Assembly (NCBI GenBank): GCA_947589675.1
Contig: CANQCI010000009.1
Coordinates: 1 to 47,287, forward strand
Reading direction: 5' to 3'
Length of the DNA stretch: 47,287 nucleotides
Origin: an uncultured Bacilli bacterium
Lineage (GTDB): Bacteria; Bacillota_I; Bacilli_A; RF39; UBA660
Shown piece after piece: positions 1 to 47,287 of this stretch (positions within the stretch are counted from its first letter, which is position 1; the number at the start of each line of letters is the position of its first letter). A program made the translations under genes and the position numbers. Below the pieces are notes generated by a model. That model made no database searches. It was given only the letters and a program-made list of their open reading frames with translations, and had not been told where the DNA came from.

Positions 1-71
1 CAAAGTTAATGAAATTGCTATTCTCAAAGTAAATGAAATTGGTTACATGAAAGTTTCATTTACTCTGAGAA
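1..71. repeat. Repeated and inverted units at the left window end
   Basis: Bases 1-18 and 25-42 are near-identical direct copies (CAAAGTTAATGAAATTG and CAAAGTAAATGAAATTG). Bases 21-40 form an imperfect inverted repeat with 52-71, 18 of 20 positions complementary. This arrangement of several short repeats near an end resembles the multi-repeat termini of some insertion sequences, such as the IS21 family. No transposase is visible in the window, so the assignment is only a suggestion. The right window end has a comparable set of repeats. Confidence 0.45.
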
Positions 72-124
72 CTCACAAAATATAATATAAAATTCAGTTA
101 ACGCTAGTAATAATATTTTTTGTG

Positions 125-241
125 TGATACAATACTAATAGAGATTGATATTTTATATATCAAATCGTTATGAGTGAAAGTTGTAAATATCTTCCACAAT
201 CGCTCCATGTTGAATTTTATCCCGTATTTACGGGATTTTTT
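125..241 (+). ncRNA. Candidate structured small RNA with its own promoter and terminator
   Basis: An extended -10 element (TG-A-TACAAT, 125-133) is followed by three hairpins in about 100 bases and by no open reading frame. Stem 1 pairs 145-151 with 157-163. Stem 2 pairs GAGTGA (172-177) with TCGCTC (200-205) and TTGT (181-184) with ACAA (196-199). The third is a strong intrinsic terminator, ATCCCGT (219-225) with ACGGGAT (230-236), followed by a T run. The predicted transcript would run from about 140 to 241. I do not recognise a known RNA family. It could also be the 5' leader or tail of something just outside the window. No function is proposed. Confidence 0.4.
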
Positions 242-264
242 ATTTGTGTTTTATTATGTACGTA

Positions 265-317
265 GCATTTTATGAATAACAAATGTATTAATTTGGGATT
301 AAGAACTAGAACTAAAA
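265..317 (+). repeat. Direct repeat, left copy (flanks the accessory island)
   Basis: This stretch begins GCATTTTATGAATAACAAA. It matches 6757-6808 in the same orientation, with about five differences including one single-base gap. The two copies bracket the restriction-modification genes, the decayed reverse transcriptase and dinD, and the DUF1016 gene. Such a pair could mark insertion or recombination ends, or could be dispersed intergenic repeats. Confidence 0.6.
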
Positions 318-326
318 TTAAAAAAG

Positions 327-370
327 AAACTGTTAAGAAATTAATTATTTAATTTTCCAACAGTCCTTTT
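327..370. terminator. Bidirectional terminator-like repeat, copy 1
   Basis: The hairpin CTGTTAAGAAATTAA / TTAATTTTCCAACAG (330-363) is followed by CCTTTTAT on the plus strand. On the minus strand it is followed by TTTCTTTTTT. It lies just past the stop of the restriction endonuclease gene and probably ends its transcript. The same stem, with changes that keep pairing, recurs at 40743 and 40889. Confidence 0.55.
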
Positions 371-405
371 ATATTACTTTTTTTCATTATTCATAGTTTT
401 CTATT

Positions 406-1803
406 TTACAAAAATTCTGAAATAATCTCTTTTAAATAATTGTTATTAAGCCAAAAACATTGCTTTGTAAATTCCGTAGCTCCAGTTATTTTATCTTTAA
501 CTGGAAGAGTAATTGTATCTTTAGAATCCCTACCATGAGGTCTAACATGACAGATTCCATTATCACTCATTCCAGGAAAATTAGTAATTCTTCTCCCTCT
601 TTCATCAACATAATTTACAATATTACCTGTTCTAATAATATCTTGCGTCTTTTCATACATTGATTTAACTTTTGATTCTATAATAAGTTCAGGCATATTC
701 CATAACTTAATTCCCTTAAATACATATTCCTTATTCGCTTTTTTAAATATAAAAAACATATACTTAGTGGTTTCCAATTCTTCTTTTAAATCGGAATCTT
801 CAAAATCAGTGTTCATTATTTCCGCAAACTTAAAATATGGAAATGACATTGATTCTACAATTCTTCCGTTTGACTCTACTCTAATAGTCTTTGGTATGAT
901 ATTTGCCTTTGTAAATTCATCTGTATCTTTAAGTCTTGATTTAACATTAAACATTCGACTTATAATCATGCTAAAAACATTTTTAGCTTTTGAATCTATA
1001 TTTAATTCTTTCATTAATTCCGATTGAGTTTTATCTTTGTATTTGTTGATAACATTTTCAATAAAATTGGTAAATGATTCTTCTGTTCCTTTTAGTATTT
1101 TTTCAACATCATCATAATTGCCTATATATTTTCTAACAAGCCCTGTCATGTAGGAAGTTTTAAAACAAAATGCTCTTTGCATTGCTCTAATGTTAGAAAA
1201 TGGCTGTTCTCTTTTAGATTCCTTGTTAGCACCTTTGGTACAAGCTCCTAAATACATGGTATCAGCCTCAGATATTTCATGGGCTTTTCCATCTTTAATC
1301 TTCTGGGTAATATATTCCCAGTCTTTTCTTATAATAGGCAAATCATCATTGGGAAAAGAATATAAAAGTTCATTAGTTACTCTTAAATCTTCTTTCTTTT
1401 TATCTTTTTCCCATAAATACCAAATTATTTGAAGTTTACTATTTTTTGCTAAAAAATGTGATGTTTCAAAGGTATTCTTATATTCAGTCATATAATCAAT
1501 AATATTTAATACTAATCTTTCCTTAGCAGATAAAGTATTATCCTTATTCTTTTTATATGGTGTTACCTTAAGTTCAATACCAGCATCTTCAAAATCAGGT
1601 CGGGAAAAAGAATTTATATTCATTCCAAAAACATCTGTCTCAAATAAATGTCCAAAAAATGCTTTATTAAATCCTTCATTATTATCATCTGAATCTTCAT
1701 TTTTTATTGTCTTAATTTTCATTTTTTGTAGTTCTCCAAAAGTTTTGCCAAGTGCTGATTGAGCTATAATTCTTATTTCTTCTTCGGTATAAGCTTTTGC
1801 CAT
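406..1803 (-). CDS. Sau3AI-like type II restriction endonuclease
   Basis: The 465-residue product matches the Sau3AI family (489 aa in Sau3AI), which cuts GATC and is related to MutH. The N-terminal half holds the MutH-type PD-(D/E)XK site: D70/D73, then GIELK with E77 and K79. A family-typical segment near residue 182 reads DTMYLGACTKGANK. The C-terminal half would be the second, non-catalytic MutH-like domain known in Sau3AI, where it binds a second site allosterically. The start ATG has an AGGAG site five bases upstream. It is divergent from the C5 methyltransferase across 124 bp, the expected partner for a complete type II system. GATC specificity is inferred from family and partner, not shown by the sequence. 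The gene is intact. Confidence 0.88.
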   Translation of the reverse strand: MAKAYTEEEIRIIAQSALGKTFGELQKMKIKTIKNEDSDDNNEGFNKAFFGHLFETDVFGMNINSFSRPDFEDAGIELKVTPYKKNKDNTLSAKERLVLNIIDYMTEYKNTFETSHFLAKNSKLQIIWYLWEKDKKKEDLRVTNELLYSFPNDDLPIIRKDWEYITQKIKDGKAHEISEADTMYLGACTKGANKESKREQPFSNIRAMQRAFCFKTSYMTGLVRKYIGNYDDVEKILKGTEESFTNFIENVINKYKDKTQSELMKELNIDSKAKNVFSMIISRMFNVKSRLKDTDEFTKANIIPKTIRVESNGRIVESMSFPYFKFAEIMNTDFEDSDLKEELETTKYMFFIFKKANKEYVFKGIKLWNMPELIIESKVKSMYEKTQDIIRTGNIVNYVDERGRRITNFPGMSDNGICHVRPHGRDSKDTITLPVKDKITGATEFTKQCFWLNNNYLKEIISEFL

Positions 1804-1862
1804 TTTTTCTCCTTTCGATCTTGTAATTACTTTAAATTTGCTGTAAAATAATGATATAAGAT

Positions 1863-1891
1863 TGATCTTTTCATTCTAAAATATTATAATA
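1863..1891 (+). promoter_or_regulatory. Promoter of the DNA methyltransferase gene, with GATC in the -35 box
   Basis: TTGATC (1863-1868), 17 bases, then TATAAT (1886-1891): a near-consensus sigma-A-type promoter upstream of the methyltransferase. The -35 hexamer itself contains GATC, the site this system is predicted to methylate. A second GATC lies at 1817-1820, just ahead of the endonuclease start. Confidence 0.7.
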
Positions 1892-1927
1892 TATTTACGG
1901 GTGTTATACAATGTCAGGAGGTAAAAG

Positions 1928-3172
1928 ATGGAAAAGACAGTAGTTGAATTATTTGCTGGAGTTGGTGGCTTTAGATGTGGTTTAAATAAAGTAAACTTAA
2001 TTAATGACAAAGTAAGCGAAAATGGAAATTGGAAGTTTGTATGGGCTAATCAATGGGAACCCACAACCAAGTCGCAAGAAGCTTACGAATGTTATGCCAA
2101 AAGATTTGGATATGACGATGTTTCTAATGTTGATATATTTAAAGTTGACAAGAAAAAAATCCCTAATCATACTTTGTTGGTTGGAGGATTTCCTTGTCAA
2201 GATTATTCTGTTGCTAGAACTTTATCAGGAAGTAAGGGAATTGAAGGTAAAAAAGGAGTTCTTTGGTGGGCAATCGTTGATACTATTAAAGCCAAGAAAC
2301 CCCCATTCTTATTTTTAGAAAATGTCGATAGATTATTACTTTCTCCAGCTAGTCAAAGAGGAAGAGATTTTGGCATGATTTTGCGAAGTTTAGATGATAA
2401 TGGTTATGCAGTTCAATGGCGAGTCATAAATGCTGGTGAATATGGTGAACCTCAAAAAAGGAGAAGAACATATATAGTTGCTTATCATAAATCCACTAAA
2501 TATTATGAACAAATGAAAAAATTAAATATGAAAGATATTATAGTTAAAGCTGGAGTATTTTCAAAACAATTTCCAGTTAAGGAAAAAGAACTAGATTATA
2601 ATATGCCAAATGTTTCTAAATCGATGTATAAAGATTTAGCAGATGTAAGTGATAATTTTCAAACCCAATTTTATAATACTGGTGTAATGTGTGAGGGAAA
2701 AATATATACTGCAAAAATGGAATCTGACTGTACAGATATCTTTCCATTAAAGAAAATTAGAGAAACCCAAAAAGTTGCAGATAAATATTTTTTATCAGAT
2801 GAAAAAATAGAAAAATTTAGATATTTAAAAGGAAGCAAAAAAATCCCAAGAATTAAGCCTAATGGAGATTCTTATATGTATTCTGAGGGTGCTATGGCAT
2901 TTCCAGATAATTTAGATTCTCCAGCAAGAACTATGCTAACATCAGAAAGTGGATTAAGTAGAATGTCGCATGTTATTGAAGATTATAAAACTGGTAAATT
3001 AAGATTATTAACTCCACTTGAATGTGAAAGAATAAATGGATTTCCAGACAATTGGACTAATACAGGTATGACAGATAAAAGAAGATATTTTATGATGGGA
3101 AATGCTTTAGTAGTTGGTGTAGTTGCTAAAATAGGAATAGAGTTAGAAAAAATAATTGATAATGAAGACTAA
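1928..3172 (+). CDS. DNA (cytosine-5) methyltransferase, M.Sau3AI-like
   Basis: The 414-residue enzyme carries the ordered C5-methyltransferase motifs. Motif I is LFAGVGGF (8-15, AdoMet binding). Motif IV is GGFPCQ, with catalytic Cys90. Motif VI is ENV (131-133). Motif VIII is QKRRR (176-180). A variable target-recognition region spans about 190-350. Motif IX contains TPLECERINGFPDNW, and motif X is MGNALVV near 395. Length is close to M.Sau3AI (412 aa), so protection of GATC by C5 methylation is the likely job. The start is fixed by AGGAGGT seven bases upstream. It is divergent from the Sau3AI-like endonuclease. Confidence 0.92.
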   Translation: MEKTVVELFAGVGGFRCGLNKVNLINDKVSENGNWKFVWANQWEPTTKSQEAYECYAKRFGYDDVSNVDIFKVDKKKIPNHTLLVGGFPCQDYSVARTLSGSKGIEGKKGVLWWAIVDTIKAKKPPFLFLENVDRLLLSPASQRGRDFGMILRSLDDNGYAVQWRVINAGEYGEPQKRRRTYIVAYHKSTKYYEQMKKLNMKDIIVKAGVFSKQFPVKEKELDYNMPNVSKSMYKDLADVSDNFQTQFYNTGVMCEGKIYTAKMESDCTDIFPLKKIRETQKVADKYFLSDEKIEKFRYLKGSKKIPRIKPNGDSYMYSEGAMAFPDNLDSPARTMLTSESGLSRMSHVIEDYKTGKLRLLTPLECERINGFPDNWTNTGMTDKRRYFMMGNALVVGVVAKIGIELEKIIDNED

Positions 3173-3305
3173 TAAGATTTAAGCATAGAGTTTATTTCCT
3201 AGATTAATTAATAATATAGGTGTAACTTTATTTAAATGGAAAATTATTGATAATACTTTCAAGATAAATAGATAATAAAAAAATAATTTTTGGGAGGTAA
3301 AAAAA

Positions 3306-3890
3306 ATGTTATTTGAATATATTATTATAATCCTAGTACTTCTTGCATTACTGTTAGAATTTGTGTTTTTTAGGTTAATAAAACATTATAATTATGAACT
3401 TAATTATAAGGAAAGTTTGCTTTATTCTATTCCTATATTAATAATAACTATTTTCAGTTTAACTGACTATAGTGTAATAAGACAAAATTTACGTTGGGAT
3501 TATTTAATAATTATAGTAAGTTATTTTTTAATTATATTAATCATTTATTATATATTACGTTTTATAAAAAATAAAAAATATATACCATGTAAGTCAATAA
3601 TTGGTTATGTTCTAATGAGTATTATTAATTTAATGATTTTATTTAATTTTCCTACAAATAAATTAATTAATATAAGTGGATGGGATATACTAGGGTTATT
3701 TTTAGGTTATATATTAGTTAGCATTATATTTATTGTTTTATTATTAATAATAAATATTATATTTTTAATTATTAAATTAGCAACAAAAACTGATAATAAT
3801 TATACTAATATTAAATATAAAATAAGTAAGATTACTTATATCAATGTTTTTACGATATTGTTATTAATAATTTTAGTTTTTTATGATTAA
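3306..3890 (+). CDS. Hypothetical multi-pass membrane protein
   Basis: The 194-residue protein is mostly hydrophobic, with five or six predicted transmembrane helices and short loops rich in Lys, Asn and Tyr. A clear site (GGGAGGTAAAAAA) precedes the ATG. Base composition is more AT-rich than the flanking genes, in keeping with an acquired island. I recognise no family. It lies between the methyltransferase gene, 133 bp upstream, and a decayed reverse transcriptase. A role in defence is possible only by neighbourhood. Confidence 0.7.
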   Translation: MLFEYIIIILVLLALLLEFVFFRLIKHYNYELNYKESLLYSIPILIITIFSLTDYSVIRQNLRWDYLIIIVSYFLIILIIYYILRFIKNKKYIPCKSIIGYVLMSIINLMILFNFPTNKLINISGWDILGLFLGYILVSIIFIVLLLIINIIFLIIKLATKTDNNYTNIKYKISKITYINVFTILLLIILVFYD

Positions 3891-4046
3891 TTATTACAAT
3901 ATATGATATAATATCAACGAGAGGTGCTGAATGATATTTTGATTATAATTTGGTGTCGTAAAAAAATAGGTCGAATAGACAATTTACATTCTCCATAAAT
4001 TATTTACCTCTCTTTCTTGTGAGGGTGAATACGAACTTTTGAAGTA

Positions 4047-4711
4047 TTACCACAACGAATAAGTTATCTTGGGTTTTACATGAGAACAATATTCTATTAT
4101 TCTCTTCATTTTCCCCAAGTAATCTTACCTCTTTGGCTTCTTCGAGATAACCATTTCTTTAATTCTGTAAGAGTGAAATGGTATATCTTTTTGAGCCAAT
4201 TGAAGTTAAAACTTATTCCGTAATAGTTGTAATAACCGATTAGTTTTCTGTTTAATGCTTTAATTAAATCTTTTGCTTTGGTATCCCTGTTTAATTTAAT
4301 AAATTCTTTGATGTTTTGTTTCTTTAGTTTTGATTTCTTTTCACAGGTTCTATAACCTACTCTATATTGTTTGTATCTCGTAGTTGCATTATAGATATTA
4401 AAACCTAGAAAATCAAAATTATCTTTTGTTTTACTGTTTCTTCCAAATAGGAAAATTCTTGTTTTACTCGTTTCTACTTCTAAACCGAATTTTGCTAAGC
4501 GTTCTGTAAGTTCTTAATAGAACAACCTTGCATCTTCTTCTGTTTTAAAACAAGCAACAAAATCATCTGCGTATCTATTAAATGACATTCGCCTTTACTT
4601 TTAACTTGAACATATAGTTTAAACCATAAGTCTAGCACATAATGTAGATAAACATTTGCTAGAATAGACGAAATTAAACTGCCTTGGGGAGTACCTTTGT
4701 CGCTTTCGATG
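4047..4711 (-). pseudogene. Group II intron reverse transcriptase/maturase remnant
   Basis: Reading the minus strand from 4711 gives an LtrA-like segment: ESDKGTPQGSLISSILANVY, then after a frameshift near 4590 the active-site motif RYADDFVACF. A further stretch runs through VETSKTRIFLFGR and NFDFLGFNIY to WLSRRSQRGKITWGK. An in-frame TAA interrupts the expected FYQEL region near 4515, and another shift comes near the C-terminus (about 4120). The N-terminal fingers region is missing: the fragment ends where dinD-like coding begins at 4711. I could not find a convincing intron domain V downstream, so the ribozyme seems lost. The gene is dead. Confidence 0.82.
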
Positions 4712-5373
4712 AAATGGGAAATGAATACTGGGAAGCAAGAGAACTACAAAAAATTTTAGGTTACAAAGAATGGAGATTTATTCTCAGCTGTTATTGAAAA
4801 AGCTCAAATTGCCTGCTCTCAAAGTAACAACAATATAAATTCCAATTTGGGGGTTAACTCCAAAATTGGAAAAACAGGCGTTTGGCGTTTCATCAAAAGC
4901 AATAATTGATTATAAATTAACAAGATACGCTTGTTACTTAATTGTTCAAAATGCTAATCAAAAGTTTGAAGCAGTTGGGCAAGGACAAACTTACTTTGCC
5001 GTTCAAACAAGAAAAATGGAATTAACCGAGGATAAAAAGGAGTTAAAAATTTTGATAGATTTACAAATGCCGGATATAAAGGACTTTATAATGGCGAAAC
5101 AACTAATGATATAGCAAAAAGAAAAGGACTAAGATATAGAAAAGATATATTAGATAATATGGGAAGTGCTGAGTTAGGAGCAAATATATTTAGAATAACA
5201 CAAACTTAGAAAAGCAAAAAGAAGCTAGTGAAATAGAAGCTACAAACACACATTATAAAGTCGGAAAAGCCGTTAGAGAAACAATGAAAAAATTAGGTAG
5301 TACTATGCCAGAAGACTTACCTACACCTGACAAATCTATAAAACAACTAGAAAAACAATGCGTTTTATGTTAA
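4711..5373 (+). pseudogene. Decayed dinD-like (damage-inducible protein D) gene
   Basis: Fragments in successive frames match the DinD family in order. They are GNEYWEARELQKILGY, a shift near 4776, VIEKAQIACSQ, another shift, DYKLTRYACYLIVQNANQ, and GQTYFAVQTRKMEL. After another break come DILDNMGSAELGANIFR and MPEDLPTPDKSIKQLEKQ. At least three frameshifts and an in-frame stop rule out an intact product; the open frame at 4866-5114 is only the middle piece. The 5' end is lost at the junction with the intron remnant. DinD is a DNA-damage-inducible protein reported to act on RecA filaments. Family match is strong, function is gone. Confidence 0.8.
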
Positions 5374-5424
5374 AATAATCCATGTGATACATCATTTCCT
5401 TTGATAAAAATATTGTATCACATT

Positions 5425-5457
5425 AGCCTTGAAAAGAAACTTTTCAAGGCTTTTTCT
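5425..5457 (+). terminator. Intrinsic terminator after the dinD remnant
   Basis: AGCCTTGAAAAG (5425-5436), loop AAA, CTTTTCAAGGCT (5440-5451), then TTTTC: a perfect 12-bp stem with a T run. A second inverted pair, TGTGATAC/GTATCACA (5383-5390 and 5415-5422), lies just upstream. Confidence 0.8.
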
Positions 5458-5608
5458 GAATTTTTATATTATTAAAAAAATCCTTAACATATTAGAGATT
5501 AGATTCCCCCCTAAAAATACACTATATGAGGATTAAACATTTCTCCGTATATTTCAGACCATTTAAATTGGCATAACTATTACTTTCATTTTCTTTTTAT
5601 CGTGATCA

Positions 5609-6646
5609 CTAATTTTCTTCATTTAATTCAAAATTTTTCTTTTCTTCTTCAACAGCCGTAATTAGTTCTTGTTCAGTTGGCATATGTAATTTATATTCAG
5701 AAGAAAATATTGTTTTATTATCTTTGGGAAGAGTATATTTTACAACTGTTTCATTTTTATTTGTTGATAATAATATCCCTATGGTAGGATTTTCATCATC
5801 TTGTTTAATTTCCCTATCATAATAATTAACATACATTTGCATTTGTCCTATATCTTGATGTGATACTTTTCCAATCTTTAAATCAATGATAACAAAACAT
5901 CTTAAAAGTCTATTATAAAGAACTAAATCCGGATAAAAATGATCTTCTTCTAAAGTTAATCTAACTTGATTTCCAACATAACTAAAGCCCTTACCTAATT
6001 CTAGCAAAAATTCTTTTAAATGTTCTATGATATTTTTTTCTAAATCAGATTCTAAATAATTTGTATTTTCTTTTATATCTAAAAACTCTAAAACAAATGG
6101 ATCTTTTACTAAATCTTTACTTGTTTTTAGTATTTGTCCTTTTTCTGATAATTCCAATATTTTATCCTTATCAGCTGATAAAGTTAATCTTTCATATAAT
6201 AGTGAATCTCTTTGTCTTTGAAGTTCTCTCACACTCCATTTAGAATTAATTGTTTCCTTCATATAAAAACTTCTTTTAGGTTCTTCATCTATTTTTATAA
6301 GTTCTAAATAATGTGACCAACTTAATTGCGACGACACTGTTGTCGCAATTGGAAAACAAACATAAAATTTTCTCATTCTTTCTAAATTTCTTTTGGAAAA
6401 GCCCTTACCAAACTCACCCGTTAATCTTTGTGATAGCTTTTCGAGCACCGCATCACCATAACTTGCCCTTTCATCCCCTTGTTGTATTTCCATAATAGAT
6501 TTACCTATATTCCAATATAAATTAAGCATTTCCGTATTAACAGTTTGATATACCTTATTTCTACTATTGATAACTAATTCCTTTATATTATCAAATATGT
6601 GATTTATTTCATTCTCATTCTCATTCTTTATTAATACGTTATTCAT
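5609..6646 (-). CDS. DUF1016 (YhcG-type) PD-(D/E)XK nuclease-domain protein
   Basis: The 345-residue protein has the two-part DUF1016 layout. An N-terminal helical domain (about 15-135) includes the family's MLNLYWNIGK stretch and the GKGFSKRNLERMRKFY segment. A C-terminal nuclease-like domain has FYPDLVLYN (D240) followed by FVIIDLKIGK (D255, K257), then DIGQMQMYVNYYD. These fit a PD-(D/E)XK core. Members occur widely in accessory regions beside restriction-modification genes; the exact substrate is not established. Start ATG follows AGGAC. It is the last gene before the right-hand direct repeat, so it probably belongs to the island. Confidence 0.88.
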   Translation of the reverse strand: MNNVLIKNENENEINHIFDNIKELVINSRNKVYQTVNTEMLNLYWNIGKSIMEIQQGDERASYGDAVLEKLSQRLTGEFGKGFSKRNLERMRKFYVCFPIATTVSSQLSWSHYLELIKIDEEPKRSFYMKETINSKWSVRELQRQRDSLLYERLTLSADKDKILELSEKGQILKTSKDLVKDPFVLEFLDIKENTNYLESDLEKNIIEHLKEFLLELGKGFSYVGNQVRLTLEEDHFYPDLVLYNRLLRCFVIIDLKIGKVSHQDIGQMQMYVNYYDREIKQDDENPTIGILLSTNKNETVVKYTLPKDNKTIFSSEYKLHMPTEQELITAVEEEKKNFELNEEN

Positions 6647-6756
6647 TAAAGTCCTCCAATCATTTGTTTATCAGGGTTTTTATATATAAATTATACAATA
6701 AATATAATATTTTTCCATACTCCTCTTTTATTTTTTATAGCTTAATCGCCCACATG

Positions 6757-6808
6757 GCATTTTATAATAACAAATGTATTAATTTAAGATTAAGAACTTA
6801 AACTAAAA
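6757..6808 (+). repeat. Direct repeat, right copy
   Basis: It begins GCATTTTATAATAACAAATG and matches 265-317 in the same orientation. It lies upstream of the DUF1016 gene and downstream of the metallophosphoesterase gene, in an otherwise empty 220-bp gap. Confidence 0.6.
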
Positions 6809-6867
6809 AAGGACTATATATTACTATTATAACTTAAAGAGAATACACTAATATCTTAAAATACAAT

Positions 6868-7593
6868 TTAATTTAACTCTATATATTCATACATATAAAC
6901 ACTTATTTCCTTGGTACCATTTAATAATTCTTTTTTATATGATTTATGAATGTGCCCATGTATATGATAAGGGATTTTATTTTTAAATAAATAATATGTA
7001 ATACCAAATAATCCCTGATGAGCTGGATTTTCCAACATATTACTATCAAATCCCCTATCATGACTAACTAATATATCAGACTTTGGTAAATCATTTAAAA
7101 ACAAGATACTTTCTCTTTGCGTAAAAGACGGAAAGTCATCTGGTTTATATTTAAAACTTCCTTGTATTCCTAAAATTGTTGTATCATTAATTTTAATAAC
7201 TTTACCATTAAGATTATTAATATTAAATTCTTTTAAGTAATCATAATCGTGATTCCCCAACAAGCCATAAATCTTATTGTTATCAATATATTTTAATATT
7301 ATCGAAATATCCCTTGGATTATGATCTCCTAATAATAAACAGACGTCATATTCTTTATGTTGCATTACAAAATTTTTAAAATCATCTTCATCTAAACAAT
7401 TATGGGTATCACTTATCACAATCATTTTTATTTTTTTATTATACGTATCTGAATTACCATACATATTTAGTAGTTGCATTTCTTGATTCATATATTTTTT
7501 ATCAAAAGCATATAAATTTTCCTTTTTTTCTTTGATAATTGAAGTAAAATAATTTTCCGTAGTTTTTTTGTTAAATAACTTAAGCAAATTCAT
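6868..7593 (-). CDS. Calcineurin-like metallophosphoesterase
   Basis: The protein (241 aa from the chosen start) shows the ordered metallophosphoesterase motifs: ISDTHN, LLGDHN, LLGNHD, VSHDRG and HGHIH. These form a di-metal centre for phosphoester hydrolysis. The 55 residues before the first motif are unlike a signal peptide, so the enzyme is probably cytoplasmic. The ATG at 7593 is preferred over the GTG at 7602 because AAGGTG lies at good spacing ahead of the ATG and would overlap the GTG. Substrate cannot be told; relatives include small YfcE-like enzymes and nucleotide or protein phosphatases. It lies just outside the island repeat, and no partner gene is obvious. Confidence 0.85.
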   Translation of the reverse strand: MNLLKLFNKKTTENYFTSIIKEKKENLYAFDKKYMNQEMQLLNMYGNSDTYNKKIKMIVISDTHNCLDEDDFKNFVMQHKEYDVCLLLGDHNPRDISIILKYIDNNKIYGLLGNHDYDYLKEFNINNLNGKVIKINDTTILGIQGSFKYKPDDFPSFTQRESILFLNDLPKSDILVSHDRGFDSNMLENPAHQGLFGITYYLFKNKIPYHIHGHIHKSYKKELLNGTKEISVYMYEYIELN

Positions 7594-7720
7594 CCTATTC
7601 ACCTTACCTGACTAAAAATCCTTTTAATTATAACATACCTATTAAATTAATGTATTTTTATTGCCATAAAAAATCCCCCTTAGGATTATCAAAATTCCTA
7701 GGGGTTATTCTTTCAAAATT

Positions 7721-8959
7721 TTACTGAAATATTATTTTTACAAAAACTTTTTTTCCTTTTTGAATTATTAATGAGTTATTGGTTAAATCCATATCTGTAA
7801 TTGTTTGCTCAACAGATTTTACTTTTTCTTGATTTAAGGAAATTCCATTTTGTTCTATTAATCTTCTTGCCTCAGATTTGGAAGTAACTATTTTGGCTTC
7901 CACAAGTAAATCTATAATATTAATATCTAATAATTCTTTTGAAACAGTAGTTGATGGCATATTATCAGACATACCTTTATTACTAAATAATTCCTCAGCA
8001 GTTTTCTCTGCTTTAATTGCTTCTTTTTCGCCATGCACCAGTTTAGTAACTTCAAAGGCAAGTAGTTTTTTGGCTTCTCTAATATCTTTTTTACACAAAT
8101 CTTTAATAGCAGATATTTCCATTCTCGTAAAAAAAGATAAACTTCTTTCAACATCTTCATCAAATGAATTTATCCACGCTTGGTAAAAATCAAAAGGTGT
8201 TGTTTTATCTCTTGATACCCATAAGGTACCTGTTGCGGTTTTCCCCATTTTTTCTCCATCAGCTTTAATTAACAAAGGACAAGTCCAACCGTATAATGGT
8301 TCTATTTTCTTTCCTTCGCTAAATCCAATCTTCCGGGAAAGGTCAGCACCAGCTAAAATATTTCCCCATTGATCTGAACCGCCAATTTGAAGTCGACATC
8401 CATATTCCTTATTTAAATGAACAAAGTCAAAGGCTTGCATTAACATGTATCCCATTTCTAAAAATGTTAATCCACCATTTTCCAATCTTTTCTTGTAACA
8501 ATCAGCCGCAAGCATATTATTAACATTGAAATGAACACCAATATCTCGCATAAAATCAACATAGGTTTTATCGCAAATCCAATCAGCATTGTCCACTATA
8601 ATAGCAGGATTATCACCATCTGTTTTCACAAATCTTTTAACTAATTCTTTTACTTCGGCTTTATTATGGGCAACTTCTTCTTTTGAAAGCATCTTTCGCA
8701 TATCACTTTTGCCTGTTGGATCCCCAATTAAAGCGGTAGCTCCCCCAATTAAAATAATTCCTTGATGCCCAAAATCTTGTAACCATCTAAACATAGTCAA
8801 AGCAAAGAAATGTCCGATATGAAGACTATCTGCAGTAGGGTCTATTCCTAAATAAAAGCACATAGGTTCTCCATTAACTAAATCAATAATTTCCCTTTCG
8901 TGGGTTAAATCTTTTACATATCCTCTCTCTTTGAGAATATCAAATAATTTCTTTTCCAT
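7721..8959 (-). CDS. tyrS: Tyrosyl-tRNA synthetase
   Basis: The 412-residue class I aminoacyl-tRNA synthetase charges tRNA-Tyr in the cytoplasm. Visible signatures are LHIGH (46-50, the HIGH motif), the tyrosine-site segment around QIGGSDQWGN (191-200), and KMGKT (237-241, the KMSKS equivalent). A C-terminal S4-type RNA-binding domain from about 345 contains KSEARRLIEQNGISL. Length is normal for bacterial TyrS. AAAGGAG precedes the ATG. A T-box leader with a UAC specifier lies upstream, so expression should rise when uncharged tRNA-Tyr accumulates. Confidence 0.97.
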   Translation of the reverse strand: MEKKLFDILKERGYVKDLTHEREIIDLVNGEPMCFYLGIDPTADSLHIGHFFALTMFRWLQDFGHQGIILIGGATALIGDPTGKSDMRKMLSKEEVAHNKAEVKELVKRFVKTDGDNPAIIVDNADWICDKTYVDFMRDIGVHFNVNNMLAADCYKKRLENGGLTFLEMGYMLMQAFDFVHLNKEYGCRLQIGGSDQWGNILAGADLSRKIGFSEGKKIEPLYGWTCPLLIKADGEKMGKTATGTLWVSRDKTTPFDFYQAWINSFDEDVERSLSFFTRMEISAIKDLCKKDIREAKKLLAFEVTKLVHGEKEAIKAEKTAEELFSNKGMSDNMPSTTVSKELLDINIIDLLVEAKIVTSKSEARRLIEQNGISLNQEKVKSVEQTITDMDLTNNSLIIQKGKKVFVKIIFQ

Positions 8960-9061
8960 ATTTTTTATTTCTCCTTTGGTATTTTGTATAGTTAATTAAA
9001 TTACAATCATCAAAGCAATAATAGTAATAATCACTATCTATACAAACCACCTCCTTGAAAT

Positions 9062-9279
9062 AAAAAACGAGCAAAAATCCCTCAAAGGACGAATTGCTCG
9101 TGGTACCACCTTTATTCGTAATAATAGTTTATTACCTCTTATTGATAACGGTATTTTCACCGATTAAAATCATCATCTGTAATTCATTACTTTAATTTTA
9201 CTTGTTTCCACCACCCACAAGCTCTCTACTAAAACGTTTTAAAATAATTACTTCGAATGAATCGCTTTTTAATTAACTG
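9062..9279 (-). promoter_or_regulatory. T-box leader controlling tyrS
   Basis: On the minus strand the leader has a long Stem I (AGAGAGCTTGTGGG near 9227-9214) and a specifier loop with GAATTACAG, giving UAC (Tyr) at 9179-9181. It also has the T-box antiterminator sequence AAGGTGGTACCACG (9113 to 9099). A competing terminator pairs CGAGCAA (9100-9094) with TTGCTCG, followed by TTTTTT (to 9062). Uncharged tRNA-Tyr would stabilise the antiterminator. The specifier agrees with the downstream gene. Confidence 0.93.
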
Positions 9280-9284
9280 AGTTG

Positions 9285-9313
9285 ATTATACTATATTTTA
9301 TGCCCAAAAGCAA
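9285..9313 (-). promoter_or_regulatory. Promoter of the tyrS T-box transcript
   Basis: On the minus strand, TTGCTT (9313-9308), 17 bases, then TATAAT (9290-9285). Transcription would start near 9279, just ahead of Stem I. Confidence 0.7.
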
Positions 9314-9368
9314 ATTTAGCCCCATTCTTAAAAGTATACATGATATACTTTAAAAAAGGAAAATTAAT

Positions 9369-10442
9369 ATGAAAAAATATAAGACAGGACTATATATAGG
9401 AAAATTTTTTCCGTTCCAAGCTGGACATTTTCAAACTCTAAAAACAATTGCCAATTTATGTGAAAAAGTATTTTTGGTATTTTACTATGATGAAAAAACC
9501 GAAGATATTTTGAGAAAAGAATTAGATTACAACATTACGGAAAGATTAGAAGATACACAAAAAATCTTAAAAAACCAAAATATAGAAGTAGTTCAATTCA
9601 CTCCCTTAAATAAGTGGCTATTTCCAAAAGATTATGTGAAAATTAAAAAAGCTTTGTTGAAACAATTAAGAGTTGATTGCATTGATTTGCAAATCATTGG
9701 TGCCGATGAAGAAGCAAAATATAAGGACTATATATATGCCAATACTTATGTAACAGGGACTAATATTTATGAAAAGGGAATTGCCATTCATGCAACATTA
9801 GTTAGGCAAAAATATGAAAAATATAAATATTTACTTCATCCAATTATTAGAAAAAGATTAGATAATAAGTTACATATGCCAAAATATATATGCATTGTGG
9901 GTAAAAGTGGAAGTGGAAAAAGTTCCATTGCTCAATATTTTAAAAATAATTTAGAAAAAAGTATTCATATCGATATTGATAAAGTAGTTCATCAATCTCT
10001 TTTAGATAGCGATATAAAAGATAAGATTATAAATTTAATTAACAAAGATATATATGACACTAATGGTAATATTGATAGAAAAAAATTGGGGAATATAGTT
10101 TTTAATAATTTAGAACTAAAGAATAAAATTTATAATATAACTTGGGAATATATAGATAGTTATATTAAAAAAATGACAAAGCAGGAATATGAATATATAA
10201 TTTTAGATTGGTATAATATTAATACTAAAATATATTGGGATATAGCCACCATAAAAATATTAGCATATAGAGATTATGAATCAAGAAAAAAAGAAGTAAT
10301 AAAAAGAGATAATATTACCCCAGAATATTTTGATTTAAGAGAAAAAAATAGTAATAACTACACTAACCTTGTATATGATTATAAAATTAATTTTAAGGAT
10401 ATAAATAAGTTAAATATTATATTAGATATCCTAAAAGACTGA
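9369..10442 (+). CDS. NadR-like nucleotidyltransferase fused to a dephospho-CoA-kinase-like domain
   Basis: The 357-residue protein has two parts. Residues 1-165 form an adenylyltransferase-type domain with GKFFPFQAGH (11-20, the HxGH-type nucleotide site) and a later ATLVRQ (142-147) like the ISxTxxR motif. Residues 170-357 are a P-loop kinase: GKSGSGKS (178-185), then HIDIDKVVHQ (200-209) and NIDRKKLGNIVF (234-245). That last motif is typical of dephospho-CoA kinase (CoaE). NadR pairs the first domain with a ribosylnicotinamide kinase, and eukaryotic COASY pairs PPAT with DPCK. The N-terminus here looks NadR/NMNAT-like and the C-terminus CoaE-like, so NAD or CoA synthesis are both possible. 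AAAAGGA precedes the ATG. Confidence 0.75.
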   Translation: MKKYKTGLYIGKFFPFQAGHFQTLKTIANLCEKVFLVFYYDEKTEDILRKELDYNITERLEDTQKILKNQNIEVVQFTPLNKWLFPKDYVKIKKALLKQLRVDCIDLQIIGADEEAKYKDYIYANTYVTGTNIYEKGIAIHATLVRQKYEKYKYLLHPIIRKRLDNKLHMPKYICIVGKSGSGKSSIAQYFKNNLEKSIHIDIDKVVHQSLLDSDIKDKIINLINKDIYDTNGNIDRKKLGNIVFNNLELKNKIYNITWEYIDSYIKKMTKQEYEYIILDWYNINTKIYWDIATIKILAYRDYESRKKEVIKRDNITPEYFDLREKNSNNYTNLVYDYKINFKDINKLNIILDILKD

Positions 10443-10448
10443 TTTAAA

Positions 10449-10559
10449 ACTAATCCAGTCGGAGCGTTATATGAAAGATTAGGTTTTGTTAAAAGTGGCG
10501 AAACCCAGTTTCATTATCAAATGATTAGACAAAAACAAACTATTAAAAAATATAGGTAA
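10449..10559 (+). pseudogene. GNAT acetyltransferase C-terminal fragment
   Basis: Directly after the stop of the preceding gene, 36 codons read TNPVGALYERLGFVKSGE and then FHYQMIR, ending in TAA. NPxxxxLYExxGF is the hallmark C-terminal motif of GNAT N-acetyltransferases. No start or N-terminal part is present, so this is a relic rather than a gene. Confidence 0.75.
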
Positions 10560-10619
10560 ACTAATAGTCGATACAATTTTAAATGAACCTATAGTATAAT
10601 GAAGCTGAGGCGAGAAATT

Positions 10620-11633
10620 ATGGATAATAATAAAATTGGAAAATATATTGCAGACCTTAGAAAGAAAAAAAACTTAACTCAACAACAACTGGGAGATAAG
10701 TTATTTGTAACTGATAAAGCGGTTAGTAAATGGGAACGAGGATTAAGTTTACCCGATATTACTATTTTAGAAAAATTAGCTGATGTATTAGATACCGATG
10801 TTTGTAGTATTTTACAAGTTGAAAAAAAGAATAATATTGATATTGAAAAAATTATTCAGAAAGAACGAATAAAAATTAAAAAACAAATGATAAAAAAAGT
10901 AATAATATGTATTTCGCCAATTATTTTAATAAGTATTATAACTTTATATAAATTAATACCTTTTGGGTATGATATAAATCATTTTCGTTATGATTTTAAT
11001 GTTAATAAATTAATAAATCTTGGTGTTCCCAAATTCTCTTTTTTAATGAAAAATAACGAAAATAGTTATTCATATAAAAACTTACGAGGAAAAAGTGTTT
11101 TAATTAGTGAAATAAAAAGTTATGTTAATACTTTAGAACATATTTCTTGCAATAATACGACTTATTTTTATGATTCTGATGCTAATATTACCATCGTGGA
11201 TTATTCGGTTAAAGGAAATATCTTTTATAACACTATTTCTTATAGTATTAGAAATGGTAATTATTGCAATATTCAGCAAGCCGAAGAGTATAATAAAAAA
11301 TTAGGAAAAATTGATGCTTATTTTATTTTGTATTCTGAGGAATCGAAGATAATCGTAAATTTCTTACCTAGTTTAAAAACTAATAGTCAAAATGAATGGC
11401 TAGCTACTTTAGACATCTATTATAAAGATGGGGATAACCGCCAAGTAATTGAAAAATCAAGTGGAACATTTGAAATTATCAATGATGAATTAATTTACTA
11501 TCGAACAAAAATTAGTGAACATAAAACTAATATTGTAATTCCCACTGTATCTAATTTTGTTATAAAAAATCAAAAGTTAATATTAAAAGAAAACTATTTA
11601 AAAGATTATGAAAAAAGTATTATTTTAAAATAA
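10620..11633 (+). CDS. Membrane-anchored XRE-family transcriptional regulator
   Basis: The protein (337 aa from the chosen start) has an N-terminal helix-turn-helix of the Xre/Cro type (about 4-60). It contains KKKNLTQQQLGDKLFVTD and KAVSKWERG. A basic linker, one transmembrane helix (about 90-112) and a C-terminal domain of about 220 residues follow; the latter is probably extracytoplasmic and I do not recognise it. Start 10620 is preferred to an upstream in-frame ATG at 10599 because a TATAAT -10 box at 10595-10600 covers the latter, and GAGGCGAG sits properly before the former. It is followed at once by a membrane protein with Asp-box repeats, so the two are probably an operon sensing an external or envelope signal. 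Confidence 0.82.
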   Translation: MDNNKIGKYIADLRKKKNLTQQQLGDKLFVTDKAVSKWERGLSLPDITILEKLADVLDTDVCSILQVEKKNNIDIEKIIQKERIKIKKQMIKKVIICISPIILISIITLYKLIPFGYDINHFRYDFNVNKLINLGVPKFSFLMKNNENSYSYKNLRGKSVLISEIKSYVNTLEHISCNNTTYFYDSDANITIVDYSVKGNIFYNTISYSIRNGNYCNIQQAEEYNKKLGKIDAYFILYSEESKIIVNFLPSLKTNSQNEWLATLDIYYKDGDNRQVIEKSSGTFEIINDELIYYRTKISEHKTNIVIPTVSNFVIKNQKLILKENYLKDYEKSIILK

Positions 11634-11643
11634 GGTGATAAAA

Positions 11644-12750
11644 TTGAAAAAGATATTTAAACAAATTAAAAACCATATATTTATTTCTGATTTAATTTTT
11701 ATTGGTATTAACATATTTCTTAATTTTATTCTATATTTATTTAATATAAGATTTAGATTATGGGTTATTATTTTTATAATTTTAATATCGATACTGGGGC
11801 TTGTCATTGGTATATTGCAATTAATATATTTATCTAAAAATAAAAAACTAACAATCCTATTTTCATTATTAGGTATAATACCTTTATTAATACTCATTTT
11901 TATTTTCATGCCCATCATAAGTTTTGTTGCTCTTTTTAGTTATAAACCAGAACATGTTACTACATTAGAAAATAACAAGTATGTGGCAGTTGTTTCTTCT
12001 TTTCTACATGTCAATGTTGATTATTATGATTATTATGGTTTTCTTTTAATGGGGACAAAAGTAAAAATACATGGTTACTTTGGCAAAGGTGGATATGATC
12101 CCTTTAACAGTCCTAATCTTCCTAGTAGAATAGAATATACGTATTATAATGATAAGGGAAAAGTAAAAGAAAAAATTATTAGAGATAAAGATGGGAATAT
12201 AATTGATGATCAGAATTATGAGGATAATACAGATAAATCAACTACTAATAATAATGATTATTTATTACCAGAAGATGAAAAAGTTCTATATGAAAAGAAA
12301 TTTGGGCAAACTATCTTAAGATTTGGTAAAACAGATGATGTCTTAGGACAAAATATGTTAGTTAATGTTTTAAGAAGTAAAGATAATGGTAAAAATTTTT
12401 ATTATGTATCTGATGAGGTCATAAAAGTCAGTGATGAAGCTAAATTTATTTTTCTAAATGAGTTATTAGGATTTGCCATTAATAATGGGAAAATCTATTT
12501 AGACAATAGAACTACGGGTATGTATGTTACCACTGATAGTGGGAAAACTTTTGCCTCAGCAGTTTTTAATTATCAAAATGATAATGTCGAATATATAAGT
12601 ATTAAGAATTTACCTTATTATGAAGATAATAATTTAAAAATTAAATGTTCGGTTTATCAAATAAATACTAAGAAAGATCAATACGAGGATAAAGAGTTAA
12701 TATTTATTAGCGATGATAATGGGCTAACATGGAATTTAGACAATAATTAA
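11644..12750 (+). CDS. Membrane protein with Asp-box (BNR-like) repeats
   Basis: About 368 residues. Three or four transmembrane helices occupy the first 100 residues or so, followed by a large extracytoplasmic region. Near the C-terminus three Asp-box-like motifs appear: SKDNGKNF, TTDSGKTF and SDDNGLTW (S-x-D-x-G-x-[TN]-[FW]). They are typical of beta-propeller proteins such as sialidases, though three boxes are too few for a full propeller. The TTG start at 11644 is chosen because AAGGTG sits six bases upstream; a GTG at 11635 has no site. It lies ten bases after the XRE regulator and is probably cotranscribed. Function unknown; a sialidase activity is not supported. Confidence 0.75.
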   Translation: MKKIFKQIKNHIFISDLIFIGINIFLNFILYLFNIRFRLWVIIFIILISILGLVIGILQLIYLSKNKKLTILFSLLGIIPLLILIFIFMPIISFVALFSYKPEHVTTLENNKYVAVVSSFLHVNVDYYDYYGFLLMGTKVKIHGYFGKGGYDPFNSPNLPSRIEYTYYNDKGKVKEKIIRDKDGNIIDDQNYEDNTDKSTTNNNDYLLPEDEKVLYEKKFGQTILRFGKTDDVLGQNMLVNVLRSKDNGKNFYYVSDEVIKVSDEAKFIFLNELLGFAINNGKIYLDNRTTGMYVTTDSGKTFASAVFNYQNDNVEYISIKNLPYYEDNNLKIKCSVYQINTKKDQYEDKELIFISDDNGLTWNLDNN

Positions 12751-12814
12751 TTAGCAAATCATATTTATTATGCAATTTACAATTACTATGAATTTTTTAC
12801 AAACAGAAAAAACA

Positions 12815-12843
12815 ATACTAAAATTTAGTATCGTCTTTTTTTT
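12815..12843. terminator. Bidirectional terminator between convergent genes
   Basis: ATACTAAA (12815-12822) pairs with TTTAGTAT (12825-12832), followed by CGTC and eight T on the plus strand. On the minus strand TTGTTTTTTC follows. It serves the Asp-box gene and the DUF2207 gene. Confidence 0.75.
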
Positions 12844-12854
12844 AGGGACTGATA

Positions 12855-15167
12855 TTACCAAGAGCCACCACCGCCCCCGCCGGAGCCACCTCCTGAGGAA
12901 CCACCACCAGAGCTTCCCGAACTACTAGAACTTGATGTCATAGTACTTTGAGCAGATTCCATTGTAGAATCAATAAATTTATTAAAATCATTTATATTAA
13001 ATGTCCTACTTGAACTAACAAACCAGTTAGGAGTTTGGATAGTAATGGTTTCAAATTGTTTTATCCATATATCAGATACACCTAAAGCATATGTATATGG
13101 AAGTATATTATAAAAATACTCAGGATTTTGATTAACTAAAGCTTCCAATTGTCCTTTTTCGGCTGTTTCTAAAAAATTTTTAAACCCTTTAATCTTCCCT
13201 AATATTTCATTACCATACTTAGTCCTTTTAGGTATTAAAGCCCTAAAAATAATTAACACGATAATACTAATTACAGAAACAATACTAGGAATAATAAATG
13301 ATGAACCCATACTTCCGATATATTGTATTAATATAGGAATTATAATTAAACCTATAAATATTGCCCCAACTACTATTCCCGAAATATTATCTTCTTTATT
13401 TATTGCCGATATAATCATAAATAAACCAACCACAGGAAAAGCTAAAATTACAATCAACGCATTGATTAAGTCAAAACCCAAATTACCATCCAAAAGTATC
13501 GGCCATAATATTAATATAAAGATAGTAATTATCATAGCCATAAATAATATTTTAATCTTACTATTATTTAGTTCAAAAATTTGTGGTTTTAATTTTTCAA
13601 TAATCCCCTGTCTTATATCAATTATAGTTGAATAAAAATTATCATATAAATCAGCTCCAGTTACTGAGGTTTTTATTTCGCCCTCTTCAACTGATAATTG
13701 CAAAGCTTGGTAAAAGCCAATTAGACTTCCGTTTTGGTTTCTTTCATTCATAATTTCTTTAGCTTTATCTAAATTGGCATATTTTTTACCTTTAAATAAT
13801 CCGTTAAAAAATTGTTTCTCCCATTCATTAGAACCATCATATTCTTTTAATTTTGTAATTTTAAAATCCTTTTCTTTAGAAAGTAAACCAGTTACTCTTT
13901 CCCCATTTTCTTCAATTTTTAAATATCCTTTATCAGCCAAGTATATTAAGAGAGATACAATTTCTTTGGAAGTAACATCACCTTTATATAAGTAAGCTAT
14001 TTCTGCAGGATTATATCCATTAGGTGGATAAAATTCTACTGTTTCAATTACTTTATCATCACGTCCAAACTTATACCATATTACAAAGCCAATTATCATA
14101 AAAATCAAAGGTATAACAATTAAAATTATTGCATAAATATCAATGTTAGAACTTGCTCCGACAAAATATCCCTCCGGTAAAACTAATCTGACAGTTAAAG
14201 CTTCCCCCTCAGCTAAAGACTTTAGTAATTTTCCCTTTATTATATTACCATCTACTTCATAATCAATATTAGAACTATCAGTAGCCCCAAATTTTCCACT
14301 GGAAAAACCAAGTTTTGTAGCATCAAATTCTTTAGGCATTGTTATCGTAAATGTAACACTATTTATATGAGTATCCCATTCGGTTCCAATTAAATTAAAA
14401 TATAATTCATCTTTATCTTTTAAAGGATCTTTTCCAATATTATATTTATAACCTATATTATATGTATGACTTCCGGTTATTGTTTTATTGGCATCCCCTA
14501 TTTGCAATATTTTATAACCATCTTGATTATAATCCTTATATTTCTCATTAATAACAATATCACTTATCTTAGCTCTATTACTAGATTTAGTCCCATTTAA
14601 CCTTGTAATAGTATTTCTTCTTGGTATTTTTCGATATATACCATGTTTAGATACATTAAAATAAGCCGTTATTTTTTCGGTAATATTAAACGTATTATTT
14701 TCATTTACTATCATATTTATATCATAATCACTAATATAATAATCACCTGAGGTATCATTTACTAAGTCTTGATTAGAACTTGGACTAGAAGTAATATTTA
14801 ATTTAAAATACCTAATTTTATTTTTATCTATATTACTAAAAAACTCAGAAAAGGTTACTCCGTCAGTAGCCGAAGTAATATTATATTTACCACTACTACC
14901 AAGTAAGTTGTAATTTATATCATAATAATATATTGTTAATTCATATTCATTAGATGGATTATCATCTTTATCTATTTCAACATCAAAATATTGTAAATCA
15001 CTTGGATTTTCAAAATGAGCATCCCTGATTGTTATCTCCTCAAGAGAAATATCAACTTCATCATCAATACTGATATAATCTGTTTCTTTAGTTAAAGCCT
15101 TAATTACTAAAGGAAAAAGTAGAAAACTTAATATTAAAATTAATAACATTCTTTTTACTTGTTTCAT
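12855..15167 (-). CDS. DUF2207-family membrane protein with Gly/Ser-rich tail
   Basis: About 770 residues from the ATG at 15167, chosen because GGTGG precedes it and the product then begins with a clean signal peptide (MKQVKRMLLILIL). The order is: a signal sequence, an external domain of about 310 residues, and a transmembrane helix (about 345-365). A cytoplasmic winged-helix-like segment, two further membrane pairs and a cytoplasmic tail follow. The tail ends in Ser- and Gly-rich repeats finishing GGGGGSW. The external part holds the DUF2207 signature NITEKITAYFNVSKHGIYRKI. This layout is characteristic of the uncharacterised DUF2207 family. The gene stands alone between convergent and divergent neighbours. 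Function unknown. Confidence 0.88.
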   Translation of the reverse strand: MKQVKRMLLILILSFLLFPLVIKALTKETDYISIDDEVDISLEEITIRDAHFENPSDLQYFDVEIDKDDNPSNEYELTIYYYDINYNLLGSSGKYNITSATDGVTFSEFFSNIDKNKIRYFKLNITSSPSSNQDLVNDTSGDYYISDYDINMIVNENNTFNITEKITAYFNVSKHGIYRKIPRRNTITRLNGTKSSNRAKISDIVINEKYKDYNQDGYKILQIGDANKTITGSHTYNIGYKYNIGKDPLKDKDELYFNLIGTEWDTHINSVTFTITMPKEFDATKLGFSSGKFGATDSSNIDYEVDGNIIKGKLLKSLAEGEALTVRLVLPEGYFVGASSNIDIYAIILIVIPLIFMIIGFVIWYKFGRDDKVIETVEFYPPNGYNPAEIAYLYKGDVTSKEIVSLLIYLADKGYLKIEENGERVTGLLSKEKDFKITKLKEYDGSNEWEKQFFNGLFKGKKYANLDKAKEIMNERNQNGSLIGFYQALQLSVEEGEIKTSVTGADLYDNFYSTIIDIRQGIIEKLKPQIFELNNSKIKILFMAMIITIFILILWPILLDGNLGFDLINALIVILAFPVVGLFMIISAINKEDNISGIVVGAIFIGLIIIPILIQYIGSMGSSFIIPSIVSVISIIVLIIFRALIPKRTKYGNEILGKIKGFKNFLETAEKGQLEALVNQNPEYFYNILPYTYALGVSDIWIKQFETITIQTPNWFVSSSRTFNINDFNKFIDSTMESAQSTMTSSSSSSGSSGGGSSGGGSGGGGGGSW

Positions 15168-15354
15168 TTTTCCACCATATCCCAATCTTTTTTAATCTTT
15201 ATATATACTTCAAAACACATAATTTCACCTATTCTATTATGACATAATTTTATCATATTTTCTTTTTATTTGATAAAGAAATTTCTTTTATAAAACTTGA
15301 CGATAATTTTATTTTATGATTTTATATAGTTATAAATATAAAGGATGTTTTATA

Positions 15355-15963
15355 ATGAATTTAACTTTAATGGTAATTATAGTAATATTTTTAACAGTTT
15401 ATAATAATACTTTTTATATAAACGAAGGGATAAATAAAAATAAATTTAAAGAAATAAAAAGAGAAAACAAAAATATAAAAATAAATAAAATAACAAGAAT
15501 AATATTTATTATCTTAACTAGTATACTAGCTATTTTTATAGGCGTAGCAATATTGTTAGGTTTATTACTTTTAGGAATGTTTTTTATTACATTAGGTGGG
15601 GCAGCATATGTTGATGCGGGAGGAGATTCGTCTTTTTACTTAAATCTAGCAGCTACAACTAAGTTCTTCTTTAAGTCTTCCCTTATTATATTTGTAATTT
15701 GGATATATTTTTTAATTATAAAAATATTTATAAAGCAAATAACTTTATGGCAAAGACTTAAAGAAAAGGAACAATTAACTAAACATATAACCAATAATGA
15801 TAAAGTGACAACTAGAAAAAGAATAGTAGTTGCTTTTATTTTAACAGTTATTATTTTGGTCTCAATTATAGCTATATTAATTCATTTGGGAATTGTCACC
15901 ATTACTTTTGAAAATATTAAATTTTTCTTCACAATTTTACTTAATTCTGCTATTAATATTTAA
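15355..15963 (+). CDS. Hypothetical membrane protein
   Basis: About 202 residues from the ATG at 15355, preferred over an upstream in-frame ATG because AAGGATG precedes it. Four predicted membrane helices lie at about 3-20, 48-82 (with a glycine-rich turn), 100-125 and 155-178; the segments between them are rich in Lys. No family recognised. It lies 11 bp before a small zinc-ribbon protein and probably shares its transcript. Confidence 0.65.
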   Translation: MNLTLMVIIVIFLTVYNNTFYINEGINKNKFKEIKRENKNIKINKITRIIFIILTSILAIFIGVAILLGLLLLGMFFITLGGAAYVDAGGDSSFYLNLAATTKFFFKSSLIIFVIWIYFLIIKIFIKQITLWQRLKEKEQLTKHITNNDKVTTRKRIVVAFILTVIILVSIIAILIHLGIVTITFENIKFFFTILLNSAINI

Positions 15964-15974
15964 GGGAGGATAAC

Positions 15975-16226
15975 ATGAAGCAAGAAGATATTATAAATGC
16001 TCATAAATTTAGTTCTAATCATAAACAAGAATTATTGCAAGATAAAAAATGTGGTTGTTTTTATTGCTTAAAAATTTTTAATCCCCAAGAAATAAAAGAA
16101 TGGATTGCTGACAATTCAGGAACAGCAATTTGTCCTTACTGTGGAATTGATTCCATAATTGGTGAAAGCTCAGGTTACCCAATTACATTGGAATTTTTAG
16201 AAGCAATGAATAATTATTGGTTTTAA
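15975..16226 (+). CDS. Small zinc-ribbon-like cytoplasmic protein
   Basis: The 83-residue protein has two cysteine pairs, CGCFYC (with CxxC spacing) and CPYC, in the pattern of a zinc ribbon. They are separated by NPQEIKEWIADNSGTAI. The sequence type (FYCLKIF, then CPYCGIDSIIG) is one I have seen in uncharacterised bacterial proteins of about 80-100 residues. No membrane segment. GGGAGG precedes the ATG. Role unknown. Confidence 0.72.
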   Translation: MKQEDIINAHKFSSNHKQELLQDKKCGCFYCLKIFNPQEIKEWIADNSGTAICPYCGIDSIIGESSGYPITLEFLEAMNNYWF

Positions 16227-16228
16227 AA

Positions 16229-16257
16229 AAATAATCGCTTTTAAAAGTGATTATTTT
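16229..16257. terminator. Bidirectional terminator between convergent genes
   Basis: AATAATCGCTTTT pairs with AAAAGTGATTATT with one G-U, with A/T runs on both sides. It overlaps the 3' end of the ADP-ribosylglycohydrolase gene. Confidence 0.65.
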
Positions 16258-17317
16258 CATCTATCAAAACATATTTATTAGCCCATTTTTCACTTCGCAC
16301 AATTTCATCATTAAGAGGTGTCGCTAAGTCATTAGCTATTTCCATGATTACATCTTTTAATTCTAAATGAGCAATATAGTAATGAGGAATACTATCCATA
16401 CCTAAATAGGCACCCATGATATTACCAGTAATAGCACCAGTTGAATCACTATCCCCAGCATGATTAACCGCACAAATTATAGCTTCTTTAAAACTATCCT
16501 TATGTTTTAGGCATGAATACAAGGCAATAGCTAAAGTTTCCTCAGCTACCCAACCCTCACCTAATTTTTGAATAGCTTCTAAATCAGAAATATTGGTTTC
16601 GGCTAAAATAACAGCTTTATTAATTAAATTGCAAAAATATTGATTATTTTCTTGATCAAAATCAGTCCAATTTTCTTGATATTGTTTTAAAGCCAAGTCT
16701 ATTGCTTCTTCTAATTCGCAGTTTTCTTGAGCTAGATAATATATAATCGTTGCCAAAACATAGGAAGGAATTATTCCTAACGGATGTCCATGAGTTAAAG
16801 CACTGGATAAGGCGGCGGTTTTGCCAACTTCAATTGGATCATTTAAATATAAACCAATCGGAGCAACTCGCATAACCGCTCCACAGCCTTTACTCTTATT
16901 AATAGGCTTTTCGATAGTTCCCACTTTCTTACCAGCTAAAGCACTTAAACAAGTTGTTCCTGGGGCTCGACGCTCATTTAAACCCCGAACATTTTTAAGC
17001 CAGCAAATTGAAGTATGTTCATCCCGATTAGGCCATTGAGTATCATACCAGTCTTTGTAACCTAAATATAAAGCATCAACATAAGAGGGAGCAATCCCCT
17101 TAAGATACCCACGAGTTTCTCGCCAAATAAGAGCATTAGCTGTGAATAATGTCATTTGGGTATCATCAGAAATTAAACCTTCATTATCTGGATATCTTGT
17201 ATATTCATGTTCTAATATATCACGATTAAATTCAATTGGATATCCTAAAGCATCACCAATGGCACCCCCGATAAGACAAGCACAAATTTTATCTTTTTTT
17301 ATATCTACTTTTTTCAT
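16241..17317 (-). CDS. ADP-ribosylglycohydrolase (DraG/ARH family)
   Basis: The 358-residue protein matches the ADP-ribosylglycohydrolase fold. N-terminal GGAIGDALGYPIEF is followed by SDDTQMTLFTANAL, a metal-binding pair of Asp. KGCGAVMRVAPIGL comes next, and near residue 290 HAGDSDSTGAITGN supplies the second metal-binding cluster. The enzyme removes ADP-ribose from modified amino acids or nucleic acids using two Mg ions; the target is not known here. It starts seven bases after the murE stop with no evident ribosome site, so translational coupling to murE is likely. Confidence 0.92.
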   Translation of the reverse strand: MKKVDIKKDKICACLIGGAIGDALGYPIEFNRDILEHEYTRYPDNEGLISDDTQMTLFTANALIWRETRGYLKGIAPSYVDALYLGYKDWYDTQWPNRDEHTSICWLKNVRGLNERRAPGTTCLSALAGKKVGTIEKPINKSKGCGAVMRVAPIGLYLNDPIEVGKTAALSSALTHGHPLGIIPSYVLATIIYYLAQENCELEEAIDLALKQYQENWTDFDQENNQYFCNLINKAVILAETNISDLEAIQKLGEGWVAEETLAIALYSCLKHKDSFKEAIICAVNHAGDSDSTGAITGNIMGAYLGMDSIPHYYIAHLELKDVIMEIANDLATPLNDEIVRSEKWANKYVLIDENNHF

Positions 17318-17324
17318 AACTTAT

Positions 17325-18683
17325 TTATGCATGCCAATTTTCAACTTCTTCGGCATCATCCAAATGGATTTTTTCATGCCCAATAATTTGATAATCCTCA
17401 TGTCCTTTTCCTAAAATTAATAAAATATCTTCTGGATTAAGCATATCTATTCCTTTTTTTATGGCTGTTTTGCGATCAAGAATTACTTCATAATTTTCAC
17501 CTACGACTCCTTTTAAGATATCATCCATAATTTTTTGGGGATCTTCTGTCCTTGGATTATCACTAGTTAAAATCGTATAATCACTTAATTCTGTGGCAAT
17601 TTTTCCCATGATTGGACGTTTAATTGGATCACGATCTCCACCACAACCCACAATAGTAATTAACCGAGCCGTTTTTAGTTCATTATAAGCTTCAATAACT
17701 TTTTCAACAGCATCAGGGGTATGAGCATAATCAATAACCGCATATCCTCCATTTACTTTATGGGTTTCGCATCTTCCTTTGGGAGGCTTAATTTGCGAAG
17801 TTAAATCGATTATATCCTCTATTTTAAAGCCACAAGCATGAACCATGGCTAAAGCCGTAAGATAATTATAAACATTAAATTTACTAGTTAAATTTGTTGT
17901 AACTTCATAATCTTTATTTTGATAACTAAATTTTAGGTGCGTAGTTGCTGGCGTTATTTGAAAATCTTCAATTTTATAATCACCATTTAAACCAACTTTT
18001 ATCCCCTTCCCAAATTTATCAATAAATTTTTGACTAGCTTCATCATCACTATTGACAATTAAGGTACCACTTGATGGTAAATAATCAATTATCTTTAATT
18101 TCGCTTGTAAATAATTTTCCATTGTTTTGTGATAATCTAAATGATCTTCCGTTAAATTTGTAAATGCGGCAATATCAATATGTAAGCCATACATTCTTTC
18201 ATAATCTAAAGAATGACTACTTACTTCCATAACCACGGTTGTACACCCTTTTTCTAAAGCATCTAATAAAAGGTTATAAATCGTTAAAATATCCGGAGTA
18301 GTATTATTTAAGGTAATATCCATATCCCGATATTTAAAACCTATTGTTCCCATGTAAGCGGCTTCAACACCCAATAAAGTTAAAAGTTGATAAGTTAAAT
18401 AACAAGTTGTTGTTTTACCATTAGTACCAGTAATACCAATTATTTTTAGTTTATTAATTTCGTCCGCATAATCTTCTTTTAATTGATCCTTTAAGTACTT
18501 TTCACTTGAATAAACAACAGTTTCGGGCACATTACAAGGAACAGTCCGTTCACAAATAACTTCACTAGCCCCATTTTTTACAGCTTCCTCGATAAAGTCA
18601 TGCCCATCAACAGTATGACCTTCGATAGCAACAAAAATTTGCCCCTTCTTTACTTTTCTTGAATCAGTTTCATATTTAATCAT
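17325..18683 (-). CDS. murE: UDP-N-acetylmuramoyl-tripeptide synthetase (mDAP type)
   Basis: The 452-residue Mur ligase adds the third amino acid to UDP-MurNAc-dipeptide in peptidoglycan synthesis. Visible features are the ATP loop GITGTNGKTTT (83-93), MEVSSHSL (153-160), the carbamylated-lysine segment YLQAK (192-196), VIDYAHTP (317-324) and, decisively, DNPR (376-379). DNPR is the motif of meso-diaminopimelate-adding enzymes, against lysine-adding ones. dapF lies 3 kb away in the same orientation, which agrees. GGAGG precedes the ATG. Confidence 0.95.
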   Translation of the reverse strand: MIKYETDSRKVKKGQIFVAIEGHTVDGHDFIEEAVKNGASEVICERTVPCNVPETVVYSSEKYLKDQLKEDYADEINKLKIIGITGTNGKTTTCYLTYQLLTLLGVEAAYMGTIGFKYRDMDITLNNTTPDILTIYNLLLDALEKGCTTVVMEVSSHSLDYERMYGLHIDIAAFTNLTEDHLDYHKTMENYLQAKLKIIDYLPSSGTLIVNSDDEASQKFIDKFGKGIKVGLNGDYKIEDFQITPATTHLKFSYQNKDYEVTTNLTSKFNVYNYLTALAMVHACGFKIEDIIDLTSQIKPPKGRCETHKVNGGYAVIDYAHTPDAVEKVIEAYNELKTARLITIVGCGGDRDPIKRPIMGKIATELSDYTILTSDNPRTEDPQKIMDDILKGVVGENYEVILDRKTAIKKGIDMLNPEDILLILGKGHEDYQIIGHEKIHLDDAEEVENWHA

Positions 18684-18741
18684 AATTGACCTCCATATAA
18701 CCTATTATAGCACTTAGGCTTTTATTTTAACAAATTTATTC

Positions 18742-18769
18742 TTTACTTTACATAAATTATATATATAAT
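18742..18769 (+). promoter_or_regulatory. Promoter of the deoxyinosine glycosylase gene
   Basis: TTTACT (18742-18747), 16 bases, TATAAT (18764-18769). The ATG at 18778 lies only nine bases past the -10 box, with no ribosome site between. Confidence 0.5.
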
Positions 18770-18777
18770 TATATGAT

Positions 18778-19266
18778 ATGAAAGCAATTCACAATCTAAA
18801 ACCAATTTATAATCAAAAATCCGAAGTTTTAATATTAGGAAGTATGCCCAGTGTAGTTTCTCGGGAAAAGCAATTTTACTATGCCCATCCCCAAAACCGA
18901 TTTTGGACTATAATGGAAAACATATTTAATGTTAAACTGGATACAACGCCAAAAAAAGAGCAATTCTTACTGGATAACCATCTTGCTCTTTGGGATGTCA
19001 TCAAATCTTGTACAATTACAGGCTCAAGTGATGCTTCCATTAAAAATGTGGAAGTTAATAACTTAGAAGAAATTCTTAATAATTCTTCAATAAAAGCCAT
19101 ATTCTGTACCGGCACTAAAGCCTATAATTTATATCAAAAGTATTTTCATTTTACTATTCCTGTTTATTTATTACCTAGTCCATCAAGTGCTAATGCCAGT
19201 TATAGCCTAGAGAAATTAATAGCTTCTTACCAAATTATTACTAAGTATTTAACCAAAGTTAATTAA
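18778..19266 (+). CDS. DNA-deoxyinosine (hypoxanthine) glycosylase, UDG superfamily
   Basis: The 162-residue single-domain glycosylase has LILGSMPSVVSREKQFYYAHPQNRFW as its active-site region: GSMPS, then YYAHPQNRFW. It ends with LPSPSSANAS, the C-terminal substrate loop of the hypoxanthine-DNA glycosylase family. It removes deaminated adenine from DNA as the first step of base-excision repair. No Shine-Dalgarno sequence precedes the ATG, and the promoter is so close that the transcript may be leaderless. It is convergent with the aminopeptidase gene and overlaps it by four bases. Confidence 0.88.
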   Translation: MKAIHNLKPIYNQKSEVLILGSMPSVVSREKQFYYAHPQNRFWTIMENIFNVKLDTTPKKEQFLLDNHLALWDVIKSCTITGSSDASIKNVEVNNLEEILNNSSIKAIFCTGTKAYNLYQKYFHFTIPVYLLPSPSSANASYSLEKLIASYQIITKYLTKVN

Positions 19267-20477
19267 TCAATATTAAAGGAACCATTTTTAAAAATGAGAA
19301 TATTACCCTTTTCGGTTTCCGCTTCAATTTTTAAATCATTTGTCCCAATCATAAAATCCACATGATTTTGGGAGTCATTTAAACCCACTTTTTTTAGTTC
19401 ACTTGTCTTCATTTTTTCGCCACCTTCAATACATTCGGGAAAGCCCGCTCCTAAAGCTATATGACAAGAGGCATTTTCATCTAAACAAGTTTCGCCAAAA
19501 ACAAAATTCAATTTCGCAATTGGGGAATTTTTATCTACTAAAGCACATTCACCTAAATAATGGCTCCCTTCGTCCCCTTCAATAATACCCTTTAAAAGGT
19601 CTTTACCGACATTAGCTCCATAATCAATAACTTTACCGTCTTTAAATTTTAACCAAAATTTATCTATTAAAGAAGAATTATATACTAAAGGCTTGGAAGC
19701 ATAAACAATCCCATTTGTTTTGCGATAATCAGGCGAAGTAAATACTTCATAGCTAGGCATATTAACAATCATTTTAAAATCATTTTCCCCAGCACTTTGC
19801 CATTTAGCTAGTTCACTTAAACCAATATATAAATCGGTTCCTAAACTATTGGTGTAATGTAAACTTTTTATTTTTAAATTATTTAATTTTTGCATTAATT
19901 TACTTTGCTTTTTTAATTGCTCATTCCAACACTTAATAGGATTATCTTCTAAACACATCGTTGCTTTCATCATTAAGTTATATAACTTTTCATAAGCTTT
20001 ATCTTCCTTTAAATTAGGAAACATGGCTTGAGCCCATACTTTATTAGGATAAACCGCAATTAACCAAACTAATTCATTATTTTTTTGTTTTTCTCGATAT
20101 ACTTTTTTAGTTTCTAACCGAATTTTATTTGCTTCACTTATAAGCTCTGGTTTAATACCATCCATTACCTTTGGAAATTCACTGGCTAGCATTAAAAAAG
20201 CCGCACCTTTTTTAGCATACTCATCCCAATCTTTACTCGTAAAATATTCTTCTTTTTTTAAATCTTCTTTTTTAATATGACTTAAAATATCCTTTTTTTG
20301 ATAAATATCACTAGGTTTTAAATATACCTTTAGTTTGTTTTTTTCCGCATAAGCTTTTAATTTCATCACAAATTCATGGATAGCTACATCATAAGCAATA
20401 AAAAGCGTATCGGTATTTTCAAAATTCATACATCTTTTCAAAAGTAATTCTATATATTTCTTATCAACATCTTCCAT
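19263..20477 (-). CDS. M29-family metallo-aminopeptidase (AmpS/PepS type)
   Basis: About 404 residues. The ATG at 20477 is chosen because AAGGTG sits six bases upstream; upstream in-frame GTG and ATG codons overlap that site. Family metal-ligand motifs appear in order: NMPSYEVFTSP (Glu), EGDEGSHYLGECALVD (Glu, His, Glu), ENASCHIALG (His) and NHVDFMIG (His, Asp). The enzyme cleaves N-terminal residues from peptides in the cytoplasm. It is preceded by a terminator after the dehydrogenase gene, so it is probably transcribed on its own. Confidence 0.93.
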   Translation of the reverse strand: MEDVDKKYIELLLKRCMNFENTDTLFIAYDVAIHEFVMKLKAYAEKNKLKVYLKPSDIYQKKDILSHIKKEDLKKEEYFTSKDWDEYAKKGAAFLMLASEFPKVMDGIKPELISEANKIRLETKKVYREKQKNNELVWLIAVYPNKVWAQAMFPNLKEDKAYEKLYNLMMKATMCLEDNPIKCWNEQLKKQSKLMQKLNNLKIKSLHYTNSLGTDLYIGLSELAKWQSAGENDFKMIVNMPSYEVFTSPDYRKTNGIVYASKPLVYNSSLIDKFWLKFKDGKVIDYGANVGKDLLKGIIEGDEGSHYLGECALVDKNSPIAKLNFVFGETCLDENASCHIALGAGFPECIEGGEKMKTSELKKVGLNDSQNHVDFMIGTNDLKIEAETEKGNILIFKNGSFNID

Positions 20478-20514
20478 ATTCATCACCTTTATTATTATAA
20501 ACCTAAATAAAGAA

Positions 20515-20540
20515 AATAATCGCTTTTTAACGATTATTCT
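20515..20540 (-). terminator. Terminator after the zinc dehydrogenase gene
   Basis: AATAATCG (20516-20523) pairs with CGATTATT (20531-20538), with a loop of seven bases. A T-rich run (TTTTCTTTATTT) follows on the minus strand. It overlaps the last codons of the dehydrogenase. Confidence 0.6.
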
Positions 20541-21562
20541 TTATTTGGATCAACTAAAATTTTTACCGCCGCATCTTTACCAGATGTTAATCTTTCATAA
20601 GCACCTTGAACACCACTTAAAGGTACTATATCATCAACATATCTAAGGACATCAACTTGTTTACTACTTATTAATTTTATAACTGATTTAAATTCATTAA
20701 CGTCATAAGCAATTGCTCCTTGAACTACTAACTCTTTCATAACAGCTAAAGTACTATAAGTTGTCGTGGCATCTAAGGATACGCCAACTAAAACGACGGT
20801 TCCACCAGGTTTAACTAAAGTAAGGGCACTGTTAATCGCCGCAGCGTTACCAACACATTCAATAACCACATCAAAGCCCCCACCAGTTTTTTCCATTAAA
20901 GTTGGAATTGTTTGTTCATCCATAGGATTATACCAAGCATCCGCCGCTTTTAATTTTACACTTTTTTCGCCGCGAGCTTTATTGGTTTCGGTTAAAGCCA
21001 CAAAACTTGCTCCCTCTTTTTTAGCAAACATTGCGGATACAAGTCCAATTATCCCCCCACCAATAACTAAGACATCATCACCAACGGCAATCCGCCCTAA
21101 ATGAGCCGCATGAAGTCCAACCGCAGTTGGTTCCACCATAGCTACTTCTTCATCTTTCATATTATCAGGAACTTTAATAACCATATCAGAGCGAACAGCT
21201 ATTCGTGAAGTTAAACCACCCGGATTTTCTAAAGACAAGCCAACAGCTTGACTCCAGGTCTTTGTACAGTATTGGACATCACCATTTTGACAAGCTTCAC
21301 ATTCGCCACAGGGACTTATTGGTAAAGCTGTTACTCGGTCGCCTACCTTTAAATCAAGGCGATCACCAGGGTCAACAACCACGCCACAAAACTCATGTCC
21401 CATGACTAAACCAGTTGGTTCCCCACTAACCCAATAATGAATATCGGAACCACAAATCCCTGTTTTCTTGACATCAATTATAACTTTGTGTCCATCAATT
21501 TTGGGTTCTTTAATCTCCTTAATTTCAAATTGTTTTGCACTCTTAATTGCTACACATTTCAT
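20534..21562 (-). CDS. Zinc-dependent medium-chain alcohol/polyol dehydrogenase
   Basis: The 342-residue protein belongs to the medium-chain dehydrogenase superfamily, in the sorbitol/threonine dehydrogenase branch. Catalytic zinc ligands are Cys37 in TGICGSDIH and His56-Glu57 in MGHE. The structural zinc site is CGECEACQNGDVQYC (Cys 85, 88, 91, 99). The NAD(P)-binding loop is VIGGGIIGLV. The substrate is not told by sequence; xylitol, sorbitol, butanediol or threonine are all possible. GGAGG precedes the ATG. It is flanked by terminator hairpins on both sides, so it is a single-gene unit. Confidence 0.9.
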   Translation of the reverse strand: MKCVAIKSAKQFEIKEIKEPKIDGHKVIIDVKKTGICGSDIHYWVSGEPTGLVMGHEFCGVVVDPGDRLDLKVGDRVTALPISPCGECEACQNGDVQYCTKTWSQAVGLSLENPGGLTSRIAVRSDMVIKVPDNMKDEEVAMVEPTAVGLHAAHLGRIAVGDDVLVIGGGIIGLVSAMFAKKEGASFVALTETNKARGEKSVKLKAADAWYNPMDEQTIPTLMEKTGGGFDVVIECVGNAAAINSALTLVKPGGTVVLVGVSLDATTTYSTLAVMKELVVQGAIAYDVNEFKSVIKLISSKQVDVLRYVDDIVPLSGVQGAYERLTSGKDAAVKILVDPNKE

Positions 21563-21618
21563 ATTTCAATCCTCCGTACTCTAATAATAACATTTATATT
21601 ATAAACAATAAATAAATA

Positions 21619-21657
21619 AATAATGCATTTTACATCATTTATGTAAAATGCATTATT
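21619..21657. terminator. Long perfect hairpin between dapF and the dehydrogenase gene
   Basis: Seventeen bases (21619-21635) are perfectly complementary to 21641-21657 with a five-base loop. A T-rich stretch (TTATTTATTTATTG) follows on the minus strand, fitting termination of the mscS-dapF transcript. Confidence 0.65.
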
Positions 21658-21685
21658 AGATATGTAAATATTAACTGATTTTTTA

Positions 21686-22537
21686 TTAGCGAGTTTTTGC
21701 TAAATTGACATCACCTGTAAAGACTTCGGTAGCACTTCCTCGCATAACAACTTGCCCATTACTTTGATAAGTAATAAATAAATCGCCACCTAAAAGATGA
21801 ACAGTTATTTCTTCATCTTGATTAAGATAATGATTATAATAGGAAGCTACCACCGAAGCACAAGCCCCCGTACCACAGGCTAGGGTTTCCCCGCTTCCCC
21901 GTTCCCAAACGCGCATTTTAAATTCATTTTTGCCAACCATTTCGACAAATTCGGTATTAATACGTTCGGGAAAAATAGGATTATTTTCAAATAAAGTTCC
22001 TATTTTATCTAAATCTAAACTAGCTACATCCTTGACATAAATTACACAATGAGGATTTCCCATTGACACACAAGTTATATAATAAGTATGTCCATTAATG
22101 TCAAGCGGCATGTTAATAACTTGGGGTGTTTCGCTTAAAACGGGAATATTTTCCTTTTCTAATTTCGGTTCCCCCATTTGGACTTCGATGCTTTCCACTT
22201 CATCAAATTCATTAACATGTAAATTTAATTCCTTAATCCCAGCTAAAGTTTCAATCTTAATCTTTTTTTGATGGGCAATCCCGTGTTCATAAACATATTT
22301 ACCAACACAACGAATCCCATTCCCACACATTTGCCCTTCTGAGCCATCTGCGTTAAACATTTGCATTTTCGCATCTGCGACTTCACTTGGGCAAATCAAG
22401 ATGACTCCATCACCGCCAATACCAAAATGTCTATCACTCAATTTTTTTATGGTTTCTTGATCTAAATTAACATTTTCAGAAAAACAATTAACATAAATGT
22501 AATCATTGCCTATGCCATGCATTTTTGTAAATTTCAT
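21686..22537 (-). CDS. dapF: Diaminopimelate epimerase
   Basis: The 283-residue enzyme interconverts LL- and meso-diaminopimelate for lysine and peptidoglycan synthesis. Both catalytic cysteines are present: Cys71 in QMCGNGIRC and Cys221 in LACGTGACAS. Other family motifs are MHGIGNDY (6-13), FGIGGDGV (38-45) and GNPHCVIYV. Length is usual. It lies 11 bases after mscS and is probably cotranscribed. The enzyme fits the DNPR-type murE nearby. Confidence 0.97.
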   Translation of the reverse strand: MKFTKMHGIGNDYIYVNCFSENVNLDQETIKKLSDRHFGIGGDGVILICPSEVADAKMQMFNADGSEGQMCGNGIRCVGKYVYEHGIAHQKKIKIETLAGIKELNLHVNEFDEVESIEVQMGEPKLEKENIPVLSETPQVINMPLDINGHTYYITCVSMGNPHCVIYVKDVASLDLDKIGTLFENNPIFPERINTEFVEMVGKNEFKMRVWERGSGETLACGTGACASVVASYYNHYLNQDEEITVHLLGGDLFITYQSNGQVVMRGSATEVFTGDVNLAKTR

Positions 22538-22548
22538 TATAAATCCCC

Positions 22549-23376
22549 CTACTTATTTTTTACTAATTGAACATGAGGATAAGGAATTTCAATCCCCTCT
22601 TCATCAAATCTTTTTTTAATTTCATAATTTAATTTATACATATTTTCAAAAACATTAGCATTATCTTTGCCCCAAATCCAAGCTCGAATATAAATACCGC
22701 TGTCCGCCCAGCCTGATACACGAACCTTAGGATATTCATCATTGCGATTAGGGCCTTTTGGATTAAGAACATAAACTTTTTGCATTTCTTCTTTAATTAT
22801 ATTCATTGCTCTTTCAATATCCGCTTCATAAGCAATTTCATAATCAACGGTTTTCACTAACTCATTATCGCTATAACAAAAATTTTCAATTACTAACGTA
22901 TTCATTACACTGTTAGGAATAACTACTCTTCGATTATTAATCGTCCTAATAACGGTTTGCCGCATTGTAATATCTTCCACTGTTCCACTTACATTTTTTT
23001 CGGTACACTCGATAAAATCACCTACTTCAAAGGGGCTACCAATAACAATACTAATACTCGCAAAAAAATTTTTTAAACTTTCTTGAGCCGCTAACCCTAC
23101 AACAACTGACCCAATTCCTAGTCCTGATAACAAGGTCATCGAAAAGGAATTAAAAATATCAAATAATGATAAAGATACAAGGAATGCTAAAATATATAAT
23201 ATGGCTTTTTTAATTTTTTTGATAAAACTTAGAAATGTTGTTATTTTCTTTTTATTCCGTAATTTTATCGTTTTATCAAGAATCACATCAATAATATGGT
23301 CAATTAAAATTGTTATCCCAAATATTATTAAGATAGCCAAAACTTTATCTAAAAAATGATCAATAAAATATTTCAT
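22549..23376 (-). CDS. MscS-family small-conductance mechanosensitive channel
   Basis: About 275 residues from the ATG at 23376; GGGAAGTG precedes it, and an in-frame ATG five codons earlier has no site. Three membrane helices are followed by the pore helix LSGLGIGSVVVGLAAQES, a Gly/Ala-rich TM3. The MscS beta domain follows (GSPFEVGDFIE, then NRRVVIPNSVM), with an alpha/beta C-terminal domain. The channel opens under membrane tension to release osmolytes. It is the first gene of a unit with dapF. Confidence 0.93.
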   Translation of the reverse strand: MKYFIDHFLDKVLAILIIFGITILIDHIIDVILDKTIKLRNKKKITTFLSFIKKIKKAILYILAFLVSLSLFDIFNSFSMTLLSGLGIGSVVVGLAAQESLKNFFASISIVIGSPFEVGDFIECTEKNVSGTVEDITMRQTVIRTINNRRVVIPNSVMNTLVIENFCYSDNELVKTVDYEIAYEADIERAMNIIKEEMQKVYVLNPKGPNRNDEYPKVRVSGWADSGIYIRAWIWGKDNANVFENMYKLNYEIKKRFDEEGIEIPYPHVQLVKNK

Positions 23377-23504
23377 ATTATCACTTCCCATTTATATTAT
23401 AACATGGATAAAATTACAAGAAATTTTTCTTTTTTTCTATTTTACTTTATTTGACACTATTTTTAAGTTATAATAAAAACTATTAATATTTTAAGGAGTT
23501 CAGT

Positions 23505-24221
23505 ATGGAAAAATATTTAACTGTTGGTACCAAGGAAATAAATACCGATTTATTTATGCCTATTCAAAATTCAGCGAAAACTATCAAACCTACCGGAGGA
23601 TTATGGCTTACTAAATATAATGAAAATTTTCCTAATTATAACGAATGGGTTGATTATTTAACTAGTCATCCTCACCTTTTATTTTTTAAGGGTAATGATT
23701 TCTTTGTAAAACCAGCTTCTTTAGTTATTTTAAAAGAAAATACCAAAATATATTATTTAAATGATTTAGAATCATTATGCTATTTAAAAAAATATTACCC
23801 TTTTAATAATTTTTTTAGTTATGCTAAGTTAGCCCAAGATTATGATGGAATTTTTGTTGATTATTTTGCTCTATCTTTAATTGACTCTAATAATTGGCAA
23901 TCCTTTGGGGTTAAAACTTTAATTCTTTTTAATCTTGATGCTATAAACTACTACTATCCCGCGGAAGTTAATATTGAAGAAAACCCTAATTATTATGAAG
24001 CATTTTATCAAATAAATATTGATAATACACCTAAAAAAGTTACTTATAGTAATTATTATCAATTAATATGCCAAATTTCTCAATATCTAAAAAAGAAATA
24101 TCCAAATGTTAATCTTCAAAATAAGCAAGAATTAATTATTGATGCCCTAAAAGACCACCAAATAGAACCTAATGAGGAAACAATCAAAAAACTAGTACGA
24201 GGGATATCTATTCAACTTTAA
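23505..24221 (+). CDS. Hypothetical cytoplasmic protein (GGLW family)
   Basis: The 238-residue soluble protein starts after AAGGAG. It contains TGGLWLTKYN near residue 31, a segment FFVKPASLVILKENTKIYYL, then LAQDYDGIFVDYFAL and FGVKTLILFNLDAIN. I recall uncharacterised phage and bacterial proteins with the same order: GGLWxS, a strand with ILxIDSxxDL, YDxIxV, and a final WDxxSxxxFN. I cannot name the family. A nucleotidyltransferase- or ADP-ribosyltransferase-like fold would be a guess. The 3' end overlaps the convergent DedA-like gene by 14 bases. Confidence 0.7.
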   Translation: MEKYLTVGTKEINTDLFMPIQNSAKTIKPTGGLWLTKYNENFPNYNEWVDYLTSHPHLLFFKGNDFFVKPASLVILKENTKIYYLNDLESLCYLKKYYPFNNFFSYAKLAQDYDGIFVDYFALSLIDSNNWQSFGVKTLILFNLDAINYYYPAEVNIEENPNYYEAFYQINIDNTPKKVTYSNYYQLICQISQYLKKKYPNVNLQNKQELIIDALKDHQIEPNEETIKKLVRGISIQL

Positions 24222-24792
24222 AAATCTTTTCCACCGCTAAGCTTATCAAGTAAGCTAAAATAAGCATAATCGCAATAGCTAATAAACTTTCAGGATGTTT
24301 AAAACTTTCCACTAAGCTTGTCCCGATATTACCCCAAAAGAAAACTAAAAATATTTTGCCAATTATCACCGAAGTTAAAAACTTCCGAAAATTCATATTT
24401 GATAAACCCGCGGCGATATTCATCATAAATGCCGGAGTAAAAGGGATAGCTAAAATAACGGTTATCTTCGCCGTACTTAAATTTTCAATATAACTTAAAC
24501 ATTTATTTAATAAATTGCCATCTTTTATCCACTTTAATATTCGATTGCGAATCAAATTCTTGACTAAAAAATAGGATAAAACACAACCAATTATCGTACA
24601 AATCCAAGAAATTAAAAAACCGAATATATGACCGTAAGCTAAATAATTAATAGTAATAAAGACAAACAATGGTAAAGGTGGTATCATAGATTCTAAGACA
24701 ATAAAAAGAGAACCCAACAAAGGACCAAATATACCTAAATTATTAATAGTTGTTATTATTAAATTATATAAATCTGCAAACATACCTTCCAT
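24208..24792 (-). CDS. VTT-domain (DedA/TMEM64-like) membrane protein
   Basis: The 194-residue integral membrane protein has about five helices. The VTT-domain signature spans ESMIPPLPLFVFITINYLAYG, and a later FTPAFMMNIAAGLSNMNFRKF corresponds to the second re-entrant loop. DedA-type proteins are linked to lipid carrier or phospholipid flipping and envelope homeostasis. The assigned ATG lacks a good ribosome site, so the start is uncertain by a few codons. It overlaps the convergent upstream gene at the 3' end. Confidence 0.85.
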   Translation of the reverse strand: MEGMFADLYNLIITTINNLGIFGPLLGSLFIVLESMIPPLPLFVFITINYLAYGHIFGFLISWICTIIGCVLSYFLVKNLIRNRILKWIKDGNLLNKCLSYIENLSTAKITVILAIPFTPAFMMNIAAGLSNMNFRKFLTSVIIGKIFLVFFWGNIGTSLVESFKHPESLLAIAIMLILAYLISLAVEKIFKVE

Positions 24793-24844
24793 TTTAAATC
24801 ACTAGTGTTATTATATTACAAAATTAAGATAAAAATCAAAAATT

Positions 24845-25102
24845 TTAATAGTCCTTAATAACTTGGGTTACATCATACCCATAAAATTCTAAAACAGCAA
24901 CTACCCTTCGACTTAAATAACCTTTATTACAAACTATATAATACCTTTTATTTTTACTTAATATATTTTTATAATTTAATAGTAATTTATCAGCATATAT
25001 ATTTTGCCCCATTGTGGGATGGATTAAATAATCATCCGGATGTTGAACATCAATTAAAATACCTAAACTTGGATTATATTCGGATAACTTTATTCTTTTC
25101 AT
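24845..25102 (-). CDS. Small rhodanese-domain protein
   Basis: About 85 residues forming one compact rhodanese domain. NPSLGILIDVQHPDDY is the CH2A-like region. The active loop is CNKGYLSRR, with the catalytic cysteine directly before the loop, and it ends LEFYGYDVTQVIKDY. Start 25102 is preferred because GGTGAAG precedes it. It probably transfers sulfane sulfur; partner unknown. It stands alone between the DedA-like gene and virD4. Confidence 0.82.
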   Translation of the reverse strand: MKRIKLSEYNPSLGILIDVQHPDDYLIHPTMGQNIYADKLLLNYKNILSKNKRYYIVCNKGYLSRRVVAVLEFYGYDVTQVIKDY

Positions 25103-25159
25103 ATACTTCACCATATTTATAGTATATGAATTTTTTTAATTGAAAAAGATGACTAATAA

Positions 25160-27409
25160 CTAGTCATCATCACCAAAAAAGTCATCAAAAAATTCATCAT
25201 CCGTAATTACATTTTCATTAACAATAATACTATCAGCATCAACATTAATTTTAGTTTTTTCTGGTTGTTTTTCTTCATTTATCACTGGAGGTATTTCTTC
25301 TTCCTTCTTTATTTTTTCGACTGGTTTGATAATTTCTTCCTTAATTACTGGTAAATCTTTTTCTTCATTAAGAATTGATACCAAAGGTTCAAGAGGTTCT
25401 TTTTCAAGCGGTTCTTCTTTAATTTTCTCATTTTTCTTTTTTTCTTCTTCATCTAAATTCTTAAATTTTTCATCTAAGTCTTTTAGCATAGCATCAATAT
25501 CTAAAGAATCTAGGGAATTATTGCTGGCAAAATTAGAAGGACTAGAACCTTGATTACTTGGAAAATCAAAAGGTGATGAACCAAAGCCTCCCGGAGATGC
25601 AAAAGGCGAAAATGGATTCATCATTCCCGTTCCCATCATAGCTGGATTCATTCCCATTGAATCTTTCATACCATTATTCATTTCAGCCATTTTTTTACTT
25701 TTTTCTTCGGTAACAAATTTCTTAATATCAAAATGTTTAACTGGTTGTTTTTCTCGATGGGGATAAGTAGCCTCAACCCGAGCAATTCCCCAGTTCATTT
25801 CAAAATCAGGCGTTAATTTAGTACGAAAAGGATTAGTCCGCAATCTGATTATAATTGCTTCAAACAATTTCATTTTTTGTAAATCAGAAATAGAAATCAA
25901 TGGGCGTGTGGCATTTTTATCTTTTTCATCAGTAATTTTAACTTCCCCACACATTTTACTTATTTCTTCTAAGGCTTTAATTTCCGTACTAATTAAATAA
26001 ACTAAATTCCCACAGTTGCCCTTAATTACTTCGGCAACTTCACTACCATAGACATCATTTAATTGAGCAAAGTTTTGAATAATAAAGGTAAATCTTATAT
26101 CCCGACTTCGAGCCGCGGAAACCATTGAATCAACATCATTTAAAGGGGGCATATTGGCAAACTCATCAAGGATAAAATTGGTTCGATAAGGAAGTTTACC
26201 TCCATTAGCTTGAGCAACATCAATTAAGGTTTCATAACATTGTTTGATAAAAATAGTAAGCAAGCTATGATAGGTTTTCTTTTCATCATGAATAATCATG
26301 AAAACCGCTGTTTTTCCTTTACCAATATCCCGCATATCAAAATCACTATAGGATAACATTTCACTTAAATTTTCTTGCGTTGAAAATTTCCGAATTTTTT
26401 GTCTAAAGGTTGATAAAATACCACCTTTAGTATCATTTGGAGCATTAAAAGTATTTGAGGCAAAAATATAAGCTGGGGACTCTGGTCCTTTTAAATTAAA
26501 ATATTCTTTTATATAATTACTTGTAGCATATCTTTCTTCCCCAATAGTACTCATTAAATTAATACTATTGATATTTACTTCCCGTTCTTCACCATCCATG
26601 AAAAGACCTAAAGCTAAGCCAGAAAAATAATCAGCCGCACTCTTTTCCCAGAAAGGATCGTTCTTATTAGATGGATCATACAAAATATTTAAAGCTACGT
26701 CATCAAGTAATTCGGTAGCCTTATCAACATTACCATTTTTATAATATATATAAGGTAAAGTTAAAGGATTCCAAGCATTACCACTTTGGGGATCACGGAA
26801 ATTCAATACAATTATTTTATAACCTCTTTGTTTTAAATATTCTGCTCCATATTTATAAAGTTCACCTTTAGGGTCGGTAATAATCATACTTTCCCCTTTT
26901 TTAGCTAATAAATTAACCATAGGATTAACAATTGTTTGCGATTTCCCAGAACCAGTAGACCCAATAACTAAATTGTGATATTCACCATTATCAACCCAAA
27001 TTTCTTTTCCATTATTTATAAGGGGAATCCCTGCGGCATCAACATCATTATCTTGGGGATAAACTTTAACCACACTATTTGAATCTTTAATTTCTTTTTC
27101 TTTAGCCCACCGAGAATAACCATCACTTGATTTTTCTTTAAATTTTAAGCCAATCCCAAAACTATCTTTATCTCGGGAAAAAATATAACTAGAAACACTA
27201 GAAAATATAACTACTAAAACCCCAATAAATGTAAATAAAGTTAAAGGTAAGTATTTAAAAGAAAAAGCTGGAAAGGGATTAAGCCCATAAAAAACACCTT
27301 CATTTATAAAGGAAGTAAAATTTAAAACAGCAATTGCACACAAATATAATAACAAAATACTATATAAACAAAATAATAAAAAATCTTTTGGCTCAACTTT
27401 GAATTTCAC
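25160..27409 (-). CDS. VirD4/TraG-type type IV coupling ATPase
   Basis: About 749 residues from a GTG start, chosen because GAGGAGG precedes it at good spacing. Two N-terminal membrane helices (about 12-35 and 55-75) are followed by the coupling-protein ATPase. Walker A is GSTGSGKS (150-157), Walker B is FILDEFAN, and FTFIIQNFAQL follows. The C-terminal 170 residues are Gly/Met/Pro-rich, then Glu/Lys-rich, and end in a strongly acidic tail (DDEFFDDFFGDDD). VirD4 proteins gather substrates and feed them to the secretion channel. It closes the T4SS gene set but has its own promoter, and the tail is unusual. A decayed paralogue lies at 41926-42834. Confidence 0.93.
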   Translation of the reverse strand: MKFKVEPKDFLLFCLYSILLLYLCAIAVLNFTSFINEGVFYGLNPFPAFSFKYLPLTLFTFIGVLVVIFSSVSSYIFSRDKDSFGIGLKFKEKSSDGYSRWAKEKEIKDSNSVVKVYPQDNDVDAAGIPLINNGKEIWVDNGEYHNLVIGSTGSGKSQTIVNPMVNLLAKKGESMIITDPKGELYKYGAEYLKQRGYKIIVLNFRDPQSGNAWNPLTLPYIYYKNGNVDKATELLDDVALNILYDPSNKNDPFWEKSAADYFSGLALGLFMDGEEREVNINSINLMSTIGEERYATSNYIKEYFNLKGPESPAYIFASNTFNAPNDTKGGILSTFRQKIRKFSTQENLSEMLSYSDFDMRDIGKGKTAVFMIIHDEKKTYHSLLTIFIKQCYETLIDVAQANGGKLPYRTNFILDEFANMPPLNDVDSMVSAARSRDIRFTFIIQNFAQLNDVYGSEVAEVIKGNCGNLVYLISTEIKALEEISKMCGEVKITDEKDKNATRPLISISDLQKMKLFEAIIIRLRTNPFRTKLTPDFEMNWGIARVEATYPHREKQPVKHFDIKKFVTEEKSKKMAEMNNGMKDSMGMNPAMMGTGMMNPFSPFASPGGFGSSPFDFPSNQGSSPSNFASNNSLDSLDIDAMLKDLDEKFKNLDEEEKKKNEKIKEEPLEKEPLEPLVSILNEEKDLPVIKEEIIKPVEKIKKEEEIPPVINEEKQPEKTKINVDADSIIVNENVITDDEFFDDFFGDDD

Positions 27410-27437
27410 AACTAGTCCTCCTCGTATATCAAAATAT

Positions 27438-27466
27438 ATTATACTATAAATAATTGTTAATATCAA
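27438..27466 (-). promoter_or_regulatory. Separate promoter for virD4
   Basis: On the minus strand, TTGATA (27466-27461), 17 bases, TATAAT (27443-27438), about 29 bases ahead of the GTG start. A terminator-like hairpin lies upstream. Confidence 0.7.
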
Positions 27467-27508
27467 AAACTTTTTATTGACATTTGCTATTTTTTGTGAA
27501 ATAAAGAA

Positions 27509-27543
27509 AAAGAAAGTTAAAACTTAATTTTTCCACTTTCTTT
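27509..27543 (-). terminator. Hairpin after the lipoprotein gene
   Basis: On the minus strand AAAGAAAGT (27543-27535) pairs with ACTTTCTTT (27517-27509), then T-rich sequence. It overlaps the lipoprotein stop codon. It probably ends or attenuates the upstream T4SS transcript. Confidence 0.55.
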
Positions 27544-28246
27544 ATTCCTCTTTTTCTTTATTATAATTTCCTTTTTTTAAATAAGATACAACTATAATAA
27601 CAATAATTAAAATAATAAAGGCTAATATAAATATTAAATATTTATTTTTTTCAATAACCGGATTTGTAGGATTATTATTGCTACTATTTTGAGTTTGTTG
27701 ATTCTCTTTTTTTAATTTAAATGTTACTTGAATATTTTTATCATGATAGTTATCTCGATTTACATGCCAAGCATAGGTATTACCATTAGTCATATCAGCA
27801 TTAGTATTTTTAATTTCATAAAAATCATTATTAAAAGTTAAATTAATCGTAACATCATCTACTAAAGTATAATAATCTAAACAGGAAAAGTAACTAGAAG
27901 TATTTAATAAATATTCTCCATTATATACTTTATCAATTGTAAAACTATCTAAACAGGTATTGGCAATTGTCGAGTTACTAAATTGGGAAAAGGGAAATTG
28001 AAAATTATAACTTACTTCATCACCATTTGCTTGCATATTATAATAATTTATTCCCTCAATCTTAATGTTTTCTTCACTAGCTCCTTGGTCAGTTATATAA
28101 GCTGGTGTATAAATCGGGGTATATTCCGAACCTTTAGTAAGCATCGTCTCTATAACTTTATCATCATCAAAATAAGCATTATATTGGACTGTACAACCAC
28201 TTAATAGGAAAATAATGCCAATTAATATTATCAATTTACCCTTCAT
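27542..28246 (-). CDS. T4SS-linked lipoprotein with C-terminal membrane anchor
   Basis: The 234-residue protein begins with a lipoprotein signal peptide ending LLSGC, so Cys18 is the likely lipidated residue. About 170 external residues include several Cys, Tyr and Asn; a low-complexity Asn/Gln stretch and one C-terminal transmembrane helix with a basic cytoplasmic end follow. It is anchored at both ends. It lies ten bases after the wall-enzyme gene and ahead of virD4. Staphylococcal conjugation clusters also have a lipoprotein near this position (as I recall, TraH of pSK41), but homology is unproven. Confidence 0.78.
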   Translation of the reverse strand: MKGKLIILIGIIFLLSGCTVQYNAYFDDDKVIETMLTKGSEYTPIYTPAYITDQGASEENIKIEGINYYNMQANGDEVSYNFQFPFSQFSNSTIANTCLDSFTIDKVYNGEYLLNTSSYFSCLDYYTLVDDVTINLTFNNDFYEIKNTNADMTNGNTYAWHVNRDNYHDKNIQVTFKLKKENQQTQNSSNNNPTNPVIEKNKYLIFILAFIILIIVIIVVSYLKKGNYNKEKEE

Positions 28247-28256
28247 TCTTTCGCTC

Positions 28257-30770
28257 CTAACTTGTTAAAGTATTTACAATATAGTTGTAAATATCTCCAT
28301 AAGTTTTCATATTATAATGAATACCATCTTTAGCTATACTATAATTTATTTTATCATATGTATCCAAATACCGAATATTACTTTTGCCACTGCTATTAAT
28401 TAATTCTATCACCCGATTATTATAAGCTTTAATGGCATCGATTGATACACTAGCTCCTTCATTAACCGGATTAACAGAAACAATATAGAAAGTTTTAGAT
28501 GGATTTGCATCGGCAACTTTTTTAAATTCTTCAAAATATTTATCCGCTACAATTATAGCTCCATCGGTACTTTGACCAACTAAATCATTAACTCCCATCA
28601 AAATAAGAATCGTGTTTTTACTAGTTGTATTAATTTGATTTATTTGCTTAGTAAACCATGAATAACTAGCTCCAACCTTGGCAACACAAGAATTAGTATT
28701 ACAAGAGTTAGTCTTTTCACAAAATTGAGCTGCGGTACATACCCCGACAGTTCGGCTATCACCCACAAAATATAAATCATTTTTCGTAATAATTCGATCT
28801 TTAGTTGGCTCGGCATTATTTTGACTAGGCATGGTCGATGGTCCTGTATAACCATCTAAATAACCATTTCGATAAGTTGTCACAAACTCTTCCATAGAAG
28901 CAAAATTATGTTTATGTTGAGCATACCAATTAGTCATATCAACGACTTTATTACTACTGCTATTAAAGTCAACCGTACTTATTTTGGTACCTTGACTACC
29001 GGATGAAGCATGAGCTACATAATATTTTTTAGCGTTATCATCAACCCCCACAATAAACATGATGTGTCCCTCTTTCCACATTAAGTCGCCAGGATTACCC
29101 ACTCGTGTTCCATTTAAACTTTTTTGAGTACCAATTTGTCCAAAGGCATTAGCACCTAAAACAGAGACATCAAAACCTGCATTGTGTAACACCCAAGCAA
29201 CAAAGCCTGAACAATCTGGTCCATATTTTAAATATGAATAACTCCCATAATGAAATGTCCCATCACTACGATTAGAAATTCTTGTTCCCCATTCTGGGTC
29301 AACCCCATAAAAAGACGTTGCTAAATGATTTAAATTTTGCCCGCTTGCTAAACTTGGAATAGTCCCTCCATGTTGACCGCTCATTGTGTAAGGAATACGC
29401 ACATGGTAGTTTTGATATAATCCCCCAACTAAAGAGACAGCTGCGGCAATAGCTCCTTCCCTTGTTCCATAACCAGCACTAGCGATATTTTCCAAGATAT
29501 ATTCATTAAATTCTTGAACTGATGTATTCTTATTTTGCAAGAAAGTTCTTAAATTAGTACTAATAATATCATTTGTTCCATTACTGGTTTCCGTTGTATA
29601 ATTTAAAGTAATATTACTTGTGAAATTAACATTTTCATAAATAGAATAAATAGTAACATTATCTAAATAAAAATTAATTAATTGATTAAAATCATAATTT
29701 TCTTGTGTTGCTAAATAATAAGCACCATATTGGGAAATTCCATAACCATGATTGTTATAACACATCTTACCAACTGATATACTTTTATTAATATATGACA
29801 TTAAACCACTTTTAGTCTGAGCCCAACTCTTAGGGATTTTTTGGATTCTTTCCACCCCATTGTCAGCACTTCCATAGCCAATATGATAATAATCATTATC
29901 TTGTCCCCGATAACAAGCAGCATCATAATGCACAGTCATAAGTTCATTATTTCGTCCAATAACTAAGCCATAAGTAGCATCAGCTGCTTGCCTAATAGGA
30001 CTTGATTCACTAGTTACTTTAGCCAGAGTTTCTTTATCAAAGGTAAAAGCCTGCCGACGAGCTGAACCCTCGATTGTACATGAAGATTTATCAATTGATT
30101 TAAGCCCAAAACTACGGGCAGCTACACTAAATAATTTTAATACATCTGGAGCATCACTAAAGCCACCAACCTCAGCTGCTACTACCCCAGGAATATATTC
30201 TGTTTCAAAATCTAACTCAGCTGTATAGGTTCCTGTTTTAGGATTATAAACTTTTACCTTTTCGCAAAAATCACCAATATTTAAATAAGTATAACCACTT
30301 AACCCTAATTGGGTATTACCAAATTCAAATGGATCACTATTACTTTCATTTAAAAATAAAGCAAAAACAATCAATATTAATAATATAACTGGTAAAAACG
30401 GTAACAAAAAAGATAATTTAAAAACAAATTTAGCTTTTTTTATTTCCTTTAACTTTTTATAACGACTTTTTAGTTCTTTCTCAGCTTGTTGTTTTTTATT
30501 TTGTTTATTAATTCGATTTTGTAAATTAATCAATTTATTATTTTTTTGTGTCTCTTCTTCTTGCATTTTAGCTAGAGCTTTGTTATTTTCCGATTTTTCT
30601 TCTAACTGATTGTCATTGTTTTCCTTTTCTTCTTTTTCATTATCATTAGTCATGGAAAAATTTCCTAATCTTCGATTTATTCGTTCATTAGGATCATAAA
30701 GCAATTTATTTTTTTTATTATTTAATAAATTATTTCTTGGTACTTTATTATTTTTTTCCACATCTAACAC
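28257..30770 (-). CDS. Three-domain cell-wall enzyme of the T4SS: SpoIID + NlpC/P60 + SGNH
   Basis: The 837-residue protein has a charged cytoplasmic N-terminus (1-115, coiled-coil-like) and one membrane helix (about 118-141). Three external domains follow. Residues 170-380 are SpoIID-like: YIPGVVAAEVGGF with E200, then HGYGISQYGAYYLA. SpoIID is a lytic transglycosylase. Residues 430-620 are NlpC/P60-like with Cys520 in YGPDCSGFVAW, His569 in GHIMFIVG and His587. Residues 665-837 are an SGNH hydrolase with GDS (670-672), GVND (726-729) and D815-x-x-H818. It occupies the VirB1/TraG slot and could open glycan, peptide and acetyl bonds. It starts eight bases after virB4. Confidence 0.88.
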   Translation of the reverse strand: MLDVEKNNKVPRNNLLNNKKNKLLYDPNERINRRLGNFSMTNDNEKEEKENNDNQLEEKSENNKALAKMQEEETQKNNKLINLQNRINKQNKKQQAEKELKSRYKKLKEIKKAKFVFKLSFLLPFLPVILLILIVFALFLNESNSDPFEFGNTQLGLSGYTYLNIGDFCEKVKVYNPKTGTYTAELDFETEYIPGVVAAEVGGFSDAPDVLKLFSVAARSFGLKSIDKSSCTIEGSARRQAFTFDKETLAKVTSESSPIRQAADATYGLVIGRNNELMTVHYDAACYRGQDNDYYHIGYGSADNGVERIQKIPKSWAQTKSGLMSYINKSISVGKMCYNNHGYGISQYGAYYLATQENYDFNQLINFYLDNVTIYSIYENVNFTSNITLNYTTETSNGTNDIISTNLRTFLQNKNTSVQEFNEYILENIASAGYGTREGAIAAAVSLVGGLYQNYHVRIPYTMSGQHGGTIPSLASGQNLNHLATSFYGVDPEWGTRISNRSDGTFHYGSYSYLKYGPDCSGFVAWVLHNAGFDVSVLGANAFGQIGTQKSLNGTRVGNPGDLMWKEGHIMFIVGVDDNAKKYYVAHASSGSQGTKISTVDFNSSSNKVVDMTNWYAQHKHNFASMEEFVTTYRNGYLDGYTGPSTMPSQNNAEPTKDRIITKNDLYFVGDSRTVGVCTAAQFCEKTNSCNTNSCVAKVGASYSWFTKQINQINTTSKNTILILMGVNDLVGQSTDGAIIVADKYFEEFKKVADANPSKTFYIVSVNPVNEGASVSIDAIKAYNNRVIELINSSGKSNIRYLDTYDKINYSIAKDGIHYNMKTYGDIYNYIVNTLTS

Positions 30771-30778
30771 CTAATTTT

Positions 30779-32563
30779 CTATAGACCACCGCCAACCCCA
30801 AATGAGTCTAATTCTTCTTGGGTAACAACAATTTGAATTTGCATTCTTCTATTACCACAAATAAATAAGGCATAACCTTGATTATAATATTTAATACTTT
30901 CTTTTTCATTTTCATTTAAATCAATTAATTTTGCTAAATCTTCAACCGCTTGTTTCCGTAAATTCATAACTAGATAATAAGCCGCATTATCAAATATAGC
31001 TTTGCCATGGGTGATAATATTTGGAGCAGCGAAATCAGTAGGTTGTTGCGTAATGATAATTGTTCCCGTGTTATATTTTCGACTTCTTCTTTGGATTTGG
31101 GCTAAAAACTCAGCCCCTAATTCATTATGATTTGATAATAAAACATGGGCTTCATCAACCATCATAACTGTATTAATTTCTTTATCTAAGCATAGACCCC
31201 AAGCATACTTTAAAACATTGAAAAATAAAGCATTTTTAATATTATCATCACTATTCATTAATTCTTTAATATTAAAAACAATAAAATCACTATTAATTTT
31301 TAACGTTGTATGTCCGGTAAAATAATAACGTAATTCTTTTACTAAAGGTCTTATTTTTAATTCTAGCCTTTCCATGACATCTCGTTCATGGGTAGCATCA
31401 GTCATTGATAAAAGTCTTCCTTTAATCGTCGCATAGACATCATCAAAGGTTGGATAATCAGCGCTAGTTAAAGTAGTATAATCCGTATTATAATCTATCT
31501 TATAACGTTTATAAGTATCTTGAACTACTTCACTAAACATCGTTAACACATCATCTTCAATACTTGGCGAATAATATTTCATAAAAGCTTTTAATTGTTG
31601 CAAAGTTCTTGTTAAAACGGTATAACCTAAACCCTCAGCTATTTCTTCTTCATCGGCATCGATAACAATCTCTAAGGGATTAATCATCCCAAATTCGCCA
31701 CCTTTACCCAAATCAAGGAAATCTCCACCTAGACTAAAAGCCATATCTTGAAGCTCTCCTTCGGGATCGACACAAACCACTTTTAAACCATTACGAATAT
31801 GGGTTCGAAGCAAGAGTTTAGCAGCTGTTGATTTCCCACTTCCGGAAGTTCCCAGTAAAATAATGTTTGCATTATTCCGATTATTTTCTTTTTTAATTTG
31901 ATATAAAAATTGATTAAATAAAATTACCCCGCCGGAAAAGTCTACGCCAAATAAAGTCGATGCTCCAGGATCTTTAATACTATCAAAGATGAAAGGATAC
32001 ATTGCCGATACGGTAACAGATGGAATTGGGGTTCCAATTCTTTGTTCAATATCTTGGGGTGGGAATATTGGTAAAATAGATTTTAGTACTTTTTCTTGTT
32101 CAAACATTAAAGCAATAGCCCGCATCCCCAAGGCATCAAGATAACTCCGAGTTTGAATTTTTCTTAATTCCAACTCTTCCTTGGAATCAGCAACAATCAT
32201 TAAATGCATTTGAAAATCAAATATCCGAGCTTGCGTTGAAGCTAACATTTGAATAAATTGTTCTAGCGATTCATAGTCTTGTCTTATTTTTTCTTGCATT
32301 GTTTGATCACGTTCTGTTTGATAACGAGTCTTTAAATCAGCTATTTCTTTATTTAACATTTTTTGTAAAATAGCAAAAGGAATCGGAATATGCTTAATAG
32401 CTACCTTTACTCCTTTAATACTAGTTAAATCAGACAAATAGCCTGGATAAATATTCCTTGGATATGACACCACTGTTAAAATAGTAGCATATTTTCCACT
32501 TATCAAAAATTCTGTCGGTTTAAATTCTATCCCTTTTGGGGCAATTTCACTTTTCAATGCCAT
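30779..32563 (-). CDS. VirB4-type secretion ATPase (main part)
   Basis: The 594-residue protein matches the body of VirB4/TraE ATPases: a substrate-binding N-terminal region and then the RecA-like motor. Walker A is GTSGSGKS (238-245), Walker B is VMMVDEAH, and IIITQQPTDF comes close to the C-terminus. VirB4 powers pilus assembly and export at the inner face of the membrane. The usual first 150-200 residues are absent here and encoded by the gene just upstream; its stop codon and this ATG are one base apart, under a GGAGGTG site. The pair would total about 782 residues, normal for VirB4. Confidence 0.93.
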   Translation of the reverse strand: MALKSEIAPKGIEFKPTEFLISGKYATILTVVSYPRNIYPGYLSDLTSIKGVKVAIKHIPIPFAILQKMLNKEIADLKTRYQTERDQTMQEKIRQDYESLEQFIQMLASTQARIFDFQMHLMIVADSKEELELRKIQTRSYLDALGMRAIALMFEQEKVLKSILPIFPPQDIEQRIGTPIPSVTVSAMYPFIFDSIKDPGASTLFGVDFSGGVILFNQFLYQIKKENNRNNANIILLGTSGSGKSTAAKLLLRTHIRNGLKVVCVDPEGELQDMAFSLGGDFLDLGKGGEFGMINPLEIVIDADEEEIAEGLGYTVLTRTLQQLKAFMKYYSPSIEDDVLTMFSEVVQDTYKRYKIDYNTDYTTLTSADYPTFDDVYATIKGRLLSMTDATHERDVMERLELKIRPLVKELRYYFTGHTTLKINSDFIVFNIKELMNSDDNIKNALFFNVLKYAWGLCLDKEINTVMMVDEAHVLLSNHNELGAEFLAQIQRRSRKYNTGTIIITQQPTDFAAPNIITHGKAIFDNAAYYLVMNLRKQAVEDLAKLIDLNENEKESIKYYNQGYALFICGNRRMQIQIVVTQEELDSFGVGGGL

Positions 32564-32564
32564 A

Positions 32565-33131
32565 TTACATTACACCTCCAAAAGTTATTTGTTCTCCCCC
32601 ATTTAAAAAGTTATCAAGAATCATTCGCAAATCATTATTTGATGTTTGGGTTGATTGAAGACCCGCAGTGGCTAAACCACTTATTAAACCATGCAATTTT
32701 TTTTGAACAAGTTCCATTCTTTTTTCTTTAAATAAAATATAGTATTCTGTATCAACTACATTGTATTCCGCACTCATAAACATATTAGCTTTATTAATAT
32801 CTTGCATAATAAGTTTACGAATAGCTCCTTCTTGAGCATTATTATACATTAATTGTAATTGAGATAAATAAACATCAATATCAACTGGACGATCAGCAAT
32901 AAGAAGCCAAAAATCATAGTCTATTGAGTTATATAAATTCCGCAGATTATAAATTGTGGCATTTTGGGAGCCTTCATCTAAAATGAAAATATTTTTAGGC
33001 ATTATCTTAACACCCGTTACAAAATAACCATTATCAAGTTGTATCATCCCATTTAAAATTTGCTTAATTGGTAACCAATCTTCCGTATAATTGCCACTGG
33101 GAATTTTGGCATTACTATTCAGTTTCGTCAT
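32565..33131 (-). CDS. VirB4 N-terminal-domain protein (split VirB4)
   Basis: The 188-residue protein has WLPIKQILNGMIQLDNGYFVTGVKI near its start, the kind of opening seen in Gram-positive VirB4/TraE proteins and in their small TrsD/TraD-like partners. It lacks ATPase motifs. It overlaps the prgI gene upstream by 17 bases and ends one base before the virB4 ATG. No frameshift fusing the two is apparent, and each has its own start and ribosome site. It is more likely a stable split than a mutation. It probably binds VirB4 and PrgI at the membrane. Confidence 0.75.
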   Translation of the reverse strand: MTKLNSNAKIPSGNYTEDWLPIKQILNGMIQLDNGYFVTGVKIMPKNIFILDEGSQNATIYNLRNLYNSIDYDFWLLIADRPVDIDVYLSQLQLMYNNAQEGAIRKLIMQDINKANMFMSAEYNVVDTEYYILFKEKRMELVQKKLHGLISGLATAGLQSTQTSNNDLRMILDNFLNGGEQITFGGVM

Positions 33132-33426
33132 TATAAATACACCATCCTCTCCAACGATATCTTTTCGGATTTAATATATAAGTTACTATATTGGTAATTA
33201 ACTGTAATACATTATGATAATACAAAACCGGTGTTACCAAAAAGCCAGTTATCAAAGCTGGTAATAAAATTATAATTAGTTCCCCCATTGAAGCATTCTG
33301 AAATATTATCAACATTAGTATTGTTATACTACATCCACTTCCAAATAACGCTAAATCAATGGGAGTAAAAAAGCCTAGTATCAATTGTGATTTTTTCGTA
33401 TTAGCTGGTATTAAATATCGATTCAT
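33115..33426 (-). CDS. PrgI-family (VirB3-like) membrane protein
   Basis: The 103-residue protein begins MNRYLIPANTKKSQLILGFF, has two adjacent membrane helices (about 20-72), and ends with a segment rich in Arg and Trp (NPKRYRWRGW). This is the PrgI pattern found before virB4 in Gram-positive conjugative elements, where it takes the place of VirB3. It overlaps the next gene by 17 bases. Confidence 0.85.
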   Translation of the reverse strand: MNRYLIPANTKKSQLILGFFTPIDLALFGSGCSITILMLIIFQNASMGELIIILLPALITGFLVTPVLYYHNVLQLITNIVTYILNPKRYRWRGWCIYNDETE

Positions 33427-33451
33427 TCCCTATTATCCTTCTTTCTTTGCA

Positions 33452-35638
33452 TTAATGACCACCGCCATTATTGTTATTATTTCTATTTTGATTTGCTTGT
33501 TGGCGAGATAATCTTTCAATCTCAGCATTAATATCAATATTTCTTTGATTAACACTATCAACTAAAGTTCCCATATCATCGTAATTATTAACCACATTAG
33601 TTGTATTAATTCGACCTCTTTCATCAATATGTTCCTGCGTATTTAACGAAGCATTTAAAGAATTAATCCGTGGTTGATTTTCCCGAACTAAATTTTGAAT
33701 ATTTTCGCGATCACTATTTAATTTTGACATTCTTTGAAGATCACCAGTACCTAAATTAATTCCAAAACTTTGAATATTTTGAACTCCTTCCCGTCCATTA
33801 TATCCTTGTTGTTTAATATATCTTTTTAATCTTCTTTCAGCATCTTGTTTTTGAGATTCAATATGAGCTAAATATCTTGCAAAATCTGCTTCATTATTTA
33901 TTTGTACTTGATGTCCTGCAAAATCGTGTAATGGTCCAGCAGCACGAGCTTGTTGAAAACTCATACCTTTATACATATTAACTAAATTTTCCATTGTTGA
34001 TAAGGATTCAGCATTTTGGTTTCCTGTTGCTTGTCGCATAATTCGTTCATTATCCTTAATACTAGACTTTTCTATTAATTCTTTAGCTGTTTTATCAGAA
34101 CTATCATCTATTTGGATTATAGTTTTATAAAATTCTTGTTCATCTTTATATTGTTCATACGTTCTATTTAATCCAGCCCAATTGCCCAATCTTGTGACTG
34201 CATCTTGGGCATGACCTTGCACTGAACCAACAAAACCGCCAATAATTGGGATATCATCCCGTCGATGAGAAGCAACATAATTTGCCCGATTAGCTCGTGC
34301 TTGCGTTGTATGCTGAATAGCTGTTCGAGTAGCATTTTGAAATTCACGAACATTTTTTACATTACGGTTTTGCCATGCCCCGCGAACAGTACCGGCTCCA
34401 ACTCCCGCAGCAGTTGATCTTAAAATATTCCAAATACGGCCTCCGGCATTTTGTCCGTGAGTTGCCCGATACGTAGCTGTGGCATTTTGAACCCCAGATG
34501 TTATTCCAGCCCCAATGGCACCAGCCCCGATAGCTCCTACACCCAAAGCTGTTCGTAACACTCCACCCTCGGTAGATAATTCAATCCCAAATAAATCTTT
34601 TAATAATTTTGGTACTTGACGAACAAAGAGAATTATTCCTATTATTAATAATACTAAAGTTATTGATCTTTGAGTCGAGGTTAAATTACTTAATCCCCCA
34701 GTCACATCAAAAATATTACCAAATTTACTTACTACTAATGTAATTAAATATATTCCTAAATACATAGCAGCAATTCTGACGAAAACATCTAAGAAATTAC
34801 CTATTACCTGTTTAACCCAAATATCAAAGGCTTTTTTCTTATCCCCAGGAATTATTCGACATATCACAGCAACTGGAGCAATTATTTGATAAAATACTAA
34901 TTTTACAACCCGAACAGCTAAATCCATGGTATAGCCAATTATAACAAAAAGTAAGACTACCCCAGCAACAGTGGAAACAATTAACATATAATTTATTTCG
35001 TCATCGTCTACTGCTTCACTAAAATTTGAAAAAAGGGAAAAAGACTCGCCATTATAAACCGCTTGATAAGCCTCCGCTAAATTGGAAGCTCGACTTGATG
35101 AACCAGCATCAATTAGAATATCAGCAGAACACGTTGCTAAATCTTGATTAGCTTGGATACAGGTATCAGATTCTAAATTGGGTAAAAAGAAAGATTGAAA
35201 AGTATAAAAAGCCATGGTATTACCGCCATTTTTTTCAATATTTTCGATATCAGTTACCCCAGTTCGATTCAAAATAATTTTAGGAATTATATTCGAATTT
35301 AAAATAGCATTTTGCAGATTAAAAGCTACACTAAAAACAGTGGGTAAAACAGCAATAATAACTAAAGATATAACCACATTTTTTATAATATTGGGAGCTG
35401 TTTTTTCATCTTTCTTCGAATCATCAGGATTAACAACCGCCTTAAGCAAAGAATAAGCTAAAACAAATAGCATTATCACGCCTAACACTAAATAAATTCG
35501 TCCAATAATTGAATTATAATCATCAGCATCAAAAATATTTATTTTAGCTAAAGCCAAAAATATTTCATAAACCCAGCGAATTAAATTATATATAACCCCA
35601 TCTATATGTAATAATAAAGCATAAATTAATTTTAACAT
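33452..35638 (-). CDS. VirB6/TrbL-like polytopic channel protein
   Basis: The 728-residue protein has about seven membrane helices in the first 350 residues. A loop of about 100 residues between helices 3 and 4 has two Cys (in SDTCIQANQDLATC). A long soluble C-terminal half (360-728) follows. It begins with Gly/Ala-rich sequence and continues as polar, Asn/Gln/Arg-rich, probably coiled-coil stretches ending NRNNNNNGGGH. Topology and position (after the VirB2 candidate, before prgI) fit VirB6/TrbL proteins, which form the inner-membrane channel base. Ten bases separate it from the upstream gene. Confidence 0.83.
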   Translation of the reverse strand: MLKLIYALLLHIDGVIYNLIRWVYEIFLALAKINIFDADDYNSIIGRIYLVLGVIMLFVLAYSLLKAVVNPDDSKKDEKTAPNIIKNVVISLVIIAVLPTVFSVAFNLQNAILNSNIIPKIILNRTGVTDIENIEKNGGNTMAFYTFQSFFLPNLESDTCIQANQDLATCSADILIDAGSSSRASNLAEAYQAVYNGESFSLFSNFSEAVDDDEINYMLIVSTVAGVVLLFVIIGYTMDLAVRVVKLVFYQIIAPVAVICRIIPGDKKKAFDIWVKQVIGNFLDVFVRIAAMYLGIYLITLVVSKFGNIFDVTGGLSNLTSTQRSITLVLLIIGIILFVRQVPKLLKDLFGIELSTEGGVLRTALGVGAIGAGAIGAGITSGVQNATATYRATHGQNAGGRIWNILRSTAAGVGAGTVRGAWQNRNVKNVREFQNATRTAIQHTTQARANRANYVASHRRDDIPIIGGFVGSVQGHAQDAVTRLGNWAGLNRTYEQYKDEQEFYKTIIQIDDSSDKTAKELIEKSSIKDNERIMRQATGNQNAESLSTMENLVNMYKGMSFQQARAAGPLHDFAGHQVQINNEADFARYLAHIESQKQDAERRLKRYIKQQGYNGREGVQNIQSFGINLGTGDLQRMSKLNSDRENIQNLVRENQPRINSLNASLNTQEHIDERGRINTTNVVNNYDDMGTLVDSVNQRNIDINAEIERLSRQQANQNRNNNNNGGGH

Positions 35639-35648
35639 TATTCTTCAC

Positions 35649-36140
35649 CTACCCTATACCACAAGTACCATAGGCGCCAAGCATTGTCATTATTAAATCA
35701 ACTATAATTGGTAAAAAGAACATTAAAACAGTAAAAACAAACCGTTTAGCTGTTTTTAATCCAGCTTTTTTTATCGCTGCTTTATCTTCTTCTATAATAG
35801 CTTTAAGAAAATCAACAGTACTTAATACTAATAAAGCAATTATGGCAATATATTTCATAATATTTAATATCCATTGTAGCCAATAAGCTAAGTCTTTTTT
35901 CTCAGGGTCATTAGGATCACCTAAAAGAGCACTACAATTTAAGTTACTACTATTTTCATAAGCTAATTTAACTATTTTATTTTGATTATTATCATTACTA
36001 TTAATAACTATTTGAGGTTGATATGTATTAACTTGTGCTAAGTCATTTTCTTGGGGTAGAGCTATAACTTCTTTATTAAACATTAAAAACATTCCTATAA
36101 AAATGACAATGAAACTAAAATAATGTAGTATCTTGTTCAT
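35649..36140 (-). CDS. Candidate VirB2-like pilin / small T4SS membrane protein
   Basis: The 163-residue protein has an N-terminal signal peptide (cleavage probably after VIALP), about 60 polar external residues with a Cys, and then two hydrophobic helices (about 95-115 and 137-157). A short basic loop (EEDKAAIKKAGLKTAKR) separates the helices. A signal peptide plus two helices with a basic turn is the VirB2/TrbC pilin layout, though the extra polar segment is longer than usual. It is first in the T4SS transcript. Assignment rests on topology and position only. Confidence 0.6.
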   Translation of the reverse strand: MNKILHYFSFIVIFIGMFLMFNKEVIALPQENDLAQVNTYQPQIVINSNDNNQNKIVKLAYENSSNLNCSALLGDPNDPEKKDLAYWLQWILNIMKYIAIIALLVLSTVDFLKAIIEEDKAAIKKAGLKTAKRFVFTVLMFFLPIIVDLIMTMLGAYGTCGIG

Positions 36141-36211
36141 TTTAAATCACCAAATTTCCTTTTTATTAAAGTGCAAATTCCCACGTAAGTAAAACATAAT
36201 ATAACGTTTTA

Positions 36212-36239
36212 ATTATATCAAAATTATTAGAACATGTAA
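36212..36239 (-). promoter_or_regulatory. Promoter of the T4SS gene cluster
   Basis: On the minus strand, TTACAT (36239-36234), 16 bases, TATAAT (36217-36212), about 70 bases before the first gene. The intergenic region is shared with the divergent DUF2975-XRE promoter. A small palindrome (CGGTTATAAAACCG, 36251-36264) lies between the two promoters. Confidence 0.6.
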
Positions 36240-36328
36240 ATAATTTTCTGCGGTTATAAAACCGATAAAATATAGCTTAATATTAAGAAAAATTAAAAAT
36301 TAATTTTATGATAATCGACAAATTTATA

Positions 36329-36357
36329 TTGATTTTAATTAAACTCTGACATATACT
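36329..36357 (+). promoter_or_regulatory. Promoter of the DUF2975-XRE pair
   Basis: TTGATT (36329-36334), 17 bases, TATACT (36352-36357), about 21 bases before the chosen ATG. Confidence 0.65.
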
Positions 36358-36378
36358 TAAATTAGGGTGTGGTTTACA

Positions 36379-36843
36379 ATGAAAAATAACATGGTAGTTA
36401 AAGCAATAAATATTATATTATATTTACTTTTCATCGGGGGAGCTATTGTCTTATTTTTTATACCCGAGATTTTTGATTACTTTGAATTGGACAAACATGT
36501 ATTTTTTGATGATCATTTTGTTTTATATAAAATGGGAGTCTATTGTTGTTATTTATTTTGCTTATTAATTATATTTATTTTAGCAAGGCTATTTGGAGCA
36601 ATATATAGTGAAAATCCTTTTTCCTATAAAGTAGTTAATTATTTAAATTCTATTGCTATTTTATTTATGATAGTTTCTTTTATCGTTATTATCAAAATAA
36701 CATTTATTCCAACAATCATTTCCGCAGCTATTGCGATGGTAACTTTTATAATTAGTTTATGTTTTTTTACAATAAGTGGAATCTTTAAAAATGTGGTATC
36801 CCAACAGCAACTGGAATATGTGAGGGAATATGATAGTAATTAA
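36379..36843 (+). CDS. DUF2975 membrane protein
   Basis: About 154 residues with four membrane helices and the DUF2975 feel: a short N-terminal Lys/Asn region, then LARLFGAIYSENPFSYKVVNYLN in the middle loop. The ATG at 36379 is preferred over an upstream GTG because AGGGTG precedes it. It overlaps the XRE gene by 14 bases; the DUF2975-plus-small-XRE pair is a recurrent arrangement in Bacillota, and the membrane protein is presumed to control the regulator. Confidence 0.82.
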   Translation: MKNNMVVKAINIILYLLFIGGAIVLFFIPEIFDYFELDKHVFFDDHFVLYKMGVYCCYLFCLLIIFILARLFGAIYSENPFSYKVVNYLNSIAILFMIVSFIVIIKITFIPTIISAAIAMVTFIISLCFFTISGIFKNVVSQQQLEYVREYDSN

Positions 36844-37036
36844 TTTAAATGTCATGATGGCTAAACGCAAAATATCCTTAAATGAATTAAGTCTTAAAAC
36901 TGGTCTTAGTCCAACAAATTTATCTATTTTAAAAAATAATAAAGCTAAAGCAATTCGTTTCTCAACCTTAGAAAAAATATGCAAAGCTTTAGATTGTCAA
37001 CCCAAAGATATATTAGAATTTAAAAACAATAAATAA
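36830..37036 (+). CDS. Small XRE/Cro-family repressor (YozG-like)
   Basis: The 68-residue protein is almost all helix-turn-helix: MMAKRKISLNELSLKTGLSP, then TNLSILKNNKAKAIRFSTLE and KICKALDCQPKDIL. It belongs to the small Cro-like regulators paired with DUF2975 proteins. It is translated from inside the end of the DUF2975 gene and is followed by a strong terminator. Its genes diverge from the T4SS operon, so it might control that promoter as well as its own. Confidence 0.88.
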   Translation: MIVINLNVMMAKRKISLNELSLKTGLSPTNLSILKNNKAKAIRFSTLEKICKALDCQPKDILEFKNNK

Positions 37037-37037
37037 A

Positions 37038-37077
37038 GGGCTATTGCAAATTTTCACTTTGCAATAGCCCCTCTTTT
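37038..37077. terminator. Bidirectional terminator
   Basis: GGGCTATTGCAAA (37038-37050) pairs perfectly with TTTGCAATAGCCC (37058-37070), followed by CTCTTTTATT. It separates the XRE gene from the convergent membrane-protein gene. Confidence 0.85.
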
Positions 37078-37693
37078 ATTCACTAGTACTTTCGATTATA
37101 TCATCATTAGAACAAGTAAAGTCTAAACTTTTTAAATGCCATCTATTATCATCATTATCTATATAAATATCATAATATAAAGTATAAAGATGGATTTTCT
37201 TTTTAGAAATATTTTCTATTTGAAAATTATAATCTAAATCTTTAAATCTTTGACAATATGGTTCACTTTTTAATACATATAACGTATTATTAAATTCTCG
37301 ATAATGATTAACATCCTCACCATTGTTAAGAAGATCTACAATAAAGGATGACATATTTTCTAAATAATTTTCATCAATAAATTTAATTAAATCATCCAAT
37401 TTCTTAAAATCTTTTAATAAGTCATCATCAACAGCATAATATTTAATGCCATCATAATCAACATACGCTTCACTTACTTCCACATTTCCTCTTAAGGCAT
37501 AAGAAATAATATAATCATTTTTTACTAATTGTTTTAATTGTTCATTAGTTAATTTATCAACCTTAAAAAACTTAATATATACAAATATACCTATTATAAC
37601 AATTAATATTAGTAATATTATCCCTATACCTAAAACTAATTTAAGTTTATTTTTAGGCTTTTTTCCATTAATGTTTTCTTTTATTTTTTCCAT
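37076..37693 (-). CDS. Single-pass membrane protein beside the prepilin gene
   Basis: About 205 residues: a basic cytoplasmic start, one hydrophobic helix (about 20-42), then an external domain of about 160 residues. That domain is rich in Asp, Tyr and Asn, with two Cys. No family recognised. The second of two adjacent ATG codons is preferred, with GGAG six bases upstream. It lies ten bases after the large prepilin-like gene and is almost certainly cotranscribed, so a role in assembling or anchoring that protein is plausible but unproven. Confidence 0.65.
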   Translation of the reverse strand: MEKIKENINGKKPKNKLKLVLGIGIILLILIVIIGIFVYIKFFKVDKLTNEQLKQLVKNDYIISYALRGNVEVSEAYVDYDGIKYYAVDDDLLKDFKKLDDLIKFIDENYLENMSSFIVDLLNNGEDVNHYREFNNTLYVLKSEPYCQRFKDLDYNFQIENISKKKIHLYTLYYDIYIDNDDNRWHLKSLDFTCSNDDIIESTSE

Positions 37694-37703
37694 CATTTAC
37701 TCC

Positions 37704-40514
37704 TTAAACAGCTATGTACGTAAGTCTTATAGTATGTTTATAATACGAATAATCTTCTAAACAACTATATTTACATTGTTTATTAACTAAAGTACCCTCA
37801 CTACATGATAAACAACTGCTACCGCTTAAAGTCCCAGATGAACATGTATAACCATGAGAACCATCACAATCAGCACGATAGCTATGAAATGTACATATAG
37901 CTCGACCTTGGGTAGGTATCCCCGTCACCTTTCCAGTTCCCGTGCAAGATTGATTTTCAGCTGACTTAAGCATTTTATAAGTTTTAGTATAATGCTCCTT
38001 ACATGATACGGATTCCGTTTGTCCGTATGGATAATAACAACTTGTTGTTTTACCACCAGAACATGTACAATCATATTTAAATACTTTTCCATCTTTTGTA
38101 TAATCATCACCATAGCAATACCCATTGCTTTCGCGATGTCCACTCTCGCAAACACATTTTGCTTTAGCCGGTTTAGATTTTGGCGGATCATAGCAAGTTC
38201 CATCACGTTGCCCTTCATAAATGGTTCCTCCAGTTACAGTATAATAATAACGATCATTAGAAAATGATTCACTGGAAATATATCCTCCTCCATAGGAAAT
38301 CGAAGAACTCACTATTTTTCTAATTCCACTTAAATATTTAGAATTACTGTAAGAACGTGAACTAGTTTCGCCTGTAGAAATATCAACTGTTTTTTGAACA
38401 CCTAAGTTACTAACACTAATACTTTTACAATCTTTATTGCCAGCTTTATCCTTAACACAGAAATAGTAAGTTTTGGATGTCCCGCTTGGTGGAGAAGATA
38501 AAGTTTGACTTTGCGTTATACTTACAGTTTCAGAAGTACTTCTCCAACTACTCGGATTACTTGTTGTGGAAAAAGCATAAGCAACTATATGAGCTTTATT
38601 ATCTCTTGCTGAACCGGTTAAAGTTAGACTAGTTACATAATCAGTTGTATTTTTAGAAATACTTACTGAATCTATAACTCGGTCAATATTAGTAACATTA
38701 TATTCTCTTTTGCCAACATTACCTTTATTATCTCTAACCCAAAAGTAATATTTACCATTTGAGGTTACATCTTTAGTTACCGTAATACTATTTCTAGCAC
38801 TGACTTTTGTCCAACCACCACTTGGCATACTCGCACTAGTTGAGATTTGATATTCCGTTAAATTAGTTCCGGTAGCTCTTCCTGTTAGTCTTACACTTTG
38901 AGTATAAGCAGTCGTATTAGCTGTAAAACTCATGGTATAACCTTTATTAATACATCTTTGGATATCGGATAACGCAATTGTACAACAAACCTCAGTCGCC
39001 TTGGTACCTATTTTTCTTATCGTATTATTCCCCAATTTATCAACAGCTTTAACCCAAAAATTATAATCGGTTCCGCATTCTCCTTTGATAGTTCGATTAG
39101 TACTAGTTATTTGGGTATCTTTTGGCGTTGTTTTATCATCTTTAGTTTTAATAGCATAATAATATACACTAACTGGGTTTGAAATATCCTTAAATACCGC
39201 AGGAGTTATGGTAAATGTTTCATCATTTATTGATATGGCTCCACCGGATACATACTCTGGTCCCTCACGGTCAATATTGGTTATTTGAATAGTCGCATGC
39301 GGTTCATAATTTCCTAATTTATCTTTAACATAAAAATTATAAACATCATTTGCCGTAACTTTTAATGTATAGGTTACTTGTTTATTTGTAGGTCCACCGG
39401 AAATCTTTTTCCAATCGCTAGCTTTGGGGGCATTATTCTTTGTGGTAAACGCATAGTACTCTAAACCTGATTTTCGGTCAATAGCTTTCCCCGTTAAAGT
39501 TAATTCTCTCGTGTAAGCACTTGTACTCGATGTTAAGGTTATATCTCCAGGTTCAACCGCATTACTATCAATATTATCAACCACAGATATATAAGGACTG
39601 GCTGATATATTACCGACATTATCTACCACACATATTCCATAAGTTCCAGCTTGAATCTTGGCTTTAGCTTTATTATTAGTTACTGTGGTTTTATATAATG
39701 ATTTATCTTGAGGACATGACTTTAAATCAGGTGCTAAATATAATCCTTTGACACCCGAGCCATTAAAATCACTGACGGTTATTTCAATATTTTTTTCTGT
39801 TGCCCAACCAGAGTCCGACTTTACGCCTGAGACTATTGGTGCTTCTTTATCAACTGCAACAATCCCTTGTCCATTTGATAAAGCCCCATCCATCGTGACC
39901 TCAAAACGATAAACACTTTTGGAGGCTTTCGCAACATTAGTTATAATCATTGGTTCATTTCCAGTTTGTCCTGAGGTACTTAACCATGAATATTGATATT
40001 CTGGATTATTTATAATCTCCCCAGTTTTATTATGTTTAATTGCTAACGTAATATTATCGGCAAACCATTTATTATTATCCACTTTTTCACAGCCGGTTCC
40101 GGTGTACTGACAGATACTATAATCAGTTTCTAACTCATAACCTCCACAGCTACCATCTTTATTGCGATATTCTTTATCGATAAATTTCGAAACATATTCT
40201 CCATTTACAAATTCACTTTTAATGGTATAACAATTAAGCGAAGTTTTATCAATTGGATTATAAATATCGGTTTCATCATCAGGTAAAGTTTCGCCCTCTT
40301 TAATTAAGTCTTCAATACTTACTAAAGTTATCCCTGTTCTTTTGGCATAATTTGCCGCCTTCGATTCTAAGTAAGATATTAAATTATTGTAGTCCTGCTT
40401 TAAAGAATCATCCTTTATCGACATATAGGACACCGCAGAAATCGCAATTATTAAGCCTAAAACTGTCAATGTAGCTAGTAATTCCACTAGCGTAAAACCT
40501 TTTTTCTTCTTCAT
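37704..40514 (-). CDS. Giant prepilin-like surface protein with Ig-like repeats and Cys-rich tail
   Basis: The 936-residue protein begins MKKKKGFTLVELLATLTVLG: a type IV prepilin leader, cleavage expected after Gly6, Phe7 as +1 and Glu11 as the +5 glutamate. A pilin-like stalk of about 80 residues follows. From about 200 to 715 several repeats of about 90 residues each end with variants of YYFWVRDNKGN (YGICVVDNVGN, YNFYVKDKLGN, YNFWVKAVDKLGN, YYFCVKDKAGN), like bacterial Ig-like modules. The last 170 residues hold roughly twenty cysteines. Ordinary pseudopilins are 100-200 residues, so this is an adhesin or sensor hung on a pilin stem. No pilus motor or peptidase gene is in the window. Confidence 0.85.
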   Translation of the reverse strand: MKKKKGFTLVELLATLTVLGLIIAISAVSYMSIKDDSLKQDYNNLISYLESKAANYAKRTGITLVSIEDLIKEGETLPDDETDIYNPIDKTSLNCYTIKSEFVNGEYVSKFIDKEYRNKDGSCGGYELETDYSICQYTGTGCEKVDNNKWFADNITLAIKHNKTGEIINNPEYQYSWLSTSGQTGNEPMIITNVAKASKSVYRFEVTMDGALSNGQGIVAVDKEAPIVSGVKSDSGWATEKNIEITVSDFNGSGVKGLYLAPDLKSCPQDKSLYKTTVTNNKAKAKIQAGTYGICVVDNVGNISASPYISVVDNIDSNAVEPGDITLTSSTSAYTRELTLTGKAIDRKSGLEYYAFTTKNNAPKASDWKKISGGPTNKQVTYTLKVTANDVYNFYVKDKLGNYEPHATIQITNIDREGPEYVSGGAISINDETFTITPAVFKDISNPVSVYYYAIKTKDDKTTPKDTQITSTNRTIKGECGTDYNFWVKAVDKLGNNTIRKIGTKATEVCCTIALSDIQRCINKGYTMSFTANTTAYTQSVRLTGRATGTNLTEYQISTSASMPSGGWTKVSARNSITVTKDVTSNGKYYFWVRDNKGNVGKREYNVTNIDRVIDSVSISKNTTDYVTSLTLTGSARDNKAHIVAYAFSTTSNPSSWRSTSETVSITQSQTLSSPPSGTSKTYYFCVKDKAGNKDCKSISVSNLGVQKTVDISTGETSSRSYSNSKYLSGIRKIVSSSISYGGGYISSESFSNDRYYYTVTGGTIYEGQRDGTCYDPPKSKPAKAKCVCESGHRESNGYCYGDDYTKDGKVFKYDCTCSGGKTTSCYYPYGQTESVSCKEHYTKTYKMLKSAENQSCTGTGKVTGIPTQGRAICTFHSYRADCDGSHGYTCSSGTLSGSSCLSCSEGTLVNKQCKYSCLEDYSYYKHTIRLTYIAV

Positions 40515-40541
40515 ATTCCCTCACTACTTTACTTTAAATCA

Positions 40542-40570
40542 ATTATAAACAATTAATAGACAAAATTCAA
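40542..40570 (-). promoter_or_regulatory. Promoter of the prepilin-like gene
   Basis: On the minus strand, TTGAAT (40570-40565), 17 bases, TATAAT (40547-40542), about 28 bases before the ATG. Confidence 0.65.
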
Positions 40571-40610
40571 TATTACTTTTTGAACAAAAATTGGGGTTCC
40601 AAAAATCTCA

Positions 40611-40639
40611 TTGCACATTTAATAATAATTTGATAAAAT
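40611..40639 (+). promoter_or_regulatory. Promoter of tRNA-Trp
   Basis: TTGCAC (40611-40616), 17 bases, TAAAAT (40634-40639), twenty bases before the mature tRNA 5' end. Confidence 0.7.
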
Positions 40640-40658
40640 AGGTTTGTAATCTTTTTAC

Positions 40659-40732
40659 AGGGGATTAGTTAAATGGTATAATAGGAGTCTCCAAAACTTT
40701 AGTTGGGAGTTCGATTCTCTCATCCCCTGCCA
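40659..40732 (+). tRNA. tRNA-Trp (anticodon CCA)
   Basis: The cloverleaf folds completely: acceptor AGGGGAT/ATCCCCT, a four-pair D stem and a five-pair anticodon stem. The loop is CTCCAAA, giving anticodon CCA at 40691-40693. The T arm has TTCGATT, the discriminator is G, and CCA is encoded. The CCA anticodon reads UGG only, agreeing with TGA being a stop in this genome. Confidence 0.95.
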
Positions 40733-40742
40733 AGGTATATAA

Positions 40743-40786
40743 GGGCTGTTGGGAAATTAAGTAATTAATTTTTCAACAGTTTTTTC
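40743..40786 (+). terminator. Terminator repeat, copy 2 (after tRNA-Trp)
   Basis: GCTGTTGGGAAATTAA pairs with TTAATTTTTCAACAG around loop GTAA, followed by six T. It ends the tRNA transcript and belongs to the same repeat family as the hairpins at 327 and 40889. Confidence 0.75.
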
Positions 40787-40870
40787 ATAAAATTAAAAAA
40801 GCTCTGATTTTCTAAGAAAAAAGTGAATGATGCATACAATAATCTAGTTGTATTATTGAAAGTTATATAT

Positions 40871-40937
40871 ACTAAATTAAAATAAAAAGGCTATTAAGAA
40901 ATTAATTACTTAATTTCTCAACAGCCCTTTGTTTTTT
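40871..40937. terminator. Terminator repeat, copy 3
   Basis: GGCTATTAAGAAATTAA (40889-40905) pairs, with G-U wobbles, with TTAATTTCTCAACAGCC (40910-40926), then CTTTGTTTTTTT. Bases 40871-40926 also resemble 310-365 outside the stem. It lies past the 3' end of the YugP-like gene. Confidence 0.65.
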
Positions 40938-40951
40938 TATAATAGATTATT

Positions 40952-41761
40952 CTAATTATCAGAACTATTATTTTGTAAAATAGTTACAAATTGTAGAACT
41001 CTATAAATAAGCTCTAGTAAAGAAACAATCATATCATTTACATATTGAATGTTATATAATTTATATAATTTCTTTAGCATTTTTAATTCTTCATCAGTTG
41101 CCATTTTACCATCTTTTAAAACTTCATAAGCTTTATTTTGAGCTTTAATTTCGGTTTTTAATACCATAATTGACATCACAAATGAAACTAAATATAAAAC
41201 TAAGCCTAAAGAAGTGAATAACATGGTAAATGTTAAATGTTGACTTTTCATAATTAGAACATCGATTAATATACCTATGATGATAAGTGGAAGAAATGCC
41301 ATAGGTCCAAAATAGATAATAGGTGTTAATTTAATTCTTGCTTCCATATCAGGATCATTTTCTTTATCAAGAATAGCAAAGCAAGACTTTTGCGATGCCA
41401 TAGCTAAGGATGATACGGAACTTTTCCTCCAAGTTAATCGTCTTAATCTTACTTTTTTGAAAAAATGGCTATAACTATTTCCAAAAAGGATAGAACCACT
41501 TGATTTAACTTTTATGTGTTCTAGTCCATTCTCATCTAGTATTTTTCTAGCAATTTTTTCGCCTGTCATATTTAAACTGTTTTGTGTTTTATTGTACTTA
41601 TGATATTTAATAGCTAAAACAATTTGAACTATAAAAGCAAATATAGATACAATTGCAATTAAAGTTAAAATTATTCCCATTGAAATAATTACGACATCAG
41701 ATACGTTATTTAGGCTATATCCAAAAGATGTTTCTACTATTTCTCTAAAAGTTTCTGCCAT
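40952..41761 (-). CDS. YugP-like membrane protein lacking the zinc-protease motif
   Basis: The 269-residue protein has the YugP/Zn_peptidase_2 layout. There is an N-terminal helix (22-52), TGEKIARKILDENGLEHIKVK, a soluble segment, then paired membrane helices (about 148-170 and 178-200). The C-terminal helices match the family, with SLLELIYRVLQF at the end. Where YugP has AHEVGHAIQDKE, this protein reads SQKSCFAILDKE (123-134): both His and the catalytic Glu are replaced, although the flanks still align. It is therefore a probable inactive paralogue. The reading frame is intact and well formed, so it may have a non-enzymatic role. Confidence 0.75.
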   Translation of the reverse strand: MAETFREIVETSFGYSLNNVSDVVIISMGIILTLIAIVSIFAFIVQIVLAIKYHKYNKTQNSLNMTGEKIARKILDENGLEHIKVKSSGSILFGNSYSHFFKKVRLRRLTWRKSSVSSLAMASQKSCFAILDKENDPDMEARIKLTPIIYFGPMAFLPLIIIGILIDVLIMKSQHLTFTMLFTSLGLVLYLVSFVMSIMVLKTEIKAQNKAYEVLKDGKMATDEELKMLKKLYKLYNIQYVNDMIVSLLELIYRVLQFVTILQNNSSDN

Positions 41762-41925
41762 ACACTTTTACTCCTCTTTATTAAATATTATACTTTTTTT
41801 GGCGAATCTAGTCAATAAAACCGCTAAAAGGGTTAATCCTAAGTTAAAATGTCTAAGTATAATATTTTTAGAAATCCTCTATATATGAGTTACTAGAAAA
41901 TATTGGTTAATACTTTTGTTGTAAT

Positions 41926-42834
41926 GAAGTTTATGATTCTAATGTTGATTCATTTTGAACAAATTCAGCTACTTCATTATTTATAGGATTATCTTTATAT
42001 TTGTTTGAAAACGCTAAAGAAGACGAAATAAATATCAGTAGTTTATTAAATTTAGTAGCAGATTTTGACGCATTATCAGAACAAGTTAAAACATATAGTA
42101 AAAATTCAGCTATATATATTAATTTAGCTAACATAATTTTAGCACCAAATGATACCAAAGGCGGCATCTTAACTGTTTTCTTACAAAATATGAAATTGTT
42201 TGCCTCAAGAGAAACATTATTAAAAATGCTATCGGCAACTGATTTTAAGATTGAAAATATCCAAAAAGCCAAAACAGCTTTATTTATAATAAGCAATAGT
42301 AAACCTGTTTCAAGAAGATTAATTTCTTTAATAGTAGAAGAATGTTATTTTGGAGCTACTTTAACTAACGATAAAACTCGTAGATTAAGTATTATTTTAG
42401 ATGATTTTGAAAATTTAATTCCCATTAAAGAATTTAGTAATAAACTAACACTTTCCAGAAGTCAAAATATAAAATATAGTATTTATATAAGAAGTTTATT
42501 AGAATTAAGAAATACTTATGGTACAGAGGGAACGGAAATATTAAAAATGTTATTTGAAAATATAATATTTTTAATGGCAAATGATATTGAAACATTAGAA
42601 AATATTTCTAAATTATGTGGAAATCAACAAACAGAAAAAGAGATTGTGCCTTTAATTTCAGTAGAAGAATTAAAATTACTAGACACTTTTGAAGCTGTCA
42701 TTTTAATACCTCGAATTAATCCTATTAAAACCAAACTATTACCTGATTACAAAATAGATTGGCAATTTAGTGAAGAAAAAGTAGCTATGAAAGAAATAGT
42801 AAAACACGAGATTAAAACATATAATTTAAAATAA
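41926..42834 (+). pseudogene. Decayed C-terminal half of a second virD4
   Basis: From 41926 the translation EVYDSNVDSF-stop-TNSATS aligns with NILYDPSNKNDPFWEKSAAD of the VirD4 at 25160-27409; the TGA falls exactly on the Trp codon. It then stays open for 277 codons from a TTG at 42001. It follows the paralogue through NDTKGGILTVFLQ, the Walker B region (now IILDDFENL for ILDEFANM) and IISVEELKLLDTFEAVIL-like segments. Walker A, the membrane helices and the acidic tail are absent. It is most simply a truncated relic, but the long clean frame leaves open a translated fragment. Confidence 0.75.
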
Positions 42835-42889
42835 GAATTATGAAGATATCATTTAATATTAAAATACATATATTAAATTAGGTGATGTC

Positions 42890-43312
42890 ATGATAATTAA
42901 TTACACCCCCAATGAATTAGAATTGCTAGCTCGAATTATGCGAGCCGAAGCTTTAGGTGAGGGTGATTTAGGAATGCTTATGGTGGGAAATGTGGTCGTA
43001 AATAGAGCCCTTGCTAACTGTTTAACTTTTAAAAACATAAATTCAATTACAGATGCGATTTATCAACCAAATCAATTTACAGGTGTCAATAGTTCTTTAT
43101 TTAATGCCCAAGCAACAACTTTAGAAAAGCAATTAGCCGAAAGAATTTTACGAGGTGAATACTACTATCCGGCGACCAATGCCTTATGGTTTTATTCACC
43201 TGGTAATAAACAAAGTTGTAAACAAACATGGTATAATCAAAGACTAGCTGGTAGCTATAAATCCCATTGTTTTTACATACCTGATGCGGGGGTTTGTAAT
43301 GAACTACATTAA
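42890..43312 (+). CDS. CwlJ/SleB-type cell-wall hydrolase
   Basis: The 140-residue protein is a single hydrolase domain of the SleB/CwlJ (Hydrolase_2) family. ELLARIMRAEALGEGDLGML has the conserved Glu, followed by VGNVVVNRA, the central QFTGV and NALWFYSPG. Relatives degrade peptidoglycan, including spore cortex during germination. There is no signal peptide, as in CwlJ. AGGTGATGTC precedes the ATG. The mode of release or localisation is unknown, and no spore genes are seen. Confidence 0.9.
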   Translation: MIINYTPNELELLARIMRAEALGEGDLGMLMVGNVVVNRALANCLTFKNINSITDAIYQPNQFTGVNSSLFNAQATTLEKQLAERILRGEYYYPATNALWFYSPGNKQSCKQTWYNQRLAGSYKSHCFYIPDAGVCNELH

Positions 43313-43367
43313 ATTTACATGAAATTAATTATTTATTGTATAATTAAAGTATGAAGGTGGTAGTAAA

Positions 43368-44045
43368 ATGTTTTATACTTACTTTATACTTTTTATAATC
43401 TATTCCTTTATTGGTTGGATTGGCGAAATTGTCTTTTCTATTATTCAATTAAAAAAAGCGGTAAATCGGGGTTTTCTCATGGGACCTTGGTGTCCTATAT
43501 ATGGATGTGGCTGTTTATTATTAGTAATTTTACTAGCTAAATATGCTACCATGCCTTTAGCTTTATTTGCTTTATCAATTTTAATATGTTCATTACTCGA
43601 ATATTTTACCAGCTGGATTATGGAAGTAATCTTTAAAATGCGATGGTGGGATTATTCTGATTTAAAATATAACATTAATGGGCGGATTTGTTTGGAAAGT
43701 ATTATTCCCTTTGGTTTAATTGGTGTTTTAGTTGTGATGTTTGTTAATCCCTTTTTACTTAAATTACTTAATTTAATCCCTAAAATTATTTTAAATATTA
43801 CTGCTGTTATATTACTTGCTATATTTATCTTAGATGTTATTATATCAAGTAATGTTATCTTTAATTTTAAAAGTGTCATTAAAGATTCTCGTAAAGACTC
43901 TACAGAAGCAATAAAAAAATTAGTTATGAAAAAATTTAACGAAAATAATATTTTATATATGCGTTTAGCTAATGCTTTTCCAACATTACATCATAAATTA
44001 AACAAGAAAAAAAGAAAAAGAAAGAGAAGTAAGCGTAAGCCATAA
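43368..44045 (+). CDS. CmpB-like (putative ABC-transporter permease family) membrane protein
   Basis: The 225-residue integral membrane protein starts FYTYFILFIIYSFIGWIGEI. It contains NRGFLMGPWCPIYGCG and the WDYSDLKYNINGRICLE segment, which together mark the family named ABC_trans_CmpB in Pfam. About five or six helices are followed by a cytoplasmic tail that ends in a very basic run (KKKRKRKRSKRKP). Transport function is only a family label. AAGGTGG precedes the ATG. The basic tail could contact acidic lipids or RNA. Confidence 0.87.
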   Translation: MFYTYFILFIIYSFIGWIGEIVFSIIQLKKAVNRGFLMGPWCPIYGCGCLLLVILLAKYATMPLALFALSILICSLLEYFTSWIMEVIFKMRWWDYSDLKYNINGRICLESIIPFGLIGVLVVMFVNPFLLKLLNLIPKIILNITAVILLAIFILDVIISSNVIFNFKSVIKDSRKDSTEAIKKLVMKKFNENNILYMRLANAFPTLHHKLNKKKRKRKRSKRKP

Positions 44046-44068
44046 TGGCTTATAGTTACTTCTCTTTT

Positions 44069-44428
44069 CTATTTCCAGTTAAATACTTTTTTAATTATCT
44101 TTTTTAATTCCGTGGGAATATAATAAGAGATATTATCCCCATTTTTATAAACAAAGACTAAGCCTGATTTCATATCTTGTTGATAAAATGATAGAATATT
44201 AGAATTTTCATTATCAATTAATCTCCTAAAAAAATTTTCGGTTAATTTATCATCTTTTGAAAAAGCTAAACATAACTCAAATGTATCTATTATTACCTCT
44301 TTTAATTCCCGTATATCATTAACCTGCTCTTTTTTCATTCGTTCTTTAAGAACTTTCTTATCTAAAGCTTTTAAAGAAGATATTAAATCTTCTTTCCCCT
44401 TATTTATTAAATACTTTTCATAATCCAT
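44069..44428 (-). CDS. Hypothetical small soluble protein
   Basis: About 119 residues from the ATG at 44428, preferred over an upstream TTG because GGAAG sits at proper distance. Charged and helical, with no membrane segment. LKALDKKVLKERMKKEQ and ENFFRRLIDNENSNILSFYQQ are typical stretches. I do not recognise a family. It lies 26 bases after the next upstream gene on the same strand, and the two may be cotranscribed with the SEC-C gene. Confidence 0.6.
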   Translation of the reverse strand: MDYEKYLINKGKEDLISSLKALDKKVLKERMKKEQVNDIRELKEVIIDTFELCLAFSKDDKLTENFFRRLIDNENSNILSFYQQDMKSGLVFVYKNGDNISYYIPTELKKIIKKVFNWK

Positions 44429-44454
44429 TACCAAACTTCCTATCTATACCTAAA

Positions 44455-45267
44455 TTAATAATTATTATTAGAACTAACATGAATACTTTTATCTTTTTTA
44501 CTAATATCATATAATAATAAACAATTTATAAAACTTGGATAATTATTATATTTTTTAGAATTAATAAATTTCATTAATTCCTTAGATTTACAAGTAAACA
44601 TACAATAAGCACCAGCAGAAAATGAGATATCATCATAAGTAATAATTCGACAATATGTATATACTTTAATAGGTGATTTATAAGTACTACTTAAAGCAAT
44701 ATCAACTATTTTAAATTTTCTTTTCGTAACAACATCTTGATAAATGATATAACCATTGTTGGCATCAACATCATAAATTTCAAATAAACTTACATAAGAA
44801 TCTTGCATGGCTTTAAGCATCTTTAATTCTTCTTCATTCTTAAAAAGATTATTTTTAATATAATTATCGGTCATAGATTCTATTTTAGGATGATTATTAT
44901 AAAATAATAATTCACTTAGTATTAGGGAATTATCTTCGCTCTTTAAATCAACATTTATTTTATCCTTTTTTAATATATGACAATAATCTTCATTAATTAT
45001 AGCAATACTTTTTTCTAAATCATAATTTTTACTAAAAATATCATCATGCATATGTTCCGTAATTAAACTATGCATTTTCCTTAGATAACTATATTTTTTT
45101 ATGTGTTCCTTTTGATTCAATTGTTGGCGATTAAAATCAACTAAAAAATCCATTAACGCTTCCATTTGTTTTTGTTCTAATAACTCATCTAGAGATTCAT
45201 CCATATCTTCTATTCGCATCGTTTTCCAACATCCTTTAACTCTATTATACTTTTTTATTTTAACCAT
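44455..45267 (-). CDS. Hypothetical soluble protein
   Basis: The 270-residue protein has no clear domain. The N-terminus is acidic and helical (MDESLDELLEQKQMEALMDF). The C-terminal half looks like an alpha/beta domain with NNGYIIYQDVVTKRKFKIVD and FSAGAYCMF. The first ATG has no ribosome site; an in-frame ATG at 45219 (MRIEDMDES) is a credible alternative. It lies between a SEC-C protein and another unknown, all on one strand, which suggests a small operon. Function unknown. Confidence 0.6.
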   Translation of the reverse strand: MVKIKKYNRVKGCWKTMRIEDMDESLDELLEQKQMEALMDFLVDFNRQQLNQKEHIKKYSYLRKMHSLITEHMHDDIFSKNYDLEKSIAIINEDYCHILKKDKINVDLKSEDNSLILSELLFYNNHPKIESMTDNYIKNNLFKNEEELKMLKAMQDSYVSLFEIYDVDANNGYIIYQDVVTKRKFKIVDIALSSTYKSPIKVYTYCRIITYDDISFSAGAYCMFTCKSKELMKFINSKKYNNYPSFINCLLLYDISKKDKSIHVSSNNNY

Positions 45268-45315
45268 TGTAAGCCATTTTAGCTTATAATATTATTTTAT
45301 CAATACTAGATTCAC

Positions 45316-46923
45316 TTAAAATCCATCGTCTTCATCATCTTCATATTCATCATCTTCTTCATCAATAAAATCTAGCTTTAAATCATTAAGATTTTCTCTT
45401 AATTCCTTATCAGTTTCTTTTGCTATCATCTTATCTATTTTATCCTCAAGCTTATCATAAGCAATAGTTAAAGAATAAAGATTAAATAAATACCCATAAG
45501 TATCATATTTGGCAAATTCATTACTAAGTTTACTTTCAAAAAATTTGATAGCTTCCGCATATTTTTCGGTAATTAAATAATAAACATTTATTTTTTCTAA
45601 AAAGAGACTTTCCCTGCTTTCAGGTATTTCAAACGTAGTATAAAAATAATTAATAATTTCTCCTAAATTTTCTATATAATTTTTCTTGCAATCCCTAATT
45701 TTTTCAAGCATCAAATCAGTATAACATTTAAAAAACATCAACACCCCAAAGTGAATACTTATTTGTTCATCAAAATCATCTAATCTTTTTATTTTTTTCT
45801 TTTTTACTATTTCTTTAATTAAAGGATAAGCTTCATCCAAATATTTATAAGATATTTCATTTTCTCGACGAATATCTCGTTTAATAAATAAAGGGATTCT
45901 TTTTTTCTTTAAAACTTTATAAAGTAATTGATCTATTTTTATACATTCCTCATCATAAAAAGAATAAAAATCTAGTTCTTTATTATCATTTTTCTTAGGA
46001 TAATGTTTTAAGGAATCACTAATATATTTTTGATATGGCAAAATATTATCAACCTTATCTATACAGCACTTTTTAAATTTTTTGCCGGAGCCACAAGGGC
46101 ACGGATCATTGCGACCAACTTTTTTATAAATATTAATATTCTCTTCTAGACTCGTATCAATTAATTTTTCTATCTTTTGCCCCAATTTCTCTTCGCTTAT
46201 TTCTCCTTCATTTTCATCTTGATTAAAACAATACCACCCTGACATACTATCCACGGTAGAAGTAATTGGTTCTACATCTTCAAAGCGAATATCATAGTCA
46301 AAAAGATTATCAATAAAATCAGGATAATCTTGCCACTCAAGTAAATCTTTAGCAAACATTTCTTTAACATCCGGAATCATTTCTTTTAAATGAGCAGCCA
46401 TAATTACTGTAAAAATTGAATCATAAATTTGTTCACTAATATCATATTTATATAGAGTAATTAATTTTCGTAAATACTTTATTAAATCATTTTTATTAAG
46501 TAAGCCATTATTATAAAAATAAATATAAGTTTTAAGTGCACTATCTCTAATATAAGAATCAACTTTTTTACTTTCGATAATTTTATTTAAACCATCAAAA
46601 TCACCATCAAAGACACTCACGATAATAGCTGATAAAGACTCCATCGTACCCTCACCTATATTATGATATCCATTAATTTTAGGAATAGATAACATTTTTA
46701 ATATCAAAGGAAACGCTTTTTTTTCTTTAAACTCCGCTAATAAAAAGAGGGAATAATCAACAAAAATAGGAAAATATTCATCTTTGTTAAAATTTTCAAT
46801 ATTTTTATCTAACTCAGCCAATAAATATTTATTAATTTCTCCCTTTTTATTTTCAATTTCCTTAACTACCTCATAATTAAACTTATCAGGATTATCATAT
46901 AATTTTTTTACTAATTCTTCCAT
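45316..46923 (-). CDS. DUF1186-like protein with SEC-C zinc-binding motif
   Basis: About 535 residues from the ATG at 46923, chosen because GGAGAAG precedes it; an upstream ATG would add ten unlikely residues. The first 200 residues or so are helical repeats of DUF1186 type ([13 protein letters not shown], then [22 protein letters not shown]). A SEC-C motif follows near residue 280: [18 protein letters not shown], which binds zinc as in the SecA tail. The C-terminal half is helical and TPR-like, ending in an acidic run. SEC-C adaptors often bind ribosomes, SecB or other partners; the target here is unknown. Confidence 0.83.
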
Positions 46924-46953
46924 TTTACTTCTCCATCTTAAACTTATATACAT

Positions 46954-47287
46954 TTTTGTCTTCTAAACTAATCATTTGTTAAAAATATTATAATCTATTC
47001 TGGGTTAACACTGCAAGTTATTTTGCAAAATGATAGTATCTAAATAAAAATAGTATATGTGAGCTTATTTAATAGAATTCAATATTGTTAGATATGAATC
47101 TAAATAAGCTCACATATACCACTTTAAAATTCTATTATAATTCATATCTAACATACTAATTATATCATGCTTGTTTATATTTGAAAATAACCATCAGCAC
47201 TTTTGCTCATAATCTTAATTCTAATAGTAAATACAATTTTTATAACTTGAGTTGTATTTACTTTCAGAAATAGGATTGTATTTACTA
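46954..47287. other. Gene-free right end with interleaved inverted repeats
   Basis: No credible gene. Three complementary pairs occur in the order A C B A' C' B'. A is 47053-47071 with A' 47101-47119, 19 of 19 bases. C is 47071-47079 with C' 47128-47136, 9 of 9. B is 47087-47099 with B' 47140-47152, 13 of 13. Further right, TAGTAAATACAA (47225-47236) is complementary to TTGTATTTACT (47252-47262), and that half repeats directly at 47276-47287. On the minus strand the first set lies 130-230 bases ahead of the SEC-C gene start. Confidence 0.6.

Follow-up and report, generated by a model that had tools for sequence, protein, structure and literature searches.

What can a single protein with three different wall-active domains do within a type IV secretion system (T4SS)? 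The question is raised by an 837-aa ORF with a GTG start codon, encoded on the minus strand of the window, as the whole 47,287-nt stretch of DNA analysed here is called. An earlier reading made from the sequence alone had assigned to this ORF a SpoIID, an NlpC/P60 and an SGNH hydrolase domain, in that order, behind one membrane helix. The features of the protein and its surroundings are as follows.

28257..30770, minus strand: putative VirB1-type cell-wall hydrolase, 837 aa (profile matches; five same-domain homologues)
30408..30770, minus strand: its cytoplasmic N-terminal region, residues 1-121, disordered and partly helical (low pLDDT)
30351..30407, minus strand: its single transmembrane helix, residues 122-140 (hydropathy)
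29568..30305, minus strand: its SpoIID domain, residues 156-401, with E200 and HGYGISQYG (profiles, fold match)
28911..29450, minus strand: its NlpC/P60 domain, residues 441-620, with C520, H569 and, at the third position, H587 (profile, separate model)
28266..28790, minus strand: its SGNH hydrolase-fold domain, residues 661-835, with S672, N728, D815 and H818 (profile, fold match)
27542..28246, minus strand: partner gene, a lipobox (LSGC) protein with a C-terminal membrane helix
25160..27466, minus strand: VirD4-type coupling ATPase, CD1115 family (profile matches)
30779..32563, minus strand: VirB4 ATPase, motor part (profile matches)
32565..33131, minus strand: VirB4, separate N-terminal part (profile match; same split in homologous loci)
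33115..33426, minus strand: TcpE-like (VirB3-like) small membrane protein (sub-threshold match, E=3e-4)
33452..35638, minus strand: VirB6-like protein of the mycoplasma-ICE type whose N-terminal part is pilin-like (MMCAP2_0566 family, E=3e-16)
35649..36140, minus strand: small membrane protein, conserved in the T4SS cluster (related loci carry homologues in this position)

The virB4 motor gene lies 8 bases upstream of the hydrolase gene and the lipobox protein gene 10 bases downstream; beyond it come virD4 and the genes for a rhodanese-like and a VTT-domain protein. Further upstream are the genes for the VirB4 N-terminal part and the TcpE-like and VirB6-like proteins, which are matched by NCBIfam models from mycoplasma ICEs. 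The product was correctly read as a T4SS protein, its gene being located between virB4 and virD4 of a monoderm-type system. In keeping with membership in the VirB1-type hydrolases of monoderm T4SSs, VirB4 and VirD4 are encoded in the same cluster, and a membrane anchor is combined with predicted extracellular wall-hydrolase domains at residues 156-835; basic residues ahead of the helix indicate an N-in orientation.

Several other features of the region were noted. VirB4 is split into two genes (30779-33131, minus strand), with an identical split in the related loci examined. Homologues of the small membrane protein at 35649-36140 occur in some relatives as several consecutive copies before virB6 (L053 3-2771, L055 10731-16336, L064 3-2579), resembling a variable array. 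Immediately upstream of the T4SS cluster lies the gene (37704-40514, minus strand) for a 936-aa protein whose N-terminus carries a type IV prepilin signal; none of the 40 related loci examined had a homologue. A second VirD4-like frame, partial and on the plus strand (42001-42834), matches CD1115-type VirD4 in the middle and at the end; lying near a tRNA-Trp gene (40659-40732), it is possibly a remnant of another element.

Since the window protein on its own stays under the curated cut-offs (TIGR02669 SpoIID_LytB, E=3e-10; Lipase_GDSL_2, 2e-4; CHAP, 0.014), each domain was tested with profiles built from homologues. A phmmer search of the PDB with the full-length protein returned noise only. 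The same three domains are present in five homologues with 43-52% identity to the window protein; the SpoIID cut-off was crossed by homologues, and the Lipase_GDSL cut-off by one homologue. Against solved structures, the SpoIID homologue profile matched 4rwr (E=1e-26) and 5i1t (2e-21), the NlpC/P60 profile matched 8er5 (8e-8) as well as CwlO, CTn7-Orf16 and CTn1-Orf17 (Tn916-like), and the SGNH profile matched the sialate O-acetylesterase 6njc (1e-6) and PatB 8tlb (1.4e-5). VIA-align of an AlphaFold2 model of the protein (mean pLDDT 80, disordered N-terminus) matched residues 167-378 to the SpoIID structure 5i1t (Z 17.5) and residues 654-837 to SGNH proteins (Z about 17; OatA C-domain, Z 15.6). 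Since SGNH chains filled the structural match list of the full model, the NlpC/P60 domain was folded alone, and this model (pLDDT 97) had exclusively NlpC/P60 proteins as its top matches (Z up to 11.7). Pfam and NCBIfam searches of the window protein found no SLT and no M23 domain, and the segment with the marginal CHAP match has the NlpC/P60 fold. Profile searches of each segment and structure prediction, the check proposed along with the original assignment, therefore support all three domains, in the stated order after the helix.

The sequence-only reading also held that all catalytic residues are in place. For the key residues this is true of the window protein itself, where E200, H341, G342, S346 and Q347 of the SpoIID domain are all present, so that the fold and profile match of a SpoIID lytic transglycosylase are joined by the catalytic Glu and the HGxGxSQ motif. 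The NlpC/P60 domain has the fold and the Cys and His of its family, C520 and H569 being present in 42/42 NlpC domains, and H587 fits the third polar catalytic residue (His, Asn or Gln); among homologues that position is not conserved (H/E/Q = 19/21/2 in the 42 domains). In the SGNH domain S672, N728 and H818 are present in 18/18 domains, and D815, found in the window protein, is kept as Asp in 11/18. The window protein has Ser702 at the block II Gly, a position occupied by Gly in 16/18 domains.

The SGNH domain has the common fold of the OatA, PatB and Ape enzymes with Ser, Asn and His in place; unlike them, it is fused to hydrolases and has no membrane acyltransferase domain. As an alternative to an esterase, it might be an OatA- or PatB-like acyltransferase that acylates the wall near the T4SS and shields the edges of the lesion, with a donor from a separate membrane acyltransferase. 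PatB is among the best profile matches and the OatA C-domain matches by fold; Val or Ile precedes the catalytic Asn in 16/18 domains (Val in the window protein), a feature called invariant in OatA homologues (PMC6174289), and the host has one MBOAT and two acyltransferase-3 proteins without an SGNH domain of their own. However, sialate O-acetylesterases score equally or better, Val at that position may occur in esterases beyond the OatA comparison, the T4SS cluster contains no MBOAT or acyltransferase, and the MBOAT has its own neighbouring protein, which by eye may be its partner. Weighing these points, an acylating role is conceivable but doubtful. The MBOAT gene adjoins a gene whose product looks AlgX/AlgJ-like by eye (L171 4326-6888), a pair from which some envelope polymer of the host may be O-acylated.

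The contrast originally drawn with known T4SS hydrolases of Gram-positives agrees with a 2025 review, which names CHAP, SLT, MUR and LytM but makes no mention of SpoIID or SGNH (PMC12857230). PrgK (VirB1) of pCF10, of the DELTA class, likewise has a cytoplasmic N-terminus, one helix and three extracellular wall domains in a monoderm T4SS, but its domains are LytM, a muramidase (formerly SLT) and CHAP. TraG of pIP501, Orf14/CwlT of Tn916 and CTn-Orf16/17 of C. difficile are membrane-anchored and combine a glycan cutter with NlpC/P60 or CHAP, as here, and the NlpC/P60 domain of the window protein is related by profile to the C. difficile proteins; their glycan cutter, however, is SLT- or lysozyme-like, and they have no SGNH domain. 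With SpoIID, NlpC/P60 and SGNH in place of the SLT, muramidase, CHAP and LytM set, the window protein is a variant outside the ALPHA, BETA and DELTA T4SS hydrolase classes as described. Its SpoIID domain shares fold, catalytic Glu and HGxG(I/M)SQ motif with sporulation SpoIID and differs in that it shares a polypeptide, encoded in a T4SS operon, with other wall enzymes. Some polyvalent proteins encoded by mobile elements also contain SpoIID domains (PMC5512222), but these are proteins of a different kind.

Genome contigs were scanned for related loci with a VirB4 alignment; the window protein alone as query gave no match against genome contigs and viral contigs. In the slot between virB4 and virD4 at least ten domain arrangements were found, the three-domain form of the window being one. 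Those with SpoIID are SpoIID+NlpC, SpoIID+NlpC+SGNH (the window and five others), SpoIID+NlpC+Amidase_3 and SpoIID+M23, the Amidase_3 domain being added in two relatives and absent from the window protein. Other arrangements are SGNH+M23+phage-tail lysozyme, M23+phage-tail lysozyme, phage lysozyme with NlpC or CHAP, NlpC+SGNH, SGNH+NlpC, M23+GH73, and GH73-like with C39 or M15. Overall, SpoIID, phage-type lysozymes or GH73 are found together with NlpC/P60, M23, CHAP, C39, M15 or amidase, and SGNH is optional. On a VirB4 tree of 70 loci, the minimum number of changes was 12 for SGNH presence, 15 for NlpC and 18 for M23. A separate 328-aa SGNH gene lies within T4SS locus L070 (13011-13997), suggesting that another protein can also provide this function in trans.

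When active SpoIID was defined by the presence of E200 and HGxGxSQ, the 70 loci comprised 29 with active SpoIID alone, 37 with another glycosidase alone, 4 with neither and none with both. With the weakly identified GH73-like middle domain left out (Pfam Glucosaminidase, 0.002-0.06; PDB glucosaminidase, 0.09), the counts become 29, 25, 16 and 0. At least 11 switches between active SpoIID and another glycosidase were counted on the tree, and in 8 independent pairs on well-supported branches the two changed in opposite directions in a mean of 7.5 and in the same direction in none (median p=0.008). Loss of catalytic residues across homologues, which the first assignment had named as an observation that would speak against it, was not seen for the core residues of the NlpC/P60 and SGNH domains; 14 SpoIID domains, by contrast, are without the motifs, and 14/14 of these sit beside another glycosidase, in 8 cases a GH73-like domain alone. 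The M23+lysozyme forms retain a short remnant related to the SpoIID N-terminal part. The simplest reading of these patterns is that SpoIID would be the glycan cutter and decays once replaced by a lysozyme or glucosaminidase, and that, as far as activities can be predicted, the slot nearly always keeps one glycan cutter and one peptide cutter. Since active SpoIID occurs in just 2 of 30 loci selected by VirB4 alone, the window's type is a minority form; 40 of the fetched regions were selected by similarity to the window protein, and the sample is thus partly biased.

The type of partner protein changes along with the peptidase type of the hydrolase and tracks M23 (10 independent pairs, p=0.002), so that the two genes apparently move, or evolve, as a unit. 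Where the hydrolase has M23, a membrane-anchored protein of about 290 aa takes the place of the lipobox partner (L073 13901-14779 and 17 other loci). This protein has no Pfam or PDB relative, and an NTF2/VirB8-like identity suggested by eye was backed by neither database.

Retained but inactive domains raise the alternative that one domain alone is catalytic in cells while the others bind the wall or regulate. This is the situation reported for PrgK of pCF10, in which two of three predicted hydrolase domains had no measurable activity (PMC11323569), and the inactive SpoIID remnants kept in many relatives indicate that domains can be retained without catalysis. The key residues of the window protein are intact, however, and SpoIID retains its motifs precisely when another glycosidase is absent, as expected if SpoIID is catalytic; a single active domain is therefore considered unlikely.

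The related loci, labelled uncultured Bacilli, Tenericutes or Candidatus Caccenecus, probably place the host, with its genome of 1.46 Mb (95% complete), in the GTDB order RF39 of uncultured gut Bacilli. Most members of RF39 are predicted to have a cell wall with m-DAP peptidoglycan, and the order to be able to sporulate (PMC10868615); a diaminopimelate epimerase gene is located within the window. A canonical spoIID gene lies elsewhere in the host genome, beside spoIIQ, spoIIID and murA, making the T4SS SpoIID a second, divergent copy, and SpoIIP was not found in the host genome with PF07454. Within the order, 346 of 385 genomes, from 105 of 117 genera, encode VirB4, mostly as a single copy, which makes the T4SS a core chromosomal trait of the order. 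Among the matches listed, VirB4 identity is about 65-91% within the order and only 31-34% elsewhere in the class. The T4SS gene order, with the hydrolase gene between virB4 and virD4 and with the rhodanese and VTT neighbours, is common to many genera. No relaxase was found in the 95% complete host genome with the PF03432 or PF02486 profiles, and a PF01076 search gave no control signal. The hydrolase had no match in phages and one in plasmids, to SGNH only. A recently acquired integrative conjugative element, with the odd architecture as mobile-element noise, is very improbable: VirD4, VirB4 and VirB6 do resemble parts of conjugative elements, including mycoplasma ICE families, and in the vicinity there are a tRNA gene and another, partial VirD4, but the near-universal, mostly single-copy VirB4 with its conserved neighbours shows no scattered, identity-poor distribution, and the relaxase, phage and plasmid searches also speak against it.

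In the open library searched, no description of a near-universal T4SS in this order was found, and no relevant paper on SpoIID with NlpC and SGNH, on SpoIID with type IV secretion or on RF39 with type IV secretion. Relaxase-poor T4SSs of Patescibacteria have been described (PMC12102498); they are also monoderm-type, widespread in a reduced-genome group and mostly without relaxase, but belong to a different phylum, and VirB1 homologues there are mostly unlinked to virB4. A more far-reaching proposal, speculative and rather improbable, would make the core T4SS of this order a general contact machine instead of a conjugation system, with a two-gene wall-opening cassette, made up of hydrolase and partner, swapped to match changing target-cell walls; SpoIID-type enzymes would be one of several interchangeable glycan cutters in it, selected only while no lysozyme is present.

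Taken together, the domains found by profile and fold, the position between virB4 and virD4, the presence of VirB4 in 346/385 genomes, the mutual exclusion of glycosidases, the SpoIID remnants, the partner that tracks M23, the precedents and the walled host make it quite probable that the window protein serves a core chromosomal T4SS of monoderm type as its VirB1-type wall hydrolase, that its domains jointly open the wall locally for substrate transfer, and that the slot changes by domain exchange while almost always pairing one working glycan cutter with one peptide cutter. The helix is predicted to anchor the hydrolase beside the VirB4/VirB6/VirD4 channel with the enzyme domains outside. Judging from family, residues and substitution pattern, NlpC/P60 would cleave stem peptides and SpoIID the glycan strand as a lytic transglycosylase, with SpoIID degenerating after a lysozyme or glucosaminidase takes over. 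SGNH would most likely strip O-acyl groups that would stand in the way of the glycan cutter, such as those at MurNAc C6. Both lysozymes and lytic transglycosylases are blocked when MurNAc is O-acetylated at C6 (PMC6174289), so an SGNH de-O-acylase next to SpoIID makes chemical sense. The three activities together would open the wall locally for substrate transfer, and by analogy with PrgK, TraG and Orf14, the precedents for T4SS wall hydrolases (PMC12857230), the window protein probably does so.

Several points count against this reading. Canonical NlpC/P60 endopeptidases leave peptide stubs. C. difficile SpoIID cuts only denuded glycan, after amidase action (PMC6221140), and this need for denuded strands fits poorly with such stubs in a window protein without an amidase. 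In the SGNH domain, Ser replaces the Gly of block II, and the Asn is preceded by Val as in OatA. Finally, 8 of the 14 degenerate-SpoIID cases depend on the weakly supported GH73-like domain, and the sample is biased by similarity.

The architecture of the window protein is one of the states that a domain-swapping slot of a core T4SS can take, a larger pattern than the sequence-only reading had described, and this core T4SS with an exchangeable wall-opening cassette is a more interesting result than the VirB1-type hydrolase variant itself. The finding suggests that nearly all members of a large uncultured group of gut bacteria possess a T4SS. It extends the parts of T4SS wall openers by a sporulation-type lytic transglycosylase and an SGNH enzyme, as far as their activities are predicted, and a natural series of successive replacements, where a dead SpoIID remnant outlasts takeover by another glycosidase, argues that SpoIID is a glycan cutter outside sporulation. 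The question why Gram-positive T4SS hydrolases have several domains is thereby turned into one of testable domain swaps.
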